Assembly (NCBI RefSeq): GCF_001613325.1
Contig: NZ_BDCD01000007.1
Coordinates: 124,001 to 188,000 of the forward strand
Length of the DNA stretch: 64,000 nt
Direction: 5' to 3'
Origin: Nocardia yamanashiensis NBRC 100130
Lineage (GTDB): Bacteria; Actinomycetota; Actinomycetes; Mycobacteriales; Mycobacteriaceae
Shown here: piece after piece, positions 1 through 64,000 of the stretch
Numbering within the stretch: position 1 is the first letter of the stretch
Layout: each line of letters begins with the position of its first letter
The notes under the pieces: generated by a model
What the model saw: only the letters and a program-made list of their open reading frames with translations
What the model was told of the DNA's origin: nothing
The model's database searches: none
Position numbers and translations under genes: made by a program

Positions 1-342
1 GAACACAGTCTGATCGTGCTGGCCTGGCTGGTGGAGGGCTTCCACGAACTCGGCGTCGACACCCGCGAGGGCACCCGGATGGCGCTTTCGGTGTGGAGTT
101 ACATTGCGGGCGTGGCACTTCAGCAGGTGAGCGCGCTGCTGCTGCCCAAACGCGATACCGATGCCGACGAGGAACGTTCCGGGCTGACCGCGCTGCTGGA
201 CGGTGTGCCGCGCTGGCCCACGCCGCCGGCGCTGACGGCATTGCACGGCACCGGCGGCTCGGATCTGCTGGATCCGGAGAGCCTGCTGGATTCCGGGCTG
301 CGCGCGATGTGCGACGGATTCGAGTCGGCGGCGCGCGGTTAG
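1..342 (+). CDS. C-terminal part of a TetR/AcrR-like regulator (5' end outside window)
   Basis: The frame is open from the first base to a TAG at 340-342, so only the last 113 residues are visible. The segment is helical, with a hydrophobic stretch (about residues 28-45) and a Leu-rich tail, resembling the ligand-binding and dimerisation domain of TetR-family repressors. The DNA-binding helix-turn-helix would lie upstream of the window, so the family call is an inference from composition and the typical C-terminal pattern. It converges with the YchJ-like gene, overlapping it by about 4 nt. No ligand or target can be suggested. Confidence 0.45.
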   Translation, partial: EHSLIVLAWLVEGFHELGVDTREGTRMALSVWSYIAGVALQQVSALLLPKRDTDADEERSGLTALLDGVPRWPTPPALTALHGTGGSDLLDPESLLDSGLRAMCDGFESAARG

Positions 343-749
343 CCGGTGATATCGCCGTCCAGGTACACCCACGCGCCCTGATCGCGGCGGAAGCGGCTGT
401 TCTCGTGCAGGTCGCCGGGTGCACCGTGGGCGCGGTAGTGGGCGCGGAATTCGACGGTGCCCTCGGTGTGGAACGGCCCGCCACCGGTGGAGCCGAGGAT
501 CTCGAGGCGATCCCAGCGCAGTCCGGGATCGAAATCGACGTCGGCGGGCCGGGTTTCGGGATCCCAGCTGCGCAGTAGATACGCCTCGTCGTGCACGGCG
601 AAGGCGCTGAAGCGCGACCGCATCAACTGTTCGGCGGTGCTCGCCTTCACCTCACCGCGATGCAGCCGACCGCAGCAGTCCGCATAGGCGGCGGGCAGCC
701 CGCACGGGCAGTTCGCGGGCTCCGGGCGGGCATTGCGGCGCTTCGACAT
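339..749 (-). CDS. YchJ-like UPF0225 protein with SEC-C zinc motif
   Basis: A small soluble protein of 136 residues. The N-terminus carries the SEC-C-type zinc-binding cysteines (CPCG, then ADCCGRLH) that characterise the UPF0225/YchJ family, followed by the conserved region with MRSRFSAFAVHD and an NTF2-like C-terminal half. The SEC-C motif binds zinc and is shared with the SecA tail; the cellular role of YchJ proteins is not established. A start three codons upstream (758) is also possible; the internal ATG before SKRR was chosen because it matches the usual family N-terminus. It is monocistronic as far as can be seen. Confidence 0.8.
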   Translation of the reverse strand: MSKRRNARPEPANCPCGLPAAYADCCGRLHRGEVKASTAEQLMRSRFSAFAVHDEAYLLRSWDPETRPADVDFDPGLRWDRLEILGSTGGGPFHTEGTVEFRAHYRAHGAPGDLHENSRFRRDQGAWVYLDGDITG

Positions 750-767
750 GCCGCCCATTCAACAGGG

Positions 768-1028
768 TCAGGAGGATGCCGCGGGCACGGCGGTGGCCGT
801 GGCGCTGACGATCGGCGGCACCTGGACTTCGCCGATGCGCGCCGAGGCCGGATGATCGGCCTGCCACATGATGGCCACCAGCACGCCGACCACGGCCGCC
901 AAGGTGGCCACCGGGGCGGCCATCATCGCGAATCCACCCAGCCCGTGGCGTTCCCCGGAGTCGGGTCCGGGCTCCTGCGGCGCCATGAATGCGGGCGGAG
1001 GGAAGGTCGGCCCATACGGATCGCTCAT
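768..1028 (-). CDS. Small single-pass membrane protein, unknown function
   Basis: Predicted protein of 86 residues: a Pro-rich cytoplasmic-looking N-terminus (MSDPYGPTFPPPAF), one strong hydrophobic segment at about residues 33-55, and a short Ala/Thr/Val-rich tail. Such Pro-rich, single-pass proteins are common in Corynebacteriales and usually uncharacterised. The ATG at 1028 was chosen over a GTG/ATG 12 codons upstream because the MSDP start is typical of this protein type. No enzyme motif is seen. It lies just upstream of the YchJ-like gene on the same strand, so it could be co-transcribed with it. Confidence 0.6.
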   Translation of the reverse strand: MSDPYGPTFPPPAFMAPQEPGPDSGERHGLGGFAMMAAPVATLAAVVGVLVAIMWQADHPASARIGEVQVPPIVSATATAVPAASS

Positions 1029-1149
1029 GGCTAGAACCGTATTGACAAGCCCTCCAGCAAACAACTCGCAAACATTTGATGGTGCTCACATTCGGTGATC
1101 GGAGCCGGAAACGCCCAGGTCACCGAATGCGGGTGAGCTGCACCACCGT

Positions 1150-1818
1150 TCAGTCCTCGTCGAGCACCACGGCGTAGGCGAACCCGTCCCAGCCCTTGCT
1201 GCCGACGGTCTGCAGCACGGTCGCGTCCAATCGCGGTTCGGCGGCGAACAATTCGATCACCTCGCGGCTCGCCCGGACGGCGGCGTCCGTGGAGCCGGCG
1301 TCGGCGATCCCGCCCTGCCGCACCACATTGTCGACGATGATCACCGACCCCGGCCGGGTCAGCTTCAACGCCCAGCGCACGTAGTTGGAGTTGTTGACCT
1401 TGTCGGCATCGATGAACACCAGGTCGAACGGCTCCGGCCGCTCCGCTTCCAGCACGGGCAGGCTGTCCAGGGCGGCCCCGACGCGGATCTCCACCCGCTC
1501 CCCCACGCCGGCCCGGTCCAGGTTCTCGCGCGCGACCCGGGCGTGCTTGTCCTCGAATTCGAGCGTGACGACCTGCCCGGACTTCCCGGCGGCGCGCGCC
1601 AGCCAGGTGGTGCTGTAGCCGCCCAGCGTGCCGATCTCCAGAATCCGCTGCGCGCGAATCGATTTGGCGAGCAGGTACAGGAACTTGCCCTGCGGCGGCG
1701 ACACGTCGATGGCGGGCAATCCGGCCTCGGCGTTCGCCCGCAGGGTCGGCTCGTCCGCCTCCCCCACGAGGGTGTCCACCAGGTAGCTGTCGACTGCGGC
1801 CCAATCGGATGACGTCAT
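1150..1818 (-). CDS. SAM-dependent O-methyltransferase (COMT-like, family 3)
   Basis: A 222-residue class I methyltransferase. The SAM-binding motif I is seen as LEIGTLGGYSTTWLA (about residues 60-74), followed by the acidic loop VTLEFE and the metal-site motif DLVFIDADKVNN, typical of cation-dependent catechol/caffeoyl-CoA-type O-methyltransferases. The substrate cannot be inferred. It follows ureC on the same strand after about 70 nt, in the place where urease accessory genes often lie, so it may be read from the urease transcript. The start at 1818 (MTSSDW) avoids a 16-residue Arg-rich extension that is out of family. Confidence 0.85.
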   Translation of the reverse strand: MTSSDWAAVDSYLVDTLVGEADEPTLRANAEAGLPAIDVSPPQGKFLYLLAKSIRAQRILEIGTLGGYSTTWLARAAGKSGQVVTLEFEDKHARVARENLDRAGVGERVEIRVGAALDSLPVLEAERPEPFDLVFIDADKVNNSNYVRWALKLTRPGSVIIVDNVVRQGGIADAGSTDAAVRASREVIELFAAEPRLDATVLQTVGSKGWDGFAYAVVLDED

Positions 1819-1887
1819 GACCGCAGTCTGCCCCGCCGCCCGGCGCGGTTCCAGCATTAAGCGCACCGGGAGAGAATTCGCACAGCG

Positions 1888-3606
1888 TCAGAAGAGGAAA
1901 TACCGCTGCGCCATGGGCAATTCGCGTGCCGGCTCCTCCGCCCACACCTCGCCGTCGATACGCACCGTGAAAGTGTCGGGGTCGACCTCGATGCGGGGCA
2001 TGGCCTCGTTCCGGGGCAGATCGGCCTTGCCGCGCTTGCGGACGTTCGCGACCGGCACCAGCTTGCGGTTCACGCGCAGGCGCGAGGCCAGACCGTCCTC
2101 GATGGCGGCCTCGGACACGAAATGCAGGGAGGTCCCGGCCGCCACGACCGGGGACGCGCCGAACATGGGGCGCGGCAGCACCGGCTGCGGGGTCGGGATG
2201 GAGGCGTTGGCGTCGCCCATGGCGGCCCAGGCGATGGCGCCGCCCTTGATCACCGCGTGCGGGCGGACACCGAAGAACGCGGGCTCCCACAGCACCAGAT
2301 CGGCCAGCTTGCCGACCTCGACCGAACCGATCTCACCGTCGAGACCGTGCGTAACCGCCGGGCAGATGGTGTATTTCGCGACATAGCGCTGCACGCGATT
2401 GTTGTCTGCCGCGCCGTCGCCGGGCAGGGCGCCGCGGCGGCGCTTCATGACGTGCGCGGTCTGCCAGGTGCGCATGACCACTTCGCCGATGCGGCCCATG
2501 GCCTGCGCGTCACTGCCGATCATGGAGATGGCCCCGAGGTCGTGCAGCAGGTCCTCGGCGGCGATGGTCGAGGGCCGGATGCGGCTCTCGGCGAAGGCCA
2601 GATCCTCCGGGATCGACGGGCTCAGGTGATGGCACACCATGAGCATGTCCAAGTGCTCGTCGAGGGTGTTGACGGTGTGCGGCCGAGTCGGATTGGTGGA
2701 ACTGGGCATCACGTTCGCGTACGAGGCGACGGTGATGATGTCGGGCGCGTGCCCGCCGCCGGCGCCCTCGGTGTGATACGAGTGGATGGCCCGCCCGCGG
2801 ATCGCCGCGAGGGTGTCCTCCACGAACCCGGCCTCGTTCAAGGTGTCCGAGTGCAGGGCCACCTGCACGCCGGAGGCGTCGGCCACGGTGAGGCAGGCGT
2901 CGATGGCCGCCGGGGTGGTGCCCCAGTCCTCGTGCAGTTTGAAACCGCCCGCGCCGCCGCGCAATTGCTCCCACATGGCCTCGGCGCGCACCGTATTGCC
3001 CTTGCCGAGCAGCAGGATGTTCACCGGCCAGGAGTCGGTGGCCTCGAGCATGCGGCCCAGATGCCACGCGCCGGGCGTGACGGTGGTGGCCTTGGAACCC
3101 TCCGCGGGCCCGGTGCCGCCGCCGACCAGGGTGGTGATGCCGCCCGCCATGGCCTCGTCCAGGATCTGCGGGCAGATGAAGTGCACGTGGCAGTCGATGG
3201 CGCCCGCGGTGACGATGCGGCCGTTGCCCGCGATGATCTCGGTCGAGGGGCCGACCACCAGGTCCGGGTGCACCCCGGTCATGGTGTCGGGGTTGCCGGC
3301 CTTGCCGATGGCGCAGATGCGGCCGTCGCGAATGCCGATGTCGGCCTTGATGATTCCCCAGTAGTCGACGATCACCACACCGGTGATGACGGTGTCGGGA
3401 GTGCCCTCGGCCCGGGTGGCGCGCGCCTGACCCATGGATTCGCGCAGCACCTTGCCGCCGCCGAACACCGCCTCCTCACCGGCGAGTCCCGGTCCGCCGC
3501 TGCGGTCCTCGGTGATCTCGATGAGCAGATCGGTGTCGGCCAGCCGGATCCGGTCGCCGGTGGTGGGCCCGAAGAGCTCGGCGTATCGGGCGCGGGAGAG
3601 TTCCAT
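1888..3606 (-). CDS. ureC: Urease alpha subunit
   Basis: Full-length (572 aa) catalytic subunit of urease, which hydrolyses urea to ammonia and carbamate in the cytosol. The nickel ligands expected in the family are present: HVH at residues 140-142, the carbamylated lysine in GGFKLHEDW (K223), H252 in LHSDTLNE, H278 in SYHTEG and D366 in GSDAQ. The flexible-flap motif MVCHHLSP is at 323-330. The start codon shares one base with the ureB stop, so translation is coupled. Nothing in the protein looks degraded. The nickel chaperone genes ureF, ureG and ureD do not follow; a methyltransferase gene does. Confidence 0.98.
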
Positions 3607-3950
3607 CAGGCATCCAGCTTTCCGGGTGGCGTGAGGCTGATTCCGTGCACTTCGCGAGTGCCGCCCAGCGGGACCAGGGAAACCCGCTGTCCCAGACCGG
3701 GTTCGAAGCGCACCGCGGTACCGGCGGGAATGTCGAGGCGGCGGCCGTGCGCGGCCTCGCGGTCGAAGCGCAGCGCCGAATTCGCCTGCGGGAAATGTAC
3801 GTGCGAACCGACCTGGACCGGCCGGTCGCCGGTATTGACCACATCCAGTTCGATGCGGTCCGCGCCCGGATTGAGCTCGATAGTGCCTTCGGCACAGAGG
3901 TATTCGCCAGGCACAAGCGGAGCCTGCGAAGCTTGCTTTGGATTCAGCAC
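3606..3950 (-). CDS. ureB: Urease beta subunit
   Basis: A 114-residue protein with the family hallmarks PGEY near residue 14, the [15 protein letters not shown] block (residues 39-53) and [12 protein letters not shown]. The beta subunit is a small jelly-roll protein that packs on UreC and stabilises the flap over the nickel centre. It is encoded between ureA (4-nt gap) and ureC (1-nt overlap), the standard order for separate-subunit actinobacterial ureases. Length is within the normal range for the family. Confidence 0.97.
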
Positions 3951-3954
3951 GACG

Positions 3955-4257
3955 TCATCCGATCGGGTGGTGGACGGTGACGAGCTTGGTGCCGTCCGGG
4001 AAGGTGGCCTCCACCTGCACGTCGTGGATCATCTCGGGTACGCCGTCCATGACGTCCTCGCGCCGCAGCACGGTGCGCCCGCTGGCCATCAACTCGGCGA
4101 CGGTGCGCCCGTCCCGCGCACCTTCCAGCACATGATCGGTGATCATCGCGATCGCCTCCGGGTGGTTCAGCTTCAACCCCCGGGCCTGCCGCCGCCGGGC
4201 CAGCTCGGCCGCATAACTCAGCAGCAGGCGTTCCTGCTCGTGCGGCGTCAGACGCAT
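3955..4257 (-). CDS. ureA: Urease gamma subunit
   Basis: A 100-residue protein matching the full family length. It starts [12 protein letters not shown] and contains the conserved [21 protein letters not shown] block and the C-terminal [18 protein letters not shown] motif. It is the first gene of the ureABC operon on the minus strand, about 90 nt downstream of the thioesterase stop. In M. tuberculosis a related thioesterase gene (Rv1847) also precedes ureA, so this pairing is conserved across Corynebacteriales (from memory). Confidence 0.97.
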
Positions 4258-4350
4258 TCGGGCTCCTCACCGAGGTCGCGGGGCGGGTCGTCGGTCATTC
4301 TGGCACGCCCCGCGTTACCTCCATGTTTCGTCGCGGCCCGCGCGCCGAAA

Positions 4351-4797
4351 TCAGCTCTGAGCAGCCAGATTCTGCAACCGGACCTGCCCGCGCGCCACCG
4401 TGCGGCCCTGCTCGTCGGTGATCACCACGACCCACAGCTGCTGCGAGCGGCCGCGATGAATCGGCGTCGCCTCCCCGCGCAGCACGCCCTCGCGCACCGA
4501 CCGCAGGAAGTCGGTGTTGTTGTTGACGCCCACCACGGTCCCGCGATTGCCGAACCAGCAGCTACCCGCCACGCTCGCCAGGGTCTCGATGACGGTGCAG
4601 TACACCCCGCCGTTCACGATCCCCGCCGGCTGGAACAACTGCGGCGTGACGACCCATTCACCGGCCACCTTGTCCGGCCCCATCTCGGTGAACTTCAACC
4701 CGATGAGATCGGTGAAAGTGCCCTCGCTGAACTGGTTCATCAGCTCGGGTGTCACGTCGGCCATCGACTTGATCGACGAGAAATCTTGATCTGCCAT
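4351..4797 (-). CDS. PaaI-type hotdog thioesterase (Rv1847-like)
   Basis: A 148-residue single-domain hotdog protein. The signature of the PaaI group is visible: QPAGIVNGGVYCTVIETLAS, in which the Asn-Gly-Gly turn and the Glu of the central helix are the usual catalytic region, followed by VGVNNNTDFLRSV and GEATPIHRGRSQQLWVV. It probably hydrolyses an acyl- or aryl-CoA ester, but the substrate is unknown. It is encoded just upstream of ureABC on the same strand and divergently from the candidate small RNA at 4919. The ATG at 4797 (MADQDF) was preferred to one three codons upstream. Confidence 0.85.
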   Translation of the reverse strand: MADQDFSSIKSMADVTPELMNQFSEGTFTDLIGLKFTEMGPDKVAGEWVVTPQLFQPAGIVNGGVYCTVIETLASVAGSCWFGNRGTVVGVNNNTDFLRSVREGVLRGEATPIHRGRSQQLWVVVITDEQGRTVARGQVRLQNLAAQS

Positions 4798-4883
4798 GAG
4801 ATCCACACTGGCACGCGCCCACGGCGCAAACGCGCCGGACCCCCTGCAACACGCGAGCCCCGCCCCCGATCCCGCCCGTACTA

Positions 4884-4912
4884 TTGCAAGTTAGGTAAGC
4901 CTGACCTATACT
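4884..4912 (+). promoter_or_regulatory. Near-consensus sigma-A promoter for the candidate small RNA
   Basis: TTGCAA at 4884-4889 and TATACT at 4907-4912 are separated by exactly 17 nt, so both elements are close to the housekeeping consensus. A start is expected near 4919. The spacer is filled by an IdeR-like site, so binding of the repressor would block RNA polymerase. Confidence 0.65.
4891..4909. promoter_or_regulatory. IdeR/DtxR iron box
   Basis: The 19-nt site beginning TTAGGTAAGCC matches the DtxR/IdeR consensus at about 15 of 19 positions and keeps its dyad. It sits between the -35 and -10 elements of the plus-strand promoter, the classic place for iron-dependent repression. Two further boxes of similar quality lie at 9268 and 9377. 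Confidence 0.7.
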
Positions 4913-4918
4913 AAATTC

Positions 4919-5011
4919 GGCGCTTGGATCGAGCGAGGCCCGGAGGGCTGCCGCGGCCTCGATCTCCTGCCGGGCGGTGGGTTCCCTGACTCAGTGGAAC
5001 CCACCGCCTTT
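4919..5011 (+). ncRNA. Candidate iron-responsive small RNA (MrsI-like)
   Basis: Seen: a strong promoter overlapped by an iron box, about 93 nt of sequence with no plausible reading frame, and a perfect 13-bp terminator hairpin. A first stem can form in two registers: CGAGGCC 4934-4940 with GGCCTCG 4955-4961, or GATCGAG 4927-4933 with CTCGATC 4958-4964. The linker 4962-4971 reads ATCTCCTGCC; its UCUCCU could pair with Shine-Dalgarno sequences. Known (from memory): in M. tuberculosis the iron-starvation sRNA MrsI (ncRv11846) is IdeR-regulated and lies beside Rv1847, whose homologue is the adjacent thioesterase gene. Inferred: this is its counterpart, induced at low iron to spare iron. The ends are estimates. 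Confidence 0.65.
4973..5011 (+). terminator. Rho-independent terminator of the candidate small RNA
   Basis: GGCGGTGGGTTCC (4973-4985) pairs perfectly with GGAACCCACCGCC (4996-5008) across a 10-nt loop and is followed by TTT. The 13-bp GC-rich stem is strong although the T-tract is short. It lies 52 nt before the K+ channel start, so it separates the two transcripts. Confidence 0.7.
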
Positions 5012-5062
5012 CACTATTCGCGCTCGGTTCGCGCCGGGCACAATCGATGAGACAATCACGGC

Positions 5063-6076
5063 GTGAACCCGATTCGCCGACTCAGCCGGGTTCTCGTGGC
5101 GTTCTTGCTCGTGATGGCGGTCGGGACCGAGGGGTATCGCCTGCTCGGGTTCGGGTATCTGGACGCGCTCTATCAGACCGTCACCACGATCACCACGGTC
5201 GGATTCCGCGAAGTACATCCGCTGAACGCGACCGGGCAGGTGTTCACCATGGCGCTCATCCTGTTCGGCGCCGGGACCGTCTTCTACATGTTCGGCGTCC
5301 TGCTCGAGGCGCTGATCGACGGCCACGTCCATCAACATTGGGAGCGACGCCGGATGAACAACCGGATACAGCGCATGCGCGGGCACGTCATCGTGTGCGG
5401 CTGGGGACGGGTCGGCCGTTCGACCGCGCAGTACCTGGCCGGGCTCGGCAAGGAGATCGTGGTCGTCGATCGCGACCCGCAACGGCTGGCCGAGCTCGAA
5501 TTCCCCGGTGTGCTGGGCGATGTCACCGATGACAGCGTGCTGGAGGCCGCCGGGATCCAGCACGCCGACGCGCTGATCGCCGCGCTCGACGGCGATGCCG
5601 ACAATGTCTATGTGACCCTGTCGAGCCGCGCCATCCGCGCCGATCTGGTGATCATCGCCAGGGCACGGACCGAAGGCTCGAAATCGAAACTGCTACGGGC
5701 GGGCGCGAATCGGGCGGTCAATCCGCAATTGATCGGCGGCCGGCGGATGGCGGCCTTCGCACTGCAACCCAATGTCGCGGAATTCCTCGATGTCGTCATG
5801 CACGACGAGACACTGGAATTCCGTATCGAGGAGATCGGCATCGGGTCCGGTTCGGCGGCGCCGGACCGCACCGTCGCCGATGCGGAGCTGCGGCGGACCA
5901 CCGGTGCGCTGGTACTGGCCCTGCGCACCGTCGACGGGCGCTTCATCGCGAATCCCAACGGGGACATCCGGTTACAGGCCGGCATGGTCCTGATCGCGCT
6001 CGGCACGCCGCCGCAGCTCGAGGCCCTGCGCGCCGCCGTGGCCGTCACACCTCGAAGTTCTCCTCGGCATCCTTGA
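5063..6076 (+). CDS. Two-TM potassium channel with TrkA-N (RCK) domain
   Basis: A 337-residue MthK/Kch-type channel. TM1 lies at about residues 8-26, a pore helix and filter follow (YQTVTTITTVGFREVHPL, about 37-54), and TM2 is at 58-84. The Rossmann fold of the RCK domain begins at HVIVCGWGRVGRST with the nucleotide-binding VVVDRD next, and a TrkA-C-like domain ends the protein. The filter reads TVGFRE rather than TVGYGD, a variant; ion selectivity is inferred. The GTG start gives the family N-terminus. The last 32 nt overlap the convergent gene at 6045. Confidence 0.85.
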   Translation: MNPIRRLSRVLVAFLLVMAVGTEGYRLLGFGYLDALYQTVTTITTVGFREVHPLNATGQVFTMALILFGAGTVFYMFGVLLEALIDGHVHQHWERRRMNNRIQRMRGHVIVCGWGRVGRSTAQYLAGLGKEIVVVDRDPQRLAELEFPGVLGDVTDDSVLEAAGIQHADALIAALDGDADNVYVTLSSRAIRADLVIIARARTEGSKSKLLRAGANRAVNPQLIGGRRMAAFALQPNVAEFLDVVMHDETLEFRIEEIGIGSGSAAPDRTVADAELRRTTGALVLALRTVDGRFIANPNGDIRLQAGMVLIALGTPPQLEALRAAVAVTPRSSPRHP

Positions 6077-6416
6077 GGCGGTGCCGGGCCAAGGCGAGAT
6101 TGCCCCGGGCCCGGTCCAGCGCCAGGTACAGGAACAGGCCCCGGGCGCCGCGCCCGCGCAGCGGCCGCACCAGATGGTATTGAGTCCCGAGGGTGATCAG
6201 CACGTCGTCGATGGTCTCGCCGAGGCCGAGCTGTTCGATGGTGCGCATCTTGGCGCGCACCACCTCGGTATTGCCCGCGGCGGCGATATCCAGATCCAGG
6301 GATCGCGAACCGCCGAGCGTGCCGAGCGCCATGCCACTGTCGTAGTCCACGACGGCGGCGCCCAGCGCTCCGTCGAGAAGCATCAGTTCCTTCAGTACGA
6401 CATCCATATTCGCCAT
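6045..6416 (-). CDS. Small Roadblock/LC7-like protein
   Basis: A 123-residue soluble protein starting MANMDVVLKELMLLDGALGAAVVDYDSGMALG. The pattern of an N-terminal helix, a strand pair around GAAVVDYDSG and a later VLITLGTQYHLVRPL strand suggests a Roadblock/LC7 (MglB-like) fold, a family that often acts with small GTPases or sensor proteins in actinobacteria. No partner GTPase or sensor is encoded nearby, so the role is open. ATG at 6416 is chosen; an upstream extension of 35 codons lacks family character. It overlaps the convergent channel gene by 32 nt. Confidence 0.5.
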   Translation of the reverse strand: MANMDVVLKELMLLDGALGAAVVDYDSGMALGTLGGSRSLDLDIAAAGNTEVVRAKMRTIEQLGLGETIDDVLITLGTQYHLVRPLRGRGARGLFLYLALDRARGNLALARHRLKDAEENFEV

Positions 6417-6669
6417 GGGGGTTGTCCTCTCACTTGCCGTTCGGCTCGATGCCGCGAGGACGCTACCGAGCGGGCATACCCGGCCCTCCTGGATTGCTGA
6501 AGAATTCTGGAAGGTATGCAATTTTCAATTTCTGCAATCAGTGAATAGCGTTGAACGCTTCGGCTGTCACCAGCGGCAACGGTGTGGCGAGCCGCAGCCG
6601 GCGCTGTCAAGCCGGATGAACGAAAGTGCAACGCGCAGAGCGAAATCGAACTGACCGGTAATAGCCGAA

Positions 6670-7008
6670 CTAGGCGGTGTGCTCGAGCGCCTCGGCCTGC
6701 CCCGCCACCACGCCGGTGAGAATCGCCCGGGCAGCCGCCAGCAGCGACGCCACATCGGGGGTGGTGAGTTCGTAGACGACCGAAAGTCCCTCACGCCGTG
6801 AGGTAACGAGCCCGGCCCGGCGCAGAATCGACAGCTGTTGCGAAAGATTCGCCGGTTCCACCCCGACCTCGGCGAGCATCTCCGAGACGGCATGCTCGCG
6901 CTGGCTGAGCAATTCGAGAATCCGAATCCGCACCGGGTGCCCCAGCGTCTTGAAGAAATCCGCCTTCATTTGGTAGAGCGGCCGTTGCGTTCCCGGCATG
7001 CGTGCCAC
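6670..7008 (-). CDS. ArsR/SmtB-family transcriptional repressor
   Basis: A 112-residue winged-helix protein. The N-terminal half has the ArsR core: KADFFKTLGHPVRIRILELL, then a recognition region VEPANLSQQLSILRRAGLVTSRREG and the wing LSVVYELT. No ELCVCDL-type metal-binding cysteines are present, so it is probably not a classic As/Cd/Zn sensor. It is monocistronic; the P450 gene starts 240 nt away in the divergent direction and may be a target, which is only a positional inference. Confidence 0.85.
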   Translation of the reverse strand: MARMPGTQRPLYQMKADFFKTLGHPVRIRILELLSQREHAVSEMLAEVGVEPANLSQQLSILRRAGLVTSRREGLSVVYELTTPDVASLLAAARAILTGVVAGQAEALEHTA

Positions 7009-7247
7009 TCCCTTCCGCGGACAGCCATCTCAGGCAATAGACGCTACCCCACCGGTCGCCACCACCTCGGTGAACGAGCGAACAGACCAGCGGGTAGCGC
7101 CCGGGCCGACCGCGCGCGGGAACCCGGCGGTTTCACTCGCGCCCCGGGGCATCGTTGGTAACGTGGCCGATGCCGGCTGAATCTCTTGTGTGACAGCGGT
7201 TTCCATCCCGCAAGCCGATGCCGGCCTGCCCCGCGAAAGGCCCGCCG

Positions 7248-8459
7248 ATGCCGACGGAACAGACCCACCCGCCCGCCGTCTGCCCGATACCGACCGGTAC
7301 GGCTGAGCGGTTGGAGATCGAACCCGAACTCGTCCGCCTGCGCGACGGCGACGGGCTGGCGCGAGTGTCCATGCTGTTCGGCGGCGATGCCTGGCTGGCG
7401 GCGCGGCACGCGGATGTGAAGGTGTCGCTGGCGGACCCGCGGTTCAGCCGGGCGGCCGCGCTCGGCACCGATATCCCGCGCTCGATTCCCTTGCCGCCGA
7501 CCGACACCAGCCTGGTGCTGATGGACGGCGCCGAGCACGCGCGGCTGCGGCGGCTGGCGGCCGGGGCCTTCACCAACCGGCGGATGGAGCGGCTGCGGCC
7601 CCGGGTACAGGAGGTGGTCGACGGGCTGCTGGATCGGATGATCGAGCGCGGACCCGGCGGCGATCTGGTGCGTGATCTCGCGGTGCCGCTGCCGATCACG
7701 ATGATCTGCGAGCTGCTGGGTGTGCCGTACGAGGATCGGGAGCGCTTCGGGGCGTGGACCGATGCGGCGCTCGCGCTGTCGGCCTACACGCCTGAGCAGA
7801 TCGTCCACGCGCGGGAGGCGCTCAAGGATTATCTGGTGGGGTTGGTGGCGCGATGCCGGGAGCAGCCCACCGACGATGTGCTGGGCGCGCTGGTGCAGGC
7901 GCGCGACGAACAGGACGCGCTCAGCGAGGACGAGCTGGTGCAGTTCGGGGTGACGTTGCTGATGGCGGGGTTCGAGACCACCGTCAATCAGATCGGTAAT
8001 TTCGTCTACACCCTGCTGACCCACCCGCGCCAACTCGAGCTGCTCCGTGCGGATCCGGCGCTGCTCCCCCGCGCCATCGAGGAACTGCTGCGTTTCACCC
8101 CGGCCGCGATCAGCCCGCTGCTGAGCCGAATCGTGGTCGAGGACATCGAATTAGGTGGCACTTCACTGTGTGCCGGTGATGCCGTGGTCGCCCACAATCC
8201 CGCCGCGAACCGGGATCCGGCGGTCTTCGACAATCCCGACGAACTCGACCTGACCCGCCTCGAAAACCCCCACCTGGCTTTCGGATACGGCCCGCACCAC
8301 TGCCTCGGCGCCCATCTGGCCCGCATCGAACTCCAGGTCGCCATCGGCACGCTCTTCCAGCGCCTCCCCACCTTGGCGTTCGCCGTCCCCGTCGAGGAGA
8401 TCCCGTTCCGGCAGGGGCGGATGTTCCGCGGCCTGGAGCGCCTGCCGGTCACCTGGTAG
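7248..8459 (+). CDS. Cytochrome P450
   Basis: A 403-residue soluble bacterial P450. The I-helix oxygen-activation motif is AGFETT, the ExxR of the K-helix is EELLR, and the haem-binding loop FGYGPHHCLGAHLAR carries the axial cysteine. All core elements are intact, so it should be a functional monooxygenase; the substrate is unknown. No ferredoxin or reductase gene is adjacent, so electrons must come from elsewhere. The ATG at 7248 (MPTEQTH) has GAAAGG about 8 nt upstream and was preferred to one ten codons earlier. Confidence 0.93.
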   Translation: MPTEQTHPPAVCPIPTGTAERLEIEPELVRLRDGDGLARVSMLFGGDAWLAARHADVKVSLADPRFSRAAALGTDIPRSIPLPPTDTSLVLMDGAEHARLRRLAAGAFTNRRMERLRPRVQEVVDGLLDRMIERGPGGDLVRDLAVPLPITMICELLGVPYEDRERFGAWTDAALALSAYTPEQIVHAREALKDYLVGLVARCREQPTDDVLGALVQARDEQDALSEDELVQFGVTLLMAGFETTVNQIGNFVYTLLTHPRQLELLRADPALLPRAIEELLRFTPAAISPLLSRIVVEDIELGGTSLCAGDAVVAHNPAANRDPAVFDNPDELDLTRLENPHLAFGYGPHHCLGAHLARIELQVAIGTLFQRLPTLAFAVPVEEIPFRQGRMFRGLERLPVTW

Positions 8460-8520
8460 CGCACCCGATATGCGGACCGGGCAAGACGACCCGGCCCGCA
8501 CAGCGGTCCATCCGGCTCGC

Positions 8521-9225
8521 TTACCTGAGGCAGGCCCGGCGCACCGGCAGGCCGCGATCGGCCAGGGCGGCCAGCATGTCCTGACCACGCTTGGCGCCCT
8601 GCGCCGAGGAGGTATTGGCCAGGGCCGGAACATAAGTCGCGGCGCCGACCACCGACTCCGCGACCAGCGACCAGAACCGGCGCGCGCCCAGGCCCGCGCA
8701 GCGACCCAGCGCTTCCTGGATCAGCACCAGGGCGGGTTCGCAGCGGGCGGCGAGCCAGACGTAGAGCGCGGCCTCGCACGGCAGGGCGACCACGCCGGGT
8801 TCGCCGGTGAGCAGGTCGCCGTCGATCACGCGAATCGTGGTGTCCGCCAGGCCGGCCCAATCGATGCCGCCGTCGTTGTCGGTGTGCAGCCAGAGGTTCT
8901 CCAGGCCCGGATCCCAGGCGCGGCCCTCGGAGACGACCATGGCCAGCACCCGGCCGACGACGGCGTGGATGAGCGCGGTGGCGACCACTTCGGCGGCGAT
9001 ATCGGCATTGCTCATCTCGGCGGCGTGCCGCCGGTACATCAACTCGATGCGTCCCTCACGTACGCCGTCGGCCAGCCGCCACCACCGGCGCTTGCCCTGT
9101 TCGGACATGGCCGCGACGGCATACACGCGGGGGTGCTCGGGTTGCAGTGCGCGCAGCCGGGTGCAGGCGCGGGCGAACGAGATCCTGGAATCGCGCGGCG
9201 GGCAAACGGTCACGGGTTCGGGCAC
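8521..9225 (-). CDS. FhuF-like ferric-siderophore reductase, [2Fe-2S] motif apparently lost
   Basis: A 234-residue soluble protein whose gene starts 43 nt from an iron box and is divergent from a siderophore importer. The helical body and the region around ARRFWSLVAESVVGAATYV recall actinobacterial FhuF proteins, which reduce iron from siderophores with a C-terminal CC-x10-C-x2-C cluster. Here the protein ends RRACLR and stops at 8521. Past the stop, 29 nt after the last TGC, an out-of-frame TGC begins CGPG where CGxC would be expected; one extra base would restore x10 spacing. The cluster therefore looks eroded. The family call is an inference from context and weak pattern matching. Confidence 0.45.
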   Translation of the reverse strand: MPEPVTVCPPRDSRISFARACTRLRALQPEHPRVYAVAAMSEQGKRRWWRLADGVREGRIELMYRRHAAEMSNADIAAEVVATALIHAVVGRVLAMVVSEGRAWDPGLENLWLHTDNDGGIDWAGLADTTIRVIDGDLLTGEPGVVALPCEAALYVWLAARCEPALVLIQEALGRCAGLGARRFWSLVAESVVGAATYVPALANTSSAQGAKRGQDMLAALADRGLPVRRACLR

Positions 9226-9267
9226 ACGAACCTCCTCAATCTGTGGCTATCCGGCCGAATCGGTAGA

Positions 9268-9286
9268 TAAGGTTAGGCTTACTTAT
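9268..9286. promoter_or_regulatory. IdeR/DtxR iron box upstream of the FhuF-like gene
   Basis: A 19-nt site containing AAGGTTAGGCTTACTTA matches the DtxR/IdeR consensus at about 15 of 19 positions. It is 43 nt from the FhuF-like start (minus strand) and 143 nt from the importer start, so it most likely controls the minus-strand gene. Confidence 0.7.
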
Positions 9287-9376
9287 CTTTCTGGGCAATG
9301 TGCGAAGAACAACCTGTAGTGATTCGGTGCCGTACCGGCCGGGGGCTCAGTGTGAAGATTTCCGGGCTTCCGGAAG

Positions 9377-9395
9377 CTAGGTTAGGCTTACCAGA
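9377..9395. promoter_or_regulatory. IdeR/DtxR iron box upstream of the siderophore importer
   Basis: The site contains TAGGTTAGGCTTACC, about 15 of 19 matches to the consensus, and ends 33 nt before the first permease gene. It predicts repression of the three-gene importer operon when iron is sufficient. Confidence 0.75.
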
Positions 9396-9428
9396 CCTAT
9401 TGGTTCAGGTCAGGAGTAGTTCGTCGCC

Positions 9429-10466
9429 GTGCCAGCCGCCCTCACCCCCAGACGGCGACGTCTGATCGGACTCCTCGTATTGCTCGTGCTCCTGCTGGCC
9501 GCGGTCGCCGCCAGCATCGCGCTGGGGTCCCGGGCCATCCCGCTGAGCGGCGTGTACGACGCATTGACCTGCCCGGACGGGTGGCCGCTGACCTGTGCGG
9601 CGGACGGATCCACCGCGCAGATCGTGCGTGAATTGCGGCTGCCGCGAACCGGACTGGCGCTGGTGTGCGGGCTCGCGCTCGGCATGGCCGGGGCGCTCAT
9701 CCAGGGGTATACGCGAAACCCGTTGGCGGATGCGGGCCTACTGGGCATCAATGCCGGGGCGGCGTTCCTGGCGGCGCTGAGCATCCATCTGCTCGCGCTC
9801 ACCACGCCCGCGCAATACATCTGGTTCGCGTTCGCGGGCGCACTACTGGCGGGCGTCGCCGTCTTCGGCGTCTCGTCCGTCGGCGGCGGGAAGGCGAGCC
9901 CGCTCAGCCTGGTCCTCGCGGGCGCGGCGATCACCGCGTTCCTGCAGGCCATGACCAATATCGTGGTGCTGCTGGACGGTACCGCGCTCAATACTTACCG
10001 CTATTGGGTGGTCGGCGACGTGGCCGGGCACGACTCCTCGGTCTTCCAGCAGGTCCTGCCGTTCCTGATCATCGGCCTGCTGCTGGCGCTGGCCGCCGGG
10101 CCCGGACTGAACCTGCTGGGCCTCGGCGACGACGTGGCGCGCGGACTCGGCGTGAACATCGCCCGCAATCGCGCCCTGGGCCTGGCCGCCATCGTGCTGC
10201 TGGCCGGGGCCGCCACCGCCGCCGTCGGCCCGATCGCCTTCCTGGGCTTGATCGTTCCCCACCTGGCCCGCGCCTGGACCGGCCCCGACTACCGCTGGCT
10301 GCTCCCCTACTCCGGCTTGGTCGGCGCGATCACCCTGCTGGTCGCCGACACGCTCGGCCGCCTGATCGCCCGCCCCGGAGAACTGCAAGCCGGCGTCACC
10401 CTCGCCGCCATCGGCGCCCCCTTCTTCATCCTGCTGGTCCGCCGCCGGAAGCTGGTGAGCCTGTGA
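9429..10466 (+). CDS. FecCD-family iron-siderophore ABC permease, first subunit
   Basis: A 345-residue polytopic membrane protein with about nine or ten hydrophobic segments. The family blocks are present: RLPRTGLALVCGLALGMAGA and IQGYTRNPLADAGLLGINAG near residues 70-110, and GPIAFLGLIVPHLARAW near 275, the loop that couples to the ATPase. It forms one half of the translocation channel of a BtuCD-type importer. Translation of the next permease starts at GTG 10463, overlapping this stop by 4 nt. An iron box lies immediately upstream. GTG is the start codon. Confidence 0.95.
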   Translation: MPAALTPRRRRLIGLLVLLVLLLAAVAASIALGSRAIPLSGVYDALTCPDGWPLTCAADGSTAQIVRELRLPRTGLALVCGLALGMAGALIQGYTRNPLADAGLLGINAGAAFLAALSIHLLALTTPAQYIWFAFAGALLAGVAVFGVSSVGGGKASPLSLVLAGAAITAFLQAMTNIVVLLDGTALNTYRYWVVGDVAGHDSSVFQQVLPFLIIGLLLALAAGPGLNLLGLGDDVARGLGVNIARNRALGLAAIVLLAGAATAAVGPIAFLGLIVPHLARAWTGPDYRWLLPYSGLVGAITLLVADTLGRLIARPGELQAGVTLAAIGAPFFILLVRRRKLVSL

Positions 10467-11758
10467 GCGATTCGAACACCCGCACCGAGGCCCACGCGCA
10501 AGATCCGCAGGAGAAACGCACCGCGGCCGATGAACCGGACCGCGGCATTCCCGACGCGACGGGCGGATACGAGACCTCCGCCGGGCCACTCTCCCAGACT
10601 CCTGGTGGGCCGGACGGAAACACCGACTCCGGCTCAGCGGACTTGAAATCCGCCACGCTGGCCAACGGCAAAGGCGGGCACAACGCTTCGCTGACCAATC
10701 GACGGGCAGTACGAATCGGCGGGCTTTCCGCCGTGCTGCGGGTGCGGGTGCTGGCGCTCTCGCTCGTCCTCGCGGGGCTGCTCGTGGCGTTGTTCGCGCT
10801 CGATATCGCGATGGGCGACTTCAATATTCCGATCGCGAAGGTGCTGGATGTGCTGGGCGGCGGGGGGACTCGGGCACAGCGGTTCGTGATCATGGATTCG
10901 CGGTTGCCGCGGGCGCTGACCGCCATCGTGGCGGGGGCGGCGCTCGGGCTGGCGGGGGCGGTGGCGCAGTCGATTCTGCATAATCCCCTGGCAAGTCCGG
11001 ACATGCTCGGCATCACGTCCGGAGCCAGCTGCGGGGCGGTGGCGGTGATCGTCGGCGCGGGCGGGGCGGTGACGGGAACGGTTGCGTCGGTGGGTGTTCC
11101 GCTGGCGGCGCTGACCGGCGGGCTGGTGACCGCGGTGCTCATCTATGTGCTCGCGTGGCGTCGGTCGGTGAGCGGCGATAGTGGAGTGATGGGATTCCGG
11201 TTGGTGCTCATCGGCATCGGCGTCAATGCGGCGCTGCTGTCGGTGGTGAGCTGGCTGCTCACCCGGGCCACGCTCACCGATGCGGCGCACGCGCAGCAGT
11301 GGCTGACCGGTTCGCTCAACAATGCCGACTGGTCCACGTTGGTGCCCGCGACGATCGGCCTCGCGGTCGCGCTCCTGGTGATCGCCGGGTCCGCTCGCGC
11401 CTTGGCGGCCATGCGATTCGGCGCCGACACCACCCGCGTGCTCGGCGTACGCATCCAGACCCAGCAGGCGATCCTGCTCGGCGCCGCCGTAACCTGCACC
11501 GCCCTCGCCACCGCCGCCGTCGGCCCGCTCGGCTTCGTCGGCTTGGCCGCCCCGCAGATCGCGCGCCGCCTGCTGCGCACCCCTGGCGAACCGATCCTCG
11601 CCTCCGCCCTCACCGGCGCGATCGCCGTGGTGGGCGCGGATCTGGCCGCCCGCACCGTCTTTCCCGTCGACCTGCCCGTGGGCGTGGTGACCGCCGCGCT
11701 CGGCGGGCCGTTCCTGCTCTATCTGCTCGTTCGCGCCAATCGGAAGGCCACGCTATGA
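10463..11758 (+). CDS. FecCD-family iron-siderophore ABC permease, second subunit with N-terminal extension
   Basis: A 431-residue permease. Residues from about 95 on are a normal FecCD domain, with SRLPRALTAIVAGAALGLAG, NPLASPDMLGITSGAS and GPLGFVGLAAPQIARRL. The first 90 residues are a hydrophilic, probably disordered segment rich in Ser, Thr, Gly, Pro and Glu (for example TEAHAQDPQEKRT), not usual for this family of about 340 residues. The GTG start at 10463 overlaps the previous stop by 4 nt (GTGA), but an internal start nearer residue 80-90 cannot be excluded. It pairs with the first permease to form the channel. Confidence 0.93.
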   Translation: MSDSNTRTEAHAQDPQEKRTAADEPDRGIPDATGGYETSAGPLSQTPGGPDGNTDSGSADLKSATLANGKGGHNASLTNRRAVRIGGLSAVLRVRVLALSLVLAGLLVALFALDIAMGDFNIPIAKVLDVLGGGGTRAQRFVIMDSRLPRALTAIVAGAALGLAGAVAQSILHNPLASPDMLGITSGASCGAVAVIVGAGGAVTGTVASVGVPLAALTGGLVTAVLIYVLAWRRSVSGDSGVMGFRLVLIGIGVNAALLSVVSWLLTRATLTDAAHAQQWLTGSLNNADWSTLVPATIGLAVALLVIAGSARALAAMRFGADTTRVLGVRIQTQQAILLGAAVTCTALATAAVGPLGFVGLAAPQIARRLLRTPGEPILASALTGAIAVVGADLAARTVFPVDLPVGVVTAALGGPFLLYLLVRANRKATL

Positions 11759-12579
11759 CGATCTCCGCGGAGCACCCGGCCGGCATCCACCGCCTCGCCG
11801 CCGAGAACGTCACGCTCGGCTACGGCGACCGCGTCATCGTCGACGGCCTGTCGATCGACATCGAACCCGGCTTGATCACCACCGTCATCGGCCCCAACGG
11901 CTGCGGCAAATCCACCCTGCTGCGTTCCCTCGGCCGCCTGCTGCGCCCCCGCGACGGCCGAATCGTCCTGGACGGCAAGGCGATCAGCACCCTCAAGACC
12001 CGCGACATCGCCCGCATCGTCGGCATGCTCCCCCAAACCCCCGTCGCCCCCGAAGGTCTCACCGTCGCCGACCTCGTCGCCCGCGGCCGCCACCCCCACC
12101 AATCCTGGCTCCGCCAATGGTCTTCCGACGACGAATCCGAAGTCCTGCGCGCCCTCGAACAAACCGGCATCGCCGACCTGGCCGACCGCACCCTCGACGA
12201 ACTCTCCGGCGGCCAGCGCCAGCGCGCCTGGATCTCCATGGCCCTCGCCCAGGGCACCGACATCCTCCTCCTGGACGAGCCCACCACCTACCTCGACCTG
12301 GCCCACTCCCTCGAAGTCCTCGATCTGGTCGACCGCCTGCACGACGACTTCGGCCGCACCGTGGTCATGGTCCTGCACGACCTCAACCTGGCCATCCGCT
12401 ACAGCGACCGCCTCATCGTCATGAACTCCGGCCGCATCGTCGCCCAAGGCACCCCCGCCGACATCATCGACGCCGACCTCCTCCAGGAAGTCTTCAACCT
12501 CAAAGCCGAAGTCCAGGACTGCCCCGTCTCCGGCCGCCCCATGATCGTCCCCATCGGCACCCGCCACGTTCTCCCGTAG
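11755..12579 (+). CDS. FecE-type ABC transporter ATPase for iron-siderophore uptake
   Basis: A 274-residue ATPase with Walker A GPNGCGKST (about residues 49-57), Q-loop LPQT, ABC signature LSGGQRQRAW, Walker B ILLLDEPTTYLD and the H-loop VLHDLN. It powers the importer formed by the two upstream permeases; its ATG overlaps the upstream stop by 4 nt (ATGA). No binding-protein gene lies in the cluster, so the substrate-binding lipoprotein must be encoded elsewhere. The substrate class (ferric siderophore) follows from the family and the iron boxes. Confidence 0.95.
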   Translation: MTISAEHPAGIHRLAAENVTLGYGDRVIVDGLSIDIEPGLITTVIGPNGCGKSTLLRSLGRLLRPRDGRIVLDGKAISTLKTRDIARIVGMLPQTPVAPEGLTVADLVARGRHPHQSWLRQWSSDDESEVLRALEQTGIADLADRTLDELSGGQRQRAWISMALAQGTDILLLDEPTTYLDLAHSLEVLDLVDRLHDDFGRTVVMVLHDLNLAIRYSDRLIVMNSGRIVAQGTPADIIDADLLQEVFNLKAEVQDCPVSGRPMIVPIGTRHVLP

Positions 12580-12696
12580 CGAAACGTCAGGCGGGGCGCG
12601 CGCGGGGTGACGTGACCGCAGAACGAGGGGGTTCGGGGGCGAAGCCCCTGAGAGTCACGCGAGTTGTAACCAATCACACAGTAGCTAACCCCCGGT

Positions 12697-12713
12697 TACG
12701 ACGACCTGTAGTA
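12697..12713. promoter_or_regulatory. Candidate BlaI operator
   Basis: TACGACGACCTGTAGTA is an imperfect dyad (TACGAC against GTAGTA, 5 of 6 pairs) 35 nt upstream of blaI. BlaI/MecI repressors bind TAC/GTA-type dyads and commonly autoregulate. Assignment rests on position and dyad shape only. Confidence 0.45.
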
Positions 12714-12747
12714 CGCATTTCTGTCGGAGTCTCCGTAAGCTTATGGA

Positions 12748-13155
12748 ATGGCAGGTCTTGGTGAACTCGAGAAAGCGGTCATGGACCAGTTGTGGTCGGC
12801 CGACGAACCTCAAACCGTCCGGCAGGTCCATGAAGCCCTCGCTGAGCGTCGCGAACTCGCGTACACCACGGTGATGACCGTTCTGCAGCGACTGGCGAAG
12901 AAGAACCTGGTGGTCCAGCAGCGCGACGACCGCGCACACCGCTACGCACCCGTGCACACCCGCGACGAACTCGTCGCCTCCCTCATGGTGGACGCGCTCC
13001 AGCAAGCCGACGAAGTCGGCAGCCGCCGCGCCGCGCTCGTGCACTTCGTCGAACAGGTGGGAGCCGATGAGGCTGCCGCATTGCGGGACGCACTCGCTAA
13101 GCTCGAAGCCACCGAGGCAGCGCGCAAGAAGTCCGGAGACTCCAAGCAGCCGTAG
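12748..13155 (+). CDS. blaI: BlaI/MecI-family repressor
   Basis: A 135-residue winged-helix repressor. The N-terminal domain (GELEKAVMDQLWSADEPQTVRQV, then YTTVMTVLQRLAKKNLV) is the BlaI DNA-binding fold and the C-terminal helices mediate dimerisation. It sits 37 nt before an M56 peptidase gene, the BlaR-like partner. In M. tuberculosis the same pair (Rv1846c and Rv1845c) responds to beta-lactams and controls blaC and other genes (from memory). No beta-lactamase gene is present in this window, so targets beyond the locus itself are unknown. GTG/ATG alternatives do not change the domain. Confidence 0.93.
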   Translation: MAGLGELEKAVMDQLWSADEPQTVRQVHEALAERRELAYTTVMTVLQRLAKKNLVVQQRDDRAHRYAPVHTRDELVASLMVDALQQADEVGSRRAALVHFVEQVGADEAAALRDALAKLEATEAARKKSGDSKQP

Positions 13156-13191
13156 CCTCGCCCTGGCCGACACAACGCAGTGAGCTGAGGT

Positions 13192-14133
13192 ATGGACGCA
13201 ACAGCGCTGGTATTCGCCGGTCTCGCCTTGCTTTTGGCGGGACCGGTCCCGGCGCTGCTCAGCCGAGCCAAGTGGCCGTACCGCAGTCCGCGGGCGGCGC
13301 TGGTGCTCTGGCAGGCGGTGGCGCTGGCCGCGGTGCTGTCGGCGTTCGGTTCCGGGCTGGCCATCGCGAGCCGGCTGCTGGTGCCCGGCGAGGACGGGCG
13401 GCCCACCACCTCCCCCACCCGTGAGATCGATGCGCTCGGTCTGCCGCTGTGGCTGGCCTATGTCACCGTTTTCGCGCTCACCCTGCTCATCGGCGGGCGG
13501 TTGATCTGGTCTGTCGTGCGCGTGGGCATCCACACCCGTCGCCGCCGCGCCCGCCATCGCATGCTGGTCGACCTGCTCGATCAATCCGGTGTGCACCGCC
13601 AGGCCGCCGATATCCGCGTGCTCGCCGCCACCGAACCCATCGCCTATTGCCTGCCCGGCTTGCGCCAGCGCGTGGTGCTGAGCCAGGGCACCGTCACCAG
13701 CCTGTCCGATGCGGAGCTCACCGCCATCGTCAGCCATGAACGCTCGCATCTGCGCGCGCGGCACGATCTCGTGCTGGAGGCGTTCACCGCCGCCCACGAG
13801 GCGTTCCCGCGGGTGGTGCGGTCGAAGTCGGCGCTGGATTCGGTGAAGCTGCTGATCGAGCTGCTCGCCGACGATTCCGCGGTCAAGGTGACCGGGCCGA
13901 CGCCGCTCGCGCGCGCCCTGGTGGCCTGCTCCAATTCGCCTGCCCCGCAAGGAGCCATGGCTGTCGGCGGACCGACCACGCTGATTCGTATTCAGCGGCT
14001 GGCGGGCCCGATCGGCGATTACAAGATCGCCACGGTCGCCTATCTCGCCTCCGCCGCGATCCTCATCGTGCCCACCATGGCCGTCGCCATTCCCTGGCTG
14101 CAAGAACTGAGCCGATTGCTCAGCCGTGCCTGA
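13192..14133 (+). CDS. M56-family membrane metallopeptidase, BlaR-like
   Basis: A 313-residue membrane protein. Hydrophobic segments at about residues 1-20, 35-60, 82-105 and at the C-terminus flank a cytoplasmic zinc-peptidase domain with the HExxH motif in IVSHERSHLRARHD (about residues 180-193). There is no penicillin-binding sensor domain, unlike staphylococcal BlaR1, but this matches the short mycobacterial form. It is expected to act with BlaI, directly or indirectly inactivating it. It starts 37 nt after blaI. The C-terminus overlaps the proposed GTG start of the helicase gene by 8 nt. Confidence 0.9.
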   Translation: MDATALVFAGLALLLAGPVPALLSRAKWPYRSPRAALVLWQAVALAAVLSAFGSGLAIASRLLVPGEDGRPTTSPTREIDALGLPLWLAYVTVFALTLLIGGRLIWSVVRVGIHTRRRRARHRMLVDLLDQSGVHRQAADIRVLAATEPIAYCLPGLRQRVVLSQGTVTSLSDAELTAIVSHERSHLRARHDLVLEAFTAAHEAFPRVVRSKSALDSVKLLIELLADDSAVKVTGPTPLARALVACSNSPAPQGAMAVGGPTTLIRIQRLAGPIGDYKIATVAYLASAAILIVPTMAVAIPWLQELSRLLSRA

Positions 14134-15949
14134 TCCCCGCGGCCCAGCCCGCGCATCCGCCCCCGGCGGATCGGAATCCACCATGCCTGCCCCCGGCGTG
14201 CCCACCCCCAGCGAGGAATCCACCATCTCCGCATCTGCGCAGTCCGCCGGCCGTTCGACCGTCACCCGCGCGGGCGACCTCCGCTTCGCCGACCTCGGCC
14301 TGCCGCCGGTGCTGGTGCACGCGCTGCGCCGCGACGGCATCGACCGGCCGTTCCCCATCCAGGCCGCCGCGATCCCGGACATCATCGCGGGCCGGGATGT
14401 GCTGGGCCGCGCGGCAACCGGATCGGGCAAGACCCTCGCATTCGGGTTGCCCCTGCTGGTGCGGCTTTTCGGCGCGCCGAGCACCCCGCGCCACCCGCGC
14501 GGGCTGATCCTCGCCCCCACCCGCGAACTCGCGATCCAGATCGAAACCGCCCTCGACGAGCCCGCGCTCTCCCTGGGCCTGCGCCTGGCCACGGCGGTCG
14601 GCGGCCTGCCGATCAAGAAGCAGGAAGAACGCCTGGCCCGCGGCGTGGACATCGTGATCGCCACCCCCGGCCGGCTCACCGACCTGCTCGGCCGGAAAGC
14701 CGTGCGGCTCTCTGCGATTCAGGTCGTCACCGTCGACGAAGCCGACCACATGGCCGAACTCGGCTTCATGCCGCAACTCACCGCCCTGCTGAACAAGGTG
14801 CCCGCGGAATCGCAGAAGCTGCTGTTCTCGGCGACCCTGGACGAGACCATCGACGGTTTGGTGCAGAAGTACCTGCGCGATCCCGTCGAGCACGCGGTGA
14901 GCACGCCGGCTGGTGGAGACGCGAGCACAGGCCGCGCCGGCTCGACCGCTGGCGATACCTCGAACCTGGTCGCTGTCGATGTGGCTGACTCCAGTGCGGG
15001 CGCAGCAACTGGCGCAAGCTCGGTCACCAGCGACTCCGCGAGCACGGCCACCAGCAACACCGCGAACTCGGCCACCGGCGACACCGCGAACTCAGCTGCC
15101 ACTGCCACCGCATCCGCAGGCGCGGCTGGCGCGAATTCCGACGCGACCACATCCGCGGGCGCGGCCAGCGCAAGCACCGTGAATTCGGGCGCGACTACCA
15201 CCGCGTCTGCGGACGCGGCCAGCGAAAGCGGCGCGAATTCGGCTGCGGATCGGCCGGTTTCGGGCGCGACTCCCTCGGCCGTGCCCGATATCTCCCATTA
15301 CGCCCTGCACATCCGTCGCACCGACAAGCGCGCGGTGGTCACCGAAATCGCTGCGCGCCAAGGCCGCACGCTGCTGTTCGTCCGCACCCAGCACGGCGCC
15401 GACAAACTGGCCCGGCGGCTACGCGAGGCCGGCATCGGCGCGGTCGCCCTGCACGGCGGCAAGCTCCAGAACCAGCGCTCGCGCACCCTCGCGGCCTTCG
15501 CCGACGGCACCGCCCCGGTCCTGGTCGCGACCGACGTCGCCGCCCGCGGCCTGCACATCGACGACGTCTCACTGGTCGTGCACGTGGACCCGCCCGAAGA
15601 CCCCAAGGACTACCTGCACCGCACAGGCCGCACCGCCCGCGCCGGGGCATCCGGCACCGTGGTCACCATCGTCACCCCCGACGATCGCGACGCGGCCGAG
15701 CAACTGGCACGCCGAGCGGGCGTCACGGTCACCGTCATCGAAGTTCGGTCCGGTGACCGGCAACTGGCCGAACTCACCGGCGCCCGCCGCCCCTCAGGAC
15801 GCGCGGTCGCAGATCCTGCCGCCGGACCGGCCGCCCAGGCGAAGGAGATCGCCAGGGATCCACGCTGGGCCCCCAAGCGCGCTAAAGGCGAGAGCCGCCC
15901 GCACAACAAGAAGCGCAAACCCGGCGCGGCCAAACGCTCGGCGCGCTGA
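14126..15949 (+). CDS. DEAD-box RNA helicase with long Ala/Ser/Thr-rich interdomain insertion
   Basis: A 607-residue helicase. The Q-motif region precedes Walker A ATGSGKT (97-103), then PTRELA, VDEADHMAELGF (DEAD box, near 202) and SAT in LLFSATLDE complete RecA domain 1. Domain 2 has TLLFVRTQHGADK, ATDVAARGLHID and HRTGRTARAG. Between them (about residues 260-388) is a 125-residue insertion of almost only Ala, Ser, Thr, Gly and Asn with imperfect internal repeats. The tail is basic (KKRKPGAAKRSAR), likely RNA-binding. The role is RNA remodelling. The start could also be ATG 14183, since residues 1-45 are low complexity. Confidence 0.92.
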   Translation: MPDPRGPARASAPGGSESTMPAPGVPTPSEESTISASAQSAGRSTVTRAGDLRFADLGLPPVLVHALRRDGIDRPFPIQAAAIPDIIAGRDVLGRAATGSGKTLAFGLPLLVRLFGAPSTPRHPRGLILAPTRELAIQIETALDEPALSLGLRLATAVGGLPIKKQEERLARGVDIVIATPGRLTDLLGRKAVRLSAIQVVTVDEADHMAELGFMPQLTALLNKVPAESQKLLFSATLDETIDGLVQKYLRDPVEHAVSTPAGGDASTGRAGSTAGDTSNLVAVDVADSSAGAATGASSVTSDSASTATSNTANSATGDTANSAATATASAGAAGANSDATTSAGAASASTVNSGATTTASADAASESGANSAADRPVSGATPSAVPDISHYALHIRRTDKRAVVTEIAARQGRTLLFVRTQHGADKLARRLREAGIGAVALHGGKLQNQRSRTLAAFADGTAPVLVATDVAARGLHIDDVSLVVHVDPPEDPKDYLHRTGRTARAGASGTVVTIVTPDDRDAAEQLARRAGVTVTVIEVRSGDRQLAELTGARRPSGRAVADPAAGPAAQAKEIARDPRWAPKRAKGESRPHNKKRKPGAAKRSAR

Positions 15950-16303
15950 GTCCAGCCCGATAAGGCGACGTCGGCAGACCCGTTCCACGTCGCCCCGTCG
16001 CCACGCCAGGGTCCGGCCCGGCCGGCGGTCGTAATGGCCCGGCGGTCGTAACGGCCCGGCAGTGGTAGCGGCCCGGCAGTGGTAGCGGCCCGGCAGTGGT
16101 AGCGAGCAGACGGTCGCGCGGGCCACCATCGTTGGTCGTCTTCGTCATCGACCGACTTGCCTACCGCCGGTTGCCCAGTGCCGCAGCCGGTTTCACAGGA
16201 CGCGGGCGGGTATCACCAGGCCAACTCGGGGACGCGCGCGGGATTCGGCCGACACGCCGACCGGATCCACGCGCGAATCCGTGGTTGCAATTCTGTGGCT
16301 AAC
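15950..16303. other. Intergenic stretch without a supported gene
   Basis: Apart from a 17-bp tandem repeat at 16019-16103, I see nothing coding here. Short open frames on both strands lack a ribosome-binding site and follow the repeat composition. The two flanking genes converge on it. Confidence 0.6.
16019..16103. repeat. Five-copy 17-bp tandem repeat
   Basis: Units of 17 nt follow one another: 16019-16035 (degenerate), 16036-16052 (GGCCCGGCGGTCGTAAC), then three identical GGCCCGGCAGTGGTAGC units at 16053, 16070 and 16087. It lies between convergent genes, so it may be a minisatellite or variable-number repeat. No coding function is visible. Confidence 0.9.
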
Positions 16304-16744
16304 TCAGGTGAGGTCGGCGTTGCCGTCGATCAGTTTGAGTTGGTACTCGAAACGGTCGATGCGCCAGCCCTTCTCGGTGCGCTGGAAGCCGAGGGCGTAG
16401 CTGCCTACGAACCAGCGGGTCTTGCCTTGGGTGGCGTCGTTCTTCAAGTGCACGGCAATGGCATCCGCGTGCGCCTGGGCGGTGCCGCCGGTGATCTCGA
16501 TCAGGTGGTTTCCGGCCTGGTGGTGCACGGCGTCCAGGGCGCCGAGCCCTTCGGCCCAGTCGTTGGTGATATCGATGCCGGGGCGGGTTCCGACCGGTCC
16601 GCCGAAACCGTTGTCGAAGTAAACCTGCTCGGCGAGCACGCTTTCCGCGAGATCACCCCAGCGCGCCTGATCGCAGTAGACGAAGAGCTTGGTGATCAGA
16701 TCGCCGATGTCGAGCCGGTCGGCGAGTGCCGCAATGTCAGTCAC
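16304..16744 (-). CDS. SnoaL/NTF2-like protein
   Basis: A 146-residue single-domain alpha+beta protein. The helix-strand pattern TDIAALADRLDIGDLITKLFVYCDQARW at the start, an acidic strand, NHLIEITGGTAQAHADA and a final RWFVGSYALGFQRTEKGWRID strand fit the SnoaL-like polyketide-cyclase/NTF2 fold. Such proteins range from enzymes to orphan binding proteins; no catalytic set is clear here. GTG at 16744 gives the usual family N-terminus; the extension upstream is unrelated. The gene is divergent from guaB1. Confidence 0.75.
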   Translation of the reverse strand: MTDIAALADRLDIGDLITKLFVYCDQARWGDLAESVLAEQVYFDNGFGGPVGTRPGIDITNDWAEGLGALDAVHHQAGNHLIEITGGTAQAHADAIAVHLKNDATQGKTRWFVGSYALGFQRTEKGWRIDRFEYQLKLIDGNADLT

Positions 16745-16858
16745 GACGGCGAACCTAGGGCACACCGACACCGCCGACAACCGCAAATACGGCCCGCTAC
16801 CGACCGGCATCCGCACCGCGTCCGGGCCGATGGCTATACTGGACAGCTGCATGTGTGA

Positions 16859-18388
<1,530 letters not shown>

Positions 18389-18402
18389 GCCGCTAGCTCA
18401 GC

Positions 18403-18439
18403 AAAACCCGGCGGGTCCCGCAGCGACCCGCCGGGTTTT
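18403..18439 (+). terminator. Rho-independent terminator of guaB1
   Basis: AAAACCCGGCGGGTC (18403-18417) pairs perfectly with GACCCGCCGGGTTTT (18425-18439) around a 7-nt loop. The A/T ends make it usable in both directions, and the T-tract ends the guaB1 transcript. Confidence 0.9.
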
Positions 18440-18661
18440 CCTACTCCGCCATCCACCTACACCGGCATCGACGGCGTGTCGTTCGAGACCCGGCGGCGAG
18501 CGTGGCGCGTGACGCGCGTCGCGAAATCGGGCGGACCCGTCGTGCGCGACCGCGCGGCCCTTGCCGGTACCATGGGCGCATGCCGGACCGCGACACCGCG
18601 TGTCGCCAGGTCCGGCCGGTGCTTATATATCGCGTCGTTGTCACCCTGCGAAAGGAACCAG

Positions 18662-18772
18662 TTGTCACCCGCGTCCAAGGGCGCTTCCCAGGAGGGCTCC
18701 TCTACCGAGCCGGGTGACAAACCCGGCGTCCCCATCTCCTTCCCAGCTTCAGCGACAGCCGGGTGGTGCTGA
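18662..18772 (+). CDS. Possible 36-residue leader peptide before the CNNM genes
   Basis: A short frame starts at TTG 18662, five nt after AAAGGA, and ends in TGA at 18770-18772, exactly at the start region of the transporter gene (GTG at 18763, 18766 or 18775). The product is hydrophilic, rich in Ser, Gly and Pro, without a recognisable domain. Position suggests translational coupling. The rest of the 374-nt gap between guaB1 and this gene shows only the terminator. It could equally be chance. Confidence 0.3.
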   Translation: MSPASKGASQEGSSTEPGDKPGVPISFPASATAGWC

Positions 18773-20151
18773 CCGTGTCGGCCCTGCTCACCATTGCTTC
18801 GCTGCTCGGCTTCATCGCATTGACCGCCGGTACCGCGTTGTTCGTGGCCGCGGAATTCTCGCTCACCGCCTTGGAACGCTCCACCGTGGAGGCGCACGCC
18901 CGTGAGGGCGACCGCCGCGCCCGGCAGGTGCGGCAGGCGCATCGCACGCTCTCCTTCCAGCTTTCCGGCGCGCAGCTGGGCATCACCATCACCACGCTGA
19001 TCACCGGCTATATCGCCGAGCCGGTGCTGGCCCGGCTGCTGGAGCCGATCTTCAACGCGTTCGGGGTGAGTTCCGGTACCTCGCACGGCATTTCGCTGGC
19101 GCTGGCGCTGATCCTGGCCACCTCGCTGTCGATGATCTACGGCGAGCTGGTGCCCAAGAACATCGCGATCGCGGCGCCGCTGTCCACCGCGCGCCTCACC
19201 GCCGGGCCGATGATCTGGTTCTCCACCATGTTCCGGTGGATGATCAATTTCCTGAACGGGACCGCCAACTGGGCGGTGCGGCGACTGGGCGTGGAGCCCG
19301 CCGAGGAGCTGCGTTCGGCGCGCTCCCCGCAGGAACTCGGTTCGCTGGTGCGGACTTCCGCGCTGCACGGCGTGCTGGATCAGCGCACCGCGCAGGTGGT
19401 GGATCGGTCGCTGCAGTTCGGTGAGCGCAGCGCGGAGGAGCTCATGACCCCGCGTGTGAAGATCACGTCCCTGGACCGCGATTGCACCATCGCCGATCTC
19501 ATCGACGCGGCCCGCGATACCGGGTACTCCCGCTTCCCGGTGATCGACGGCGATCTGGACAACACGCTCGGCGTCGTGCACATCAAGCAGGCGTTCCTGC
19601 ATCCGGTGAAGGCGCGGCGCACGGTCAAGCTGGAGTCCATCGCGCAGCCGGTGCCGATCGTGCCCGCCAGCCTGGACGGTGACGAAGTCCTGGAACGGGT
19701 GCGCGCCGACGGGATGCAGGTGGCGCTGGTCGTGGACGAGTACGGCGGCACCGCGGGCATCGTCACCATGGAGGATCTGATCGAGGAGATCCTCGGTGAC
19801 GTGCGCGACGAGCACGACGAGGAAGAGGCCGATGTCCGCCGGACCCCGGTGGGCTGGAACTGTTCCGGGCTCATGCGCGTCGACGAGGTTTCGCGCACCA
19901 CCGGGTACGACGCGCCGGAAGGCGAATACGAGACCCTCGGCGGGCTGGTGCTGGAGCGGCTCGGCCGCATTCCGGTGACGGGTGACGAAGTGCTGTTGCC
20001 GCATCCGGGCAACGGGCACTACTCCGAACCGCATACCCGCGGCGGCTGGATCGCCAAGGTGGAGCGGATGGACGGCCGACGCATCGACCGGGTGCTGCTG
20101 CGCCCGGTGGACGCCGACGCCCTGGCGATCTGGGAGCACAGCCATGGGTGA
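18763..20151 (+). CDS. CNNM/CorC-type (hemolysin-family) membrane transporter, first of pair
   Basis: A 462-residue protein with a DUF21/CNNM transmembrane domain (about residues 1-190, beginning with the AAEFSLTALERST block and containing GELVPKNIAIA), a CBS pair (about 210-335, with FPVIDGDLDNTLGVVHIK and VDEYGGTAGIVTMEDLIEEILGDV) and a C-terminal CorC_HlyC domain. Homologues transport Mg2+ or other divalent cations; the old name haemolysin is unsupported. It pairs with the next gene, overlapping it by 8 nt, as Rv1842c and Rv1841c do in M. tuberculosis. The exact GTG start is uncertain. Confidence 0.9.
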   Translation: MVLTVSALLTIASLLGFIALTAGTALFVAAEFSLTALERSTVEAHAREGDRRARQVRQAHRTLSFQLSGAQLGITITTLITGYIAEPVLARLLEPIFNAFGVSSGTSHGISLALALILATSLSMIYGELVPKNIAIAAPLSTARLTAGPMIWFSTMFRWMINFLNGTANWAVRRLGVEPAEELRSARSPQELGSLVRTSALHGVLDQRTAQVVDRSLQFGERSAEELMTPRVKITSLDRDCTIADLIDAARDTGYSRFPVIDGDLDNTLGVVHIKQAFLHPVKARRTVKLESIAQPVPIVPASLDGDEVLERVRADGMQVALVVDEYGGTAGIVTMEDLIEEILGDVRDEHDEEEADVRRTPVGWNCSGLMRVDEVSRTTGYDAPEGEYETLGGLVLERLGRIPVTGDEVLLPHPGNGHYSEPHTRGGWIAKVERMDGRRIDRVLLRPVDADALAIWEHSHG

Positions 20152-21208
20152 TTGGGGCGCCGTCCTACTTACGCTGTTCCTGCTCTTGGGCAACGCGTTC
20201 TTCGTGGGCGCGGAGTTCGCGCTCATCTCCGCGCGCCGCGACCGGCTGGAAGCTCTTGCCGCACAAGGTAAACGGTCCGCCAATACGGTGATCGAAGCGG
20301 CCCAGAACCTGTCGATGATGCTGGCGGCCGCGCAGCTGGGCATCACCATCTGCTCGATTCTGCTGGGCCGTGTCGGCGAACCGGCCGTCGCGCATCTGAT
20401 CGAGGCGCCGCTGGAGCTGATCGGCATCCCCGATCAGCTGCTGCATCCGATCGCGTTCGCGCTGGCCTTGACCATCGTGGTGATCCTGCACATCCTGCTC
20501 GGCGAGATGATCCCCAAGAACATCGCGCTGGCCGGGCCGGAACGTTCGGCGCTGCTGCTGGTTCCGGCGCATCTGATGTGGCTGCGGCTGGCTCGTCCGC
20601 TCATCTACGTCTACAACCTGGCGGCCAACCTCACGCTGCGCATGCTGCGGATCGAACCGAAGGACGAACTGGATTCCACGGTGTCGTCGGTGGAGCTCGC
20701 CGAGATGTTCGGCGAATCGCGCTCGGAGGGTCTGCTGGACGAGGAGGAGCACCGCCGCCTCACCCAGGCGCTCGGCTCCAGCGATCTCATCGTGGCCGAT
20801 GTCATGGTGCCCCTGGCCAAAACGCGTTCGGTCCCGTTGCGCGGCGACGGCACCACCCTCGGCGATATCGAAACCGCCGTCGCCGAAACCGGTTTCTCCC
20901 GCTACCCCGTCCGCGCCACCGACGGCTCCCTGGTCGGCTACCTGCACGTCAAGGACGTCCTCGACCTGGTGGCCGATGACGAAGCGGGCCCCGGCACCCC
21001 CATCCCGCGCACCGATATCCGCCCCCTGCCGACGGTCAGCATGGGCACCACCCTCTTCGAGGCCCTGGCCCGCCTGCGCCGCACCAACTCTCACCTCGGC
21101 CGCGTGGTCGACAGCCGCGGCAATACCGTCGGCATCGTCGCCCTCGAGGATCTGGTGGAGGAATTCGTCGGCACCGTCCGCGACGCCACCCACCGCATCG
21201 CGGAGTAA
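20144..21208 (+). CDS. CNNM/CorC-type membrane transporter, second of pair
   Basis: A 354-residue protein with DUF21/CNNM transmembrane helices (GNAFFVGAEFALISARRDRLE, GEMIPKNIAL) and a CBS pair (VMVPLAKTRSVPL; RNTVGIVALEDLVEEFVGTV). The CorC_HlyC domain of the neighbour is absent or very short, so the two may form a heteromer with distinct parts. ATG 20144 overlaps the upstream stop by 8 nt, so the genes are translationally coupled. Divalent cation transport is inferred from the family. The next gene starts 3 nt after its stop. Confidence 0.9.
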   Translation: MGDWGAVLLTLFLLLGNAFFVGAEFALISARRDRLEALAAQGKRSANTVIEAAQNLSMMLAAAQLGITICSILLGRVGEPAVAHLIEAPLELIGIPDQLLHPIAFALALTIVVILHILLGEMIPKNIALAGPERSALLLVPAHLMWLRLARPLIYVYNLAANLTLRMLRIEPKDELDSTVSSVELAEMFGESRSEGLLDEEEHRRLTQALGSSDLIVADVMVPLAKTRSVPLRGDGTTLGDIETAVAETGFSRYPVRATDGSLVGYLHVKDVLDLVADDEAGPGTPIPRTDIRPLPTVSMGTTLFEALARLRRTNSHLGRVVDSRGNTVGIVALEDLVEEFVGTVRDATHRIAE

Positions 21209-21210
21209 TC

Positions 21211-22074
21211 GTGAACGTGGTCGATCTCCAAGTGCTGTCCGGGTCCGAGTGGCGGGCCCGGGCGAGCGCGCACCGCGACCGCGTCGACGCCCTCGTCGGC
21301 CCGTATCTGCGGGCGCGGGCCGACGGCACCAAACACCCGGTGATCGACTTCCTGTTCACCTATTACGGTCACAAACCCGCCCAGCTCAAACGCTGGCACC
21401 CCGGTTTCGGCGTCGCCCTCGCCGAAGCCGGGGACTACGCGGGATTCCGTGGCTACCACGAGGTTTCCGGCGTCCACACCGCCGACCCGGCCTTCCTGGC
21501 CAAACGCCGCGACACCATCGAATTCGTCGCCGGCCTGCTGGCCGCCACCGCCGCCCGCCCCGCCCAACTCTCCTGTTTCGGCCTGCACGAGTGGGCCATG
21601 GTGTACCGCACGGACGACGTCCGCCACCAGCAGGTCCCCCTCCGCCTCGGCAGCGCCGGCACCGACGCCGTCGTCGAATCGATGCAACTCCGCTGTACCC
21701 ACTTCGACGCTTTCCGCTTCTTCACCCCCGCCGCCGTCCCCCTCAACATCGAACCCCTGACCCGCGAAAACCAGGTCCACCGCGAACAACCCGGCTGCCT
21801 CCATGCCAACATGGACCTCTACAAATGGGGCTTCAAACTCACCCCCCTCATCGACTCCGACCTCCTCTTCACCTGCTTCGAACTCGCCTGCGCCGCCCGC
21901 GAACTCGACATGAAGGCCAGCCCCTACGACCTTCAGGATTTCGGCTACCAGCCCATCCGCATCGAGACCCCCGCCGGCCGCGCCGAATACGTCCGAGCGC
22001 AGGCAGCCATAGCCGAACGCGCCGAAACCCTCCGCGCCCGCCTGCATTCCGCCTGCCTCGCCTTGATCGGCTAG
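21211..22074 (+). CDS. Conserved actinobacterial protein often labelled 3-methyladenine DNA glycosylase
   Basis: A 287-residue soluble protein. From memory, close relatives in Corynebacteriales carry the label 3-methyladenine DNA glycosylase, but I see no helix-hairpin-helix GPD motif or other glycosylase signature, so the label is not supported here. Conserved-looking features are HPVIDFLFTYYGHKPAQLKRWHPG near residues 40-63, several His and Trp residues, and DFGYQPIRIET near the end. It begins 3 nt after the second CNNM gene and is likely in that operon; no link between the functions is known. Confidence 0.65.
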   Translation: MNVVDLQVLSGSEWRARASAHRDRVDALVGPYLRARADGTKHPVIDFLFTYYGHKPAQLKRWHPGFGVALAEAGDYAGFRGYHEVSGVHTADPAFLAKRRDTIEFVAGLLAATAARPAQLSCFGLHEWAMVYRTDDVRHQQVPLRLGSAGTDAVVESMQLRCTHFDAFRFFTPAAVPLNIEPLTRENQVHREQPGCLHANMDLYKWGFKLTPLIDSDLLFTCFELACAARELDMKASPYDLQDFGYQPIRIETPAGRAEYVRAQAAIAERAETLRARLHSACLALIG

Positions 22075-22112
22075 AGTCCCCCAGGCAGCAGCAAGCCTTT
22101 CCGGGGGGATCC

Positions 22113-22904
22113 ATGAACTTCGTCGTGCTCGGCGCATTCCTATTCGTCGCATTGGCCATCGGCCTGTGGATCCAGTCCCGCAACGACCGGTCCGCGACAC
22201 CCGGCGCCTACCGCCCGGCAGACGGCACCGTCCCTGGCACCGCGAATCCCTTCGCAGACAAACGCTTCTACGTCGCCGATTACCAGGCCGCAACCGCCGA
22301 TTCCGGCGAGTCCTTCACCCTCGTGCACGGCTTCCGCGCCAAAACAGCCGTCTTGGTGCACCTGACGGCCGATCCCAACGGTTTGAGCGTCCGTATCGGC
22401 GCGGGTCCCACGAAAACCTACCCCCTACGAGAAGTGCTGTCGGTCCACCAGAAGACCACGCACGTCTCACTCAACGGCTATCCCGCTGAAACCAAGTTCG
22501 TCCACACCATTACTTTCGCGGACGGCCTTTCCCTCACCGCCAGAGGCGAATTCAAAGACCCGGCCCGAGTCCCCAAACACGCCGACTCCCCGAACAAGCC
22601 GGAACTCCGATACGTCGCCTTCATCGCCGACCTGGAACGCCGCACCGCGGAACTCGCCTACCCCGCAGCAGTCGCGAGCCTGCGGCAAGGCAACGACATC
22701 ACCTTCGGCGAACTCACCCTCGGTAAAGCAGGCGTCACCAGCCAGGGCCGCGTCATCCCGTGGTCCGCGATCACGGACTGCACCGCCGCCAACGGCCGGC
22801 TCACCATCGAGTCCACTCGAGGCCAACGAATCCACGCTCTCCTCGAACAACTCCCGAACCTCACCCTCCTCCTCGCCCTCCTCGCCAACCGCGCCGACTA
22901 CTGA
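22113..22904 (+). CDS. Membrane-anchored protein with C-terminal PH-like domain, unknown function
   Basis: A 263-residue protein: one N-terminal hydrophobic segment (MNFVVLGAFLFVALAIGLWI), a charged linker, a beta-rich middle, and a C-terminal region ELTLGKAGVTSQGRVIPWSAI that resembles the PH-like domains of DUF6585-type proteins. That similarity is a weak inference. It is probably anchored in the cytoplasmic membrane with its bulk in the cytosol, as no signal-cleavage site is obvious. It follows the previous gene by 38 nt on the same strand. A GGGGGG run before the start may act as a weak ribosome-binding site. Confidence 0.6.
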   Translation: MNFVVLGAFLFVALAIGLWIQSRNDRSATPGAYRPADGTVPGTANPFADKRFYVADYQAATADSGESFTLVHGFRAKTAVLVHLTADPNGLSVRIGAGPTKTYPLREVLSVHQKTTHVSLNGYPAETKFVHTITFADGLSLTARGEFKDPARVPKHADSPNKPELRYVAFIADLERRTAELAYPAAVASLRQGNDITFGELTLGKAGVTSQGRVIPWSAITDCTAANGRLTIESTRGQRIHALLEQLPNLTLLLALLANRADY

Positions 22905-22996
22905 ATCCGTCGCCTATTCGATGGACGCCGCGCGGGGACGGTTCGTAGGATTCGGGTCGGAATTCGTTCTCGCACAATAGGTAAGGAGACGCGTTG

Positions 22997-23482
22997 ATGC
23001 GTGGGGTGGGAATCGCGGCGATGGCTGGGACGGTCGCGGCGGCTGCGATGGTCGGGGTGGCGGGGAATTCGGTTGCCGAGGGGGCGGATGGGCCGGCGGC
23101 GGACGGGTGTGTCGCCGAGCGGAGTGCGGTGGTGATTTCCGGGACCGAACCGGGTGGCACGAGCAGTGGGCCGGATGCGATCTTTGCGTTCGAGTACGCC
23201 TATTACGTGTTGCGGTCGGGGGTGGCCGCGCGGGCGGTGGTGGCGGCGGATTCGGTGAATGTCGCTCCTGCCGAATGGATTCAGGATGGGATCGATCAGC
23301 ATCCGAGTGGGAGTCGCTACTGTGTGCGGATCGCGCCGATCCGGAGTGGTGGCGGGTCCGAGGTGTGGGATGTGACTGTGACGCAGCAGTATCCGGATGG
23401 GCGCGTGACCGAGTACGCGCAGGAGATCACCACGCGGCGCGGGGAGACGGGGCACCTGATCACTCAGGTCGACAGCAAGTAA
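22997..23482 (+). CDS. Small secreted protein, unknown function
   Basis: The 161-residue product starts with a clear signal peptide (MRGVGIAAMAGTVAAAAMVG, cleavage likely near residue 24-28 at VAEGA) and continues as a small secreted domain with two cysteines (DGCVAER and SRYCVRI) that could form a disulfide. ATG 22997 has AAGGAG 8 nt upstream; a TTG one codon earlier is too close to it. No catalytic motif or family was recognised. Confidence 0.6.
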   Translation: MRGVGIAAMAGTVAAAAMVGVAGNSVAEGADGPAADGCVAERSAVVISGTEPGGTSSGPDAIFAFEYAYYVLRSGVAARAVVAADSVNVAPAEWIQDGIDQHPSGSRYCVRIAPIRSGGGSEVWDVTVTQQYPDGRVTEYAQEITTRRGETGHLITQVDSK

Positions 23483-23493
23483 CAGGGCGGCTG

Positions 23494-24138
23494 CTACTTT
23501 CGCCAGAGGAAGTGGTGTACGACTCCGCTCGGGCTGGGGATCTGTTCCAGGTGGAAGCGGTCGGTGACCTCTTCGGGGCCGGTCCACAGGCGTTCGCCGT
23601 GGCCGAATTCGACCGGGGCGACGGCGAAATGCATGGTGTCGATGAGGTCGGCTTCGAGGAAGGCGCGGACGGTGGCCACGCCGCCGCCGATGCGCACATC
23701 CTTGCCGTCGGCGGCTGACAGGGCCTGCGCGAGCGCCTCCTTGGGTGTGGCGTTCAGGAAATGGAATGTGGTGGCGCCCCGGGTGATCGAGGGGCGGACG
23801 TGGTGGGTGAGCACGAACACCGGTGTGCCGAAAGGTGGTTCGGCGCCCCACCAGCCTTCCCATTCGTAGTTCTCCCACGGCCCGCGCTGCGGCCCGAACT
23901 TGTTGCGCCCCATGATCTCCGCGCCGATATTGCGATGCCATTCCCGGGTGCAGTAGTCGTCGAGTCCGTAACTGCCGCCGGGTTCGGTGCGGGTGGGCGC
24001 GTGCGCGGTAGCACCGGACCAGGAGAACAGCGCGGTGGCGTCGAGGTCCCCGAACGGCCGCTCGAAACTCTGATTCGCGCCGGCTCCGTAACCGTCGCTG
24101 GACAGATTGAAGTTGTGAACCCGGACCAGCTGCGTCAT
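23494..24138 (-). CDS. RibD C-terminal / dihydrofolate reductase-like protein
   Basis: A 214-residue protein of the DHFR-like RibD_C family, common in actinobacteria as a stand-alone reductase. It has the N-terminal strand VHNFNLSSDGYGAG, the nucleotide-binding stretch KDVRIGGGVATVRAFLEADL and a final VAPVEFGHGERLW. It should bind NADPH; the substrate is unknown. The gene is monocistronic, with a strong dyad in the promoter region, and divergent from the SDR gene. Confidence 0.85.
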   Translation of the reverse strand: MTQLVRVHNFNLSSDGYGAGANQSFERPFGDLDATALFSWSGATAHAPTRTEPGGSYGLDDYCTREWHRNIGAEIMGRNKFGPQRGPWENYEWEGWWGAEPPFGTPVFVLTHHVRPSITRGATTFHFLNATPKEALAQALSAADGKDVRIGGGVATVRAFLEADLIDTMHFAVAPVEFGHGERLWTGPEEVTDRFHLEQIPSPSGVVHHFLWRK

Positions 24139-24152
24139 CGACTACCCCTTCT

Positions 24153-24207
24153 GGTTGCACTTTGCAATCGCTTTCGACCGTACTGAGACTGCCGCGGAAG
24201 TGCAACC
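24153..24207. promoter_or_regulatory. Paired dyads upstream of the DHFR-like gene
   Basis: GGTTGCACTT (24153-24162) is mirrored by AAGTGCAACC (24198-24207), and TTGCACTTTGCAA (24155-24167) is itself a perfect dyad around CTT. The cluster sits 15-69 nt before the minus-strand start, so it may be an operator. The regulator is unknown. Confidence 0.5.
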
Positions 24208-24307
24208 GGTTGTTGTCCGCGAGTCCCGAATCCGCTAGCCGATCGGTAGCGGACCCCTGGGTAATGTTCTGGACGACAACAGGTCTCACAGGAAGGGGTT
24301 CGGCTCG

Positions 24308-25165
24308 GTGAGCAGGACTTGGTTCATTACGGGCGGGAATCGCGGGATGGGGCGGGCATTCGTGCTGGCCGCGCTGGAGACCGGGGATCGGGTGGTGGCG
24401 ACGGCGCGGCAGCCGGAGACCATGGCGGACTTGGCCGATGAGCGGTTGCTGGTGTTGCCGCTGGATGTTCGCGATCGGGAGGCCGTGATCGCCGCGGTGG
24501 ACAAGGCGTTCGCGGCGATGGGGACGATCGACGTGATCGTCAACAATGCCGGATACGGCCTGGTCGGCGCGATCGAGGAACTGAGCGAGGCGCAGATCCG
24601 GGATCAGATGGACACGAACTTCTATGGCGCACTGTGGGTTTCCCAGGCCGCGGTACCGCACCTGCGGGCGCAGGGTTCCGGGCACATCGTGCAGATCTCG
24701 ACCGTGGGCGCGGTGGGGAGCCTGCCGTTGTTCGGAATGTACAACGCGAGCAAGTGGGCCCTGGAAGGCTTCAGCGCATCCCTGGCGGATGAGCTGCGGC
24801 CGTTCGGCATTCACGTGACCATGGCGCAACTGGGCGGATTCGACACCGATTGGGCCAAGTCGAGCATGCGTTTCGGGACGGCCCTGCCCGCCTACGACGA
24901 GCAGCGGACGGCGATCCTCGGCATGCCGGGGTATCCGACGGCGGAGGATCTCGCGGCGGCAGCGGCCGGTGACGCCGAGACGCCGCCGGAGTGGGTCGAG
25001 CCGAAGCCGGAGGTCGGTGCGGCGGAGCTGATCGCACTGGTGAACCTGCCGAACCCGCCGGTGCGCAAGGTGATCGGTCCGGGCGCGGCCCAGATGGTGA
25101 CCATGGCCCTCGATCAGCGCCGCCAGGACTATCTCACCGATCCGGAATTCACCTGGCCGTCCTGA
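24308..25165 (+). CDS. Short-chain dehydrogenase/reductase
   Basis: A 285-residue classical SDR. TGGNRGMG (about residues 8-15) is the cofactor motif, NNAGYG follows in strand 4, and the catalytic triad is S in VQISTVGAVGS and YNASK. The basic residue after the glycine motif suggests NADPH. The substrate is not inferable. GTG start, preceded by AGGAAGGGG about 10 nt upstream. It is divergent from the DHFR-like gene. Confidence 0.92.
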   Translation: MSRTWFITGGNRGMGRAFVLAALETGDRVVATARQPETMADLADERLLVLPLDVRDREAVIAAVDKAFAAMGTIDVIVNNAGYGLVGAIEELSEAQIRDQMDTNFYGALWVSQAAVPHLRAQGSGHIVQISTVGAVGSLPLFGMYNASKWALEGFSASLADELRPFGIHVTMAQLGGFDTDWAKSSMRFGTALPAYDEQRTAILGMPGYPTAEDLAAAAAGDAETPPEWVEPKPEVGAAELIALVNLPNPPVRKVIGPGAAQMVTMALDQRRQDYLTDPEFTWPS

Positions 25166-25251
25166 CCGCTGCGCCCGCCCGGCGTCCGGGCTCCGATCGT
25201 GCCATCATCGGCGGCGGGTCGGAGTCGCGACTCGGGGAGGCAGGCCGGTTC

Positions 25252-25824
25252 ATGGAGGATCGATACGGGCCACGGCCCAGGCGCGTGGACGAAATGCTCA
25301 CGCCGCGCGCATGGCGGCTCACCTCCGTGGCCGTCATCGTGGCGACGGCAATACTCTGTCTCGCCTGCTGGTGGGGTCAGATGTCGCGCGCCTCGGTCGA
25401 TTTCATGGTCGGCACCCTGCTGCTGCTCGTTCTCACCGCGATCGCCTGGTCGATCACCAGCGCGGTCGGAGCGCTGCTCTTTCACCGGTGGCGGCTCACG
25501 CTGATCGCCCCGGCGGTGGCGGCGGTGGGTATCGCCGGGGCGTTCAGCAGCCTTCCGGACCGGGCGGGGTGGGCGCTGTCCAAGGGCTCGATGGAACGGG
25601 CGGCGACCGAATGCTCCCGGGAATCCAGCGGCGAGAGGCTGGGCGTGTATCGCATCGACCGCATGGTGCGACGCGATGGCGGATGCCTGCTGTACGAGGA
25701 GTTCTCGCTGGTGTCGGATTCCGGGTTCGGGTATTTCCCCGCCGGTGCGCCGCCCGAGCGAGCGGGGAATGTCGTCTACACGCCCTTCGAAGGCCCCTGG
25801 TATCGGTTTCAGGAGAACTTCTGA
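25252..25824 (+). CDS. Membrane protein of a three-member paralogous family (member 1)
   Basis: A 190-residue protein with three hydrophobic segments (about residues 23-43, 52-75 and 84-105) followed by an outward domain of about 85 residues. That domain shares with the genes at 36385 and 37233 the pattern GWAxSKxxMERAAxxC, then RxDGGC, GYFPxGAPP and a final aromatic region. Two conserved cysteines could form a disulfide. No known domain is recognised. It lies 87 nt after the SDR stop, but apparently in its own unit. An ATG in good context starts the frame; longer frames upstream are not supported. Confidence 0.6.
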   Translation: MEDRYGPRPRRVDEMLTPRAWRLTSVAVIVATAILCLACWWGQMSRASVDFMVGTLLLLVLTAIAWSITSAVGALLFHRWRLTLIAPAVAAVGIAGAFSSLPDRAGWALSKGSMERAATECSRESSGERLGVYRIDRMVRRDGGCLLYEEFSLVSDSGFGYFPAGAPPERAGNVVYTPFEGPWYRFQENF

Positions 25825-25995
25825 CCGACCCGCGCGGGCACCGGACACACAGCGGCGTCCGCCAACCTTCCCAGACACCCTACCGGCCGGTCAGTTCTTG
25901 AGTTAGCGTTCCGAGGTGTAACCGCGACCACGCCGACTGCCCGCATGTGGGCGCGGTCACGGCCTGACAGTTCGAACGGAACAGGGGGTACCGCA

Positions 25996-27573
25996 GTGCG
26001 GCGGTTCTCGGCGATACGACGGTCCAAGCCCGCGATGGCATTGACCACGGCCCTGCTGGCGGCAGCCGTACTGCCGATCGGCGGCGCCTCGGCGGATCTG
26101 CAATCCGATCTCACCGACGCGGTGCAGGAATTCTTCGAGGTGGGACGGACTTCCGTGCCCCGGGCCGCATGCGCGGGCGACGCGCTGCCGGAAAGCGGTA
26201 TGCAGGGCGATGTTCCGGCCGACGATCGCAACAGCGGGCGCAGCACCCTCGGATACCGGTGCAATATCTCGTATGTCGGCGGCTATGTCGGGCGCGGAGC
26301 CGGTATCACCTCGACCACCTTCGAGCACTGCTCGTACACGGGCACCCTGTTCCCGGGCAGCGTGCTGGGACCGTCGCAGGGCGTGACGGTCCTCGATGTG
26401 ACGGATCCGGCGAACCCGGTACCCACCGCCACTCTCACCGAGCCCGCCATGCTGGCCGGAACCTGGGAATCGCTGAAGGTCAATACCGAGCGAAAACTAC
26501 TGGTGGGCACCGGTGTTCCGGTCGGCGAGGGCGCGGGCTACCTGTCGGTCTACGACATCTCCGATTGCGCGCATCCGCGGCTGCTGAACACCGGTGCGGG
26601 CACGAACCTGCTGATGCCGCTGCCCATCACCACGCACGAGGGCGGCTTCTCCCCCGACGGCCGCACGTATTGGGCCTCGGGCATCGCACCCGGTTTCGTG
26701 AGCGCGGTCGATCTCGCCGATCCCGCCAACCCGCACGTCATCTGGCAGGGCCTGACCGGCATCGAAGCGCACGGCTTCGGCATCAGCCCGGACGGCAATC
26801 GCATGTACCTGTCGGCGCTGGGCGGTTTCACCGTCCTGGATATCAGCGCCGTGCAGCGCCGCGACCCGAATCCGCAAGTGCCGCATCTGGGCCGGACCTT
26901 CTGGATCGACGGGTTCGCCACCCAGCACAGCATCCCGGTCACCTATGCCGGCAAGCCGTACCTGTTCACCGCGGACGAGGGCGGCGCGGGCGGGGTGAAG
27001 CTGGTCGACATCGCCGACGAGACCCGGCCCAAGGTGGTCAACAAGATCAAGCTGGAGATCAACCTCCTGGAGAACCAGGATTCGGCGCTGGCCTCGTCCA
27101 TGGGCGGTTCGGTGTTCTCCTACGACGCCCACTACTGCGCCGCCGACCGCCCCAACGATCCGACCGCACTGGCCTGCGGCTGGGAGGAATCGGGGATCCG
27201 GGTGTTCGACGTGCGGGATCCGTTCGACGTCAAGGAGATCGCCTACTTCAATCCCCCGGCGCTCAAGGGCCGCAATCTGGAACTGTGGAACTCCCCGCAC
27301 GCGCTGGCCTCGCTGATCGGCATCCCGGGCCTGGAGTTCACCTCGGTGGCACGGGCGATCCTGGAGGGCAAATTCGATCCCTCGCAGGCGCTTTCCTCGC
27401 GCAGCGGCATGGTGGCGCTGGGCGATCTGTCCAGCGATTGGTGTTTCGCGCCGCCGGAATGGCACGGCAACCAGCTCTGGACCACCTGCAACGACAACGG
27501 ATTCATGGTCCTGGAGCTGTCCGGCGACGTCTACACCCCGCCGGCCGATCAACGCTCCGTGGTGGGTTCGTGA
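25996..27573 (+). CDS. Secreted LVIVD-repeat protein
   Basis: A 525-residue protein with a signal peptide (residues 1-35, ending GGASA) and a beta-propeller-like body of LVIVD-type repeats: VTVLDVTDPANPVP, LSVYDISDCAHPRL, VSAVDLADPANPHV, VKLVDIADETRP and IRVFDVRDPFDVKE. Such repeats form propeller blades; the function in actinobacteria is unknown. A metal-binding or redox role is sometimes assumed because these genes neighbour DUF305 genes, as here. GTG 25996 follows AGGGGGTA. It overlaps the DUF305 gene by 4 nt, so the two are coupled. Confidence 0.85.
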   Translation: MRRFSAIRRSKPAMALTTALLAAAVLPIGGASADLQSDLTDAVQEFFEVGRTSVPRAACAGDALPESGMQGDVPADDRNSGRSTLGYRCNISYVGGYVGRGAGITSTTFEHCSYTGTLFPGSVLGPSQGVTVLDVTDPANPVPTATLTEPAMLAGTWESLKVNTERKLLVGTGVPVGEGAGYLSVYDISDCAHPRLLNTGAGTNLLMPLPITTHEGGFSPDGRTYWASGIAPGFVSAVDLADPANPHVIWQGLTGIEAHGFGISPDGNRMYLSALGGFTVLDISAVQRRDPNPQVPHLGRTFWIDGFATQHSIPVTYAGKPYLFTADEGGAGGVKLVDIADETRPKVVNKIKLEINLLENQDSALASSMGGSVFSYDAHYCAADRPNDPTALACGWEESGIRVFDVRDPFDVKEIAYFNPPALKGRNLELWNSPHALASLIGIPGLEFTSVARAILEGKFDPSQALSSRSGMVALGDLSSDWCFAPPEWHGNQLWTTCNDNGFMVLELSGDVYTPPADQRSVVGS

Positions 27574-28220
27574 CCCGGGCGCGCTGGGCTCGTGCGGCGG
27601 GCCTGGCCACGCTCGCCGCGCTGCTGATGCTCGCCGGGTTCGTGCTGCGCCCGGCCCTGGTGCCCGAGAGTCACAGCGCGCCTCCGGTTCTCACGCCGAC
27701 CGAGATCGGCTTCGCGGAGGATATGACGGCGCACCACGAGCAGGCGCTGCTCATGACGCAGCGCCTGGACGCCGGTGTGGATCCGGCGATCCGGCGGCTG
27801 GCCCAGCAGATCGCCGACACCCAGCGCTTGGAGATCGGCACCATGCTGGGCTGGCTGCGGCTGGCCAATGCCTCCCCCACCAACCCGCATCCGATGAACT
27901 GGATGCACGCCGCGAGCACCACCCACGACCACGCGTCGATGACCACGGGCGCCGCCGAATCCACCCGCATGCCCGGCATGGCCACCCTCGCCGAACTCGA
28001 CGCGCTGTCGGCGGCGCGGGGCGCGGACGCGGAAACCCAGTTCCTGCAGCTCATGCAGCGCCATCATCGCGGCGGCGTCGCCATGGCGCAGGCGGTGGAC
28101 AAGCTGGTCGAATCGGGCGCGGTGAAGGAGGCGGCGCGCGGGATGATCAGCGGGCAATCCCAGGAAGCGGGCATCATGACCCTGCTGCTGGCCCAGCGCG
28201 GTGTGCAACCGCTGTCCTGA
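27570..28220 (+). CDS. DUF305-family membrane-anchored or secreted protein
   Basis: A 216-residue protein with an N-terminal hydrophobic anchor (about residues 8-28) followed by a ferritin-like DUF305 domain: TPTEIGFAEDMTAHHEQALLM, MNWMHAAS, and QLMQRHHRGGVAMAQ. The HH and Met/His-rich parts suggest metal (perhaps copper) binding, known for some family members. It starts at GTG 27570, sharing 4 nt with the LVIVD gene; a joint extracytoplasmic role is likely but unproved. Confidence 0.88.
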   Translation: MTRARWARAAGLATLAALLMLAGFVLRPALVPESHSAPPVLTPTEIGFAEDMTAHHEQALLMTQRLDAGVDPAIRRLAQQIADTQRLEIGTMLGWLRLANASPTNPHPMNWMHAASTTHDHASMTTGAAESTRMPGMATLAELDALSAARGADAETQFLQLMQRHHRGGVAMAQAVDKLVESGAVKEAARGMISGQSQEAGIMTLLLAQRGVQPLS

Positions 28221-28221
28221 A

Positions 28222-28235
28222 GTGGGATATCCCAC
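28222..28235. promoter_or_regulatory. Perfect 14-bp palindrome, candidate operator
   Basis: GTGGGATATCCCAC lies one nt after the DUF305 stop and 68 nt before the next gene. A perfect palindrome of this length in a short intergenic gap suggests a regulator site, though it could be chance or part of a terminator without T-tract. Confidence 0.35.
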
Positions 28236-28303
28236 CGGCCCGGATCCGCCCCGCTGGGTATCGTCGATTGATCGGACCGTGTGGGGAGAGGTTGACGCAC
28301 AGC

Positions 28304-29014
28304 ATGATCGCGACGGAATCGCTGACCATTCCGGATCACATCCACGGCTACCCGCGGGTGGCCTTCGGTGGTTATGTGGCCGGGGTGCTCGCCGCCCGCA
28401 CCGGCGCCGAGGCGGCGCGCGTCGACTTCCGGCGCGCGGTCCCGGTCGAAACCCCCTTACTGCTGTCGGGTTCCACGCTCACCGCCGAGGACGGCACGCT
28501 CCTCACCGAGGCGGCCCCCGCCGTCCTCGATATCACCGCCCCGCCGCTGCCGTCCTGGTCGGATGCCAAGCGCGCCACCGAAACCGCGCTCTCCTCCCCC
28601 GACCGCCGGGTCACCGACTGCTATGGCTGCGGCGTGCAATGCGCGCCCGGCCGCGGCCTGCGCCTGTTCCCGTGGCGGGTCCCGCACAGCGATCTCATGG
28701 CCGCCGCCTGGACCCCCGACGCCGGCCTGGCCGACGAGAACGGCGAACTCCCGCCCGGCGTCGTGTGGTCGGCGCTGGACTGCCCCGGCGGCATCGCGGC
28801 CTGGGCCTTCCAGGGCATGGGCCTCGGCGCGTTCACCGCCGCGCTGACGGCATCGCAATACCGCCCGGTCCTGGCCGGAGCCGAGCACATCGCACACGCC
28901 TGGCCGATTCGCCACGAGGGCCGCAAATACACCGTGGGCGTGGCGCTTTCGACCGCCGACGGCGAACTGTGCGCCCTCGCCGAAGCGCTGTGGGTCGAAC
29001 CACGCACCGCCTGA
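28304..29014 (+). CDS. Putative double-hotdog-type conserved protein
   Basis: A 236-residue soluble protein. An N-terminal block (IHGYPRVAFGGYVAGVLA) and a later one (AWPIRHEGRKYTVGVAL) resemble the two halves of hotdog thioesterase-like proteins found in Corynebacteriales. A cysteine-rich middle (TDCYGCGVQCAPGRGLRL) is unusual. No catalytic residue can be named, so the enzyme role is open. The ATG at 28304 (MIATESL) was chosen; a purine-rich GGGGAGAGG lies further upstream. A preceding palindrome may regulate it. Confidence 0.5.
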   Translation: MIATESLTIPDHIHGYPRVAFGGYVAGVLAARTGAEAARVDFRRAVPVETPLLLSGSTLTAEDGTLLTEAAPAVLDITAPPLPSWSDAKRATETALSSPDRRVTDCYGCGVQCAPGRGLRLFPWRVPHSDLMAAAWTPDAGLADENGELPPGVVWSALDCPGGIAAWAFQGMGLGAFTAALTASQYRPVLAGAEHIAHAWPIRHEGRKYTVGVALSTADGELCALAEALWVEPRTA

Positions 29015-29063
29015 ACACAATCCAGCGCGGCGTTCAGCGGCGCCCGAGAACGCCCACCCGTCA

Positions 29064-29663
29064 TTACTGATCGCGCGGTTGCAATCCCTGCGTCAGCCGG
29101 GTGACCGTCTCGTCGAGTAGTTCGTCGATCCCCTCGGGCGGGATCAGTCCCGCCGTGGCGAAGCTGGCGAGGCCCTGGAGCGCGACCGCGACGGTCCAGC
29201 CGATGCGCATCGGATCGCCCGCGACGATTTCGCCGCGCTCCTGGGCTTCGGCGGTCAGCCGCACCGGGACCGCGAAGGCTTCCGCCACCGCTGCCGCCAT
29301 GGCCTCGCCGCCGGTGGGGCTGTGTTTGCGCGCGAACATCAGGGTCAGCAGGGCCGAATTGTCCACGGCGAAGCGGAGATACACGCGCGCCAGCTCGCGG
29401 AAGCGATCTTCGAAGGGCTGCTCCCCGGCGACCGCGCTCCGGAACGCTTCGCCGATCCGCTGGAAACCGTTCAGCGCCAACGCATCCAGCAGGGCCTGTT
29501 TGTCGGGAAAATGGCGGCTGGGCGCATTGTGGGTGACCCCGACCTCGCGCGCGAGTTTCCGCAGCGAGAGTTGCTCGACGCCCTGTTCGCGCAATGCCTG
29601 CTCGGCGCGTTCGAGGAGTTGTCCACGCAGGTCTCCGTGGTGGTAGGGGCGGTCGGCACACAT
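29064..29663 (-). CDS. TetR-family repressor
   Basis: A 199-residue regulator with the TetR helix-turn-helix near residues 25-70 (LSLRKLAREVGVTHNAPSRHFPDKQALLDAL) and a ligand domain after it. It is divergent from an SDR gene, with 65 nt between the starts, so it likely represses that gene and itself. The intergenic repeats at 29686 are the candidate operator. Ligand unknown. Confidence 0.92.
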   Translation of the reverse strand: MCADRPYHHGDLRGQLLERAEQALREQGVEQLSLRKLAREVGVTHNAPSRHFPDKQALLDALALNGFQRIGEAFRSAVAGEQPFEDRFRELARVYLRFAVDNSALLTLMFARKHSPTGGEAMAAAVAEAFAVPVRLTAEAQERGEIVAGDPMRIGWTVAVALQGLASFATAGLIPPEGIDELLDETVTRLTQGLQPRDQ

Positions 29664-29685
29664 AGTGCGATCAGCCTAGCAGCAT

Positions 29686-29718
29686 GTGGGCATTGACCAC
29701 TTTGTGGGCAGTGTCTAC
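29686..29718. promoter_or_regulatory. Candidate operator between divergent TetR and SDR genes
   Basis: Two 15-nt direct repeats with an 18-nt period lie in the 65-nt gap: GTGGGCATTGACCAC (29686-29700) and GTGGGCAGTGTCTAC (29704-29718). The first is also a short dyad (GTGG..CCAC). Their place suggests the TetR binding region. Confidence 0.45.
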
Positions 29719-29728
29719 ATTGGGGAGC

Positions 29729-30622
29729 ATGACGAATTCCCGATGGACAGCACGAGATCTTCCCCGCATGGACGGCCGGACCGTCATCGTGACCGGCGCG
29801 AACAGCGGCCTCGGCCTGGTCACCACCCGCGAATTGGCCCGGGCCGGCGCGCACGTGGTGCTCGCGGTGCGGGATGTCCGGCGAGGCGAGGCGGCCGCGC
29901 GCGAGGTCGAGGGCAGTACCGAGGTGCGTGAGCTCGACCTGGCGGATCTGGCCTCGATCCGCGCCTTCGCCGAGGGCTGGACCGAGCCGGTCGCCGCGCT
30001 GGTCAACAACGCGGGCATCATGATGGTTCCGCACGGGCACACCGCTGATGGTTTCGAGCGCCAGTTCGGCACCAACCATCTCGGGCATTTCGCCCTGACC
30101 AATCTGCTGCTGCCACGGATCACCGATCGGGTGGTCACGGTGTCGTCGCAGGCGCATCGGCGCGGGAGCATCGACCTGAACGACCTGAACTGGAAAGCGC
30201 GGCCGTACAACACGGTTGCCGCCTACGGTCAGTCCAAGCTGGCCAACCTGCTGTTCACCCTGGAGCTGAGCCGCCGCCTCGAGGCCGCCGGTTCCACGGT
30301 GCGCGCCACGGCCGCCCATCCCGGCTGGTCGGCCACGAACCTGCAGAGCCACACCGAGAATCGTGTCGCGGACCTGGCCATGCGGATCGGCAATCTGGTC
30401 CTGGCGCAGCGGCCCGAGGCGGGCACGCTGCCGACGCTGTACGCGCTCAGCCAGGACATCCCGTCCGACAGCTATGTCGGTCCGGATGGGTTCTACGAAT
30501 ACCGTGGCCATCCCAAGCTGGTGGGCCGTTCCGCCGCCGCGTCCGACGCCACGACCGCCCGGAAACTGTGGGAGGCTTCCGAGGAACTGACCGGCATCCG
30601 GTTCCCGCTGCCCGCGAACTGA
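29729..30622 (+). CDS. Short-chain dehydrogenase/reductase (retinol-dehydrogenase-like)
   Basis: A 297-residue SDR of the group often annotated as oxidoreductase. It shows TGANSGLG (about residues 22-29), NNAGIMM, the catalytic S in VVTVSSQAHRRG and YGQSK. The substrate is unknown. ATG 29729 follows GGGGAG at suitable spacing. It is divergent from the TetR gene, which probably controls it. Confidence 0.92.
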   Translation: MTNSRWTARDLPRMDGRTVIVTGANSGLGLVTTRELARAGAHVVLAVRDVRRGEAAAREVEGSTEVRELDLADLASIRAFAEGWTEPVAALVNNAGIMMVPHGHTADGFERQFGTNHLGHFALTNLLLPRITDRVVTVSSQAHRRGSIDLNDLNWKARPYNTVAAYGQSKLANLLFTLELSRRLEAAGSTVRATAAHPGWSATNLQSHTENRVADLAMRIGNLVLAQRPEAGTLPTLYALSQDIPSDSYVGPDGFYEYRGHPKLVGRSAAASDATTARKLWEASEELTGIRFPLPAN

Positions 30623-30638
30623 TTTCGCCAGGCCGACC

Positions 30639-31187
30639 CTAGGCGGCGCGCAGTTCCGCCGCCCCGAACGACACATTGAATCGATCGCACCAGATCGAAA
30701 GACTGTGCAGCGCCGTCAGATCGGCATCGACGGGAATGTCGTAGTTCTGATTCCCCTTGTTGCCCTTGAGCTTCCCCAGATCCAGGTGCTGCCCGTCGTC
30801 GAAGACGCCCCACCCGTCCTTGCCCGCGAGCACCGCGGCGTCGCTCAGCCACACGTGCAACGCCGGACCGTCCGAGGTGTCGAGGTTCTCGAGCCGCAGC
30901 ACCCGGGTACGGTCGGCGAGTTCCAGCACCGACACCGTTCCGGTCGTCTCGTGCTCATGCGAGATCAGGGTTCCCGTGTAGAGCGTGCGCGGGTAGCTGA
31001 CCGCCGGCGCACCCGCGGGCGCGGCCGCCGTCGTGACCGCGACGGTCGGCAGCGCTTCGTCAACGGTGGTGCTGGTGAACAACCGCCACGGCTGGAACAG
31101 CGCCAGCCCGATGACCACGGCGACGACCGCCAGCCCGGTCAGCGTCCACACGACCGGCTTGGGTGCGATCCTTCGGAGGAGAGCCAT
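30639..31187 (-). CDS. Membrane-anchored DM13-domain protein
   Basis: A 182-residue protein with one N-terminal TM segment (about residues 13-33), a short Ala/Thr-rich linker and a C-terminal DM13 domain (LYTGTLISHEHETTGTVSVLEL onward, with the redox-like SIWCDRFNVSFGAAEL at the end). DM13 domains are proposed to be electron-transfer or redox modules, with a conserved cysteine; here one cysteine is visible. The mature domain faces outward. It converges with the SDR gene and follows no clear operon. Confidence 0.85.
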   Translation of the reverse strand: MALLRRIAPKPVVWTLTGLAVVAVVIGLALFQPWRLFTSTTVDEALPTVAVTTAAAPAGAPAVSYPRTLYTGTLISHEHETTGTVSVLELADRTRVLRLENLDTSDGPALHVWLSDAAVLAGKDGWGVFDDGQHLDLGKLKGNKGNQNYDIPVDADLTALHSLSIWCDRFNVSFGAAELRAA

Positions 31188-31250
31188 GCTCGAATATTCG
31201 CAGCTCCGAACCCCTCCGGCCAGGGGATCGCACCCATGGTCAGGCTTTCG

Positions 31251-32540
31251 TCAGAGGTTGCCGACGGTGTGTTCGAGCCGCTCGGCCACCAGTTCGCGCG
31301 CCTTCTCCCGCAGGAAGGGACGGAATCCGCTGGGGTACACCGGGTCGCCGGGCGCGTAGGTCTTGAGCACCTCCTTGGCGAGGGTGATCTTGTGGACCTC
31401 GGTGGGCCCATCCGCGATGGCCATGACCTGCGCGTAGTTCATCATGTCCACGAACGGCAGATCGGTGCTGACGCCGATGGCGCCGTGCAGGTGCATGGCG
31501 CGCTGGGCGATATCGTGCATGACCTTCGGCATGGCCACCTTGATGGCGGCGATATCGTGGCGCACCTTGCGGTAGTCCTGTTCCTTGTCGATGCGCCAGG
31601 CGGTGCGCAGCACGAGGAGCCGGAACTGCTCCATCTCGATCCAGGCTTCAGCGATCTTCTCCTGGGTCATCTGCTTTCCGCCGAGCACGCCCTTGCCCAT
31701 GGTGCGGGAGACCGCGCGCTCGCACATCATGTCGAATGCCTTGCGCACCATGGCGACCGTGCGCATGGCGTGGTGCACGCGACCGCCGCCGAGCCGGGTC
31801 TGGGCGACGATGAACCCGAGCCCCTCCGCGCCGAGCAAGGCATCGGCGGGGACGCGGACATCGGTGAAGCGCAGGTGCCCTTCGTTTTCGCTGAAGCCGG
31901 GGACGGTGAAGTTCCGGACGATTTCCAGGCCGGGCGCGTCGGCGGGCACGATGAACATCGACAGCCGCTTGTGCGGTTCGGCGTCCGGATCGGTCACGAC
32001 CATGACGATGTGGAAGCTGGCGAACTCGGCCGCCGAGTTGAACCACTTCTCGCCGTTGATGACCCAGTCGTCGCCGTCGCGCACGGCCCGGGTCTGGAAC
32101 GCGGTCGGATCGGAGCCGCCGGTCGGCTCGGTCATGACGTAGCAGGAGCCGATCTCACCGTCGAGCAAGGGCTGCAGGTATTTCGCCTTCTGCTCCGGCG
32201 TGCCGAAGTGGGCGAGGATCTCGGCATTGCCGGAATCCGGCGCCTGACAGCCGAAGACGAGCGGCGCCCACTTGGAGGTGCCGATGACCTCGTTCAGCAG
32301 TGCCAGCTTGACCTGCCCGTAGCCGGGGCCGCCCAGTTCGGGGCCGAGGTGGCAGGCCCACAGCCCCTGCTCTTTCACCTTCTCCTGCAACGGCTTCATG
32401 AGCGCCCGGATCTCCGGGTTCTTGCGGTCGTAGGGTTCCGGGTAGAGCAGGTCCAGGGGTTCCACCTCGGTGCGGACGAACTCCGCGACCCAGTCCAGCT
32501 TCTTCTGGTATTCCGGATCGGTTTCGAAATCCCAAGCCAT
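31251..32540 (-). CDS. Acyl-CoA dehydrogenase
   Basis: A 429-residue FAD enzyme of the fadE type, with the conserved YVMTEPTGGSDPT (flavin/substrate contact) and WVINGEKWFNS blocks in the middle, and a C-terminal helical domain with MRTVAMVRKAFDMM and AIGVSTDLPFVDMMNYAQ. The catalytic base is not certain by eye. The acyl substrate is unknown. The TetR gene starts upstream on the same strand (about 10 nt between its stop and this start), so the three genes SDR, TetR and this one probably form one operon under the doubled operator at 33955. Confidence 0.93.
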   Translation of the reverse strand: MAWDFETDPEYQKKLDWVAEFVRTEVEPLDLLYPEPYDRKNPEIRALMKPLQEKVKEQGLWACHLGPELGGPGYGQVKLALLNEVIGTSKWAPLVFGCQAPDSGNAEILAHFGTPEQKAKYLQPLLDGEIGSCYVMTEPTGGSDPTAFQTRAVRDGDDWVINGEKWFNSAAEFASFHIVMVVTDPDAEPHKRLSMFIVPADAPGLEIVRNFTVPGFSENEGHLRFTDVRVPADALLGAEGLGFIVAQTRLGGGRVHHAMRTVAMVRKAFDMMCERAVSRTMGKGVLGGKQMTQEKIAEAWIEMEQFRLLVLRTAWRIDKEQDYRKVRHDIAAIKVAMPKVMHDIAQRAMHLHGAIGVSTDLPFVDMMNYAQVMAIADGPTEVHKITLAKEVLKTYAPGDPVYPSGFRPFLREKARELVAERLEHTVGNL

Positions 32541-32550
32541 GGTCAGCCTT

Positions 32551-33180
32551 TCACTTGTTCGGGGTCGTCGCGACGCCGTCGAGGATGGTGGTGATGAGAA
32601 TGTCGGCGATCTGTTCGGGGGTGTGCTCGCCGCCGGGGCGATACCAGCGGCTGACCATGTTCAGCATGGCCACGATGCTGTTGGTGACGACGTGATCGCC
32701 GGTGCGCAGCACGCCGGCGGCGACGCCCGCGTCGAAGACGCGCTGCCAGGTCCGCTGAATGCCGTCGCGCAGCACCTGCAGATCGGCTTCGCGTTCGGCG
32801 GTGAGTGCCCCGGCGTCGCGCAGCGCGATGGTGACCTCGTGCTGATGCTCGAGAATCAGCCGGACGTGATCGCGAATCAGGGTGCGCAGCTTGGCCATCG
32901 GCTCGGCGTCGCTGTCGGCGACCGCGGTGGCGGCATCGAACATGAGCTGCGTGTAGCCGCGCCGGATCTGGAAGAGCAGTTCTTCCTTGGAGCCGATATG
33001 GTAGTACAGCGCGCCGCGCTGGATGCCCGCCCGGTCGCCGATGTCCGCGACGCTGGTGGCGTGAAACCCCTTCTCGGCGAACAGTTCCATGGCCGCGCGC
33101 ACGATGCGTTCGCGGGTCTCCCCGGGATTCACCTCCGAGGCGGGCGGACGGCCGCGCCGGCGCACGGGTTGCGCGGTCAC
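32551..33180 (-). CDS. TetR-family regulator of the SDR/acyl-CoA dehydrogenase operon
   Basis: A 209-residue TetR protein. Residues 1-15 are basic (TAQPVRRRGRPPAS), then the helix-turn-helix at about 22-68 (RIVRAAMELFAEKGFHATSVADIGDRAG) and a KstR/FadR-like C-terminal domain. It starts with GTG and overlaps the SDR stop by 4 nt. The nested palindromes at 33955 upstream of the operon are its likely site. Such operons often serve lipid or steroid catabolism; that role is inferred. Confidence 0.9.
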   Translation of the reverse strand: MTAQPVRRRGRPPASEVNPGETRERIVRAAMELFAEKGFHATSVADIGDRAGIQRGALYYHIGSKEELLFQIRRGYTQLMFDAATAVADSDAEPMAKLRTLIRDHVRLILEHQHEVTIALRDAGALTAEREADLQVLRDGIQRTWQRVFDAGVAAGVLRTGDHVVTNSIVAMLNMVSRWYRPGGEHTPEQIADILITTILDGVATTPNK

Positions 33181-33923
33181 CGCCAGCCGCCGTCGAGGGC
33201 GAGGGTGGAGCCGGTGCAGAACGCGGAGGCGTCGGAGGCGAAGAACAGTGCGGCCCCGACGATGTCGGCGGGCTGCCCGATGCGCCGCAGCGCATTGCCG
33301 TTCGCGAGGAACTGCCGCATCTCCTCCGGCCAGGCCTTGGCGATATCGGTGTCGAAGGCCCCGCAGCGAATGGTGTTGACCCGCACCGCCGGCCCGTAGG
33401 TCTGCGCGAGCCCGCCGCTCAGCGTTTCCAGCGCCGCCTTGGCCGCCGCGTAGGGCACGGCGAGGGGTTCGGGCCGCACGGCTTCGATGGAGGAGATATT
33501 GATGATCGATCCGCCGCCGGCCGCCGCCATCCGGGCCCCGATGAGCGCCGAGAGCCGGAACGGCCCCTTCAGGTTGGTGGCGACGATCTTGTCGAACATG
33601 GACTCGGTGACCTGGTCCAGGCTCGGGTACAGCAGCGACATCCCGGCATTGTTGACCAGCACGTCGACCCGCCCGAATTCCGCGTAGGCGGCCTCGGCCA
33701 GCTGATCGCACTGCTCCCAGACCCCCACATTGCAGGCCACCGGCAGTGCGCGCCGCCCGAACTTCTCCCGCACTTCAGCGGCCAGTTCCGCGCAGCTGTC
33801 CAGCTTGCGGCTGGCGATGACCACGTCCGCGCCGGAGGCCGCGAAGGCCAGGACCATTTCGCGCCCGAGCCCGCGACTGCCGCCGGTGACCACAACGACC
33901 TTGCCGGACAACACATCTGCCAT
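33177..33923 (-). CDS. Short-chain dehydrogenase/reductase, first gene of operon
   Basis: A 248-residue classical SDR with TGGSRGLG (about residues 13-20), NNAGMS, S in NISSIEA and YAAAK, and the C-terminal GSTLALDGGW typical of FabG-like enzymes. ATG 33923 (MADVLSG) was chosen over an upstream frame that runs through the operator region. It leads the operon SDR, tetR, acyl-CoA dehydrogenase. The substrate, perhaps a hydroxyacyl or sterol intermediate, is unknown. Confidence 0.93.
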   Translation of the reverse strand: MADVLSGKVVVVTGGSRGLGREMVLAFAASGADVVIASRKLDSCAELAAEVREKFGRRALPVACNVGVWEQCDQLAEAAYAEFGRVDVLVNNAGMSLLYPSLDQVTESMFDKIVATNLKGPFRLSALIGARMAAAGGGSIINISSIEAVRPEPLAVPYAAAKAALETLSGGLAQTYGPAVRVNTIRCGAFDTDIAKAWPEEMRQFLANGNALRRIGQPADIVGAALFFASDASAFCTGSTLALDGGWR

Positions 33924-33954
33924 GACTGGCTCCTCGCCACCGCTCCGCACACTT

Positions 33955-33995
33955 AATGTTCCATGCAGTACATTAAATGTACCGCCCGGAACATT
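33955..33995. promoter_or_regulatory. Doubled TetR operator: two 20-bp sites in mirror array
   Basis: A 41-nt symmetric block centred on base 33975. Inner palindrome GTACATTAAATGTAC (33968-33982) and outer arms AATGTTCC (33955-33962) and GGAACATT (33988-33995) share one centre. Read another way, it is two 20-nt dyads, 33955-33974 and 33976-33995, each of form AATGTnC...GnACATT. It lies 32 nt before the SDR start, fit for two repressor dimers. Confidence 0.75.
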
Positions 33996-34118
33996 CAAGG
34001 GTTCGATCCCGAATGGCCTGGGTCACTCGAGCCGGGTGCCGTGACAGCCCACCTGGTACCCGCGAGTAACATGACAGGCGTACTTTTTCCACCCGGCTTC
34101 TCGAAATGAGGCATGTAG

Positions 34119-36299
34119 ATGACAGAGCGGATCCAGGTCGGCGGGCTTCAGGTTGCCAAGGTGCTTCACGATTTCGTGGAGAACGAGGCCCTTCCCGGCA
34201 CCGGCGTAGATTCCGCCGCGTTCTGGTCGGGTGCCGAGGCTGTTATCAACGACCTCGCCCCCCGCAACCGCGCACTGCTGGCGGAACGCGACGACATCCA
34301 GGCCAAGATCGACGAGTGGCACCGTGCCAACCCCGGCACCGGCTACGACAAGGCTGCCTACAAGCAGTTCCTGTCCGAGATCGGCTACCTGCGCCCCGAA
34401 CCGGCCGATTTCCAGATCGGTACCGAGAACGTGGACGCCGAAATCGCCACCCAGGCCGGCCCGCAGCTGGTCGTGCCGGTCATGAACGCCCGCTTCGCGA
34501 TCAATGCCGCGAACGCCCGCTGGGGTTCGCTGTACGACGCGCTGTACGGCACCGACGCCATCTCCGAGGCGGGCGGCGCCGAGAAGGGCAAGGGCTACAA
34601 CAAGGTCCGCGGTGACAAGGTCATCGAATGGGCGCGCAACTTCCTCGACGACGCGGTGCCGCTGATCACCGGCTCGCACGTCGGCTCCACCAAGTACTCG
34701 ATCGAGGACGGCGAGCTCGTGGTCGGGCTCGAGGACGGCACCGAGATCGGCCTGGCCGACAACGACGCGCTCGTCGGTTACCTGGGCGATCCGGCGAACC
34801 CGACCTCGATCCTGCTCAAGCACAACGGTCTTCACATCGAGATCCAGATCGACCCGTCCTCCCCCATCGGCTCCACCGACACCGCCGGCGTCAAGGACCT
34901 GGTGCTCGAGTCCGCGGTCACCACCATCATGGACTTCGAGGACTCGGTCGCGGCCGTGGACGCCGAGGACAAGGTGCTCTGCTACCACAACTGGCTGGGC
35001 CTGATGAAGGGCGATCTGGCCGAAGAGGTCTCCAAGGGCGGCAAGACCTTCACCCGCACCATGAACCCGGACCGCGTCTACACCGCGCTCGACGGTTCCG
35101 ACCTGGTGCTGCACGGCCGTTCGCTGCTGTTCGTGCGCAATGTGGGTCACCTGATGACCTCCGACGCCATCATCGACGCCGAGGGCAACGAGGTGCCCGA
35201 AGGCATCATGGACGGCCTGATCACCGTCCTGATCGCCAAGCACGCGCTCAACGGCGACACCAAGCTCAAGAACACCCGCACCGGCTCCATCTACATCGTG
35301 AAGCCGAAGATGCACGGCCCCGACGAGGTCGCCTTCACCAACGAGCTGTTCGGCCGCATCGAGCAGGCGCTCGACCTGCCGGTCAACACGCTCAAGGTCG
35401 GCATCATGGACGAGGAGCGCCGCACCACCGTCAACCTGAAGGCGTCCATCCACGCCGCCAAGGACCGCGTGGTGTTCATCAACACCGGCTTCCTCGACCG
35501 CACCGGCGACGAGATCCACACCTCCATGGAGGCCGGGCCCATGGTCCGCAAGGCCGAGATGAAGTCGCAGCAGTGGATCAAGTCCTACGAGGACTTCAAT
35601 GTCGACACCGGCATCGCCACCGGCCTGCCCGGCAAGGCGCAGATCGGCAAGGGCATGTGGGCCATGCCCGACCTGATGGCCGAGATGCTGGTCCAGAAGA
35701 TCGGCCACCCCAAGGCCGGCGCCAACACCGCCTGGGTGCCCTCGCCCACCGCCGCCACCCTGCACGCCACCCACTACCACCTGGTGGACGTGTTCAAGCG
35801 GCAGGCCGAGATCGCCAAGGCCGGTCCCCGCGCCACCGTCGACGAGATCCTCGAGATCCCGCTGGCCCAGGACACCGACTGGACCGCCGAGGAGAAGCAG
35901 CAGGAGCTGGACAACAACTCCCAGGGCATCCTCGGCTACGTGGTGCGCTGGATCGACCAGGGCGTCGGCTGCTCCAAGGTGCCCGACATCAAGGACATCG
36001 GCCTGATGGAAGACCGTGCCACCCTGCGCATCTCGTCGCAGCTGGTCGCCAACTGGCTGCGCCACGGCGTCGTCACCGAGGACGAGGTCATCGCCTCGCT
36101 GCAGCGCATGGCCCCGGTGGTGGACCGCCAGAACGCCGGAGACGCGAGCTACTTCGCGATGGCTCCGAACTTCGACGCCTCCATCGCCTTCCAGGCCGCC
36201 AAGGAGCTGGTGCTCGAGGGCACCAAGCAGCCCAACGGTTACACCGAGCCGATCCTGCACCGCCGCCGCCGCGAGGCCAAGGCGCTCAAGTGCCTGTGA
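34119..36299 (+). CDS. glcB: Malate synthase G
   Basis: A 726-residue enzyme, full length for the G isoform, which condenses glyoxylate with acetyl-CoA to malate in the glyoxylate shunt. Recognised blocks include the N-terminal [21 protein letters not shown], the [17 protein letters not shown] stretch (Mg-binding acid region), [14 protein letters not shown], and the C-terminal [25 protein letters not shown] with the catalytic region nearby. It is a single gene, ended by a 16-bp hairpin. The ATG at 34119 (MTERIQVG) follows AAATGAGG. Confidence 0.97.
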
Positions 36300-36300
36300 G

Positions 36301-36394
36301 GCACGCCGGATAGGTTGCGCTACACGGGAATCCCCGGTCGATATGCATTCGACCGGGGATTCCCCTTTCGGCAGGATGACACGCGTGAGTTATT
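36301..36394 (+). repeat. Duplicated hairpin-plus-leader unit, copy 1
   Basis: From the end of glcB to the start of the next gene, 94 nt match the unit at 37149-37242 at roughly four positions in five, including the hairpin, TCGGCAGGATGAC and the GTGAG start. The copy is therefore terminator, spacer, ribosome-binding site and start as one block. Confidence 0.8.
36326..36364 (+). terminator. Terminator of glcB
   Basis: GGGAATCCCCGGTCGA (36326-36341) pairs perfectly with TCGACCGGGGATTCCC (36349-36364), loop 7 nt, then CTTTC. A 16-bp stem with a short T-tract. Confidence 0.8.
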
Positions 36395-36984
36395 ACCCCG
36401 CGCCCACGGCGCCACCGGTCCGGCGGATACCCAAGGTCTGGCTGACGTTCCTGATCGCGACCACCGGACTGTTCGGGCTGTGCTGTCTCGGGGTGCTGTG
36501 GGGGTTCGCGGCCAAGGGCGGCAATGACTTCGACGTGCTGCTGTACGGCGGCGGCGGGATCGTGGTGCTCGGCATCGCGTGGCTGGCGCTGGCGATCACC
36601 GGGATCGCGGCCTATCGGCGGTTCGTGCTCGCGACCATCGTGCCCGCGATGCTGGTCATGACGGCGGCCCTGGTGATCATGGGCATACCGGGGAAGGTCG
36701 GGTGGGCGCTCACCAAACCGGCCCTGGAACGTGCCGCGGCGACCTGTACGAAAACCGATCACGCGGGACGAATCGGGTTGTACACCTTCAACTACGTGCG
36801 CCCCGAGGGCGACGGCGGCTGCTCGTTCACCCTGGACGGTGCGCTGCTGGGCCCCGACGGCTACGCCCTGTTCCCGGGCACGCCGCCGCAGAGCGCCAAA
36901 GCTGGAGCCGGCGCGGGCACGAACTACAGCCACTACGACGGCAACTGGTTCACCTTCGACAACTTCGTCCAATCCTGGGCCTGA
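36385..36984 (+). CDS. Membrane protein of the three-member paralogous family (member 2)
   Basis: A 199-residue protein with an N-terminal Tyr/Pro segment (YYPAPTAPPVRR), three hydrophobic segments (about 18-40, 52-75 and 80-103) and an outward C-terminal domain. Shared motifs with the paralogues: GWALTKPALERAAATC, AGRIGLYTFNYV, DGGCSFTLDG, GYALFPG and YDGNWFTFD. GTG 36385 has AGGA 8 nt upstream and its place is copied in the paralogue at 37233. No known domain is recognised. Confidence 0.7.
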   Translation: MSYYPAPTAPPVRRIPKVWLTFLIATTGLFGLCCLGVLWGFAAKGGNDFDVLLYGGGGIVVLGIAWLALAITGIAAYRRFVLATIVPAMLVMTAALVIMGIPGKVGWALTKPALERAAATCTKTDHAGRIGLYTFNYVRPEGDGGCSFTLDGALLGPDGYALFPGTPPQSAKAGAGAGTNYSHYDGNWFTFDNFVQSWA

Positions 36985-37043
36985 CCCGAACCTCCTCGAT
37001 TACTCTGCCGGGCGTTACACACCCCGCAAGTGAGGATTTTTTC

Positions 37044-37145
37044 ATGGGTTCTACCGCCCTCGATGTCGTCAACCTGATCGTCGCGCGCGTCAATGCCGCC
37101 TGGTCCTGGGCATCCACCGGATCGTCCGGCTCGATACCGCTCTGA
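37044..37145 (+). CDS. 33-residue small protein with strong RBS
   Basis: ATG 37044 follows GAGGA at 7 nt; the frame ends in TGA at 37143-37145 and a hairpin terminator starts 30 nt later. The product MGSTALDVVNLIVARVNAAW plus 13 more residues has an amphipathic N-terminal helix and a Ser/Gly-rich tail. No family is recognised. Small unsignalled amphipathic proteins in mycolate bacteria include porins; that comparison is speculation. Confidence 0.5.
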   Translation: MGSTALDVVNLIVARVNAAWSWASTGSSGSIPL

Positions 37146-37148
37146 TCG

Positions 37149-37242
37149 GCACGCCGGACAGGTTGCCGGACAACGGAATCCCCGGTCGAATAAGCACTCG
37201 ACCGGGGATTCCCGTATCGGCAGGATGACGGGGTGAGCTATC
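37149..37242 (+). repeat. Duplicated hairpin-plus-leader unit, copy 2
   Basis: Second copy of the 94-nt unit at 36301, with the same order of GCACGCCGGA, hairpin, TCGGCAGGATGAC and GTGAG start. It argues that member 3 and its leader arose by tandem duplication of member 2 with its leader. Confidence 0.8.
37175..37212 (+). terminator. Hairpin terminator after the 33-residue gene
   Basis: GGAATCCCCGGTCGA (37175-37189) pairs with TCGACCGGGGATTCC (37198-37212) around an 8-nt loop. A 15-bp stem, followed by CCGTATC with no clear T-tract, so termination may be weak. Confidence 0.6.
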
Positions 37243-37829
37243 GTCCGCCGCCTTATGCCGCCCCGGCTCGACGCCCGGCGCCGCCGGGCTGGATTGCGGC
37301 GATGGCCGTCACCAGCGGGTTCATCGTGCTGTGCTGCCTGTGGTTGTTGTGGGCGTTCAGCTCGAACGACAATCGGGCAGGCGCGTTCTTCCTGGGTAGT
37401 TTCGGGGCGGTTGTGCTGGGCGTGGGCTGGGTGGTGCTGGCCGTGATCGGCATCGACAGATACCGCGCGTTCATGCTCGCGGCAATCGTGCCCGGGGTGG
37501 TGGTGACGACGCTGATCCTGTTGCTCTCGGGTCTCGCGGGCAAGATCGGGTGGGCGTTCAGCAAGCCGGCGATGGACCGGGCTGCCGTGGACTGCACCGT
37601 CACCGCCGATGCCGGGCGGATCGGGCTGTTCGATATCGGGGCTGTGCACCCGGTCGGTGACGGCGGCTGCTCGTTCGCGTTGAAGAACCAGGGATTCGGC
37701 CATGACGGCTACGCGTATTTCCCGCGGGCGGCTCCGACGAATCCCGGTCGTGGCGAACCGGGTACCCGATACAAGCGCTACGACGGCAACTGGTTCACCT
37801 ACGACGACACCTTCGAAAGCTGGGTTTGA
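37233..37829 (+). CDS. Membrane protein of the three-member paralogous family (member 3)
   Basis: A 198-residue protein with an N-terminal Pro/Tyr/Arg segment (SYRPPPYAAPARRPAPP), three hydrophobic segments (about 22-42, 55-76, 80-102) and the same outward domain as member 2: GWAFSKPAMDRAAVDC, AGRIGLFDIGAVHP, DGGCSFALKN, GYAYFP and YDGNWFTYDD. GTG start with AGGA 8 nt upstream, as in member 2. Tandem duplicate of member 2; the function of neither is known. Confidence 0.7.
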   Translation: MSYRPPPYAAPARRPAPPGWIAAMAVTSGFIVLCCLWLLWAFSSNDNRAGAFFLGSFGAVVLGVGWVVLAVIGIDRYRAFMLAAIVPGVVVTTLILLLSGLAGKIGWAFSKPAMDRAAVDCTVTADAGRIGLFDIGAVHPVGDGGCSFALKNQGFGHDGYAYFPRAAPTNPGRGEPGTRYKRYDGNWFTYDDTFESWV

Positions 37830-37846
37830 AACCAGGTTCCGAACTG

Positions 37847-38809
37847 TCAGGAGACCGCGATGGCGATCTTGCCCTGCGGCCGGCCCGTGACCAGATGGTC
37901 GATGGCCTTGGCCGCGTCGGCCAGGGGATAGGTACGGTCGATGACCGGTAGCACCGCGCCCGCCTCCGCGACTTCGGCCAGCAGGGCGAGGATTTCGGGA
38001 TCGGCCAGCGACAGCAGGGCGCGTAGATGCTGGCGGACAAAAGGATTCAGGAGTACTGCGCGTAGGGAGCGGTCGGTGCCGCCCATCCAGCGGCCGCCGT
38101 TCTCGCCGCCGCCCAGCACCAGGGTGCCGGTGGGGGTCAGCAGGGCGCGGACCTCGGACAGGGGGCGGTTGCCTGCCATATCGAGGACGAGATCGTAAGT
38201 GCCGGTGAGGGGTTCGCGGGTGTAGTCGATAACGGTGTCCGCGCCTAGATTCCGCACGAACTCCACTTTGGCGGTGCTGCAGACGCCGGTGACGTGCGCG
38301 CCGTAGTGCTTCGCCAGTTGCACGGCGAGGTGGCCGACGCCGCCGCCCGCGCCGATGATCAGCACCCGCTGGCCGGCCTGGATTCGCCCGCTGTCGCGCA
38401 GTCCCGCCACCGCCGTCATGCCGGAGGTCGGCAGGGTCGCCGCCTGTTCGAAGCTGACGTTCTCCGGTTTCGCGTGCAAGTTCTTCTCTGCCGCACAGGC
38501 GAATTCGGCGAAAGAGCCGGGGACCGTGCCGAATACGGCATCGCCCGGCTGGAATCGGGTCACGCCGTCGCCTACCGCCTCGACGATGCCTGCCGCGTCC
38601 CAGCCGCGAATCTTGAAGCGCGGCTTGCGAATACCGAGTGCCAGCCGTCCGACCAGCGGCAGACCGGTCATGAGATGCCAGACGCTGGGGTCCATCCCGG
38701 CGACTCGTACCCGCACCAGCACTTCGCCCTTGCCCGGTGCCGGCGTCGGCACCTCGGTATAGGACAGTGCGGCGGTGGTTCCGTACGCGGACTGCACGAT
38801 AGCCTTCAT
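37847..38809 (-). CDS. Quinone-oxidoreductase-like MDR protein
   Basis: A 320-residue medium-chain dehydrogenase/reductase without the structural zinc cysteines. The cofactor motif is VLIIGAGGGVGHLAVQLAK (about residues 149-167); the N-terminal GROES-like domain contains GWDAAGIVEAVGDGVTRFQPGDAVFG. It should use NADPH to reduce a quinone or enone. It starts at the end of the XRE gene (4-nt overlap), so it is the last gene of a three-gene operon. Confidence 0.93.
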   Translation of the reverse strand: MKAIVQSAYGTTAALSYTEVPTPAPGKGEVLVRVRVAGMDPSVWHLMTGLPLVGRLALGIRKPRFKIRGWDAAGIVEAVGDGVTRFQPGDAVFGTVPGSFAEFACAAEKNLHAKPENVSFEQAATLPTSGMTAVAGLRDSGRIQAGQRVLIIGAGGGVGHLAVQLAKHYGAHVTGVCSTAKVEFVRNLGADTVIDYTREPLTGTYDLVLDMAGNRPLSEVRALLTPTGTLVLGGGENGGRWMGGTDRSLRAVLLNPFVRQHLRALLSLADPEILALLAEVAEAGAVLPVIDRTYPLADAAKAIDHLVTGRPQGKIAIAVS

Positions 38810-39030
38810 TGCACTTCTTCTTCCGGATACTCGAATACGTCATCCAGCGGCACACGGAACACCCGCGCGATCTGGAACGCCATCTCCAGCGACGGCGAAT
38901 ACTTGCCCTGTTCGATGGCGTTCACGGTCTGCCGGGTGACCCCGAGCCGATCGGCCAGCTCGGCCTGCGTCATCTCGCCGTGCGAGAACCGCAGCGCCCG
39001 AATGTTATTGGTGACATTCGTCGGTTTCAC
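38806..39030 (-). CDS. Small XRE-family (YozG-like) regulator
   Basis: A 74-residue helix-turn-helix protein with the Cro/C1 core: TNNIRALRFSHGEMTQAELA, then LGVTRQTVNAIEQGKYSPSL and the C-terminal FEYPEEE. GTG start shares 4 nt with the upstream membrane gene stop. Such small XRE proteins often pair with a membrane protein encoded next to them. The target is probably its own operon. Confidence 0.9.
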   Translation of the reverse strand: MKPTNVTNNIRALRFSHGEMTQAELADRLGVTRQTVNAIEQGKYSPSLEMAFQIARVFRVPLDDVFEYPEEEVQ

Positions 39031-39452
39031 CACGGCCAGAACCCGCGCTGGTATGCGGCGATCTTCGTCATCGCGGCGAATACGGCGGAGAGCGTGAAGC
39101 CCAGGTACAGCACGTTCGCGATCCAGAAACTGTCCTGATCGGCCAGGGCCAGCGCGAGCGCGCCCAGCGCCCCGATCACCACGAACGCGTTCCCGACCCG
39201 CTCGCCTTCCTTGTCGATCTGCCGGTCCCGCTGATCCCGGCGATCGCCGTCCCGCGACGCGAGCGACACCACGATGGCGCCCACGATCGACACCGCGATG
39301 GAGACCCCCACCGCCCACAACATCGGCGCGACGTAGGCGACCTCGGTCAGCGCCGAATCTCGCGCCCGCACAAGCACTATCGCGATGTAGACGGCATAGG
39401 ACACCATCGCCACGATCCCGAGAATCCAGGTTCGCTTCTCCTCGTAGGACAT
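39027..39452 (-). CDS. Four-helix membrane protein paired with XRE regulator
   Basis: A 141-residue protein with four hydrophobic segments (about residues 9-29, 40-65, 90-110 and 115-132) and a charged loop (DGDRRDQRDRQIDKEGERVGN) between the second and third. The pair with a YozG-like XRE gene is widespread in actinobacteria and firmicutes; the membrane partner is sometimes called DUF2178-like. Start ATG 39452 (MSYEEK) was chosen. It is the first gene of the operon. Confidence 0.75.
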   Translation of the reverse strand: MSYEEKRTWILGIVAMVSYAVYIAIVLVRARDSALTEVAYVAPMLWAVGVSIAVSIVGAIVVSLASRDGDRRDQRDRQIDKEGERVGNAFVVIGALGALALALADQDSFWIANVLYLGFTLSAVFAAMTKIAAYQRGFWPW

Positions 39453-39601
39453 GCCGTCAGAGTAAAGAAAACCAGACATGAAGTAAATAATCTTTTACAT
39501 CCAGCGGGTTTCGGACATACCGCTACGCCGGTCTTGTGCCCGCGTAATCGCAGGTCGACCCTGTTAGTACTACAGCGCGGCCGATCGGGGGGATCGTCAT
39601 C

Positions 39602-40849
39602 GTGTCCACAGTCATCGCTCCCAGATTCGATCTCGACGATCCGGGATTCGTCCTGGATCCGTATCCGTACTACGCGTGGTTGCGGGAGACCGCGCCGGTG
39701 CATCCATCGACGACGCCGGGGATCTGGATCGTCAGCCGGTACGACGATGTGGCGGCGGTATTGCGGGATCCGCGGCTGTTCTCGTCGCGGCGCGACGGGG
39801 CGGCGGTGGCGTCGGACGAGCTGGGCACGGGGGTGTCCCGCCTGCTGTCCGCGGTCATCCGGCGGCATATGCCGCGCACGGTCGTCACCACCGATCCGCC
39901 CGATCACGCCGTGCTGCGGCGGAAGGTGGGACGGGTCTTCACACCGCGGCGCATAGCGGAGTGGGAGAAGCGGATTCGCGCCGATGCCGAGGAGCTCGTG
40001 GACCGGATGATCGTCGCGGGCCGCGACGGGACGCCGGTGGATCTCGTCGCCGGACTCGCACGTCCACTGCCGACCATGGTGTTCACCGAGCTCATGGATA
40101 TTCCGCCGGAGCGGCGCGATGATTTCCGGCGCTGGTCGGATCGGCTGATCGGCGGGCTTCGAGAGTCCGACGGGACGCTGCGGGTACTCAGCGGCGGCGG
40201 CGCCGTCGCGGCCTATACGGCGCGCCTGGTGCGGCAGCGACGGCAACGACCGGGCGAGGACCCGATCAGCATTCTGCTCACCGCCGATGAGACCGACCCG
40301 CCGCGCACCGTCGACCTGATCATCTTCTGCGTGCTGCTGCTGGTGGACGGCAATACGCCCACCGCCGATCTGATGGCCAATACCGTCCTCGCGCTGCTGG
40401 ACAACGGCCTGTGGCATCGGCTCGCGGACGATCCGCAATTGGCGAGCGCCGCCATCGAGGAGACCCTGCGCTACGACAACCCCGCGCAAGCGCTGCTACG
40501 CACCGTCACCACCGACACCAGCTTGCACGGCGTATCGCTGCCGGCGGGGTCCCGGGTGCTCTCGCTGCTCGGCTCCGCCAACCGCGACCCTCGGCACTGG
40601 GCGGACCCGGACGAATTCCGCCTGGACCGGAATGCCAAGGACCACTTGGGTTTCGGCAACGGCATCCACTATTGCGTCGGGAACAACCTGGCACGGCTGG
40701 AAGCGCGTATCGCACTCGAGGTGCTGGCCGAACGCGTCCCGCGGCTGACCCGCGCCGGTGAGCCGGTGCGCGTCCCCAATCCCCTGATTCGCGGGCAACG
40801 GGGACCGCGCACCCTCCCGGTGTCTACTTCCCCTGGAACGGGGCGTTGA
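39602..40849 (+). CDS. Cytochrome P450 with atypical I-helix
   Basis: A 415-residue P450. The ExxR (EETLR) and the haem loop LGFGNGIHYCVGNNLAR with its cysteine near residue 358 are intact. The I-helix, which normally reads AGxE/DTT, is LLVDGNTPTADL (about residues 243-254): the acidic residue before the threonine is Thr and a Pro follows. The substrate is unknown. No redox partner is adjacent. The 3' end overlaps the convergent gene by 26 nt. Confidence 0.9.
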   Translation: MSTVIAPRFDLDDPGFVLDPYPYYAWLRETAPVHPSTTPGIWIVSRYDDVAAVLRDPRLFSSRRDGAAVASDELGTGVSRLLSAVIRRHMPRTVVTTDPPDHAVLRRKVGRVFTPRRIAEWEKRIRADAEELVDRMIVAGRDGTPVDLVAGLARPLPTMVFTELMDIPPERRDDFRRWSDRLIGGLRESDGTLRVLSGGGAVAAYTARLVRQRRQRPGEDPISILLTADETDPPRTVDLIIFCVLLLVDGNTPTADLMANTVLALLDNGLWHRLADDPQLASAAIEETLRYDNPAQALLRTVTTDTSLHGVSLPAGSRVLSLLGSANRDPRHWADPDEFRLDRNAKDHLGFGNGIHYCVGNNLARLEARIALEVLAERVPRLTRAGEPVRVPNPLIRGQRGPRTLPVSTSPGTGR

Positions 40850-41510
40850 TAGTGGTGAAGTACTGCGCCGCAGCCAGAATCGCCACCGGCGCGGTAATGA
40901 ACAGCTGACCGGCCAGAGTACCCAGGAACCCGACGACGCCGATCCCGGCGATGCACCCGGCGATCGCGCCCGGCAACGCCCCGAACATCGCGGACAGCGC
41001 ACCCGTCAGCACCGCCCCGGTCGCCCCGCCGAGCAGACAGCCGACACCCGCGCCGGTGATCCCGCCGACCAGGGTGCCGATGGTCGCACCGGTACTGATG
41101 GTGGTGGCCATGCGATTCCAGGCGGCCTGCTCACGCTCGTAGTCGGTCTTCCAGGGCGCTTGGTTCTCATACGGCAGGGCAATGGGCCGGTACGCGGCGT
41201 GCGCCAGCTCGAACCGCGGGGTCAAGGTGGCGGTCCGGCCGGAGATATCGGCGGCGATCGGAAAGACGAAATCGTCCACCCGGAACGACAATTCGGCGCC
41301 CGCGAGCACCGTCCCGTCGGCCGCCTCGATCCGGAACACACCGTCGTGCACCCGCAGGGCCCCGGCATCGGTGCGGATGACCATCGACCTCTCGGTATCG
41401 GTCGCGGTGTAATGGACCGCGTCCGAGGCGGCCCCGGCCGTGCCGGTGGCCGCCGCGATGCCGCCCAGCGCGGCGGCGAGCAGTACGGACGTCGCTGCAA
41501 GGTTCCTCAT
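40824..41510 (-). CDS. Secreted glycine-zipper-rich protein, unknown function
   Basis: A 228-residue protein with a signal peptide (residues 1-28, ending GTAGAA), a beta-rich domain (TERSMVIRTDAGALRVHDGVFR, ELSFRVDDFVFPIAADI), then a long glycine-rich hydrophobic tail (ATIGTLVGGITGAGVGCLLG and further) like glycine-zipper membrane-inserting proteins. The tail may insert in the outer mycomembrane. ATG 41510 (MRNLAA) was chosen. Confidence 0.65.
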   Translation of the reverse strand: MRNLAATSVLLAAALGGIAAATGTAGAASDAVHYTATDTERSMVIRTDAGALRVHDGVFRIEAADGTVLAGAELSFRVDDFVFPIAADISGRTATLTPRFELAHAAYRPIALPYENQAPWKTDYEREQAAWNRMATTISTGATIGTLVGGITGAGVGCLLGGATGAVLTGALSAMFGALPGAIAGCIAGIGVVGFLGTLAGQLFITAPVAILAAAQYFTTINAPFQGK

Positions 41511-41699
41511 CGTGCTTCTCTCTCGTCGTGGCTCCGCAGCGGAGCCCCGGGAATCGACGCAGCAACCCTGGCCCGCCGGCCGCCCGCCGCCGACGAGCAG
41601 TGAAGAGTCGATTCGACCGATCGACACGGACTATCGCCCTGTGGCGTGCGTCAACCCGGGAACAATCCGGCGTGGTGGCTCGTTGTCATCTAGTCCCCG

Positions 41700-41735
41700 A
41701 AAAAAATGACCCGACAACGGCATGTCCGTTGTGTC
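41700..41735 (-). terminator. Candidate minus-strand terminator
   Basis: On the minus strand ACAACGG (41732-41726) pairs with CCGTTGT (41720-41714) over a 5-nt loop, and a run of seven T follows near 41706-41700. No minus-strand gene is visible upstream of it, so it may end an antisense transcript across the small gene at 41802. Confidence 0.4.
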
Positions 41736-41801
41736 ACCATGAGTTTCGACGATGATCAACCGACCGTATCGGTCGTGACCAGCAGGAAGGAGGAGACGGC
41801 A

Positions 41802-41927
41802 GTGAATCCGGTGAACCCAGTACAGCATCCGATGTCGATGGGACGGCGCGCACTTCTCGCCAGCGGTATCGAGCGCGGCGAACGCGACTGCGACCGGTTC
41901 GACGACCGTCTCCAGGCGCTCGCGTAA
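41802..41927 (+). CDS. 41-residue small protein with consensus RBS
   Basis: GTG 41802 has AAGGAGGAG ending 7 nt upstream, the best Shine-Dalgarno in this part of the window. The product (VNPVNPVQHPMSMGRRALL, then Glu/Arg/Asp-rich) has no recognised family or signal peptide. It lies 44 nt before the HNH gene on the same strand and may be co-transcribed. A reading of the upstream in-frame start (ATG 41739 or 41706) is possible but has no RBS. Confidence 0.45.
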   Translation: MNPVNPVQHPMSMGRRALLASGIERGERDCDRFDDRLQALA

Positions 41928-41970
41928 GCCGCGCACCTTCTGTTCCTTTCTGCTTCTCTTCTCACGAAAC

Positions 41971-42528
41971 ATGGTGAATCCCATGCAGTTCCGTCATGCC
42001 GAAGACCCGGAGATACACAACGACAACTGGATGAACCTCGGGGTGCTGGTGCTCAACGCCTCCTACGAGGCGCTGACCGAGATCCGGGCCGAACGCGCGG
42101 TGGTGCTGCTGCTCAGCGGCGGGGCCGAGCCGGTCACCGATCGGCAGCCGTACTTCCCGATCCGTTCCAAGCGGCTCGAGCTGGCGCTGCCGGAAACCAT
42201 CCGGCTCACCCGCTACGTATACCTCGAGCACCGGATCCTGACGCACGACGACAACAGTCGCGCCACCCTCGCCGCGGTGCTGCGGCGTGATCGATACCGC
42301 TGTGGGTATTGCAGCGGCTGGGCGCGCACCGTGGACCACATTCGGCCGCGTTCGCGGGGTGGGCCGAATACCTGGGCCAACCTGATCGCGGCCTGCGGGC
42401 CGTGCAATACCACCAAGGCGGACCGGACTCCCGAAGAGGCCGGGATGCGCCTGCTGTGGGAGCCCAAGGCGCCCAACGACAGAGAGAAGAAGCAGCGGCA
42501 GATCTGGAAGGAACTCGCCGCGTCCTGA
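41971..42528 (+). CDS. HNH endonuclease-family protein
   Basis: A 185-residue protein. The N-terminal part (VLNASYEALTEIRAERAVVLLLSGGAEP) is the RNase-like or partner domain common in actinobacterial HNH proteins; the C-terminal HNH module shows CGYC, VDHIRPRSRGG, NLIAACGPCN. All zinc cysteines and the catalytic His are present. The role (nuclease of unknown target) is inferred from the family. The start could be ATG 41971 or 41983. Confidence 0.88.
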   Translation: MVNPMQFRHAEDPEIHNDNWMNLGVLVLNASYEALTEIRAERAVVLLLSGGAEPVTDRQPYFPIRSKRLELALPETIRLTRYVYLEHRILTHDDNSRATLAAVLRRDRYRCGYCSGWARTVDHIRPRSRGGPNTWANLIAACGPCNTTKADRTPEEAGMRLLWEPKAPNDREKKQRQIWKELAAS

Positions 42529-42594
42529 ACGGGGGGCAGACCCCCACAACCCTCCCATCACCTGCGTGATCGGACACGAAAGGAGTTAGATCCG

Positions 42595-42861
42595 ATGACG
42601 AACACTGCACTGCGGGAGCCGACCCTGGCGGATCTGCTCCCCATCTCCGACTCGAAGGACTACTGGCAGCACGCCGCGTGCAAGGGCGACCCGAACCACG
42701 AGGCGTGGTTCCCGTACCCCTCGCAGGATTTCGACTACGCGCGAAACATCTGCGCGGGCTGCCCGATTCGCCGCGAATGTGGGGAATTTGCGACGCGCAC
42801 CAGCCAGTCCGGCGTGTGGGGCGGGCACGAGTACGACCGCGGCAAGCTGATCCGCGACTGA
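42595..42861 (+). CDS. WhiB-family iron-sulfur regulator
   Basis: An 88-residue Wbl protein. Four cysteines that bind [4Fe-4S] are seen as AACKGDP (C29) and CAGCPIRREC (C53, C56, C62), and the turn GVWGG follows. The basic tail (DRGKLIRD) is short, so the subclass cannot be assigned. RBS AAAGGAG precedes the start at 8 nt. It lies between the HNH gene and the VWA gene; its targets are unknown. Confidence 0.9.
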   Translation: MTNTALREPTLADLLPISDSKDYWQHAACKGDPNHEAWFPYPSQDFDYARNICAGCPIRRECGEFATRTSQSGVWGGHEYDRGKLIRD

Positions 42862-42965
42862 ACAGAGCCGGCCGGTGCTGTCCGAGAGTTCGGACATCCC
42901 GGTCGGCTTTCGCGTTACTCCCTGGTACAGGTGGGTCGCACCGCCTCCCCATAAACTTGTCGATC

Positions 42966-44639
42966 GTGGGTACTCATCGCGCCGCGGGCGGGTCACGAGG
43001 TGTCAGCAAAGGACCGGTTATCGCGATTGCCGCGGTCATAGTCCTAGCGCTCGCCGTCGTCGGCTGGGCCTGGCTGCAAGAACGTTCGAAAGACCGCGAC
43101 AGCGCGGCCGCCGCGGCCTGCGTCGAAGGCACCGCCACTCTGAACGTCACCGTCGATCCCGATATCGCCGGGCCGGTGAAATCCGCCGCCGACCGCTTCA
43201 ACGACACCAAACCGCACGTGCGCGATCACTGCGCCCAGGTCGTGGTGAACGCCCAGCCAACCGCCGCCATGATCACCGCCTTCACCGCGAACAAATGGGA
43301 TCCGGCCCTGGGCGCCCAGCCCGGCCTCTGGATTCCGGAATCCTCGCGCTCGATCGAGCTCATGCGGGTGCCCGGTCTCATCGCCGGCACCCCGGCCCCG
43401 ATCGCCTCCAGCCCGATCGCCCTGGCCGTCCCGGACGATCTGCGCCGCGCCCTCGAGGCCGCCCAGGTGCATTGGGCCGATCTGCCGAAATTCCAGCAGG
43501 GTTCGCTCGCCGACATCGGCCTGGCCCCCTGGGGCAAACTCCGTCTGGCCCTGCCCGCCGGCGATGCCACGCTCGCGGTGGCGAGCGCGGTCGGCTCGGG
43601 CGTCTCGGGCACCGACCCGCTGGACGAGAACGCCGCCAAATCCGGCCAGGTCATCTCCGCGATCTCGAATCTCGCGGCGGGCGCGCCCGCGGTCAAGGAC
43701 GCCGCCACCGCCCTGACCGATCTGGCCACCGCCGCCGACCAAGCCACCGCCCCGGTGCACGCGGTCCCCGACACCGAGCAGCAGATCCGTTCCCGCAACG
43801 GCCTGACCGCCTTCCGTCCCGCCGGCAACGGCCCGGTCGCCGATTTCCCGGCCGCCCAGCTCACCGGCTCCTGGGTCGACGCCACCCAGAACCTGGTCGC
43901 GGGCCTGTTCGCCGACTTCCTGCGCGCCCCGGAACAGTCGAAGTTGTTCACCGACAGCGGTTTCGGCGCCGCTCCCCCGGCCGCCGCCACCGTCCCGGGC
44001 AAGGCCGCGCTCACCCAGGTGCAGCAGGTGCTGAGCAATCCGGTGCTGGGCGTGAATTCCACGGTGCTGCTGGATATCTCGTCGTCGATGGGCACCCAGG
44101 ACGGCATCATGACCCGCCTCGCCAATTCCCTCGCGGCCCTGCAATCGACCATGACGGTGATGCCGGCCGACTTCGGCATGGGCGTGTGGACGTACGCCAA
44201 GAACGTGGACGGCGCCAACCCGTACCGTGTGCTCGCCCCGACCGCGCCGCTCACCACCGACCAGCGCAATACCCTCGGCCAAGCGCTGTCCACGGTCACC
44301 CCGTCGCCGTCCAAGACCGACCGCACCTATCCGACACTCGAGGCCGCATACCAGGCAGCGGTCGCCGGTTACGCCTCGGCGCGCACCAATTCGGTACTGC
44401 TCATCACCGACGGACCGGACGACGATTCCACCATCACCGGCGATCAGCTGCTCGCCGATATCGCCGCCGCGGGTGACCCGGCGCGCCCGGTGAAGGTGAA
44501 CGTCATCGTGATCGGCAGCGGCGGCACCCAAACCCTGCAAACCCTGGCCCAGCGCACCGGCGGCACCTTCACCAAGGTCTCCACCACGGACGATCTGGCC
44601 TACGGCACCGCGGTCAACAAGGCGTTGACCACGCCCTGA
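42966..44639 (+). CDS. Membrane-anchored substrate-binding/VWA-domain protein
   Basis: A 557-residue protein. One N-terminal TM segment (about residues 18-38) anchors it. Then a solute-binding-protein-like domain (TLNVTVDPDIAGPVKSAADRFN, residues 55-340) is followed by a VWA domain with the MIDAS motif VLLDISSSMG (D369xSxS) and a NSVLLITDGPDDD strand. Such proteins are common in Corynebacteriales and are of unknown function; metal-dependent binding is likely. GTG start. No operon partner is clear. Confidence 0.85.
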   Translation: MGTHRAAGGSRGVSKGPVIAIAAVIVLALAVVGWAWLQERSKDRDSAAAAACVEGTATLNVTVDPDIAGPVKSAADRFNDTKPHVRDHCAQVVVNAQPTAAMITAFTANKWDPALGAQPGLWIPESSRSIELMRVPGLIAGTPAPIASSPIALAVPDDLRRALEAAQVHWADLPKFQQGSLADIGLAPWGKLRLALPAGDATLAVASAVGSGVSGTDPLDENAAKSGQVISAISNLAAGAPAVKDAATALTDLATAADQATAPVHAVPDTEQQIRSRNGLTAFRPAGNGPVADFPAAQLTGSWVDATQNLVAGLFADFLRAPEQSKLFTDSGFGAAPPAAATVPGKAALTQVQQVLSNPVLGVNSTVLLDISSSMGTQDGIMTRLANSLAALQSTMTVMPADFGMGVWTYAKNVDGANPYRVLAPTAPLTTDQRNTLGQALSTVTPSPSKTDRTYPTLEAAYQAAVAGYASARTNSVLLITDGPDDDSTITGDQLLADIAAAGDPARPVKVNVIVIGSGGTQTLQTLAQRTGGTFTKVSTTDDLAYGTAVNKALTTP

Positions 44640-44706
44640 CAACGGCTCGGCGACACGATCATTACGGTGTCACCGCGAGTCAGCAAACTCGTGGCATATT
44701 CGGCGA

Positions 44707-45114
44707 ATGGCACATTCAGGACCCGAATCCTCCGTCAAGCAAGGGTTCGCCGCCGGTACGTCGATCGCGGCGGCGATCATCCTGACCGTGATCGGCGTGC
44801 TGTCGATCCTGCAGGGCATCTCGGCCGTCGCCGCGGATGACCTGCTGGTCGTCGGATACGACTACATCTACAAGTTCAACACCACCACCTGGGGCTGGAT
44901 CCATATCGTCCTCGGCGTGATCGAACTGATCGTGGCCTTCGGCCTGTTCACCGGCTCCACCTGGGGCCGCACCGCGGCGATGGTGCTGGCCGCCATCTCC
45001 ATCATCGAGAACTTCCTCTCGATTCCCTACTACCCGGCCTGGTCCCTGCTCATCATCGCCCTCGACATCGTGGTGATCTGGGCCATCGCCACCTGGAAGC
45101 CCAGCAACGCCTGA
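44707..45114 (+). CDS. DUF7144-type four-helix membrane protein
   Basis: A 135-residue integral membrane protein with four hydrophobic segments (about residues 20-42, 60-80, 84-100, 105-127) and a conserved-looking YIYKFNTTTWGWIHIVLG loop. Matches the DUF7144 family of small actinobacterial membrane proteins, unknown function. The start has ATG with a distant purine tract. The IS element begins 51 nt after its stop. Confidence 0.75.
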   Translation: MAHSGPESSVKQGFAAGTSIAAAIILTVIGVLSILQGISAVAADDLLVVGYDYIYKFNTTTWGWIHIVLGVIELIVAFGLFTGSTWGRTAAMVLAAISIIENFLSIPYYPAWSLLIIALDIVVIWAIATWKPSNA

Positions 45115-45165
45115 CAAGGCCTGCGGCACAACGGAAAGCGCCCCACCGGTTGGCAGATTCAGGGA

Positions 45166-46777
45166 GTCGTTGCAACGCTGACTGGTTAGGCGGCTAGTAG
45201 ATCACGCAGACGCTCGGCTGGGGTATCCCAGTCGAGCGTTTTGCGTGGTCGGTCGTTGAGTTGCTGGGCGACGTGTTCGAGGTCTTCGGGGGTGTGGAGG
45301 CTGAGGTCGGTGCCTTTGGGGAAGTATTGGCGCAGAAGGCCGTTGGTGTTTTCGTTGGAGCCGCGCTGCCATGGACTGGCTGGATCGCAGAAGTAGACGG
45401 GCATGCCGGTGGCCATGCTGAACTGTTTGTGCCGTGCTATCTCGCTGCCTTGGTCCCAGGTCAGAGACCCGCGCAAGTGCGCGGGAAGGGACGAGATCGC
45501 GGCAACGAGGCCGTCGCGGACGGCCTCGGCGTGGTGGCCCTCGGGGAGATGGATCAGCATCGTGTAGCGGGTCGAGCGTTCGACCAGGGTGCCGATCGCT
45601 GTCTTGTTCGCGGTGCCCATGATCAGATCGCCTTCCCAGTGCCCGGGGACGGCGCGGTCGTCGATCTCGGCGGGGCGGTCGCTGATCAGGATCATGGTGT
45701 CGGTGAAGCGTGAGGTGCGGTGATCGGGGCCGCGTCGGGTCGCGCGGCGGGTGCGTCCCGAGCGCAGCGCCTGGGCGATCTCGCGTTTGAGACCGCCGCG
45801 AGCCTGCAAATACAGGGCCTGATAGATGGTTTCGTGGCTCACCCGCATGCTTTCGTCGTCGGGGAAATCCTTGCGTAGCCGGTGCGAGATCTGCTCCGGA
45901 GACCGCCGCCGGGCCAGTCCTCGCGCCACTTCCGCGCGCAGCGCGTGGTGGGTCACCAGTTTCGCTGGTTTGGGTCGCCGCCGGGATCTCGCCGCGGTCT
46001 GATTCGCGCGATAGGGCAGATAGCTGCCCTCGACAGTGTGTGCTGTGACTTCCCGCGACACTGTCGACTTGTGCTTGCCGATCCGAGTGGCGATCACTGT
46101 CAACGAGTGCCCGGCCAACAAGCCGTCGGCGATGTCGAGTCGATCCTGCAGCGACAGGTAGCGTTCCCCCGCTGCTGCCGGTCCGGTGTAGTGCGCAACT
46201 CGTCGACCGGTGTCTTCGATCTTTCTCACCGCAGTGTTGTAGCGAGCCCCGTTGCGGTAGTCCACCACGGTGCCGTCCGGGCGGATCCGGGTATAGGCGG
46301 TGCGGCGGATTCCCGCTTTCCAATCCTTGCCGGTGCGTTCGTTGACCCCGACCTCGGCCGCTGCGCGAATATTCGACCAACCCTGCGCGATCAACTCCAG
46401 ATATCGCGCCCTGGCCTCAGGTTTCCCGCGCACAGCCTCCGACCGGAACAGGCCCTCGGCGACCAAGATCCGCCGCGCCACCGAGAACGCCACGTTCGCC
46501 GATTTCGCGGCCTGATTCACCGAACCCGTCGCCGCGAACACCGACGTGATCAACACCGGATCCGCCGAACGCCTCGGCCCACGACGCTCGCCCATCGGCC
46601 GGCCCAGCTCCCGCAACAACCCATAACCGCGAGTCCGCGAAAGACCCAGTAACCGAGAAGCTTCCGCGACCCCGACACCGGCATCCACCAACGCCATCAA
46701 CTTCTCGCCGACGTCGGCCCTATCCCCAACAAACGACACGGTCGCCGCAACCTCCCGCTAGAGAGCGTTGCGACGAC
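45166..46777. mobile_element. IS30-family insertion sequence
   Basis: About 1.6 kb with imperfect terminal inverted repeats: GTCGTTGCAACGCT at 45166-45179, and its counterpart with one change (GTCGTCGCAACGCT) read on the minus strand from 46777. Almost all of it is the transposase gene, which is intact. No target duplication of the expected 2-4 nt is visible. It sits between the DUF7144 gene and the end of gcvP. Confidence 0.85.
45186..46739 (-). CDS. IS30-family transposase
   Basis: A 517-residue transposase. An N-terminal helix-turn-helix region and a second HTH (YLSLQDRLDIADGLLAGHSL) precede the catalytic DDE core: GHWEGDLIMGT, LTWDQGSEIA and QRGSNENTNGLLRQYFPKG, the last being the IS30 hallmark around the glutamate. 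All three acidic residues are present, so the enzyme looks functional. It is longer than most IS30 enzymes because of the N-terminal extension (MSFVGDRADVGEKL). Confidence 0.93.
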   Translation of the reverse strand: MSFVGDRADVGEKLMALVDAGVGVAEASRLLGLSRTRGYGLLRELGRPMGERRGPRRSADPVLITSVFAATGSVNQAAKSANVAFSVARRILVAEGLFRSEAVRGKPEARARYLELIAQGWSNIRAAAEVGVNERTGKDWKAGIRRTAYTRIRPDGTVVDYRNGARYNTAVRKIEDTGRRVAHYTGPAAAGERYLSLQDRLDIADGLLAGHSLTVIATRIGKHKSTVSREVTAHTVEGSYLPYRANQTAARSRRRPKPAKLVTHHALRAEVARGLARRRSPEQISHRLRKDFPDDESMRVSHETIYQALYLQARGGLKREIAQALRSGRTRRATRRGPDHRTSRFTDTMILISDRPAEIDDRAVPGHWEGDLIMGTANKTAIGTLVERSTRYTMLIHLPEGHHAEAVRDGLVAAISSLPAHLRGSLTWDQGSEIARHKQFSMATGMPVYFCDPASPWQRGSNENTNGLLRQYFPKGTDLSLHTPEDLEHVAQQLNDRPRKTLDWDTPAERLRDLLAA

Positions 46778-46826
46778 CGTTAGAACCCGTGGTTGCGAGA
46801 ACCGGTGGGGCGCTTGCGGTATCGGA

Positions 46827-49667
<2,841 letters not shown>

Positions 49668-49722
49668 GGAAGCTCTCCAAAGGGTGGGCGGGGGTCGATC
49701 GGGCGATCGACGGGTCGTGCCC

Positions 49723-49914
49723 TCCCCCTCTGTCCTTTGCGCCTGAGAGATTCGGACTCAGCCGGTGGCCGTGGTCCTTTCACCATGGGCGGATGGCTCG
49801 GGGGCCATCGCTTTCCAGAGGCGTCGAAACTCCGCACGGTCCCTTGTGCCTGAGAGATTGACGGGGAGGTGCTGCTCCTTCGGCGTCCGAGGATTTCCCG
49901 GAACTCTCCCGCAC
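49723..49914 (-). promoter_or_regulatory. Tandem glycine riboswitch
   Basis: Two glycine aptamers in series on the minus strand: aptamer 1 from GCGGGAGAGTTCC through AATCTCTCAGGCAC and AAGGGACC, aptamer 2 ending CCGAATCTCTCAGGCGCAAAG then GACAGAGG. They lie about 55 nt before the gcvP start, so glycine should switch on gcvP expression, as in other bacteria with this element. Confidence 0.93.
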
Positions 49915-50029
49915 GGCTGCGACGCAACCCCAAGTCTAAAGGGGCCCAAGTTACGGCAATGTTGCCTGGGTTCTGTTTCACACCGGCAGGCCGGGAAATT
50001 CATGATCGGCTTCGGGCGCGCCCACTCGG

Positions 50030-50066
50030 AAAAGCCGAGAGCGCGCTGCCTCGGCAGCGCGCTCTC
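50030..50066 (-). terminator. Terminator of the merR gene
   Basis: GAGAGCGCGCTGCC (50037-50050) and GGCAGCGCGCTCTC (50053-50066) form a 14-bp stem; on the minus strand GGCTTTTCC follows, giving a T-tract. It lies 18 nt after the merR stop. Confidence 0.75.
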
Positions 50067-50084
50067 GCTCAGCTCTGGACCGGA

Positions 50085-50651
50085 CTAACCGGTCTTGCTC
50101 ATCCGGGCCTTGCGACGGAAGGCCAGTTCGTCCTCCGGGCGATCCGAGGCGGTCGCGACTTCGGCCCGCTCGGCCGGGAAGTTGGCGATGGCCCCGGTCA
50201 GCTCGCGCATGGCGCCGCTGACCGCGATGCCGAACACGCCCTGTCCGCCCTGCAGTAAATCGACCACCTCTTCCGGCGAAGAGCATTCGTAGACCGAAGT
50301 GCCGTCGGAGAAGAGCGTGATCCCGGCCAGATCCTCGACGCCCCGGCTGCGCAGATGATCCACGGCGATGCGGATGTTCTGCAACGAGATGCCGGCGTCG
50401 AGCAGCCGCTTGACGATCTTGAGAACCAGGATGTCCTTGAAGGAGTACAGACGCTGGCTGCCCGATCCGGACGCGGAGCGAATGGACGGGACGACGAGTC
50501 CGGTGCGTGCCCAGTAGTCCAGCTGACGGTAGGTGATGCCGGCCACCTGACAGGCGGAGGGCACCCGGTAACCGACTAGTTCGTCCGGCACCGTGTCATC
50601 GGGGAACAGCCCTGGCTGCACCACATCCTGCGGTTGCGGTTGATCTCCCAC
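50085..50651 (-). CDS. MerR-family regulator (Rv1830-like)
   Basis: A 188-residue MerR protein with the wHTH at about residues 28-90 (SACQVAGITYRQLDYWARTGLVVPS, then LYSFKDILVLKIVKRLLDAG) and a helical C-terminus. In M. tuberculosis the homologous gene (Rv1830) lies in the same place between the DUF151 nuclease and gcvP and has been tied to cell-cycle/ribosome control (from memory). Metal-sensing cysteines are lacking. Confidence 0.88.
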   Translation of the reverse strand: MGDQPQPQDVVQPGLFPDDTVPDELVGYRVPSACQVAGITYRQLDYWARTGLVVPSIRSASGSGSQRLYSFKDILVLKIVKRLLDAGISLQNIRIAVDHLRSRGVEDLAGITLFSDGTSVYECSSPEEVVDLLQGGQGVFGIAVSGAMRELTGAIANFPAERAEVATASDRPEDELAFRRKARMSKTG

Positions 50652-50835
50652 TGACTACTCCCTACTGCTGGCCTATCAAGGGCGGGGCTCGTGTCATCGA
50701 CCTGGAGCGTGGCCTAACAATCGAGGCTACTCCCCTGATTGTCTCGGGAGTAAGGGCACCTTCCAAGCCTGACGGACCGCGTGTTTCTCGACCTAAACCT
50801 CAGGTCGAGACACGATTCCGCATAGACGTCGGCGA

Positions 50836-51309
50836 TCAGCTGTCGGTGGCCTTGAAGTCGTCGGGTGAGACCGACTCCAGGAATTCCTTGAACTTCTCGA
50901 CTTCGTCTTCCTTCTCGTCCGGCATGACCAGTCCGGCTTCCTCGAGCACCGGTTCCTCGGCATAGATCGGACAGCCCACCCGCAGGGCGATGGCGACGGA
51001 ATCCGACGGGCGCGCCGAGACGCGGAGATCGTTCTCGAAGACCAGATCGGCGTAGAAGGTGCCCTCCTGCAAGTCCACGATGCGCACCTCTTTCAAGGTG
51101 TGACCGAGGTCCTTGATGAGGATCTTGATCAGATCGTGGGTCAGCGGCCGGATGGGCGTGACGCCCTCTTGCTCGAGCACGATCGCGGTGGCCTCGGCCT
51201 GCCCGATCCAAATGGGTAGATACCGGTCGCCCGACACCTCGCGGAGCAACAGCACGGGCTGATTCTGTGGCTGTTCGACACGGATGCCGATCACACGCAT
51301 TTCGCTCAT
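50836..51309 (-). CDS. DUF151 bifunctional nuclease family protein (Rv1829-like)
   Basis: A 157-residue protein: MSEMRVIGIRVEQPQNQPVLLLRE, then LPIWIGQAEATAIVLEQEG, THDLIKILIKDLGHTLKEVRI, SARPSDSVAIALR. This is the complete DUF151 domain, first described in a plant-type bifunctional nuclease; the bacterial role is not known. It sits in the conserved block between the two MerR genes. Confidence 0.9.
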   Translation of the reverse strand: MSEMRVIGIRVEQPQNQPVLLLREVSGDRYLPIWIGQAEATAIVLEQEGVTPIRPLTHDLIKILIKDLGHTLKEVRIVDLQEGTFYADLVFENDLRVSARPSDSVAIALRVGCPIYAEEPVLEEAGLVMPDEKEDEVEKFKEFLESVSPDDFKATDS

Positions 51310-51390
51310 CGCACTGCCTCCCGAATACTCGCCGGCCGCCCCGCGCGGGAACAGCGGGGCCGACCGTATTACCGAGTCTAGGCGAAGATT

Positions 51391-52185
51391 TCAGCCCCCG
51401 AGGGAAGCGCGCACAGAGGTCTTCACCAGGCATGTGTGCAGGGTCAGCGACAACGCCGCCAACTCGCGCACGGTCTCTTCGGCACGCGCGCGGGCATCCG
51501 CGTCACGGCTTTTCGCGATGGGTGCAGCGATCTGTGCGACCATCGCCGCCTCCCGGTCCGCGGCCAGTTTGAAGGCGCGCAAATGCCTTGCCTCCAAACC
51601 GAATTCACTCAACGCCTGGGCGGTGCGCGCCAGCGTGACGGCGTCGGCGTCGAAGTACCCGGCGGCGCCGGGGGTGATCAGGTTGGCCCGGATCAGTTCG
51701 GTCAGGAACTTCTCGTCGATGCCGGCCTTGTCGAGCAGATCCGCCCGGGTGATTCGGATTTCGTGATCGAACCGAAGCTCCTCGGGCGACACCTCACCGG
51801 GCACGACGCCCAGCCGGCGCAGCCGGCCGCCCCCGTTGGTCTCCATGGCATCCGCTCCCACGGCTCCCACGGCCGAAGCCCGGCGCGCGCGAGCCTCGCG
51901 CACACCGAGCGTCGCCGCCCCGCTGTCGATCGCTTCGAGCTGTTCCTTGATGACCTTCAAGGGGAGGTACTGATCCCGCTGCGCCGTGAGCACGAACCGC
52001 AGGCGCTCCACATCGGCGACGTGGAACCTGCGGTACCCCGACGGGGTGCGCTCCGGCATGATCAGCCCCTCGGATTCGAGGAACCGGATCTTGGAGATGG
52101 TGATGTCCGGAAAATCCGGACGCAGCAAATCCAGCACGGAGCCGATCGACATGCCTCCGCGTGCCCACTGCGCTGCGCCTGTCAT
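51391..52185 (-). CDS. ftsR: MerR-family regulator FtsR
   Basis: A 264-residue protein with a MerR-type HTH (SIGSVLDLLRPDFPDITISKIRFLESEGLIMP and GYRRFHVADVERLRFVLTAQRD, residues 12-75), a linker, and a C-terminal domain of the ParB-like/unclassified type. In corynebacteria the homologue activates ftsZ; in M. tuberculosis it is Rv1828, next to garA, as here. So a role in division control is inferred from orthology and context. Confidence 0.88.
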   Translation of the reverse strand: MTGAAQWARGGMSIGSVLDLLRPDFPDITISKIRFLESEGLIMPERTPSGYRRFHVADVERLRFVLTAQRDQYLPLKVIKEQLEAIDSGAATLGVREARARRASAVGAVGADAMETNGGGRLRRLGVVPGEVSPEELRFDHEIRITRADLLDKAGIDEKFLTELIRANLITPGAAGYFDADAVTLARTAQALSEFGLEARHLRAFKLAADREAAMVAQIAAPIAKSRDADARARAEETVRELAALSLTLHTCLVKTSVRASLGG

Positions 52186-52196
52186 TCCGGTCGGCC

Positions 52197-52673
52197 CTAT
52201 AGTGCGCCCGCCGCCGATTCACTCGACGCGGGGCGCGGACCGGTCAGGAATACCAGGCGGAACTTGCCGATCTGAACCTCGTCACCGTTCTGCAGTTCGG
52301 AGGAATCCACCGGCTCGCGGTTGACGTAGGTGCCGTTCAGGCTGCCCACATCGACCACCTGGAAGGTGTCGTCGTCCTGGCGGAATTCCGCGTGACGACG
52401 GCTGACGGTGACATCGTCCAGGAAGATGTCGCTGTCGGGATGGCGTCCCGCGGAGGTGGTGGGCTGGTCGAGCAGGAATCGCGACCCGGCATTCGGGCCA
52501 CGCTTGACCACCAGCAGGGCCGCACCCGCGGGCAGGCCCTCCACTCCCTGCACCGGCTGCTCGCCGGTCTGCTCGGTGCGCGACGTGTCGACCTCGTTCA
52601 GGAAATCAGCGCGGAACACCGAAGTGGTCTCTGCTGCCGTCTCCTGGTAACCCGGGTCCTTGTTCTCGCTCAC
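52197..52673 (-). CDS. garA: FHA-domain regulator GarA (OdhI-like)
   Basis: A 158-residue protein: a short N-terminal tail with the phosphorylation motif ETTSVFRADF, then an FHA domain (GRHPDSDIFLDDVTVSRRH, residues 80-98, and SLNGTYVN). In mycobacteria and corynebacteria the tail is phosphorylated by PknB/PknG and the unphosphorylated form inhibits 2-oxoglutarate decarboxylase and glutamate dehydrogenase, steering carbon and nitrogen. The GTG start at 52673 gives the family N-terminus (SENKDPGYQ). Confidence 0.93.
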   Translation of the reverse strand: MSENKDPGYQETAAETTSVFRADFLNEVDTSRTEQTGEQPVQGVEGLPAGAALLVVKRGPNAGSRFLLDQPTTSAGRHPDSDIFLDDVTVSRRHAEFRQDDDTFQVVDVGSLNGTYVNREPVDSSELQNGDEVQIGKFRLVFLTGPRPASSESAAGAL

Positions 52674-52861
52674 CCTTGCTCTCCTCCTCGAACCGAATAA
52701 TCCATGCAAGCAGTTGATGCCCTCAGTCAGCGTCGCGGCCGCCGGCCACTTCCCCGCTGTCGGGTAGGTCCGAGAACCCGGGCACCGGCTGCCGCACAAC
52801 TGTTGGCATTGACCGTACCCTGCCGGGGCTTCCCCGTGCAGGTAGAACTGTGAAGGCTGCT

Positions 52862-53260
52862 TCAGCCTCCGATAACTCCTTGATAACCTGCGGCGTCCAG
52901 CAGCTTTTCGAGCTCGGCGTCGAGGGCGGCGGCATCGGCCACCTCCAGCTCGAACAACCAGCCGTCGCCGTAGGGATCGGAGTTGAGGGTTTCCGGCTCC
53001 GAATCCAGAAGCTCGTTCACCGCAACGACTTTCGCGGCCAGCGGAGCGTAGATGTCGGAAACGCTCTTGGTGGACTCGACTTCGGCGATGCTCTCGCCCG
53101 CGGCAGCATCGGAATCGACGCCCGGCAACTGCACGAACACGACGTCACCGAGCTGTGACTGCGCGTAGTCGGTGATGCCCACCCGTACCCGGGTCGGCCC
53201 CAGCTTGCGCACCCATTCGTGTTCCTCGGTGTAGCGCAGGTCCTCGGGTAGTGCGGTCAC
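52862..53260 (-). CDS. gcvH: Glycine cleavage system H protein
   Basis: A 132-residue lipoyl carrier: YTEEHEWVRK near the N-terminus and the lipoylated lysine in VESTKSVSD (K about 66), with SDIYAPLAAKV after it. It shuttles the aminomethyl group from GcvP to GcvT. GTG 53260 was chosen because it gives a normal length; a 26-codon extension upstream has no family match. The gap from garA is about 190 nt and shows nothing else. Confidence 0.95.
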   Translation of the reverse strand: MTALPEDLRYTEEHEWVRKLGPTRVRVGITDYAQSQLGDVVFVQLPGVDSDAAAGESIAEVESTKSVSDIYAPLAAKVVAVNELLDSEPETLNSDPYGDGWLFELEVADAAALDAELEKLLDAAGYQGVIGG

Positions 53261-53348
53261 AGGTGTCCTTTCACTGGGCGTCCTCTCGCGGCAAACCACA
53301 TCAAAGCAGCCGGGGCTGACATTCGATGCGTCGGGCACACCCTATCGG

Positions 53349-53960
53349 TTAGGGATTACGGTGCGGCGCGGCCGGTATGGCGCGTGCCACCGCGATGGCC
53401 TTACCGAGGTAGAGAATGCCGGTCCACACGTAGACCGCCGTGCCCCAGACCAAGAATGCCCCACCGAAGGCCCGGCTGAAACCCGCAGCGGCCCAGTCCA
53501 TCTGCCCGGCGAGCCACCAGGGCAGTGCCGACATGAGGGCGAAGGTGGCGGCTTTGCCCAGGTAGATCACGTCGGGCGGGGGTAGTTCGCGGCGTTTGTA
53601 GATGCCCAGGGTGAGGGTCAGGATCGCGTCGCGGCCGACCAGGATGAGCACCACCCACCAGGGCAGGATGCCGCGAATCAGGAAGCCGCCCAGGGTCGCG
53701 ATCAGGTAGAGGCGGTCCACCAGCGGGTCCAGGATGGCGCCGAGCCTGGACGACTGATCAAGCAGGCGTGCGAGTTTGCCGTCCAGGAAGTCGGTGAAAC
53801 CGCTGACCACCAGCAGGGCGAAGGCCCAGCCGTCGGCCTCCCGCACCAGCAGCAGCCACAGGAAGACCGGGACGCCGATCAGCCGGATCACGCTGAGCGC
53901 GTTGGGCACGGTGAGGATGCGGTCGCTGTACACCGGTTCGGCGTTCCGCTCGGTAGTCAC
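53349..53960 (-). CDS. CDP-alcohol phosphatidyltransferase (PgsA2-like)
   Basis: A 203-residue membrane enzyme with four or five hydrophobic segments and the family signature DFLDGKLARLLDQSS, then LGAILDPLVD (DxxDGxxARx8Gx3Dx3D complete). It makes a phospholipid headgroup from CDP-diacylglycerol; the closest mycobacterial counterpart is pgsA2 (Rv1822), perhaps a cardiolipin or phosphatidylglycerol-phosphate synthase (inferred). In M. tuberculosis three genes (Rv1823-Rv1825) separate it from gcvH; here it abuts gcvH at 88 nt. Confidence 0.88.
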   Translation of the reverse strand: MTTERNAEPVYSDRILTVPNALSVIRLIGVPVFLWLLLVREADGWAFALLVVSGFTDFLDGKLARLLDQSSRLGAILDPLVDRLYLIATLGGFLIRGILPWWVVLILVGRDAILTLTLGIYKRRELPPPDVIYLGKAATFALMSALPWWLAGQMDWAAAGFSRAFGGAFLVWGTAVYVWTGILYLGKAIAVARAIPAAPHRNP

Positions 53961-54129
53961 AGACCGGTCTTACCGCAATCGCTCCCGAGTCACCATCCGG
54001 CCACGCCGCTTCGCCCCGGCCGCGACTAACCGATATGGTCTCCGCCATAGCCGATGGGTGACAGAATGATATGACATCTTTCTCATCCATTGAGGCAAGT
54101 GGTCCGGGTGCACGGCGAGAGGAAACACC

Positions 54130-55806
54130 ATGCCCGACTTCGACTACGACGTCGTTGTGATCGGCTCCGGGTTCGGGGGGAGCGTGAGCGCGCTGCGCCT
54201 GACCGAGAAGGGCTACCGGGTGGCCGTGCTGGAATCCGGCCGCCGCTGGAATGCCGAGGACATCCCCAAGACGAACTGGAATGTGCGCAAGGCGATCTGG
54301 GCTCCGCGCCTGGGCCTGACCGGCACCCAGCGCATCAGCGTGCTGGGCAAGTGCGCGGTGTTCTCCGCCTCCGGGGTGGGCGGCGGTTCGCTGATCTACG
54401 GGAACACGCTGTACGAACCGCTGCCGGCCTTCTACACCGATAAGCAGTGGGCGCACATCACCGACTGGCGCAGCGAGCTCGCGCCCTACTACGACCAGGC
54501 CCAGCGCATGCTCGGGGTGGCGCAGAATCCGCGAATGACGCCCGCCGACGAGGTGATTCGCGCGGTCGCCGACGATCTGGGCGTGGCCGACACCTTCCAC
54601 GCCACCAATGTGGGCGTGTTCTTCAACGAGGCCGATCCGGGCACCGAGGTCGACGACCCGTACTTCGGCGGGGCGGGCCCGCGGCGCAGCGGCTGCATCC
54701 ACTGCGCGCGCTGTTTCACCGGCTGCCCGCACAATGCCAAGAACACCACCCCGAAGAACTACCTGTACCTGGCCGAACAGGCCGGCGCGCAGGTGTTCGA
54801 GCTGACCACCGCGACCGAGGTGCGGCCGATCCTGGGCGGCGGGTACGCCATCGAGACGGTGCGCTCGGATCGCTGGGTTCGCAAGCAGCGCAAGGTGTTC
54901 ACCGCCGAACAGGTGGTGTTCGCGGCAGCGGCGCTGGGCACCCAGAAGCTGCTGCACAAGATGCGCGACGAGGGCGTGCTGCCGGAGCTGTCGCCGCGCC
55001 TCGGCGAGCTGACCCGGTCCAATTCCGAGGCCATCCTGAACGTGGTGAGCAAGGCCCGCGACGATTTCGCCGAGGGCATCGCCATCACCTCCTCGATCCA
55101 TCCCGAACCCGATACGCACGTCGAGGTCTGCCACTACGGCAAGGGACAGAACGGCCTGTTCCCGCTCTCGGTGCCGCTGGTGGACGGCGGCGCGTTCCGG
55201 TTCCTGCGCTTCCTGCTGGCGATCCTGCTGCATCCGGTGGTGTTCGCGCGCAGCCTCAATGCCCGGCACGCCTCCGAGAAATCGGTGATCCTGCTGGTCA
55301 TGCAGTCCTTGGACAATTCGCTGACCTCGTTCCGGCGCTGGGGGCAGCTCAAGACGAGACAGGGCACGGGCAAGCCGAATCCGACCTGGATTCCGCTCGC
55401 GCACGAGGTCGGGCGCAAGTTCGCGGGACATGTGGACGGCGATGTGCAGATGCTGGCCATGGATGTGTTCAATATCCCGGCGACCGCGCACTACATCGGC
55501 GGCTGCGTGATCGGCGAGGGGCCGGAATCCGGTGTGGTGGACCCGTATCAGCGCGTCTACGGATACCCGGGACTGCACGTGGCGGACGGCTCGGCGGTGA
55601 CCGCGAACCTGGGCGTGAACCCGTCGCTGACCATCACCGCGCAGGCCGAGCGGGCGATGGCGTTCTGGCCCAACCGGCACGAGGCCGATCCGCGGCCCGA
55701 GCTGGGCGCGGCCTACCGGCGCATTCAGCCGGTCGCGCCCAAGCAGCCGACGGTGCCCGACTTCGCGCCCGGCGCACTGCGACTGCCGCTGTTCCCGGCG
55801 CACTGA
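54130..55806 (+). CDS. ChoD-like GMC-family FAD oxidoreductase
   Basis: A 558-residue FAD enzyme: VVIGSGFGGSVSALRL near residue 8-23 is the dinucleotide fold, GVGGGSLIYGN and the C-terminal VADGSAVTANLGVNPSLTI are GMC/choline-cholesterol oxidase marks. It contains CIHCARCFTGCPHNAKNT near residue 195, a cysteine cluster also recorded in ChoD-like enzymes. Cholesterol or another sterol may be the substrate, by analogy with mycobacterial ChoD (Rv3409c), but this is not proved by sequence. Confidence 0.88.
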   Translation: MPDFDYDVVVIGSGFGGSVSALRLTEKGYRVAVLESGRRWNAEDIPKTNWNVRKAIWAPRLGLTGTQRISVLGKCAVFSASGVGGGSLIYGNTLYEPLPAFYTDKQWAHITDWRSELAPYYDQAQRMLGVAQNPRMTPADEVIRAVADDLGVADTFHATNVGVFFNEADPGTEVDDPYFGGAGPRRSGCIHCARCFTGCPHNAKNTTPKNYLYLAEQAGAQVFELTTATEVRPILGGGYAIETVRSDRWVRKQRKVFTAEQVVFAAAALGTQKLLHKMRDEGVLPELSPRLGELTRSNSEAILNVVSKARDDFAEGIAITSSIHPEPDTHVEVCHYGKGQNGLFPLSVPLVDGGAFRFLRFLLAILLHPVVFARSLNARHASEKSVILLVMQSLDNSLTSFRRWGQLKTRQGTGKPNPTWIPLAHEVGRKFAGHVDGDVQMLAMDVFNIPATAHYIGGCVIGEGPESGVVDPYQRVYGYPGLHVADGSAVTANLGVNPSLTITAQAERAMAFWPNRHEADPRPELGAAYRRIQPVAPKQPTVPDFAPGALRLPLFPAH

Positions 55807-55858
55807 CCAGCGGCTTCCCGGTCCGTCCGGTGGGCCCGCGGGCTCGCTGAGCGGACCG

Positions 55859-57274
55859 GTGAGCGCGCCGGTAAGTTGGAATGTTGTGTGCTCCAATGTG
55901 ATCGACTTCCGTACCCCCGTCTCGGCCGAGGAGGTACGGGCCCGGGGACGGGCGCTGCGGGAGAAGACCCCCGTGCAATCCCGGGATCGGGCGGCGCTGG
56001 GAGCATCCCGGCCCGAGGTGCTGGAATTCATCGAGGCCAGCAATCGCGGGCGTTTGGAGCGGCTGATCCCGCTGCGGATCGGGCGGATGGCGGCCTCGCC
56101 GTACTCGTTCTTCCGGGGCGCGGCCGGTTTGATGGCGGCCGATCTGGCCCACGGCCCGGTGAGCGGGCTGCACGCCCAGCTGTGCGGTGACGCGCACGCC
56201 GCCAATTTCGGTCTCTACGGTTCGCCGCGCGGCGAAATCGTCATGGACATCAACGATTTCGACGAGACCGTGCGCGGGCCGTGGGAATGGGATGTGGAGC
56301 GGCTGGCGGCCAGCCTGGTGCTGGCCGGCCGCGAAGGCGGGGCCTCGGAGGACGAGTGCCGGGCCGCGGCGCGCGATGCGGCGCGCTCCTACCGGCTCAC
56401 CGTGGCCGGTCTGGCCGAGGAACCGTTCCTGTCGTCGTGGACCGCGCTGTCGGCCGAATCGATGATCGACAAGGTGAGTGCCGAACCTTTGCTGGACGCC
56501 TTCAAGAAGGCCGCGAAGAAGGCGCGCAAGAACACCAGCGCCAAGGTCGCCCGCAAGTGGACCGAGCATCTCGAAGATCACCAGACCGGTGTCGCCAAGC
56601 GGAAATTCGTCGCCGATCCGCCGATCTTGACACCGGTGGACGGCGGCGTCGCCGAGGCCGTCATCGACGGGCTCACCGAATACGTGGGGACGCTGCGCGA
56701 GTCACGCCGGCGGCTGATCACCCGATTCACGGTGTCCGATGTGGCATTCCGGATCGTCGGCACCGGCAGCGTGGGACTGCACTCGTACATCGCGCTGCTG
56801 CACGGCAATGGCGACGAGCCGCTGGTGCTGCAGATCAAGCAGGCCGCGCCGTCCGCGCTCACCCCCTACGTGACCGCGCAGCCGTCCCGGCACGAGGGCG
56901 AGCGAATCGTGCAGGGGGCGCGGGCGGTTCAGTCCGAGACCGACATCCTGCTGGGCTGGACCACGCTGCGCCTGGACGGCGCCGAACTGCCGTTCATCGT
57001 GCGCCAGTTCCGCAATCTCAAGGGCGGCATCGAAGTGGCGGAACTGGATTCCGCGCATCTCGACGACTACGGGCGGCTGGCGGGCGCGCTGCTGGGCCGG
57101 GCGCACACCCGGTCGGTGGATCCGCGGCTGGTCGCCGGATATCTCGAGGACGGCGAGGCCTTCGACGATGCCGTGGCCGCCTTCGCCGTCCGCTACGCCG
57201 ACCGCACCGAAGGCGATCACGCCGAGCTGGTCGCCGCCGTCAAGGACGGGCGGCTGGCAGCGGAAACCGACTGA
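55859..57274 (+). CDS. DUF2252-family protein
   Basis: A 471-residue soluble protein with kinase-like motifs of the DUF2252 family: CGDAHAANFGLYG (catalytic loop-like) and VMDINDFDETVRGPWEWDVE (metal-binding DxD-like), and a helical rest. It is probably related to the aminoglycoside-phosphotransferase fold; substrate unknown. Start is uncertain (GTG 55859, or GTG 55886/55898). It follows the ChoD-like gene by about 50 nt and may be in its operon. Confidence 0.75.
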   Translation: MSAPVSWNVVCSNVIDFRTPVSAEEVRARGRALREKTPVQSRDRAALGASRPEVLEFIEASNRGRLERLIPLRIGRMAASPYSFFRGAAGLMAADLAHGPVSGLHAQLCGDAHAANFGLYGSPRGEIVMDINDFDETVRGPWEWDVERLAASLVLAGREGGASEDECRAAARDAARSYRLTVAGLAEEPFLSSWTALSAESMIDKVSAEPLLDAFKKAAKKARKNTSAKVARKWTEHLEDHQTGVAKRKFVADPPILTPVDGGVAEAVIDGLTEYVGTLRESRRRLITRFTVSDVAFRIVGTGSVGLHSYIALLHGNGDEPLVLQIKQAAPSALTPYVTAQPSRHEGERIVQGARAVQSETDILLGWTTLRLDGAELPFIVRQFRNLKGGIEVAELDSAHLDDYGRLAGALLGRAHTRSVDPRLVAGYLEDGEAFDDAVAAFAVRYADRTEGDHAELVAAVKDGRLAAETD

Positions 57275-57371
57275 TCGGCACCGACACACGACCGAGTCGT
57301 AAATCTGTGCCGTGACGACCACCCGTCCGTACCATTTCACCTATCTATCGACGAGAAAGGTGTGAGCGCCG

Positions 57372-58268
57372 ATGCTCGTTCGAGTACAGAACCCCGCGGG
57401 CACGCATGCCGAGAGGGTCCTCATCGACTGGCTGCGCACCTGGAAGGGCAGCGGAGACCCGCACGGCGTCGCCACCGTCAATTGCAGTCTGTTCCACGGT
57501 GATCGGCTGTATCCCTTCGACGCGGTGGTGTGGACGCCGACCAGCTGCGTGGTGATCGAGGCCGAAGCGCTGTCCGAGCGGATGGACGGCGAACTGGAAG
57601 TGCCGATCAACGGGCCGTGGCGGGTGGCGGACCGCATCATCAACTTCGACGGCGGGGACAAGCGCACGCCGCTGGACAAATCCCGCGATCACACCTTCGC
57701 GCTGCAGACCTGGCTGGCCGAGCGCGGGCTCGGGCAGCGCGTGGTGCACGGGGTGGTGCTGGTGGTGCCGCCCCCGGGTTCGCAACTGCAGGTGCAGCAG
57801 TTGTGGAGCGATCCGAGTTTCCAGGTGCTGCTGGGCGAGGACCCGAACCGGCTGCGCGAGTACTTCGCGCAACTGTCGGCGCGCGGGCGGCCGCAGTGGT
57901 CGGCCAATGATGTGGCGTGGGCCTTCCGCGGGCTGGGCATCCTGCCGTATCTGCCCGGGCCGCAGGATCTGATCAACGAGGGATTCCTGGGGCCGGTGGA
58001 CATCACGCTCTGGCACGGCGGCCCGCAACAGGCGCAGGCCGAGGCCTATGCCGAGGAACAGGCGCAGCTCGAGGCCGATGCGGCGCGGGCGGGCGGGCGG
58101 TTCGCGGTGCACGCGCCGTGGTTCGCGCCGAGCCGTTTGTATCCGCGCGAATCCAACGATATCGATCTCGGGCGCGGGGTCATGCGGGTGCTGCTGACCA
58201 TCGGCATGGTGGTGGCGCTGCTGTGGGTGGTGTGGATCGTCATCGCGGGAGTGGTCGCGTACGGGTGA
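57372..58268 (+). CDS. NERD-like domain protein with C-terminal membrane helix
   Basis: A 298-residue protein. The N-terminal domain has VLIDWLRTWKGSGDP and FDAVVWTPTSCVVIEAEAL, which resemble the strand of NERD nuclease-like domains (D..hh.hhh.EhK). A helical Gln/Ala-rich region (QAQAEAYAEEQAQLEADAA) and a TM segment near the C-terminus (VLLTIGMVVALLWVVWIVIA) follow. No nuclease activity is proved. RBS GAGAAAGG precedes the ATG. Confidence 0.6.
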   Translation: MLVRVQNPAGTHAERVLIDWLRTWKGSGDPHGVATVNCSLFHGDRLYPFDAVVWTPTSCVVIEAEALSERMDGELEVPINGPWRVADRIINFDGGDKRTPLDKSRDHTFALQTWLAERGLGQRVVHGVVLVVPPPGSQLQVQQLWSDPSFQVLLGEDPNRLREYFAQLSARGRPQWSANDVAWAFRGLGILPYLPGPQDLINEGFLGPVDITLWHGGPQQAQAEAYAEEQAQLEADAARAGGRFAVHAPWFAPSRLYPRESNDIDLGRGVMRVLLTIGMVVALLWVVWIVIAGVVAYG

Positions 58269-58887
58269 TCCGAGGGCGGATCGGGAGGTAGAGCGCGGTC
58301 ACCACGGCGATGGCGGCGGCCGCGCCGCCGATCACGTCGGTGGGATGGTGATAGCCCTCGCCGACCATGCCGACCAGTACGGCGGGCAGGACGACGGCCA
58401 TGATCACCACGATGGTGACGCGGGCGCGGGCCGATTCGCTGACGAGTGCGACCGCGGTGACGACGGCGACCAGGTGCACGGTGTGGCCGCTCGGGTAGGC
58501 CAGGTAGTGGTGCAGGGGGCGGTCCCAAAGTGGTTTGAGCACCAGTGAATTCAGGACGATGGTGAATTCGGGGGCCAGTAGCACGAACCCGGCCTGCCAC
58601 CACAGCCGCTGATACGCGAACCAGCCGGCGGCGGCCAGCAGCAGCGGGATCACCACGTAGGCGTTGCTCGGGAAGACCAGCGCCGAGTAGAGCCCGGGAT
58701 GGCCGCCCAGCGAGGAATGGATGTGCTCGCCCAGATTGCGGTCGAAGCCGGTGGGGCCGCCGTCGGCCGGAAAGGTCAGCGGCACAACGACGGTCACCAG
58801 CAGCGCCGCCACCACGACGGCGGGCAGTGCGGCCCGCCGCGCCCAGGTCTCGTCCGGCGTCCGCACCGGCGTACTGGTTGAACTCAC
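58240..58887 (-). CDS. PAP2-superfamily membrane phosphatase
   Basis: A 215-residue integral membrane protein with six hydrophobic segments and the PAP2 motifs KPLWDRPLH, PSGHT and GEGYHHPTDVIGG. It dephosphorylates a lipid pyrophosphate or phosphatidate on the outer face; the exact substrate is unknown. GTG 58887 (SSTSTP) was chosen. It overlaps the convergent NERD-like gene by 29 nt. Confidence 0.88.
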   Translation of the reverse strand: MSSTSTPVRTPDETWARRAALPAVVVAALLVTVVVPLTFPADGGPTGFDRNLGEHIHSSLGGHPGLYSALVFPSNAYVVIPLLLAAAGWFAYQRLWWQAGFVLLAPEFTIVLNSLVLKPLWDRPLHHYLAYPSGHTVHLVAVVTAVALVSESARARVTIVVIMAVVLPAVLVGMVGEGYHHPTDVIGGAAAAIAVVTALYLPIRPRITRTRPLPR

Positions 58888-58951
58888 GTCCACAACATAG
58901 CCGCGCCATGTGCACCGCAATTCGGCCGACCTGGTCCCGCCTCAGCTCCTC

Positions 58952-61108
58952 TCATTCACGTACGGAGACCTTTTCGAGCAGGGGTCGGGTGCGGGCCGGG
59001 ACCCACCAGTTGGCGGTGCCCATGGCGCGCATGAAGGCGGGCACCAGGATCATGCGGACCAGGGTGGCGTCGACCAGGACGGCTACGGCGCAACCCAGGC
59101 CGAGCATGCGGTTCATGGTGACGGCGCTGACGCAGATGCCGGCGAAGACCACCGCCATGAGCAGGGCGGCGGCGGTGACGATGGGGCCGGAACGGGCGAT
59201 GCCCAGGGCCACCGCGTTGTCGTTGTCGGCGCGGGTCTTGCCGGAGCTCTCCCATTCCTCGGTGAAGCGGGCGAGCAGGAACACCTCGTAGTCCATGGAG
59301 AGGCCGAAGGATACGCAGAACAGCAGCACCGGCAGGGTGGCGATGGTGTAGCCGGTGGCGAAGGTGCCGAGACCGGACAGGTGACCGTCCTGGAAGATCC
59401 ACACCATCGCGCCGAAGGTGGCCGACAGGGATAGAACGTTGAGCACCAGGGCTTTCAACGGCAGCACCGCACTGCCGGTGAGCAGCAGTAGCAGCACGAA
59501 GGTGATGATCGCGATCCAGGCGGCGGCGTACGGGAAGCCCTGGGCGATACCGGAAGCCGAGTCCGCGGTCTGCTGGGCGAGCCCGCCGAACAGCACCGGC
59601 GAACCGGGGCCTTCCACCGCGCGCAGGGCTTCCAGCTGACGCTGACCGTCCTGCGAGTACGGATCCAGATGACTCACGATGGTCAGGTGCGCACTCCCGG
59701 CGCGCTGCCCGTCCGGGTCCGCCACGCCCAGCGGCTGTCCCTTCGACCAGGTCCCCGCCGGTCCGGTGACCGCCTGCACCTCGGCCACATTCGACAGCGC
59801 CTGCTCATAACCGCTCAGATCGCCGACCGTATCGCTCCCCGCGCCCGGCAGCACGATCACGTGCACCTGCCCGGTGGCGTTGTTGTCGAAGCGATCCCGC
59901 AGCAGATCCCCCACCTGCCGCGAATCCAGACTCGTCGGCAGCACCCGGTCATCGGGCAGCCCCATCTTCAACCCGAACACCGGCGCGCCCAGCACCAGCA
60001 GCAACGCCACCACCGGCAGCGCGCACAAGGCCGGCCGCCGCTGCACGGTCCGCGCCACCCGGTACAGCAGGCTCTGCTGCACCGGTTTGGCTTCCCGCAA
60101 CGGTTTCCGGTTGATCCGCTCCCCGAGCAGCGCCAGCAGCGCGGGCACCAGCGTCAGCGCCAGCACCACCGACAATGCCACCACCGCGAGCCCGGCGAAG
60201 GCCAGCGATCGCAGGAAGGCCATCGGGAAGAACGACATTCCGATGAGCGCGATGCCGACGGTGATGCCGGAGAACGCCACCGCCCGCCCGCCGCGCTTCA
60301 TGGCCAGGGTGAGTGCGTCGGTGCGGTCGCGTCCGGCCGCGATCTCCTCCCGGTACCGCCCGATGATGAGCAGCGAGTAATCCACCGCCAGCGCCAGCCC
60401 GATCGCGGTGGTGATGTTGAGCGCGAAGATCGACAGCTCCACCACGAAGGTGAGCAGATACAGCACCGCCGTCGTCCCGACAATGGCGACCACCCCGGTC
60501 ACGAACGGAATCGCCGCCGCCACGAGGCTTCTCAGGAACCACACCAGCAGAATGAAGGTCAACGGCAGCGCCACCGCCTCGGCCAGCCCGAGATCCTTCT
60601 GCGTTTGCTGCGCCGTCTCGTTCCAGATGATGGCCTGCCCGCCCGCCAGCACCCGCACCCCGTCGCGTTCCCCGGCGTATTCGTCAGCGAGCTTGCGCGC
60701 CACCCCGGGCGCGCTGTCCTCGTCGCCGCGCACGGTCGCGACCACCAGCCCGATCCCCCGATCCCGGCTGGTGAGCACCGAGCTCAATTGCGGATCGGTC
60801 CACGGCGAAACCGCCCGCGAGACTCGCGAATCCGATTTCAGCGCCTGCGCGATCTCCTGCCCGCGCGCCTTGATCTCCCCGCCCCGCGATTCCACGGTCA
60901 GCACGAGCTGCATGCCCGACATCCCGTAGTCCCGCTCCAGGATCTCCCCGACCCGCGCGGATTCCGAACTGGTGGACACGAATCCGCCATTGGACAGCTT
61001 GCTCGCGACCTGCGACCCCATCGCCCCGCACAGCAGGAACGCGATGCCCACCACCACGAGCACCAATTTCGGTGCGCGCACGGCGATTCCGGCCAGTCGT
61101 GCGATCAC
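58952..61108 (-). CDS. MMPL-family membrane transporter
   Basis: A 718-residue RND-type transporter with two six-helix halves and two periplasmic domains. The proton-relay motifs are present as LAVDYSLLIIGRYREE and FGLSMDYEVFLLARFTEEW. MMPL proteins of this short class export lipids or small molecules; none can be named. The large acyl-CoA dehydrogenase gene starts upstream on the same strand, with about 100 nt between. Confidence 0.93.
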   Translation of the reverse strand: MIARLAGIAVRAPKLVLVVVGIAFLLCGAMGSQVASKLSNGGFVSTSSESARVGEILERDYGMSGMQLVLTVESRGGEIKARGQEIAQALKSDSRVSRAVSPWTDPQLSSVLTSRDRGIGLVVATVRGDEDSAPGVARKLADEYAGERDGVRVLAGGQAIIWNETAQQTQKDLGLAEAVALPLTFILLVWFLRSLVAAAIPFVTGVVAIVGTTAVLYLLTFVVELSIFALNITTAIGLALAVDYSLLIIGRYREEIAAGRDRTDALTLAMKRGGRAVAFSGITVGIALIGMSFFPMAFLRSLAFAGLAVVALSVVLALTLVPALLALLGERINRKPLREAKPVQQSLLYRVARTVQRRPALCALPVVALLLVLGAPVFGLKMGLPDDRVLPTSLDSRQVGDLLRDRFDNNATGQVHVIVLPGAGSDTVGDLSGYEQALSNVAEVQAVTGPAGTWSKGQPLGVADPDGQRAGSAHLTIVSHLDPYSQDGQRQLEALRAVEGPGSPVLFGGLAQQTADSASGIAQGFPYAAAWIAIITFVLLLLLTGSAVLPLKALVLNVLSLSATFGAMVWIFQDGHLSGLGTFATGYTIATLPVLLFCVSFGLSMDYEVFLLARFTEEWESSGKTRADNDNAVALGIARSGPIVTAAALLMAVVFAGICVSAVTMNRMLGLGCAVAVLVDATLVRMILVPAFMRAMGTANWWVPARTRPLLEKVSVRE

Positions 61109-61208
61109 GGCCTCCCCCTTACCGATCTGTTCTCCCCCGCCCTCCGGGGCGGTCGGAAGTCATCCTGAACTTCCGCCCGCCCCGGTGGTCCGGTGTGTGG
61201 TCAACCTC

Positions 61209-63140
61209 TCACGAACGCGTCCCTTCGGGCTCCTGCGCCAGCATCGCGGCGTGCAGCGATTTCTCGGGTACGCCGAGGCCCGCTATCAGCGTAAGGGCTT
61301 GCGGACGTAGCCGGTCCACCAGTTCGTTGACTCCGCGCCGGACGGCCTTGGCGCGTTCCACCGACATGAATCGGTGCATGATGAACCAGGCCTGGTTCTC
61401 CTCGATGATCGTGTACACGAACAGGTCGCACACGGTGTCGGCGAGGGCGCGCGTCTCCGGATCCTCGATATCGGCGATGGCGTCGATGAAGGCCTCCAGG
61501 GTGAGGCGTTCGATATGCGCGGTGCCGGCGGCGAGAATGTGGTCCTGGGCGTTGTTGAACGCTTCGAAGGGGCCGGTTTCCTTTGCGCGAGCGCGCAATC
61601 GGTGCGCGGCGGTGCGGGTGAGGTAGTCCTCGCGGTCGGCGAAGAGCTGCAGTTGCACCGAGCGGCGGGACAGGTCGCCTTCGTCGACGGTTTCGTCGGA
61701 GCGGTCGCGCAGGCGCTGGATCATCTGGCGCACGCCGGAGCGTTCGCGGACCACATCGCGGGCCATGGTGGAGGCGAAGCGGACCCAGCCCAGGGCGTCG
61801 AGATCGCGGACCTCGTCGGAGTAGGCGGTCAGGAGTTCCTTGGCGACCAGCTGGGTGAGCACCACATTGTCGCCTTCGAAGGTGGTGAAGACGTCGGTGT
61901 CGGCTTTCAGGGTGACCAGGCGGTTCTCGGTGAGGTAGCCCGCGCCGCCGCACGCTTCCCGGCATTCCTGGATGGCGCGGGTGGCGTGCCGGGACTGGGC
62001 GACCTTGAGGCCGGCGGCCCGCTTCTCCAGGGCGCGTTGCGCATTCGGGTCCAGGTCCTGGCCGGTCTGCACCAGGTGCATGCGGCGCACCAGGTCGTTC
62101 TGGGCGAAGGCCAGCGCGTAGGAGCGGGCGATCAAGGGCAGCAGCCGGCGTTGATGGCTGCGGTAGTCCATGAGGACGGTTTCCTCGCCGGTGTCGGGAT
62201 CGGCGAACTGGCGGCGCTGTTCGGCGTATCGGACGGCGATGCTCAACGCCACCCGGGCCGCCGCGGCCGCCGCCCCGCCGACGCTGACCCGCCCGCGCAC
62301 CAGGGTGCCGAGGGTGGTGAAGAAGCGCCGGCTCGGGTTCTCGATCTCGGAGCTGTAGGTGCCGTCCTCGGCCACGTCGGCATACCGGTTGAGCAGGTTC
62401 TCGCGCGGAATTCGCACCTGGTCGAACATGATTCGGCCGTTGTCGACGCCGGGCAGGCCGCCCTTGAGACCGCAGTCGGAGGTGGTGACGCCGGGCAGAT
62501 CGTTGCCTTTCTCGTCGCGGATCGGCACCAGGAAGCAGTGCACGCCCTGCGATTGCCCGCCGGTGATCAACTGCGCGAAAACCGCTGCCATGCGGGCGTG
62601 TTCGGCCGCGCCGCCGATGTAGTCCTTGCGCGCGGACGGAGTCGGGCTGTGCACCACGAACTCCCGGGTGCCCGGGTCGTAGGTCGCGGTGGTCTCGAGG
62701 TTCGCCACATCACTGCCGTGACCGGTTTCGGTCATGGCGAAACAGCCCAGCAGGTCCAGGGAGATGAGCCGGGTGACGTATTCGCGATGCCGTTCGGTGC
62801 CGAGGTTCTCCACCGCGCCGCCGAAAAGTCCCCACTGCACACCGCATTTCACCCACAGCGACAGGTCGGTGTAGGCCAGCATCTCGAGGGCCGTGACCGC
62901 GCCGCCGGGGTCCCCGGTACCCCCGTCCTCGAACCGGAAACCTTTTTCGACCCAGCCGAATGAGGACACCAGTCGCATTTGTTCCAGCACGCGGGTGCGC
63001 GCCGCCTTGTAGTCGAGGTAAGGATCGCCGAAAAGACGATCGTCGTCGAGGTGTTGCCGGGCTTGTTCGCGCACGTCACGCCAGGATCCGTCGAGTGCCG
63101 CGCGTAGGGTTTCCGCTATCGATTCGCCACCGCTCGCCAT
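61209..63140 (-). CDS. Large acyl-CoA dehydrogenase/oxidase
   Basis: A 643-residue flavoprotein of the acyl-CoA oxidase-like class, longer than a usual dehydrogenase because of a C-terminal helical domain (about residues 430-643). Motifs include FAMTETGHGSDVANLET (FAD/substrate loop) and CREACGGAGYLTENRL. ATG 63140 (MASGGES) starts the normal N-terminus. It probably desaturates or oxidises acyl-CoA; redox partner (ETF or O2) cannot be told. Transcribed toward the MMPL gene. Confidence 0.9.
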   Translation of the reverse strand: MASGGESIAETLRAALDGSWRDVREQARQHLDDDRLFGDPYLDYKAARTRVLEQMRLVSSFGWVEKGFRFEDGGTGDPGGAVTALEMLAYTDLSLWVKCGVQWGLFGGAVENLGTERHREYVTRLISLDLLGCFAMTETGHGSDVANLETTATYDPGTREFVVHSPTPSARKDYIGGAAEHARMAAVFAQLITGGQSQGVHCFLVPIRDEKGNDLPGVTTSDCGLKGGLPGVDNGRIMFDQVRIPRENLLNRYADVAEDGTYSSEIENPSRRFFTTLGTLVRGRVSVGGAAAAAARVALSIAVRYAEQRRQFADPDTGEETVLMDYRSHQRRLLPLIARSYALAFAQNDLVRRMHLVQTGQDLDPNAQRALEKRAAGLKVAQSRHATRAIQECREACGGAGYLTENRLVTLKADTDVFTTFEGDNVVLTQLVAKELLTAYSDEVRDLDALGWVRFASTMARDVVRERSGVRQMIQRLRDRSDETVDEGDLSRRSVQLQLFADREDYLTRTAAHRLRARAKETGPFEAFNNAQDHILAAGTAHIERLTLEAFIDAIADIEDPETRALADTVCDLFVYTIIEENQAWFIMHRFMSVERAKAVRRGVNELVDRLRPQALTLIAGLGVPEKSLHAAMLAQEPEGTRS

Positions 63141-63208
63141 ACTCCAAAACACTACTGCCCTCGGCACGCTCACCCCGGTGATCTATGGCACCCGTGTACG
63201 TTTCTCTT

Positions 63209-64000
63209 GTGAGCAATGAGCTGGCGACCGAGCAGTCGATCGGTGCGGCGAGCGCTCCGGGCCGGTGGCAGCGCTGGCTGAGCCGGGCCGTCGACCGGGT
63301 GCTGGGCGAGCGGCGCGCCACCGCGGACGCCGTGGTCGAGGCGCCCGCGCCGCTGCAGCCGATCGATCTGACCGACGATGCCGAAGTGACCCGCGTGCTG
63401 GATCTGGCCGAACGGGTCGGGGAGGTGGTGCTGGCCTCGGGCACCGCGGTCACCGACACCACCACGCAGATCGAATTCATCGCCGCCACCTACGGCTTGG
63501 CGCAGGTCGATATCGACGTCACCTACAACTCGATCCGTATCTCGGCCGATCGCGGTCCGCGACTACCGCCCGCCTCGACCATGCGGGTGGTGCACTACCG
63601 TTCCCTCGACTTCACCCGGCTGGCCGCCGTGGATCGGCTGACCCGCCGCATCCGCCGGGAATTGCCGCCGCCGGAGGAGGCTCTCGAAGCGCTCGACGAG
63701 ATCACCACGGCGCCGCACCCGTATCACCGCTGGGTGGCGACCTTCGGGTGGGCGCTGATGGCCGCGGCGGTGGCGCTGCTGCTGAACGGCGGCTGGCTGA
63801 TCGCTCTGCTCAGTTTCGCGACCACCACCGCCATCGACCGCACCAATCGCCGCTTGAACCGGCGCGGCCTGCCGTTCTTCTTCCAGCACATGGCCGGTGG
63901 CGTCATCGCCGCCATTCCCGCGGTGCTGGTCAGTTCCTATGTCAGCACCCTGCACCTGGATCCGGCTTTGATCATCGCCGCCGGTATCGCGGTGCTGCTG
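63209..64000 (+). CDS. ThrE-type threonine/serine exporter, partial (3' end outside window)
   Basis: The frame starts at GTG 63209 and runs open to the last base (264 codons). The first 80 residues are charged, then a domain with DLAERVGEVVLASGTAVTDTT and FIAATYGLAQVDIDVTY (DUF1212/ThrE cytoplasmic domain), and the membrane part begins near residue 172 (ATFGWALMAAAVALLLNGGW). Homologues export threonine and serine. The missing part is the second half of the membrane region. Confidence 0.85.
   Translation, partial: MSNELATEQSIGAASAPGRWQRWLSRAVDRVLGERRATADAVVEAPAPLQPIDLTDDAEVTRVLDLAERVGEVVLASGTAVTDTTTQIEFIAATYGLAQVDIDVTYNSIRISADRGPRLPPASTMRVVHYRSLDFTRLAAVDRLTRRIRRELPPPEEALEALDEITTAPHPYHRWVATFGWALMAAAVALLLNGGWLIALLSFATTTAIDRTNRRLNRRGLPFFFQHMAGGVIAAIPAVLVSSYVSTLHLDPALIIAAGIAVLL

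Follow-up and report, generated by a model that had tools for sequence, protein, structure and literature searches.

The closest described counterpart of the element reported here is MrsI (ncRv11846), a small RNA of M. tuberculosis and M. smegmatis. The part of PMC8628891 that deals with its locus places MrsI between blaI and rv1847, at 2096766-2096867 on the + strand. Passages of PMC11188477 and PMC12101431 describe MrsI as ~100 nt long and ascribe to it an IdeR site, a terminator that is predicted, an apical loop of 7 nt and a seed of 6 nt. They report that it represses bfrA through this seed, with direct binding described. In an excerpt of PMC7029489, MrsI is given as ncRv11846Ac with the descending coordinates 2096839-2096768, which imply the other strand, as against the + strand of PMC8628891. 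According to the relevant passage of PMC9410917, RyhB, PrrF, FsrA and IsrR have no synteny or sequence in common with MrsI. Among the literature matches listed, judged by title or abstract opening and covering few subscription papers, we found no paper on MrsI outside mycobacteria.

We analysed a stretch of 64,000 nt from Nocardia yamanashiensis NBRC 100130, referred to below as the window. An earlier note, made from the letters of the window, had proposed an IdeR-box small RNA beside a homologue of Rv1847, as a counterpart of MrsI outside mycobacteria. Conservation, covariation, gene order and anatomy bear this proposal out. With a probability of roughly 0.83, we read positions 4919-5011 as the gene of a trans-acting small RNA, an MrsI orthologue that is predicted to be repressed by IdeR and to bind mRNAs by its loop AGGGCUG. 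The features of the locus are collected in Table 1.

Table 1. Features at the small RNA locus, in positions of the window.
Feature	Position	Strand	Basis or remark
Hotdog thioesterase, Rv1847 homologue, divergent neighbour	4351..4806	-	PF03061; best solved structure Rv1847
-35 element TTGCAA	4884..4889	+	Read from sequence
IdeR-like iron box TTAGGTAAGCCTGACCTAT	4891..4909	+	Between promoter elements, overlaps -10; 2 mismatches to the consensus used
-10 element TATACT	4907..4912	+	Read from sequence
Predicted small RNA, ~93 nt, MrsI orthologue	4919..5011	+	Conservation and covariation; ends predicted
Hairpin presenting the loop	4934..4961	+	Stem with compensatory changes
Apical heptaloop AGGGCUG, predicted seed (core GGGCUG)	4944..4950	+	Conservation; complementary sites in MQGDP/MRGDP-type bfrA leaders
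Terminator hairpin	4973..5008	+	13 perfect pairs, arms 4973-4985 / 4996-5008, 10-nt loop
TrkA-type potassium channel gene	5063..6076	+	3' of terminator, outside small RNA unit

The sigma-A promoter enclosing an IdeR-like site, as described in the earlier note, was present, its elements spaced by 17 nt and read from the sequence. The promoter predicts a transcription start at 4918/4919. The perfect 13-bp terminator hairpin, which the note had placed about 60 nt past the start, was likewise found, beginning 54 nt past it; the U-run behind the hairpin is weak (UUUCACUAUU). Boxes were scored against TTAGGTWAGSCTWACCTAA, taken as the IdeR consensus. At up to three mismatches to this consensus, the 64-kb window contained 3 boxes and 100 shuffles contained 0. 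Elsewhere in the window, an IdeR-like box at 9377-9395 precedes a siderophore-type ABC permease gene (9429-10466, +).

The 99-nt strand 4919-5017 had a predicted fold of -59.7 kcal/mol (z -4.98), and an equally good fold occurred in 0/200 shuffles. The loop-bearing stem pairs 4934-4943 with 4951-4961, with one bulge. The adjacent thioesterase proved to be the counterpart of Rv1847, as the earlier note had proposed: its top solved structure was 'Putative esterase Rv1847/MT1895' (E 3.5e-41). No Rfam family reached its gathering score at the small RNA region, and the sub-gathering matches there (mir-6790, Acido-1 and others) were set aside as chance-like. Two other parts of the window gave Rfam matches: 3155-3447 (+), antisense to the urease alpha gene, to RF02514 (5_ureB_sRNA, 62.1 bits), which possibly reflects coding conservation only, and 49827-49921 (-), a glycine riboswitch (RF00504, 63.3 bits).

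The nearest relatives of the window thioesterase were from named Nocardia, that of N. inohanensis being 94% identical. The 161-bp region gave a BLAST match (E<=1e-3) in 138/148 Nocardia genomes, its own included, a count that is approximate both ways: the covariance model finds G012, missed by BLAST, and in G091 it places the RNA elsewhere than the weak BLAST match. An iron-box promoter followed within 140 nt by the loop AGGGCUG was present at 77 of the 80 named Nocardia thioesterase loci, and TTG stood immediately 5' of the box in all 77. The three named loci without a box match were L014, where the RNA falls just beyond the flank taken and is present on a G126 contig of equal length, L024, where the sequence stops 114 nt short of the gene, and L075.

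From 107 loci selected for AGGGCTG near the box we drew 86 distinct transcripts, leaving out L037, which has a G run where the terminator should be. Alignment A1 comprised 70 of the 86; the 16 omitted were near-duplicates and L057, L066 and L087, which have odd lengths or terminator ends. Its structure contained 25 pairs, with 98.8% of cells paired and both-side changes at 15 pairs, and for each of five measures the real alignment was matched by 0/500 shuffles. In the terminator, 11/14 pairs showed both-side changes across the 70 Nocardia rows. The invariant columns include GAGGGCUGC, made up of the loop AGGGCUG and the G-C pair that closes it; although loci had been selected for AGGGCTG before alignment, this step removed no named locus that had a box match (77 in all). 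The pair beneath the closing pair was CG in 55 rows, GC in 9, UA in 5 and AU in 1, and was broken in none. Because this stem pair varies unbroken while the loop is fixed, selection acts on pairing in the stem but on sequence in the loop.

The covariance search across relatives that the earlier note had suggested extended these results beyond Nocardia. Model R1 had matches in 217/301 genomes of the GTDB family, representing 20/31 genera. A looser search of 27 handles added two genera by weaker matches: g28 (L171, E 0.011, thioesterase adjoining) and g8 (L176 and L177, E 0.18-0.26, both with box and loop, and L177 adjoining a thioesterase and ureA as well). No match was found in nine genera (g3, g4, g5, g12, g14, g15, g18, g25 and g31), of which g15 was sampled by one genome only, of 66% completeness. 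The weak matches L172, L174, L175 and L178-L181 were discarded as having no loop, box (scores 8-10) or thioesterase. In an order-wide search with model R3 and stricter filters, 45/298 genomes matched, and 45/45 belonged to this family.

Alignment A2 contained 44 rows from 22 genera, including 12 Nocardia rows, the window's among them; L173 (E 0.015), which has box, loop and thioesterase, was kept outside because its genus already had three rows. GGGCUG was present in 44/44 rows and 22 genera, although L176 and L177 had been retained because of box and loop, so that their conserved loop reflects how they were chosen; GAGGGCUGC was present in 43/44. The sole aligned row with an altered loop base (GUGGGCUGC) was L162 1501-1595, of genus g13. 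Overall, 90.5% of A2 was paired and 24/29 pairs had both-side changes (0/500 shuffles); in the terminator, such changes occurred at 14/14 pairs. The pair beneath the closing pair took all four Watson-Crick forms (UA 32, CG 8, AU 2, GC 2) and none was broken.

Among the cross-genus loci L142-L171, GGGCUG was found in 30/30 and GAGGGCUGC in 29/30. Boxes scoring at least 14/19 were found in 28/30 of these loci (L149 reached 12, and L158 reached 9 over the 60 nt displayed), against a background of 2.9% in 20,000 stretches of 82 nt drawn at random from these loci without removing the true boxes. A thioesterase homologue accompanied the RNA in 28/30. In L151 and L160, which have no thioesterase homologue within the stretch, the RNA was accompanied instead by a homologue of an orphan protein of the window. 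This 234-aa protein (8521-9225, -) has no Pfam or NCBIfam match, an IdeR-like box at 9268-9286 lies upstream of its gene, and many other genera encode homologues of it (42-60% identity) upstream of the small RNA. It looks like an iron-controlled orphan family and the neighbour that the RNA had ancestrally.

In L147 and L152, the gene order was a blaI-like gene (reverse), the small RNA and the thioesterase. The L147 blaI was named from NCBIfam CopY/BlaI matches below threshold and that of L152 by its likeness to L147's. The top solved structure for these thioesterases was Rv1847. This order is that of the published MrsI interval and therefore counts for identity with MrsI.

The earlier note had looked for the seed in the linker UCUCCU between two stems, which would cover Shine-Dalgarno sequences. 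This sequence (4963-4968) is wholly paired in the minimum-energy fold and occurs in 2/86 Nocardia transcripts, from L003 and from the window; these two are also its only occurrences among the 44 cross-genus rows. The linker was therefore rejected as seed. What is both conserved and unpaired is the apical loop AGGGCUG, the predicted seed.

We searched for bacterioferritin genes by TIGR00754, which was positive in 19/36 genomes. CAGCCC, the complement of the loop, was present in 7/7 leaders of MQGDP/MRGDP-type bfrA outside Nocardia (L184-L190; four from g11, two from g29 and one from g20), where base shuffles of the same leaders gave 0.01-0.13 expected per leader. It occurred twice in 5/7 of these leaders, and the octamer CAGCCCUC, which pairs with GAGGGCUG, occurred in 6/7. 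The sites begin 27-78 nt upstream of the start codon, a position that does not agree with a seed covering the Shine-Dalgarno sequence. The L186 protein aligned over its full length with the bacterioferritins 3uof and 3bkn, which we take to be those of M. tuberculosis and M. smegmatis. A third bfr type (L201, L202) had CAGCCC in 2/2 leaders. By contrast, the MRGDDE type had it in 1/9 leaders, with the Nocardia one (L195) among those without, though these genomes carry the RNA. The loop and the best-known target thus fit each other in MQGDP/MRGDP-type leaders, with an internal contrast.

The situation in Nocardia was different. Bacterioferritin was absent from the window's genome, according to TIGR00754 and a further bfr search, and with no bfr gene the genome offered no bfrA seed site in the same organism as the window RNA. 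By Pfam PF00210 it has a BfrB-like ferritin and a Dps, both named by likeness. A bfr match was absent in 92/148 Nocardia genomes. In the remaining 56, the bfr leaders contained CAGCCC in 4 cases against 5.4 expected, which is no excess, and CAGCCC was absent from the leaders of three Nocardia proteins starting MQGDP (L307, L308 and L318). These three leaders, together with the strand conflict between the MrsI papers, slightly lowered our confidence. It follows that the targets in Nocardia must differ from bfrA, and that the RNA and its seed either outlived the bfrA target there or never had it.

Scans for other sites did not single out a target. Tandem CAGCCCY gave 21 matches in the window's own genome against 57 for the reversed-pattern control, and none lay in a clear leader by the filter used; in follow-up, four frames were examined by Pfam and one of these was read further. 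The pattern CAGCCCUC followed by AGG and ATG gave 11, 9 and 10 matches in three Nocardia genomes against 3, 2 and 5 for the reversed control, with five of the ten matches in G134 deriving from one repeat, and no evident iron-gene target among them. In G134, the ATG of a 104-codon frame is shortly preceded by six or more CAGCCCT units arranged head to tail (L230, G134:C1:4432053-4432109), every one of which is complementary to the loop.

The surroundings of the RNA bear on whether it acts in trans. Its strand is that of the thioesterase in 69/77 named Nocardia loci and in 28/28 thioesterase-bearing cross-genus loci, and in 45/77 it lies at most 400 nt upstream on that strand, as might an iron-controlled leader or attenuator acting in cis on the neighbouring thioesterase-urease genes. 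However, it lies farther than 400 nt away in 24/77 and on the opposite strand in 8/77, as in the window, where it is directed away from the thioesterase; its sequence and structure are conserved nevertheless. Moreover, the aligned rows terminate in a strong covarying hairpin, and the fixed part is a hairpin loop, for which an attenuator has no need. G129 has a second copy of the small RNA at a distance of 17 kb, among other neighbours and equipped with an iron box of its own (L224 1584-1715, -); the frame beside this copy is TetR-like, by eye only. The varied place and strand and the second copy speak for a free-standing, trans-acting RNA, and a cis-acting role seems highly improbable to us. 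A coding or dual-function RNA with a very small protein is hardly credible. The earlier note had seen no reading frame; in the window this did not strictly hold, as a mechanical 21-codon TTG..TGA frame, beginning ~5 nt from the 5' end, can be read by eye through the transcript. The substance of the claim stood: a closed frame is lacking in 65/86 Nocardia transcripts, and the longest frame in the whole set has 22 codons. Moreover, the distance between stem and loop does not preserve the frame (54/19/13 by remainder), and the substitutions are accounted for by base pairing.

It is also conceivable that the fixed loop of an iron-regulated RNA binds a protein, such as a chaperone or RNA-binding regulator, and not mRNA. 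A protein site would be just as likely to combine a constant loop with a covarying stem, and neither the bfr leaders nor the tandem sites of Nocardia showed an excess of mRNA sites. We nonetheless regard protein binding as unlikely, since the loop is complementary to the leaders of bfrA, the reported direct target of MrsI, with two sites in most of them. The reading as an mRNA-binding, MrsI-like RNA is therefore retained.

We infer that the small RNA is transcribed, controlled by IdeR and active by pairing, in the following manner. Iron-loaded IdeR would repress at the box and, as iron falls, would leave it. Sigma-A polymerase would then make an RNA of ~93 nt ending at the terminator hairpin, and this RNA would use its apical loop to base-pair with CAGCCC(U) in the leaders of mRNAs. 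Such pairing would lower the translation or stability of these mRNAs, sparing iron.

We lean, by a little, towards a broader reading in which MrsI is an ancient iron-starvation RNA of the whole family, present in at least 22/31 genera with the frozen seed GGGCUG. On this account, bfrA or its site was lost in Nocardia while the seed stayed fixed, so that the RNA must there serve other, probably older, CAGCCC-bearing mRNAs. Nocardia would thus be a natural example of a small RNA whose seed persisted although its best-known target disappeared, and the family as a whole would offer a comparative test bed, in which one seed occurs both alongside bfrA and in its absence. Target predictions can be tested family-wide by the rule 'CAGCCC(U) in the leader'. 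What was one characterised mycobacterial small RNA becomes an RNA family, absent from Rfam, whose structure, seed and distribution are defined.

Compared with known systems, the window RNA most resembles MrsI. Each adjoins Rv1847 or its homologue. MrsI has an IdeR box in its promoter and so does the window RNA, where an IdeR-like box is predicted, and the window RNA matches the anatomy given for MrsI in the passages cited, from the 7-nt apical loop and 6-nt seed to the length of ~100 nt and predicted 3' terminator. The same covariance model also picked up loci with the MrsI order of blaI, RNA and Rv1847. MrsI itself is flanked by blaI and Rv1847 and shares the strand of Rv1847, whereas the window RNA is divergent from the thioesterase, with a potassium channel gene next to it and no blaI; this differing position is a shift of place only. 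The target of MrsI is bfrA, whereas the window's genome has no bacterioferritin gene. Since a bfrA site is a property of the target, we file the window RNA as an orthologue of the MrsI RNA and not of its regulon. The 5' end of the window RNA, CGGCG pairing with UGCCG, is a Nocardia feature that is not kept in other genera. Based on gene order, the described anatomy and complementarity to bfrA leaders, the MrsI reading holds: the window RNA is likely the Nocardia orthologue of MrsI, identified by place and anatomy and not by a sequence match to the published RNA. RyhB of enterobacteria, PrrF of Pseudomonas, FsrA of Bacillus and IsrR of Staphylococcus are alike in their working, each a low-iron RNA under an iron repressor that spares iron by silencing proteins that use it, as is predicted here; in contrast to those systems, the box of the window RNA is IdeR-like and not a Fur box.
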